Translations under genes and position numbers: made by a program
Source of the DNA: Betaproteobacteria bacterium UBA6910
GTDB lineage: Bacteria; Pseudomonadota; Gammaproteobacteria; Burkholderiales; UBA6910
Reading direction: 5' to 3'
Length of the DNA stretch: 14,314 nt
Assembly: GCA_002451065.1 (NCBI GenBank)
Contig: DKBC01000226.1
Location: 1 to 14,314 of the forward strand
Shown here: positions 1-14,314 of the stretch, piece after piece
How positions within the stretch are numbered: position 1 is the first letter of the stretch
Layout: each line of letters starts with the position of its first letter
The notes under the pieces: model-generated
What the model was told of the DNA's origin: nothing
The model's database searches: none
What the model saw: the letters and a program-made list of their open reading frames with translations, nothing else

Positions 1-173
1 TAGGCGAAGGTCTTGCCCGTGCCGGTGCCCGCTTCCGCCACCAGGACACCGCGATTCTCGATGGCGTCGCCGATCGCACTTGCCATGGCCACTTGCTGGT
101 CCCGCCGGCGGTAACCGGGAACGGCACGGGCCAAGGGACCGTGCTCGGAAAAAATTTCCTCAAAGTCTCGCAT
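1..173 (-). CDS. DinG/YoaA-type ATP-dependent DNA helicase, N-terminal fragment
   Basis: Partial gene that begins at an ATG (171-173, minus strand) and leaves the window at its left edge after 57 codons. The visible protein has the usual opening of the DinG/YoaA branch of superfamily 2 helicases. A short leader is followed by a Q-motif-like stretch (YRRRDQQVAMASAI, about residues 21-34) and then the Walker A loop EAGTGTGKTFA (about 47-57), which binds ATP. Members of this family unwind damaged or R-loop DNA in the cytoplasm, and many carry an Fe-S cluster, but that part lies outside the window. No strong ribosome-binding site is visible before the ATG. The next gene is divergent, across about 138 bases. 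The family call is strong; DinG versus YoaA cannot be decided from this fragment. Confidence 0.85.
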   Translation of the reverse strand, partial: MRDFEEIFSEHGPLARAVPGYRRRDQQVAMASAIGDAIENRGVLVAEAGTGTGKTFA

Positions 174-311
174 CGCCGGCAGTGTAAGGGAATTCCCGCC
201 GAGGAGGGCCCCCCTGTTGCCGCCAGATCCAAAGGGTGTAGCATCCAAATCACGGGCCGGTATCTGACGCGCCGACCCGCTCTCCGCCCAAGATTTGCGC
301 GGGAACGAGCC

Positions 312-593
312 ATGGACCATCCGCCCTTCAGGCATCCGACGCATTGCTTCTGCCAGGTTTCCAGCGAAAAGCTCGCCTACTGGGCGGAAAAGCGCTACCG
401 GGAAGGTCGCCCCACCAGCGAACTCCTCGCGTCGACGACAGACCCGGATGGCCGGGAGGTGATCTGTATCGTCGCCCTGCTGGACGTGGACGAGGAAACC
501 CTGCTGAAAAGCATGGGCGACGTCAACCTGCCGGAGCACCATATCCTCCATTGCCGCGGCGAGACGCGTCGGATCCTGGGCATGGACCCGTGA
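312..593 (+). CDS. small conserved-looking hypothetical protein (93 aa)
   Basis: Unrecognised soluble protein of 93 residues. The ATG at 312 is preferred over an upstream ATG at 93, which would overlap the divergent helicase gene and add low-complexity sequence. The N-terminus has a His/Cys-rich patch (HPTHCFCQ, residues 7-14), followed by an amphipathic helix rich in Arg, Lys and Glu, and a C-terminal HHILHCRGE motif. The two His/Cys patches could form a metal site, but this is only suggested by composition. No signal peptide or membrane segment is visible. Its TGA overlaps the GTG of the next gene (GTGA), which indicates co-translation with the DUF1499 lipoprotein. The coupling and sensible codon use support a real gene; no function is proposed. 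Confidence 0.6.
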   Translation: MDHPPFRHPTHCFCQVSSEKLAYWAEKRYREGRPTSELLASTTDPDGREVICIVALLDVDEETLLKSMGDVNLPEHHILHCRGETRRILGMDP

Positions 594-1144
594 CGCACAC
601 AGAGCGCTCCCGGCATCGGACCCGGAAACCCGAAACCGAGACGGGTGAGCCGTTTCGCGCGAGGATTTACCGGGAGCCGTGGCCGGCCCTGGTTCTGGTG
701 CTCGCGCTGCTCGCGGGCTGCTCCGGCACGCGCCCCGCCCACATCGGCGTTTCCCAGGGCCGACTCGCTCCCTGCCCCGCCACGCCCAACTGCGTAAGCA
801 GCGACGCCACCGGCGAACACGCCGCGGAACCTTTCCGCCTGACGGTCGATCCCGCCCGGGCCTGGCGAAATGCCCGCGACGCGGTGGCGGCGCTTCCGCG
901 CACGCGTATCGTGTCGGAGACTCCGGATTATCTCCACGCCGAATGCAGGAGCGCGGTGTTGGGCTTCGTGGACGATCTGGAATTGCATCTACGCCCGGGC
1001 GCCGGCGTAATCGCCGTGCGCTCCGCCTCCCGCGTCGGCTACTCCGATCTTGGGGTCAATCGCCGGAGGGTCGAAGCGCTGGGGGAGAGCCTCGCGCGGC
1101 AGGGTGTCATCCAGTCAACCGCTTCAACTCCAGTGCGTCGTTGA
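590..1144 (+). CDS. DUF1499 family lipoprotein
   Basis: A 184-residue protein starting with GTG at 590, overlapping the stop of the previous gene by four bases. A hydrophobic segment (about 31-43) ends in the lipobox LLAGC, with the acylated Cys at 44, so the mature protein should be membrane-anchored and face the periplasm. The body has DUF1499 hallmarks: LAPCPATPNCVSS (about 59-71), AVLGFVDDLE, and RSASRVGYSDLGVNRRRVE near the C-terminus. DUF1499 has no established biochemical role. The leader before the hydrophobic core is long (about 30 residues, basic), but no later ATG, GTG or TTG in frame would keep a usable signal peptide. The last 38 bases overlap the end of the convergent DUF72 gene. 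Confidence 0.85.
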   Translation: MTHTERSRHRTRKPETETGEPFRARIYREPWPALVLVLALLAGCSGTRPAHIGVSQGRLAPCPATPNCVSSDATGEHAAEPFRLTVDPARAWRNARDAVAALPRTRIVSETPDYLHAECRSAVLGFVDDLELHLRPGAGVIAVRSASRVGYSDLGVNRRRVEALGESLARQGVIQSTASTPVRR

Positions 1145-1829
1145 AAGCATAGCCGGCCTCGTCATTGTCGAAATAAATCCACCACTCTTTCGCCCCCGGC
1201 AGGCGGCAAAGCCTTTTCCACCATTGGGACAGGGCGCGCCCGCCGTACCGGCCGCGATAGGCCTCACCGGGACCGTGCAGCCGGGCATAGACCCAATCGG
1301 CGGTGGCCACCAGCGGCGATGCAGAACCGCCGATTTCGAAAATGCAGAATGCGGCATCATGCTCCGCCAGCAGCCCATAGATATCATCCCGATGCCAGGA
1401 AGGGTCCCGGAACTCGAAGGCGCAGCGCCAGCGGCGCGGCAGCGCCTGCAGGAAATCCCGCAGTCGCCCGGCATTCACGCCCCACCGCGGCGGAAGCTGG
1501 AACAGAATGGGACCCAGTTGCGGCCCGAACTCGCCCGCGGTCTCGGCGAACGGGCGCAGGCTCTGCTCCGGTTCCAGAAGCTTCTTCATGTGCGTGATGT
1601 AGCGGCTTCCCTTTAGGGAAAACCGGAAGTTCTTCGGCACGGCGCTGCGCCAATCCCGCACTGCCCGCGCCGTGGGCAGGCTGTAAAAGCTGCGGTTCAC
1701 CTCCACGGTGTCCAACTGCCGAGCATAGAGCTGCAGCCACTGGGCCGGGTTGGAGCTCACCGGGTAGGCCACCCCCGCCCAGTGCGGGTAATGCCACCCC
1801 GAGGTGCCGATCCGAACCCGCGACGCCAC
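1107..1829 (-). CDS. DUF72 (YecE-like) family protein
   Basis: A 240-residue soluble protein, full length for DUF72, a TIM-barrel-like family of unknown function. It begins at a GTG (1827-1829). Family motifs appear in order: IGTSGWHYPHW near the N-terminus, the EVNRSFYSLP strand, FSLKGSRYITH, the ILFQLPPRW segment, FEFRDPSW, the YARLHGPGEAY strand, and a final YFDNDEAGYAFNDA block. Some of these conserved acidic and aromatic residues line the barrel mouth in other DUF72 proteins, but no reaction is known. The 3' end overlaps the convergent DUF1499 gene by 38 bases, so the two mRNAs would be complementary at their ends. The family call is secure; the start is the only credible one. Confidence 0.9.
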   Translation of the reverse strand: MASRVRIGTSGWHYPHWAGVAYPVSSNPAQWLQLYARQLDTVEVNRSFYSLPTARAVRDWRSAVPKNFRFSLKGSRYITHMKKLLEPEQSLRPFAETAGEFGPQLGPILFQLPPRWGVNAGRLRDFLQALPRRWRCAFEFRDPSWHRDDIYGLLAEHDAAFCIFEIGGSASPLVATADWVYARLHGPGEAYRGRYGGRALSQWWKRLCRLPGAKEWWIYFDNDEAGYAFNDALELKRLTG

Positions 1830-1838
1830 GCTTTTACC

Positions 1839-1866
1839 TTGACCCCAGTTAGCCGGACACTACATT
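1839..1866 (+). promoter_or_regulatory. candidate sigma-70 promoter for the 1928 gene
   Basis: TTGACC at 1839-1844 (5 of 6 to the -35 consensus) and TACATT at 1861-1866 (4 of 6 to the -10 consensus) are separated by 16 bases. Transcription would begin near 1873 and give a leader of about 55 bases for the gene at 1928. It lies in the otherwise empty gap between two divergent genes. Prediction from sequence only. Confidence 0.35.
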
Positions 1867-1927
1867 AGAAGCATAGACGTCAGTTGCCGCGGCGGAAACG
1901 CCCGGCATGCGGAAATCGAGGGCTTCC

Positions 1928-2461
1928 ATGACCACCCCCGCGGTTTTTCTTGCCTATGCTCCTCGCGGCGCGGGGTTGCTCTGCGCTGTCGTCTACTGCG
2001 CCAGGGGAGACCATGTTACAGGCTGGTGGACAGGGTCCGCCGAGGGAGAAGCCCGCTCAGCCTATTTCCTGGCGGAAAACTTCTTCGGCTCGGGAAACCG
2101 CACCCTGCTCGCCACCCAGGGCAACGACCTCTATGGGGGCTGGCATTATGATTTCAGCCGCAGCGAGCCGGCGCTGGCGGACCCGATCCCTTGCGAAGAC
2201 GGACCGTGCCACGACCTGGAGCGGCTCCAGTTCCAGTTCGCCCACGAATGGCTGGTATTCGCCGAGGAGGGGGAAGCCGCGGCCGAGCAAGCGCGCTATG
2301 CCGAAGCCGAGCTCTCCACGGGGCCGGTGCTGATCCGACATCGCATGCTCAACAAGTTCACCAAGGGCGACGCGGTGTGGACTTACGGTTCGCCGACCTT
2401 GGACCTCAACATTATCGACTTCCTGGCGGCGCGCTGGCCCCTGGATTACCGGTCCGATTGA
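1928..2461 (+). CDS. hypothetical protein, 177 aa, unrecognised
   Basis: Soluble protein with no family I recognise. The ATG at 1928 is chosen because GAGGG sits 6-10 bases upstream; an in-frame ATG at 1907 has no such site. The N-terminus is strand-rich (VFLAYAPRGAGLLCAVVYC) but lacks the basic start of a signal peptide. The protein is acidic and aromatic, with notable blocks ENFFGSGNRTLL, GNDLYGGWHYDFS, a Cys-containing PIPCEDGPCHDLERL stretch, and a C-terminal KFTKGDAVWTYGSPTLDLNIIDFLAARWPLDY. The two cysteines in the PCEDGPC motif are close enough to form a disulfide or bind metal. It is flanked by the divergent DUF72 gene and the co-directional stress-protein gene 58 bases downstream, so it may belong to a stress-related unit. 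No function proposed. Confidence 0.7.
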   Translation: MTTPAVFLAYAPRGAGLLCAVVYCARGDHVTGWWTGSAEGEARSAYFLAENFFGSGNRTLLATQGNDLYGGWHYDFSRSEPALADPIPCEDGPCHDLERLQFQFAHEWLVFAEEGEAAAEQARYAEAELSTGPVLIRHRMLNKFTKGDAVWTYGSPTLDLNIIDFLAARWPLDYRSD

Positions 2462-2486
2462 CGTCCCTTAGCCGGCGGGGCAACAT
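2458..2486 (+). promoter_or_regulatory. weak candidate promoter for the universal stress protein gene
   Basis: TTGACG (2458-2463, 5 of 6 to -35) begins within the last codons of the preceding gene. A poor -10 (CAACAT, 2481-2486, 3 of 6) follows at 17 bases. It would give a leader of about 27 bases before the GTG at 2520. No FNR-like palindrome is visible in this gap. The -10 match is weak, so read-through from the upstream gene is equally possible. Confidence 0.25.
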
Positions 2487-2519
2487 CCGCCCTCGGCACA
2501 CATTCGCGAAGGAGACATC

Positions 2520-2951
2520 GTGTACAAGCGTATCCTGATACCCGTCGACGGCAGCCCCACCGGGCAGAAGGCGCTGCAGCATGGGCTGGCTTTGGCCAAG
2601 GAGCAGAACGCGAAGGTGATTCTCGCCTACGTCGTGGAGCAGCTCCAGGTGTGGGCCACCGAGGGCCAGATCGACCTGGGCGAGGTCATGCGCGAGGGGG
2701 GCAAGACCATCTTGGCCGAGTCCCAAGAGACGGCGCGCAAGGCCGGGGTGGAGGCGGAACTCGTCCTGGTCGAAGCGGGCGTCCAGCGCACCGCCCACAG
2801 CCTGGTCCAGCAGGCCGGCAAGTTGAAGGCCGATTTGATCGTCATGGGCACCCACGGCCGTCGCGGGATCGACCATCTCATCATGGGTAGCGTGGCGGAA
2901 GGCGTGGTTCGCACCGCGCCGGTGCCGGTCCTGTTGATACGCGGCGAGTGA
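2520..2951 (+). CDS. universal stress protein, UspA family, ATP-binding type
   Basis: A 143-residue single-domain Usp. The GTG start at 2520 is fixed by an AAGGAGA ribosome-binding site at 2509-2515. The N-terminal strand YKRILIPVDGSPTGQKAL holds the conserved Asp of the fold. The C-terminal part carries the ATP-binding signature G-x2-G-x9-G-S in full (GTHG, nine residues, GS), followed by a strand ending VPVLLIR. Usp proteins of this class bind ATP and usually act as cytoplasmic dimers that modulate partners during starvation or hypoxia. The kinase-like two-domain gene starts 43 bases downstream, with a hairpin between them, so the two are probably one transcription unit. Family call secure; the specific partner is unknown. 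Confidence 0.93.
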   Translation: MYKRILIPVDGSPTGQKALQHGLALAKEQNAKVILAYVVEQLQVWATEGQIDLGEVMREGGKTILAESQETARKAGVEAELVLVEAGVQRTAHSLVQQAGKLKADLIVMGTHGRRGIDHLIMGSVAEGVVRTAPVPVLLIRGE

Positions 2952-2959
2952 CAATGCAC

Positions 2960-2980
2960 GCCCGGCCGCCAGGGCCGGGC
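2960..2980 (+). repeat. 8-bp perfect inverted repeat (hairpin) between usp and the kinase gene
   Basis: GCCCGGCC (2960-2967) pairs perfectly with GGCCGGGC (2973-2980) around a 5-base loop, starting 9 bases after the usp stop. The stem is entirely G-C. No run of T follows, so it does not look like a classic intrinsic terminator. It may stabilise the usp message or partly attenuate read-through into the next gene, which starts 15 bases later. Confidence 0.45.
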
Positions 2981-2994
2981 ACCGGGAGTTCTGG

Positions 2995-4566
2995 GTGGAT
3001 TCCCTGATCCAAGGCCTGTGCCGGGGCCGGGCCTACCCGCACCCGGTTCGCGACATCCGCGTGATCGAGACCCACATCTCCTGGGTCCTGCTCACCGGCG
3101 ACTACGCCTACAAGATCAAGAAGCCCCTCGACCTGCGATTTCTGGACTTCAGCACCCTCGACAAGCGCCGCTTTTTCTGCGAAGAGGAGATCCGCCTTAA
3201 CCGTCGCCTGGCGCCCGGGCTGTACCTGGACGTGGTGCCGATCACGCTCGATGGCGGCGAGCCGCGCATGGACGGCACCGGCCCGCCTGTGGAATACGCG
3301 GTGCGCATGCGCCAGTTTCCCGACGACGCCCGGCTGGATCAGGTGCTCGCCCGGGGGGGGTTGCGCCCTGAGCACATGGACCAGATGGCCCGCCACGTTG
3401 CCGAGTTCCACGCCACCCTTCCCCCTGCACCGGACCGCAGCCCGTATGGCACGCTCGAAAATGTAGCGCTTTACGCGCGCCAGAACTTCGAGCAGATCCG
3501 CTCGCGTCTTGGCGATGCCCAGGACCTGGCGCGCCTCGCCGAGCTGGAAGCGTGGACCGAGCGCGAGCTGAGCGAAAAAGCGGGACGGATCTCGGCGCGC
3601 AAGCGGCAGGGATCGGTGAGGGAGTGCCACGGAGACCTGCACTTGGCGAACATGGCGCTCCTCGGCGAGCGCATCGAAGTGTTCGACTGCATCGAGTTCA
3701 ACCCCGAATTGCGCTGGATCGATGTCATGAGCGAGGTGGCGTTCACGGTAATGGATCTCGAGGACCGGGGCCGCCGCGACCTGGCCAATCGGTTCCTTAA
3801 TGGATATCTGGAAGCCAGCGGCGACTACGGCGGGCTTGCCGTGCTCCGCTTCTACCGGGTCTACCGGGCCATGGTGCGCGCCAAGGTCGCCGCCATCCGC
3901 CTCGCGCAAGGGGAGCTTTCGGATCAGGAACGCGCGGGCGCCCTCGCCCGGTGCCGTGAGTATCTGGCGCTCGCCAAGGAATTCACCCGCCCCGGGCACC
4001 CCGCCCTGCTCATCACCCACGGGCCCTCCGGTGCCGGCAAGACCACGCTCACCACACCGCTGGTGCAGGCCCTCGGCGCCATCCGCTTACGCTCCGACGT
4101 GGAGCGCAAGCGCCTGTTCGGACATGCGCCGGGGGTGCGCACCGATTCCGGGATCGGCCAGGGCATCTACGGGCCGGAGGCGGACGACCGCACCTACGCC
4201 CGGCTCGCCGAGTTGGCGGAAAACGTCGTCGGCGCAGGCTATGCCGCCATCGTGGACGCCACCTTCCTCAAGCGGCAGCGCCGCGCGGCGTTCCGCCAGC
4301 TTGCGCGGCGCTGCGGGACGCCTTTCGCGATTCTGGATTTCCGCGCTCCGCGGGAAGAACTGCTGGAGCGGGTTTCCGCGCGGCAGAAGGCGGGGCGCGA
4401 CGCTTCGGAGGCAGGCGTCGAGGTGCTTGAGCGGCAGCAGGCGACGGAAGAGCCCTTGGAAGCCGAAGAACTCCCGGAGACCATCGTCATCGATTCCACG
4501 CGCCCGGAAGCCCTCGAGGCCTGGCGGGAGCGCGTGATCGGCCTCACACAGCGCCGCACCGGCTGA
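2995..4566 (+). CDS. bifunctional aminoglycoside-phosphotransferase-like / P-loop kinase protein
   Basis: A 523-residue cytoplasmic fusion. Residues about 1-325 have the aminoglycoside-phosphotransferase/protein-kinase-like fold, with catalytic-loop motif CHGDLHLANM (211-220, Asp214 and Asn219) and a metal-binding FDCIEFN segment (230-236). Residues about 335-520 form a P-loop kinase domain with Walker A GPSGAGKTT (343-351), a RSDVERKRLFG block (366-376) typical of zeta-toxin/gluconate-kinase-like kinases, and a DATFLKRQRR helix (421-430). This COG2187 plus COG0645 architecture is widespread, but its substrate is unknown; it should not be read as an antibiotic-resistance gene. The GTG at 2995 has GGGAG about 8 bases upstream. 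It follows the usp gene in the same direction; as I recall, M. tuberculosis Rv2004c/Rv2005c has the same pairing in the hypoxic DosR regulon. Confidence 0.88.
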   Translation: MDSLIQGLCRGRAYPHPVRDIRVIETHISWVLLTGDYAYKIKKPLDLRFLDFSTLDKRRFFCEEEIRLNRRLAPGLYLDVVPITLDGGEPRMDGTGPPVEYAVRMRQFPDDARLDQVLARGGLRPEHMDQMARHVAEFHATLPPAPDRSPYGTLENVALYARQNFEQIRSRLGDAQDLARLAELEAWTERELSEKAGRISARKRQGSVRECHGDLHLANMALLGERIEVFDCIEFNPELRWIDVMSEVAFTVMDLEDRGRRDLANRFLNGYLEASGDYGGLAVLRFYRVYRAMVRAKVAAIRLAQGELSDQERAGALARCREYLALAKEFTRPGHPALLITHGPSGAGKTTLTTPLVQALGAIRLRSDVERKRLFGHAPGVRTDSGIGQGIYGPEADDRTYARLAELAENVVGAGYAAIVDATFLKRQRRAAFRQLARRCGTPFAILDFRAPREELLERVSARQKAGRDASEAGVEVLERQQATEEPLEAEELPETIVIDSTRPEALEAWRERVIGLTQRRTG

Positions 4567-4580
4567 GCCTCCGCCGGCAG

Positions 4581-5687
4581 TCAGGCGCGCGCCGCCCGCA
4601 CGCGCATCCAGTCGATGATCTCCCTCCAGATGGAATCGAGGCCATTTCGTCCCACCAGCATGCCCACGTGCTGGATTGCCACCCCGGTATCCCCGGGGTA
4701 CCAGAGCAGCGTCTTGTCGGCGCTGGAGATGGCCTCCAGGAACGGCAGTATCGCCGCCGGGGGAACGATGGCACAGCGGCGGTCAGCGACAACCAACACC
4801 GGCGCGACAATCTGGCGCGCCGCGGCCGGCATCTTCCCCACCCTCAGTGTCCCACGGATGAACGCGTCCTCCTCATAGAACTCCGCAACCAGGTCCTCGA
4901 TGAATCCCCGCGACAGGGGCATTTCGTCCAGGCTCCAGCGCTCCACCCGGAGGTGGATCCCGGCCGCTTCGGGGTCCGGCAGGCTGGCAAGCCAATCCAT
5001 GACGCGTTCCTGGCCGAAAACCGACGGCGCGGCCATGAAGCTGATGGTGCTGACAAACGACCCCGGGACATGACCTGGGGAGTTCGCCAGCAAGCCGCGC
5101 GCGACCAAATTCCCGATTACCGGCCCAAGTGCTCCGGTTTCGGCGCAAAAATCCAGGTGCATCGGCGAGGTGACCGCGACCAGGCCGAGGGTCCGTTCCG
5201 GGTGCAATGCCGAAAAGATCCCGCACAGGGTTCCGCCGAGAGAATGTCCAGCGAGTAAAACCCGGCGCTCGCCGGTCTCCTTCTCGACCGCATTCACGCA
5301 ATCCAGGAGCAGCCGATCCCCGTACTCGGCCAATCCCGGGCCCCGGGCGCCGCCCCCCGGGGCCTCCCATCGCACCAGGTAAACGCCTAGCCCCGCGGCG
5401 AGGCAGCGCTCGGCGACGCTGGCTCCCGGCGCCAAATCCCAGATGTAAGCGCGCTTGATGGGGGCCGGCACCAGAAGCACGCAGGGGTGGCCCACCTCGC
5501 CCAATCGCTCGAGGCTCACTGCGGAGCGGTTGAGAATGATGCGGGACGGCGTCGGGGCCACGTCACAGCCCAAGGCCTCCAGCATCCGCGCCTGGAGCCG
5601 GCGCGAGACATCGAGCTGCGCGTAGACGCTCCACCCCGCCCGCTCGAGGTCTGACAAGGGAGAACCTTTGGGCTTGGCACTCATCAT
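4581..5687 (-). CDS. PhaC-like (class III PHA synthase family) alpha/beta hydrolase with serine nucleophile
   Basis: A 368-residue cytoplasmic alpha/beta-hydrolase of the poly(3-hydroxyalkanoate) synthase family. Features in order: strand and pocket CVLLVPAPIKRAYIWDL (about 69-85), VYLVRWEAPG, lipase box GHSLGG (147-152), the PhaC-typical VERWSLDEMPLSRGF (248-262), Asp302 in ADRRCAIVPP, and His340 in QHVGMLVG, the counterpart of the catalytic His of PhaC. In synthases the nucleophile is Cys in G-x-C-x-G; here it is Ser149, which favours a hydrolase or acyltransferase over a polymerase. The start is uncertain: ATG at 5687 is preferred because GGGAG lies 8 bases upstream, but ATG 5702 and GTG 5720 are in frame. 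It follows the DUF504 gene in the same direction and converges on the kinase gene. Confidence 0.82.
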   Translation of the reverse strand: MMSAKPKGSPLSDLERAGWSVYAQLDVSRRLQARMLEALGCDVAPTPSRIILNRSAVSLERLGEVGHPCVLLVPAPIKRAYIWDLAPGASVAERCLAAGLGVYLVRWEAPGGGARGPGLAEYGDRLLLDCVNAVEKETGERRVLLAGHSLGGTLCGIFSALHPERTLGLVAVTSPMHLDFCAETGALGPVIGNLVARGLLANSPGHVPGSFVSTISFMAAPSVFGQERVMDWLASLPDPEAAGIHLRVERWSLDEMPLSRGFIEDLVAEFYEEDAFIRGTLRVGKMPAAARQIVAPVLVVADRRCAIVPPAAILPFLEAISSADKTLLWYPGDTGVAIQHVGMLVGRNGLDSIWREIIDWMRVRAARA

Positions 5688-5754
5688 CCGGGAGACTCCC
5701 ATCGCCTTTCGCCATCCCACGATCCGACTATAGCAAACGGGCTCTCCCGGACGC

Positions 5755-6006
5755 TCAATGCTCCCGGTGCCAGATCAGCTCGTCGTCCTTCCACACTTCC
5801 TTGATACGATGCAGGGGTACCGAATGGGAGACGCCCTCGTCGTCCACGAACTCGAATCCCTCGTGGGCCGGCAGCATCCGGACTGCACTCAGGGCCACAC
5901 GACGAACCCGGCGATCAACGCGGTCCAGATAGCCGAGCACGAATTCGCCGCGACCAAAATCCGGGTCCCAGCGAATGCGGGACAACAGCTCGTGAATCGG
6001 GATCAC
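5755..6006 (-). CDS. DUF504 (UPF0248) family protein
   Basis: A compact 83-residue protein covering the whole DUF504 domain: PIHELLSRIRWDPDFG at the start, LGYLDRVDRRV, and the C-terminal signature VPLHRIKEVWKDDELIWHR. The GTG start (6004-6006) has AGGGGG six to seven bases upstream, so the start is firm. DUF504 is common in archaea and scattered in bacteria. No biochemical function is established, although its small basic form and occurrence next to RNA-related domains in other proteins suggest nucleic-acid or nucleotide binding (inference). Its stop lies 67 bases before the preferred start of the PhaC-like gene on the same strand, so the two could be co-transcribed. Confidence 0.88.
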   Translation of the reverse strand: MIPIHELLSRIRWDPDFGRGEFVLGYLDRVDRRVRRVALSAVRMLPAHEGFEFVDDEGVSHSVPLHRIKEVWKDDELIWHREH

Positions 6007-6092
6007 CCAAGCCCCCTAGGGCTGCGGCCAGCCACGGCGCCCCTGGCCTCGGACGGGTGTTCCCAAGCGGGTCGACCACCGCAAAAAACCGC

Positions 6093-6098
6093 TAAAAT
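6093..6098 (+). promoter_or_regulatory. candidate -10 element for the phosphatidyltransferase gene
   Basis: TAAAAT (5 of 6 to TATAAT) lies in the only A/T-rich island of this gap. Upstream, TCGACC at 6072-6077 matches -35 in 4 of 6 positions, but the spacer is only 15 bases. The hexamer overlaps the left arm of an inverted repeat (6094-6117). Start of transcription would be near 6105. Confidence 0.35.
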
Positions 6099-6117
6099 TC
6101 AAGTAAAGCTCAATTTT
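6094..6117. repeat. A/T-rich inverted repeat upstream of the phosphatidyltransferase
   Basis: AAAATT (6094-6099) and AATTTT (6112-6117) form 6-base arms around 12 bases. CCG just left and CGG just right could extend the pairing with a small bulge. The repeat covers the predicted -10 and ends two bases before the GGGAG ribosome-binding site, so it could act as an operator or a leader hairpin. Sequence evidence only. Confidence 0.3.
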
Positions 6118-6131
6118 CGGGAGCCAACGCC

Positions 6132-6668
6132 ATCGTCGCCAACGCCATCACCATCCTGCGCATGGCCCTCGTGCCGCTGGTCGTCTATCTGCTGGTCCGT
6201 GACCAGCGCGAAGCGGCCCTGTGGCTGTTTGCGATCGCGGGCCTGAGCGATGCCGTGGACGGTTTCGTCGCGCGGCGCTTCAATCAGCGGACCCGCCTCG
6301 GCGCCATTCTCGATCCTCTTGCGGACAAGCTGCTGATCGTGGCGACCGCGCTGGCGCTGGCGTGGCTGAGCCTGCTGCCGGCGTGGCTGGCGGCCATCAT
6401 AGTGGGACGTGACCTGGTGATTCTGGCGGGGGCCCTCAGCTATCACTATCTGATCGGCCCCTACGAAATGGCGCCATCCCTTCCGGGAAAGGTGTGCACA
6501 TTCTCCCAAGTGGTCCTGGTGGTCGGCGTCTTGATGCACGCTGCGGGCTACATTGACGTCGGGGACATGCTGCGGCCCGCCTCCATCGTCGTCGCCGTGA
6601 TTTCCGTAAGCTCCGGCGCGCACTACGTCTGGGTTTGGAGCCACAAGGCGGCGAAAGCCCTCACCTGA
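6132..6668 (+). CDS. CDP-alcohol phosphatidyltransferase (PgsA-like), probable ATC start
   Basis: Integral membrane enzyme that joins a CDP-activated lipid to an alcohol acceptor, most likely glycerol-3-phosphate in phosphatidylglycerol synthesis. Counting from the first ATG (6162), the full catalytic signature is present: D30-x2-D33-G34-x2-A37-R38-x8-G47-x3-D51-x3-D55. Four to five hydrophobic helices are visible. The first ATG cuts off the family's usual N-terminal N-x-I-T-x-x-R element, which is encoded in frame just upstream (IVANAITILR). The frame is open only back to a TAA at 6093 and holds no ATG, GTG or TTG. GGGAG at 6119-6123 sits 8 bases before an ATC at 6132, taken here as the start (178 aa); the ATG form is 168 aa. 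The family is certain; the exact acceptor is not. Confidence 0.88.
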   Translation: MVANAITILRMALVPLVVYLLVRDQREAALWLFAIAGLSDAVDGFVARRFNQRTRLGAILDPLADKLLIVATALALAWLSLLPAWLAAIIVGRDLVILAGALSYHYLIGPYEMAPSLPGKVCTFSQVVLVVGVLMHAAGYIDVGDMLRPASIVVAVISVSSGAHYVWVWSHKAAKALT

Positions 6669-6675
6669 TGCCCGG

Positions 6676-7248
6676 TCATGGCCGGCGTAGCAGCACCGTG
6701 GAAAGTTCGTGAATGCCCGCAGGATGGGGCACCTCGCAGAATGGCGATCCCGACCACTCCCAACGGTCCCGGGAAAAAAGGGTCCGCATCGCGTCCATGT
6801 CGCAGTGGTAGGGCGGACCGCCCTCCCTTCCCGTCTGCATGAAAAGCGCGAACAGCATTCCGCCGGGCTTGAGCCAACGGTAAAGCTGCATCCCATAAGC
6901 TTCCCAGGTCTTGGGCGGCAGCGCGCACAGACAGGTCTGCTCGTAAACCGCGTCGAATGGCTGCTCCGGCAGCCAGCTCAGCACATCGGCCGCAAGCACC
7001 CTCGCCCGCAAGCCCTCCCGCCGCAGCTCACCTTGCAGATACCGCACCGCGCTGGGCGCAAAGTCCAGCGCCACCACGTCGAAGCCCCGGCGCGCCAACT
7101 CCACCGCCTCGTAACCCCGCCCGCAGCCCGGAACCAGCACCCGGCACGGCGCGAGCTCGCCAGCGTCGAGCCATTGCAGCAGCGCAGGGCTGGTCTCCCC
7201 CCGATCCCAGGGCGTATTCGTCGTCTGGTAGCGGTTTTCCCAGAACAC
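6676..7248 (-). CDS. TPMT-type SAM-dependent methyltransferase
   Basis: A 190-residue cytoplasmic class I methyltransferase of the thiopurine/thiol S-methyltransferase (TPMT, DUF1698-independent HOL-like) group. Motifs: NTPWDRGETSPAL (11-23), the SAM-binding loop VLVPGCGRGYEA (37-48), acidic Asp62 after strand 2, the TPMT-typical YEQTCLCAL (102-110), and KPGG before a late strand. Relatives methylate thiols, halides, tellurite or selenium compounds with SAM, and the substrate here cannot be read off. The GTG at 7248 is chosen because AAGGAG (7255-7260) lies exactly six bases upstream; a TTG at 7275 would add nine residues and overlap the DUF2238 gene. With the GTG start, the gene begins 16 bases after the DUF2238 stop. 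Likely co-transcribed with it. Confidence 0.87.
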   Translation of the reverse strand: MFWENRYQTTNTPWDRGETSPALLQWLDAGELAPCRVLVPGCGRGYEAVELARRGFDVVALDFAPSAVRYLQGELRREGLRARVLAADVLSWLPEQPFDAVYEQTCLCALPPKTWEAYGMQLYRWLKPGGMLFALFMQTGREGGPPYHCDMDAMRTLFSRDRWEWSGSPFCEVPHPAGIHELSTVLLRRP

Positions 7249-7264
7249 GACCGGCTCCTTTCGC

Positions 7265-7882
7265 TCAGCGGACAAGGCCCATGGCCTCCATTTCCCGGTC
7301 CTGCACTCGGGGAAGAGTCAGCTGCGCGACCACGGCCCCGATCAACGCCAGGAACATGTCCCATTGGGTATCCCAGACGTCCCCCTGGGTGGCGAGAAAC
7401 GCCTCGGCAGCCGTCCCGGTGGATACCGCCACGCCCCATTCCAGGAATTCGTAGGTCGCGCTAATGGAAAGCGTCACACACAGCACCAAGAAAAACAGCC
7501 AATTCCCGGGTCGCAGCGGCGAGGTGCGGATGAGGATCTCGCGAGCGATCATGGCTGGAACAAAGCCCTGCATCAAGTGGCCCAGCCTGTCGTAATAGTT
7601 CCGCGAAAGGTGGAATTCATCCCGCAGCCAATTGAAAAGCGGCATTTCCGAATAGGTGTAATGCCCTCCCACCACCAGCACCAGGGCATGCAGCCACGCC
7701 AGGGCATAGACCAGGTTGGTGAAGCGAAACCGCGAATAGGTGGCGGCAAGGATCACGAAGCCTATCACCGCCGGCGAGACTTCCAGGAACCACACAAAAC
7801 GGTCCCGGGGCCCGATTCCCGACCATGCCAACACGATGCCAAAAGTGGCAGCCAATCCCCAATGGAACGGCGTGGGGGCCAT
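7265..7882 (-). CDS. DUF2238 (YjdF-like) integral membrane protein
   Basis: A 205-residue inner-membrane protein with about six transmembrane helices (approximately 7-23, 29-48, 55-73, 98-117, 126-145, 175-191). Conserved polar family motifs lie between them: GGHYTYSEMPLFNWLRD (72-88), YYDRLGHLMQGF (96-107), YEFLEWG (144-150) and DVWDTQWDM (168-176). DUF2238 proteins are of unknown function; clustered His, Asp and Glu residues at the membrane face suggest metal or redox binding (inference). The ATG (7880-7882) starts 4 bases after the TAG of the secretin-like gene, indicating translational coupling; a GAGGAG in the end of that gene is 13 bases upstream. The longer open frame upstream overlaps that gene and is rejected. 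Confidence 0.88.
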   Translation of the reverse strand: MAPTPFHWGLAATFGIVLAWSGIGPRDRFVWFLEVSPAVIGFVILAATYSRFRFTNLVYALAWLHALVLVVGGHYTYSEMPLFNWLRDEFHLSRNYYDRLGHLMQGFVPAMIAREILIRTSPLRPGNWLFFLVLCVTLSISATYEFLEWGVAVSTGTAAEAFLATQGDVWDTQWDMFLALIGAVVAQLTLPRVQDREMEAMGLVR

Positions 7883-7886
7883 GGCG

Positions 7887-8765
7887 CTAGCGGATCTCCT
7901 CGACCCGCAGCAGGATGGTGCGCAATTCCGACTCGCTGCTCCCACCATGGGAGCCGACCCCCGACGCCAGGGCGTCGCGACCCTGGGCCGCGGCACCAAG
8001 GCCGATCCAATCCCCGAGCCGCCCGGTGACGACGGTGGAAGCCTGCGCCAGTTCGGCGCTTCCCCGGGAAGCCCCCTCCCGACGGTAGCTCACTTCCAGT
8101 GTGACGCGCTCGCCGCTGACCCGCGGCAAGACATAGAACCCCGCTGCCAGATCCCGATAGGCAGTGGTTTGCTCCACCCGCTCGCCGTAGGGGGTGCGCA
8201 CCACCCGCGGCTCACCCGGGGGCCAAGATTGTCCGGTGACGATGAAAGCCGGGGAGCCCTCCAGGGTGTGGACCTGTTGGGTGCGGCGTTTGCTCTCCAC
8301 CGCCTCCTGTTCCAGCCCCCGGCCCCGCAGAAAATCATCCCCCCTGCCGATTTCAACGTTCGCACCGCGCCGGCCAGAGGGAGCCGGTACCTCGACCGCG
8401 ACACCTTCGAAAGACACACGCCCCCCGGCCGCCAGCAGGCGCTCGCGAGTCCCGCGATCCACGTTGTGCAGCACCGTTATGCGCAGGCGTCTGGGCATCC
8501 GGTCAACGGCCTCCACGACCTGCCTGATCTCCGCCAGGTTCGAAGGCGTGGTGCGCAGAATGAGCAGGTTCTGGCTTCCGGTCACGGTGCCATGAGCCCG
8601 CACCAGGGGCTCCACCACCGGCAGCACCTCCGCGGCGGTTCGGTACCGGAGTTCGATGGTTTCGAGGGTCGTCAAATCCGCCCGCGCCGCGACCGCGAGC
8701 AGCAGCCCCGCAAGGATTCCAAGAAACCGGGAAGTCTGCCGGGGCCAAGGGAGAGGTTCGATCAT
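7887..8765 (-). CDS. secretin-like periplasmic protein lacking a full pore domain
   Basis: A 292-residue exported protein. Residues 1-29 form a signal peptide (hydrophobic LGILAGLLLAVA, cleavage after ARA). Residues about 31-95 look like a secretin N1/NolW-type domain, with strand-helix pattern ETIELRYRTAAEVLPVVEPLV and NLLILRTTPSNLAEIRQVVEAVD. A variable Arg/Gly-rich linker follows (about 105-162). Residues about 164-230 resemble the secretin core start: HTLEGSPAFIVTGQ, a Pro, then AYRDLAAGFYVLPRVSGERVTLEV, which parallels the secretin pattern of a YRDVG strand followed by VTP and VTL strands. The remaining sequence is too short for the barrel and gate of a true secretin (usually over 500 residues). 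The ATG at 8765 has a weak GGGCGGG site. It precedes DUF2238 and follows hoxW by 35 bases. Confidence 0.72.
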   Translation of the reverse strand: MIEPLPWPRQTSRFLGILAGLLLAVAARADLTTLETIELRYRTAAEVLPVVEPLVRAHGTVTGSQNLLILRTTPSNLAEIRQVVEAVDRMPRRLRITVLHNVDRGTRERLLAAGGRVSFEGVAVEVPAPSGRRGANVEIGRGDDFLRGRGLEQEAVESKRRTQQVHTLEGSPAFIVTGQSWPPGEPRVVRTPYGERVEQTTAYRDLAAGFYVLPRVSGERVTLEVSYRREGASRGSAELAQASTVVTGRLGDWIGLGAAAQGRDALASGVGSHGGSSESELRTILLRVEEIR

Positions 8766-8800
8766 GGCCCGCCCATGATAATCCGAACCCCCGATGGGGG

Positions 8801-9286
8801 CTAAGCGCGTTCCCGGGATCTGGAAAGCCCGTCCCAGGCGGATTCCGTCGGGTTTTCCAGCAGCGACTCGACGAAGGACAGCGCCGCCGCCAAGTGGCGC
8901 CGGGCAGCTTCTCCCAGGGGTTCGCCGAGTTCGAAGTCCTCGCCGCGGATGCCGAGCAGGTAACACGGGGCCGGCTCGGATCGGTAGACGTCCTGATAGG
9001 CCGCCAGCAGCGCCTCGGGCGTCATGGCATGACTGGTGAAGCTGGCGTCGCGGAGAGGATGAACGCGGCGAAAAGCGAAAGGCGGCGGCGACGAAATCGA
9101 GGCGTCCACCAGCAGCACCAGCCGCCGTCCCTGCAGGTCGGTCACGTGCTCGGGCTGCAGCTGAAAATCCGTGAGGCCCTCGACGTCCGGCCTCTCACCG
9201 AGTTGCTCCAGCAGTTCCGGGCCCAGGGCGTCGTCGCCGCGGCTCGGGTTGCCCCAGGCGAAAACCAGGACCGAAGGCGGACTCAA
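8801..9286 (-). CDS. hoxW: HoxW, hydrogenase maturation endopeptidase
   Basis: A 161-residue cytoplasmic nickel-dependent protease that removes the C-terminal peptide of HoxH once nickel is inserted. The hydrogenase-protease signature is at the N-terminus: WGNPSRGDDALGP (11-23), with Asp18/Asp19 in the acidic position. Asp61 (VLLVDAS) and His86 (FTSHAM) are the likely remaining nickel-contact residues by analogy with HybD. The start is taken as TTG (9284-9286), which overlaps the hoxH stop by four bases (TTGA); a start far upstream would lie inside hoxH. No clear ribosome-binding site is present, so translation is probably coupled to hoxH. Its place as last hox gene fits HoxFUYHW operons. Downstream genes are co-directional, so read-through is possible. 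Confidence 0.88.
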   Translation of the reverse strand: MSPPSVLVFAWGNPSRGDDALGPELLEQLGERPDVEGLTDFQLQPEHVTDLQGRRLVLLVDASISSPPPFAFRRVHPLRDASFTSHAMTPEALLAAYQDVYRSEPAPCYLLGIRGEDFELGEPLGEAARRHLAAALSFVESLLENPTESAWDGLSRSRERA

Positions 9287-10773
9287 GCGATGCGCCGCAG
9301 GGCGCCGTGCCCGTCGCGGGCGAGGCAATCCACCCGCTCGCCCGCTGCGTCCAGGAGTTCTACTTCCAGGGGCATTCTGCCCAGGGCGTGGGTAGCGCAG
9401 GAGAGGCACGGATCGTAAGCGCGGATCGCCACCTCGATGTGGTTGAGCAGGGGTTCGGTGACCTCCTTGCCGTCGAGGTACTGAAGGGCCACCTGGCGCA
9501 CCGCCTCGTTCATGGCCTCGTTGTTGTGGGTCGTGGAGACGATCAGGTTGGCGCGCACCACCTGGTCGTTCTCGTTGATGCGGTAATGGTGGATGAGGGT
9601 TCCGCGAGGCGCCTCGATCACGCCCACCCCCCGGTACTGCCGCTCCCCCCTCACCACCAGGTCGTTCTTGATCAGATCGGAATCGCCCAGCAGGTCGCGG
9701 ATGCCCTCGGCGCAATGCAGCACCTCGACCATGCGCGCCCAGTGGTAGGCCAGGTTCGCCTGGCGGGCACCGCCGTGATCGAACTCCAGCAGCGCCTTGC
9801 GCTCGGCGTCCGCGAGCGGCGTGTCGATGAAATCACAGTTGTTGATGCGGGCCAAGGGCCCCACCCGGTACCAGCCGTCCTCGGCCCCGAGGGTCCGGAT
9901 GAAGGGAAACTTCATGTAAGACCAGGTCTTTGTCACCTCGTGGATGTAATCCCAGTACGCCCCATAGTCCACGTGGTCAAACACCGTCTCGCCGTGGGCA
10001 TCCCTGGCCCGCAGCCCCCCGTGGTAGAGATCGAGAGCGCCGTCGCCGCGCACCAACGACAAGTAGGAGGAGCGGAACGAGCCGAAGCCGTTGTGGAAAT
10101 CCTTGCGTTCGGCATAAAAGCGCTTCACCAGGTCGACCGCCTCGCGGCTCCAGTCGATGGCCTGGCTGACGTCCTGCAGCAGGTAATCCCGCTCCTCCGG
10201 GGAGAGGTGCTTGTTGACGCCGCCGGGCACCACCAGGGAGCCATGGATCCGCTTCCCGGCAAGGACCCGGATCACCTCCTGGCCGTACTTGCGCAGCCAC
10301 ACGCCCTTCTTCGCCACGTCGGGAAACGACTCGGCGACGGCAACGATGTTGCGCCTGGCCACTTCCGCGCCGAAGCCGAACAGCAGGTCGGGGGAACACA
10401 GGTGAAAGAAATGCAGGGCGTGGGATTGCAGGACCTGTCCGAAGTGCAGCAGGCGGCGCATTTTTTCGGCGGTGGGCGTAAGCTTCGTGGCGCCGGCCAG
10501 CATGTCCACCGCCTTCCCACCGGCCAGGTGATGGCTGACCGGGCAGATCCCGCAAAGCCGCTGCACCATCACCGGGACCTCCCAGTAAGGCCGCCCCTGG
10601 ACGAACTTCTCGAACCCACGGAATTCCACGATGTGGAACCGGGCCTGGTGGATACGGTTGTCGGCATCCAGCAGCAGGGTGACCTTGCCGTGACCCTCCA
10701 CCCGGGTCACCGGCTCGATGACGACCCGCCTGAGCTTCTCCGGATGCTTCGCGCTTTCGAGTATGTGCGTCAT
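9283..10773 (-). CDS. hoxH: HoxH, NAD-reducing hydrogenase large [NiFe] subunit
   Basis: A 496-residue catalytic subunit that carries the NiFe(CN)2CO centre and splits or forms H2 in the cytoplasm. The four nickel-binding cysteines are all present: Cys74 and Cys77 in RLCGICPVSHH, and Cys456 and Cys459 in DPCLSCATH. The N-terminal IEPVTRVEGHG motif is also intact. HoxW should cleave after His462, releasing a 34-residue tail. The ATG at 10773 follows the hoxY stop after 22 bases, with a GGAG about 12 bases upstream. Length and motifs match the group 3d HoxH of Cupriavidus. Partner is HoxY; electrons pass through its Fe-S cluster to the HoxFU diaphorase. Confidence 0.97.
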   Translation of the reverse strand: MTHILESAKHPEKLRRVVIEPVTRVEGHGKVTLLLDADNRIHQARFHIVEFRGFEKFVQGRPYWEVPVMVQRLCGICPVSHHLAGGKAVDMLAGATKLTPTAEKMRRLLHFGQVLQSHALHFFHLCSPDLLFGFGAEVARRNIVAVAESFPDVAKKGVWLRKYGQEVIRVLAGKRIHGSLVVPGGVNKHLSPEERDYLLQDVSQAIDWSREAVDLVKRFYAERKDFHNGFGSFRSSYLSLVRGDGALDLYHGGLRARDAHGETVFDHVDYGAYWDYIHEVTKTWSYMKFPFIRTLGAEDGWYRVGPLARINNCDFIDTPLADAERKALLEFDHGGARQANLAYHWARMVEVLHCAEGIRDLLGDSDLIKNDLVVRGERQYRGVGVIEAPRGTLIHHYRINENDQVVRANLIVSTTHNNEAMNEAVRQVALQYLDGKEVTEPLLNHIEVAIRAYDPCLSCATHALGRMPLEVELLDAAGERVDCLARDGHGALRRIA

Positions 10774-10795
10774 GATTGCCGGTTTCTCCGGGGCT

Positions 10796-11338
10796 TCAGT
10801 CGTAATGGAGCATGCCGTGTTCCAGCACCGGCTCCCGGCCCGCGATCAGGTCCGTGAGGAACTTCCAGATGGCGTCCGCGGAAGGGGGGCACCCCGGAAG
10901 GAAATAGTCCACCCGCACCACCTCGTAAATGGGCCGCACCCGGTCAAACGGCAGGGGGAGCTCCCGGTCCTTGGGTATCACCCGGCCCTCGGTGCCGCCT
11001 TCGTACTGGTAAATCTCCTGGAAGCAGTCCCAGAGGTCCACGTTGTTGCGCATGGCCGGCACGCCGCCGGTGATGGCGCAGGCGCCCACCGCCACCAGGG
11101 TCCTGCAGTTGGCCCGGAACGCCTTCAGGACGTGGACGTTCTCAGCATTGCAGATGCCGCCCTCGATCAGCCCGATGTCGCAGGCGCCCACCTCCTTGAT
11201 GTCGGTTAGCGGCGTGCGATCGAATTCCACCAGCTTGAGGAGTTCGAACAGGCGCTCGTCGATATCCAGCAGGGACATGTGGCAGCCGAAGCACCCGGCC
11301 AGGGACGCGGTGGCCACCCTGAGCTTGCGCTCACCCAT
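10796..11338 (-). CDS. hoxY: HoxY, NAD-reducing hydrogenase small subunit
   Basis: A 180-residue cytoplasmic small subunit that holds the proximal [4Fe-4S] cluster next to the HoxH active site. Cluster ligands are Cys16 and Cys19 (GCFGCH), Cys87 (VGACAITGG) and Cys150 (LPGCPPSAD). There is no twin-arginine signal and no C-terminal extension for extra clusters, as expected for the short soluble group 3 type. The ATG (11336-11338) overlaps the hoxU stop by eight bases and has a GGGGAAGGG ribosome-binding site just upstream. In related enzymes an FMN near HoxY has been proposed; nothing in this sequence decides that. Third gene of the operon. Confidence 0.96.
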   Translation of the reverse strand: MGERKLRVATASLAGCFGCHMSLLDIDERLFELLKLVEFDRTPLTDIKEVGACDIGLIEGGICNAENVHVLKAFRANCRTLVAVGACAITGGVPAMRNNVDLWDCFQEIYQYEGGTEGRVIPKDRELPLPFDRVRPIYEVVRVDYFLPGCPPSADAIWKFLTDLIAGREPVLEHGMLHYD

Positions 11339-12065
11339 GACCCTTCCCCTTCAAGGTCTTTGCTTCCTCCAGGGCCACCTCGCTGATGGGCTGGCGGTCA
11401 TAGAGCCGCCTGCCAATGGGCGTCTCGTAGGCCCGGCGCTTGACCAGGATCGCCCCCACCGGGCACACCGCCACCGCCTTGTCCTTGGCCGAGAGGTTTG
11501 TGTCGGCCAGCAGCCCGGTGGGCGAGTTGACGATGAGCCTGGCCCGAATACCGCGCCCGCCGATGGCGAAGACGTCCTTTCCGTCCATGTCACGGCTCGC
11601 CCGCACGCAGAGCTCGCAAAGGATGCAACGGTTGCGGTCCAGCAGCACCTCCGGGTGGGAGGCATCCAGATCCCGGGCGGGGAAGAAGTGGTCGAAGCGG
11701 GGCGTCATCATACCCACGAAGTAGCCCACGGCCTGGAGCTGGCACTCGCCGCTCTTCTCGCATGCCGGACAGATGTGGTTGCCTTCCACGAACAGCATTT
11801 CGGTCAGGGCCCGCCGGCTGTCATTGAGTTCCGGGGTGTTGTTGAGCACCGTCATGCCGTCCTGGGCGCGCACCGTGCAGGCCGCCCCGTTGCGACCGTT
11901 GATGCTGACCGTGCACAGCTTGCAGCTGCCATGGGGCTTGAATCCCGGCTGGTGGCAAAGATGCGGGATGTAAACTCCGGCCTCGGTCGCCGCTTCCATG
12001 ATCGTCTCGCCATCTCGGTACGCGATCGCCATGCCGTCGAGGGTGAAGGCTCCGGCGCCGCTCAT
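11331..12065 (-). CDS. hoxU: HoxU, diaphorase Fe-S subunit of NAD-reducing hydrogenase
   Basis: A 244-residue electron-transfer subunit related to the N-terminal part of NuoG. Three cluster sites are visible. A [2Fe-2S] site uses Cys37, Cys48, Cys51 and Cys63. A His-ligated [4Fe-4S] site uses His97, Cys99, Cys102 and Cys108 (GNHICPACEKSGECQLQ). A further [4Fe-4S] site uses Cys147, Cys150, Cys153 (CILCELC) and Cys201 (CPVG). The ATG (12063-12065) overlaps the hoxF stop as ATGA; a longer frame inside hoxF is rejected. HoxU links the FMN of HoxF to the HoxY cluster and is complete for all expected ligands. It overlaps hoxY by eight bases. Confidence 0.95.
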   Translation of the reverse strand: MSGAGAFTLDGMAIAYRDGETIMEAATEAGVYIPHLCHQPGFKPHGSCKLCTVSINGRNGAACTVRAQDGMTVLNNTPELNDSRRALTEMLFVEGNHICPACEKSGECQLQAVGYFVGMMTPRFDHFFPARDLDASHPEVLLDRNRCILCELCVRASRDMDGKDVFAIGGRGIRARLIVNSPTGLLADTNLSAKDKAVAVCPVGAILVKRRAYETPIGRRLYDRQPISEVALEEAKTLKGKGHG

Positions 12066-13861
12066 GGCTGCTTGCTGACGATGTGGGCCCATTCGTCATC
12101 GCGCCCGGTAATCAGGCGCGCCGTCTGCAAGGCGCCGTCCAGGTCGAACGCCGGCTCAAAGTCCAGATTCCTGAGCCGCCGCTCGTAGGCGTCCGGGAAC
12201 TTCTCCATCGTCTGCACCACCGGATTCGCGGCCGTGTGACCCAGGCCGCAGTGGCTCATGGTGAGCATGATGTGCATCAGGCGCTTCATCTGCACCATGT
12301 CGTAGGCGCTGCCCTTGCCGGCCGCCAGCTTGTCCATGTGATTGCGCAGGAGGGAGGTGCCCACGCGGCACGGCGTGCAGAAGCCGCAACTCTCGTGGGC
12401 GAAAAAGTGGGCGAAGTTGCGCGCCACCTCGAACATGTCCCTGTCCCGGGAAAACACCATGAACGCGCCCGCCGTCGGCACGTCCTCGAAGCAGATGCGC
12501 CGGTCGAACTCCCTCCAGGATACGCAGGTGCCCGACGGGCCTCCCACCTGAACCGCCTGGGCGTTGCCGGCTCCGCAGTCCGACAGGACCTGCTTTACCG
12601 AGACGCCGAACGGGTATTCATAGACTCCGGGTCGCTTGACGTCGCCGGAGACGGACATCAGCTTGCTGCCGGTGGATGCCGGCGTACCCATGCCGGCGAA
12701 CCACGCCCCGCCGTGGACCGCGATCTTGGCGGCACAGGCAAAGGTTTCCACGTTGTTAACGCCGGTCGGTTCGCCCAGGTAGCCGAACGTGTCCGGGTAT
12801 GGCGGGCGGTTGCGCGGCTTCCCGGGTTTTCCTTCCAGGGATTCGATGAGCGCCGATTCCTCGCCGCAGATATAGGCGCCGGCTCCCAGATGAATCTCGA
12901 TATCGAAATCGAAACCCTGCTCGCCGAGAATGCCCTTGCCCAGCAGGCCGTCCTTACGACGCCGCGCCAACACCGCCTCGAGCCGCTGCAGCAGGTAAAG
13001 ATACTCGCCCCGAAGGTAGACCATGCCGTGACTCGCGCCGATCACCCGCGCCGCCAGCGTCATGCCCTCGAACACCAGATCGGCATGGCTTTGCAGGAGC
13101 ACCCGGTCCTTGAACGTGCCCGGCTCGCCCTCGTCGGCGTTGCAGACCACGTGCTTCTCGCTTCCCTGGGCGCGGCGGCAGGACGCCCACTTAACCGCAG
13201 TCTTGAAGCCGGCGCCCCCCCGCCCCCTCAAGTTCGAGGCATCCAGCTCGGCCAGCGTCCTCTCTGCTCCCTGCTTCAGCACCTTGCGCAGCGCGGAGCC
13301 CGGCTCAAACGCCTGACCCAGCAGGGGACCCGCCTTGCGCACGTTGTCGGCCACCTCGAACAGCATGCGGGGCCACCGGGCCAGCGGCTTCTGGTCCCGG
13401 ATCAGGCCTGCCACCAGTTCCAGCCGGCTCTCGTCAAGGGACGGCAGCACGTGGCCGTTCACCAGCGCGGCGGGTCCCTGGTCCGCCATGCCGATGTCCG
13501 AGGTGCTCTCCACATAAACCAGGCCGTCTTCGGAGAGCTTCCCCGGCTGCAACCACAGGAGCTTGCACAGGTATTGCATCATCTCCCGCTTGCCCAGCAT
13601 CTGGTCGATGATGTTGTCCGAGAACAGGATCTCGTAGGCGCCGTGGGACTCGGAGTGGAAAAAATGGTAGAAGCTTGCCGCGGATTCCACCCTCACGCGG
13701 GGGGTGCGCAGGGCACGGGCCAGCTCGTCAAGGGCGGGGCCCGGAAGGCATCGGAGTTCCGCCTGCACCTCGCGCAGGATCTGCACCAGGTGGCTCGGGC
13801 GCGCGCCGTGGCGTTCCACGCTGTGACCGACGGCTTCGGATATTGGAGCAATCCTGGGCAT
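12062..13861 (-). CDS. hoxF: HoxF, NAD/FMN diaphorase subunit of NAD-reducing hydrogenase
   Basis: A 599-residue subunit, near the usual 600. Residues 1 to about 150 are a NuoE-like thioredoxin-fold domain, and the rest is NuoF-like. NADH/FMN elements include GRGGAGF (213-219), NADEGEPGTFKDR (241-253) and GEESALIESLEGKPGKPR (333-350). The [4Fe-4S] ligands are Cys492, Cys495, Cys498 (SCGFCTPC) and Cys538. In the NuoE-like part the four [2Fe-2S] cysteines are missing: the places read FSDNIID (80-86) and STSDIGMADQGP (119-130), so that cluster is probably absent. The ATG at 13861 is limited by an in-frame TAG 12 bases upstream and has no clear ribosome-binding site. First gene of the operon, reading away from a perfect FNR box 82 bases upstream. 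Confidence 0.96.
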   Translation of the reverse strand: MPRIAPISEAVGHSVERHGARPSHLVQILREVQAELRCLPGPALDELARALRTPRVRVESAASFYHFFHSESHGAYEILFSDNIIDQMLGKREMMQYLCKLLWLQPGKLSEDGLVYVESTSDIGMADQGPAALVNGHVLPSLDESRLELVAGLIRDQKPLARWPRMLFEVADNVRKAGPLLGQAFEPGSALRKVLKQGAERTLAELDASNLRGRGGAGFKTAVKWASCRRAQGSEKHVVCNADEGEPGTFKDRVLLQSHADLVFEGMTLAARVIGASHGMVYLRGEYLYLLQRLEAVLARRRKDGLLGKGILGEQGFDFDIEIHLGAGAYICGEESALIESLEGKPGKPRNRPPYPDTFGYLGEPTGVNNVETFACAAKIAVHGGAWFAGMGTPASTGSKLMSVSGDVKRPGVYEYPFGVSVKQVLSDCGAGNAQAVQVGGPSGTCVSWREFDRRICFEDVPTAGAFMVFSRDRDMFEVARNFAHFFAHESCGFCTPCRVGTSLLRNHMDKLAAGKGSAYDMVQMKRLMHIMLTMSHCGLGHTAANPVVQTMEKFPDAYERRLRNLDFEPAFDLDGALQTARLITGRDDEWAHIVSKQP

Positions 13862-13909
13862 GCGGATGGACTACCGGAGAGATCAGCCGCGAAAGCCGAC
13901 CCAGCCGCC

Positions 13910-13915
13910 ATGCTA
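13910..13915 (-). promoter_or_regulatory. candidate -10 element of the hox promoter
   Basis: On the minus strand this reads TAGCAT (4 of 6 to TATAAT, including the key A and T). Its centre is 31 bases from the centre of the FNR box, close to the 32 bases expected for a class II FNR promoter. Transcription would start near 13903 and give a leader of about 42 bases before hoxF. No good -35 is needed in that promoter class. Confidence 0.45.
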
Positions 13916-13936
13916 GCCGCTCTCCGCGGCCCGAGT

Positions 13937-13950
13937 TTGATTTAGATCAA
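13937..13950. promoter_or_regulatory. perfect FNR/ANR-type binding site upstream of hoxF
   Basis: TTGAT-TTAG-ATCAA matches the FNR/ANR/Dnr consensus TTGAT-N4-ATCAA at all ten specified positions. It is centred at 13943.5, 82 bases from the hoxF ATG, in the only sizeable gap beside the operon. The gene on its other side reads the same way and ends there, so hox is the only downstream target. Expected effect is activation under low oxygen. Confidence 0.82.
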
Positions 13951-14026
13951 CGCGCCCCGGCCCGTGACTCACACTGCAGCCTGCACTATCACGCGTCCGC
14001 ACGCCGGCATCCGCAGCCGGGCCGGA

Positions 14027-14314
14027 TCAGGAGCGCTTGTCGTCCTGGCGCAGCGCCTCGGAAAGGCCGGCGAGAAATCCGCTGGTGACCTCGGCCCATC
14101 GCGTGGACATTTCCTTTGCCGCCTCGAGTCCCGCGATCTGGGTGTCGATGTAGGTTCGTGCCATACGCTGGGTGAACTCGTTCATGGTGCTCGCAACTTT
14201 CACTCCGGTGTCCGTCCCGCTGCGCCGCATATGGCTGAGGACATCCCTGAACTGGCCCTTTACCACGGGCTTGGCGGATTCGCCGACCTGCGCCACCGTG
14301 GAAAGAAAGTCCTC
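14027..14314 (-). CDS. helical phasin-like protein, C-terminal part
   Basis: Partial gene, open from the right window edge and ending with TGA at 14027; 95 codons are visible. An in-frame GTG at 14296 is possible, but the frame stays open through the edge with similar sequence (EDFLSTVAQ), so the true start is probably outside. The sequence is almost entirely predicted amphipathic helix, with regular Ala, Leu, Glu and Arg spacing (ASTMNEFTQRMARTYIDTQ, then LEAAKEMSTRWAEVTSGFL), no cysteine and no signal peptide. This resembles phasins and related granule or coiled-coil proteins, but I cannot assign a family. A separate transcription unit from hox is suggested by the FNR promoter downstream of its stop. 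Confidence 0.55.
   Translation of the reverse strand, partial: EDFLSTVAQVGESAKPVVKGQFRDVLSHMRRSGTDTGVKVASTMNEFTQRMARTYIDTQIAGLEAAKEMSTRWAEVTSGFLAGLSEALRQDDKRS

Follow-up and report, generated by a model that had tools for sequence, protein, structure and literature searches.

The hoxFUYHW operon of Betaproteobacteria bacterium UBA6910 encodes an NAD-linked hydrogenase and raises the question of which signal turns it on. An earlier note on this DNA proposed a class II FNR/ANR promoter and direct induction at low oxygen. The window is the whole stretch of DNA that was analyzed, 14,314 nt in length. It contains the following features.

13937..13950, minus strand: FNR-type box, TTGATTTAGATCAA, reading TTGATCTAAATCAA on the minus strand, with 0 mismatches; it recurs in relatives
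13910..13915, minus strand, read 13915 to 13910: -10-like hexamer TAGCAT; TANNNT stands at the equal offset in the leaders of 20 relatives
13903, minus strand: predicted transcription start, counted by hand from the hexamer
13862..13902, minus strand: predicted 5' leader of the hox message, without a convincing sigma-54 element
12062..13861, minus strand: hoxF, diaphorase subunit, 42.6% identical to HoxF of Cupriavidus necator, with NuoF/NuoE-type matches below curated cut-offs
11331..12092, minus strand: hoxU, matching the NCBIfam HoxU model at 184.6 bits, below the cut-off of 333
10796..11338, minus strand: hoxY, small hydrogenase subunit, so named for its place in the gene order and for family matches that fall below cut-offs
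9283..10773, minus strand: hoxH, large hydrogenase subunit, named on the same grounds as hoxY, with family matches likewise below cut-offs
8801..9290 (5' end approximate), minus strand: hoxW-like hydrogenase maturation protease, TIGR00072 at 70.8 bits against a cut-off of 47.45

The genes hoxF, hoxU, hoxY, and hoxH stand in that order, which is the gene set of a group 3d NAD-linked [NiFe] hydrogenase. All four have NCBIfam matches below the curated cut-offs and were therefore named from gene order and the similarity of HoxF to its C. necator counterpart. Upstream on the hoxF strand lies the C-terminal part of a DUF6781 protein (14027-14314), which ends at 14027 and is cut by the window edge.

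The predicted promoter region upstream of hoxF

The gap between the DUF6781 ORF and hoxF is 165 nt and holds both the box and TAGCAT. TTGATTTAGATCAA is the sole exact match to TTGATNNNNATCAA within the window; its half-sites are both perfect, and its middle four bases are asymmetric. The earlier note described a perfect TTGAT-N4-ATCAA palindrome 82 bases before hoxF and a TAGCAT hexamer 31 bases from its center, and both descriptions are exact. From the center of the box it is 82 nt to the hoxF ATG (13861, minus strand) and 31 bp to the center of the hexamer. Between box center and hexamer lie 28 nt, a distance referred to here as offset 28. The predicted start at 13903 is 7 nt on from the hexamer, and relative to it the box is centered at approximately -40.5.

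TAGCAT agrees with TATAAT at 4/6 positions. A sigma-70 scan of 13700-14314 that required a -35 element returned no promoter, which weakly favors an activator-dependent promoter. Other targets for the box were considered and rejected. The DUF6781 ORF on the same strand already ends before the box, and the ORFs on the plus strand overlap the box or hoxF in antisense and look spurious.

Box and spacing among hoxF relatives

A HoxF search of named genome contigs gave 431 relatives, of which the best 80 were taken. One of these (L097), lacking upstream DNA, was omitted from the leader and tree sets. The leader set therefore has 81 members: 79 relatives, the window, and C. necator. Within this set drawn from the best 80 of 431, boxes scoring 10/10 occur in 11/81 leaders, where dinucleotide shuffles predict 0.06, and boxes scoring 9/10 occur in 15/81, C. 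necator included, against 1.9 expected. The remaining 55/81 leaders score 8 or less.

The spacing recurs along with the box. With C. necator excluded, 25 leaders from the same set have a box of at least 9, and TANNNT is found at offset 28 in 21 of them (the window and 20 relatives). It is found at offset 27 in two others and at 29 in one, and L059 has a box but lacks the hexamer. Among the 55 leaders without a box of at least 9, TANNNT occurs at offset 28 in three (L096, L103, and L107), the boxes of which score 8. When near-copies were grouped at 70% identity over 47 nt, the box leaders formed 14 groups, and by hand count 13 of these have the hexamer at offsets 27-29.

The nearest clade carries TTGAC-N4-GTCAA in nine leaders (L029-L036 and L038) and TTGAT-N4-ATCAA in L039. 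The hexamers in those nine leaders include TACCTT and TAACGT. L037, within the HoxF clade of the window, has no box. Box-plus-hexamer, assigned by hand as a box of at least 9 with TANNNT at offsets 27-29, was mapped onto a quickly built HoxF tree with 81 rows (79 relatives from the best 80 of 431, the window, and C. necator). It is present in 11/12 rows of the clade containing the window (SH-aLRT 97). Outside that clade, it is also seen in separate rows from Accumulibacter and from Sulfuritalea-like and Sideroxydans-like bacteria. The starred branches of the tree force at least six changes of this trait, with gains and losses indistinguishable.

A separate set of 150 genomes contains 22 relatives with hoxF besides the host, six of which are also among the named loci. 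Of the relatives with upstream DNA, a box of at least 9 was found in 1/21, namely G002 (L024 excluded). The box before hoxF is thus not general in relatives. Its conservation, raised by the earlier note, is partial: it recurs far above chance, but 55/81 leaders score 8 or less and 20 of the 21 relatives in the separate set lack it.

FNR-type boxes in the host genome

The host assembly comprises 3.28 Mb in 365 contigs and is 85.5% complete. In it, 22 sites match the relaxed pattern TTGAYNNNNRTCAA, and 9/22 are strict TTGAT-N4-ATCAA sites; reversing this pattern as a control gives 1 site. Genes adjoining host boxes include hemN, the fumarate reductase cytochrome b subunit, nqrA, an octaheme cytochrome, and a heme A synthase-like gene whose match is below cut-off. 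One box sits between hemN and an fnr gene.

In the 44 orientations of the 22 boxes, TANNNT was counted three times at offset 28, four at 29, and two at 30, nine in all, whereas offsets other than 28 and 29 average 0.23 occurrences each. TAGCAT itself recurs by the boxes near a b-type-cytochrome-like gene and an Rrf2-family regulator. At 13/22 boxes, no TANNNT was found at offsets 27-30, and some boxes fall within long open frames, so the host boxes are not all promoters. Likewise, two 10/10 boxes in the G150 stretch examined (G150 is the record behind L038) have no sense-strand TANNNT at offset 28, which argues against a general rule. The class II geometry proposed for hoxF is supported, as the spacing recurs in relatives, at other host boxes, and at Escherichia coli nirB.

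A further box, TTGACCTAAATCAA, is located at G000:C288:23462-23475 (L141:6963), in the other hydrogenase cluster. It scores 10/10, has TATCGT at offset 28, and lies approximately 90 nt upstream of the gene for a hupD-family protease, on a contig that continues to hypB, hypF, and hypD. This box may be an internal promoter for the maturation genes. In G002, a 12/13 sigma-54-like element (L192:3661-3677) precedes hupD in place of the FNR box. Another box, at C288:18924, was rejected as the promoter of the other hydrogenase; a divergent ORF is nearer, and hydA has its own sigma-54-like element.

FNR-family regulators

An FNR-dependent promoter calls for an FNR-family regulator in the genome, and the host encodes two candidates. 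Crp-type HTH proteins number five by Pfam, and the FNR model adds one on C334. The homologues on C273 and C195 score 251 and 249 bits against the NCBIfam FNR cut-off of 228. Their identity to E. coli FNR is 41% and 43%, respectively, and the alignment shows that both retain the cluster cysteines Cys20, 23, 29, and 122. The C273 protein also retains E209, S212, and R213.

In the C195 homologue (L002:868-1725, G000:C195), Cys replaces Ser212 of the DNA-reading helix, and a neighboring ORF resembles, by eye, a copper-type P-type ATPase. The regulator on C334 is Crp/Fnr-like, lacks the CxxCx5C motif, and has an E-H-F-S-R helix; it is called DNR-like by eye. One more Crp/Fnr-family protein (L005:898-1710, G000:C191) has CxxC without the full CxxCx5C and an E-T-V-S-R helix.

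FNR presence was rejected as a discriminating trait. All 24 of the hoxF genomes searched match the FNR family, and 22/24 are over the cut-off, box or no box.

Proposed mechanism and alternative explanations

The hoxFUYHW genes are quite probably transcribed from an activator-dependent class II promoter, with FNR at the box activating at low oxygen. In this mechanism, an FNR dimer with its iron-sulfur cluster would bind TTGATCTAAATCAA about 41 bp before the start when oxygen is low. The bound FNR would then touch RNA polymerase (sigma-70), and the contact would compensate for the missing -35 element and the weak -10 (TAGCAT). From the sequence, we infer that the box is read by FNR and not by another family member, that FNR activates there, and that low oxygen is the main condition under which the hydrogenase is produced. 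Because the promoter is FNR-shaped and recurs in relatives, the enzyme is probably turned on by oxygen loss and not by hydrogen sensing of the Cupriavidus type.

A chance coincidence of box and hexamer, with hoxF transcribed in another way, is the least credible alternative and very improbable. TAGCAT is a weak -10 and most relatives' leaders lack the box, as such a coincidence would allow, but box and spacing stand far above chance both in relatives and at the other boxes of the host. A chance origin of the box itself was rejected on the counts given above (22 sites versus 1 in the host, and 11 perfect boxes in leaders versus 0.06 expected).

A different activator at the same class II promoter is a more likely alternative, but still an unlikely one. 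The box would be bound during denitrification by an NO-responsive relative of the DNR/NnrR type, alone or with FNR. DNR reads TTGAT-N4-ATCAA, the DNR-like regulator shares C334 with nirS-type genes (three strong PF02239 matches), and L005 likewise has an E-T-V-S-R helix. Against this, the host boxes reach beyond nitrogen-oxide genes to hemN, fumarate reductase, and nqrA, and positions 5000-21683 of C334 contain no 10/10 box and only two of 9/10. Since a DNR-like regulator could read the box, direct induction of hox by low oxygen is rated as likely and no higher.

Control by HoxA and sigma-54 as in C. necator, with a weak element and the FNR box secondary, is improbable. The host encodes the necessary parts: C61 carries HoxB, HoxC, HoxJ, and HoxA, the last in two pieces with 55-59% identity, and RpoN is also present. 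The 200 nt before hoxF contain five GG-N10-GC strings, where base shuffles average 3.1. The earlier note noticed no such element in the gap, which does not hold to the letter, but the best match to the fuller consensus scores 9/13, which is chance level. No -24/-12 element above chance was found in the hoxF leader by a scan that also gives the C. necator hoxF element 9/13, equal to the best in the window; the scan can therefore miss weak real elements. Even so, sigma-54 scores over the 81 hoxF leaders (best 80 of 431) match those of shuffles. Elsewhere in the host, 12/13 elements do occur: TTGGCACGGAACTTGTA lies approximately 95 nt upstream of the small-subunit gene of the other hydrogenase, and another precedes a nickel-permease-like gene on C61 (named by eye, with no NCBIfam match).

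The contrast with sigma-54/HoxA control drawn in the earlier note is therefore to be restated. It holds for the hoxF leader, which lacks a convincing element, but not for the cell, which has HoxA, HoxB, HoxC, HoxJ, and RpoN. With the HoxA system present, the contrast sets one hydrogenase operon against another within a single cell and does not reflect the absence of the system. Loss of the hydrogen sensor is not supported as the reason for FNR control, as HoxB and a hoxF box occur together in the host, G002, and G150.

Meaning of the proposed FNR control at hox

Class II promoters activated by FNR are already known, as is the regulation of hydrogenase genes by members of the FNR family. FNR control of a hoxFUYH operon was not found among the titles and abstract openings of the matches listed in the literature searched, a body that most subscription journals lie outside. 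A tentative generalization, somewhat more doubtful than not, is that Rhodocyclales-type Betaproteobacteria have placed the NAD-linked hydrogenase under FNR more than once and have kept HoxBC/HoxJ/HoxA and sigma-54 for the membrane-bound hydrogenase. If true, the NAD-linked enzyme would act as a redox valve under anaerobic conditions, and the membrane enzyme would serve for uptake and be induced by hydrogen.

Although this hydrogenase class has been studied best in its role as a knallgas enzyme induced by hydrogen, it is predicted to be wired to oxygen limitation in several betaproteobacterial groups, mostly known from metagenomes. The predicted split of two hydrogenases between two sensors in one cell is the interesting part. 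These predictions bear on whether these bacteria produce or use hydrogen without oxygen.

Comparison with known systems

The class II FNR promoters of E. coli share the box with the window. In E. coli K-12, the leader of nirB carries TTGATTTACATCAA followed by TAAGGT at offset 28, the same spacing as in the window, and narG has TACCTT at offset 29. In the dmsA leader, no TANNNT was found at offset 28 or 29. All three promoters are listed at -41.5 in the available part of PMC3688515, which places 19/23 FNR-activated promoters at -41.5 +/- 4. The E. coli promoters drive nitrite and nitrate reductases, whereas the predicted promoter in the window drives an NAD-linked hydrogenase.

FnrT controls a hydrogenase in Thiocapsa. 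The soluble hydrogenase operon of C. necator (hoxFUYHWI) resembles the window in gene order and in HoxF (42.6% identity), and the host likewise has HoxA, HoxB, HoxC, and HoxJ. According to the available part of PMC4377017, both C. necator hydrogenase promoters depend on sigma-54 and HoxA, whereas in the window the promoter is of the FNR type and lacks a convincing sigma-54 element.

In Rhizobium leguminosarum, the hypBFCDEX operon is under an FnrN-type promoter, as described in the available part of PMC3534401, which provides a precedent for FNR-type control of hyp genes. The likeness to the predicted hox promoter is that a member of the FNR family controls genes related to hydrogenase when oxygen is low. 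The Rhizobium operon contains maturation genes of an uptake hydrogenase, whereas the window contains the operon of an NAD-linked hydrogenase.

The group 3d hydrogenases of Accumulibacter are a further comparison, with five hoxF leaders (L088, L094, L101, L102, and L104) that have a 9/10 box and TANNNT at offset 28. Anaerobic hydrogen production has been suggested in some Accumulibacter species, as stated in the available part of PMC4930944, citing Oyserman et al. 2015.
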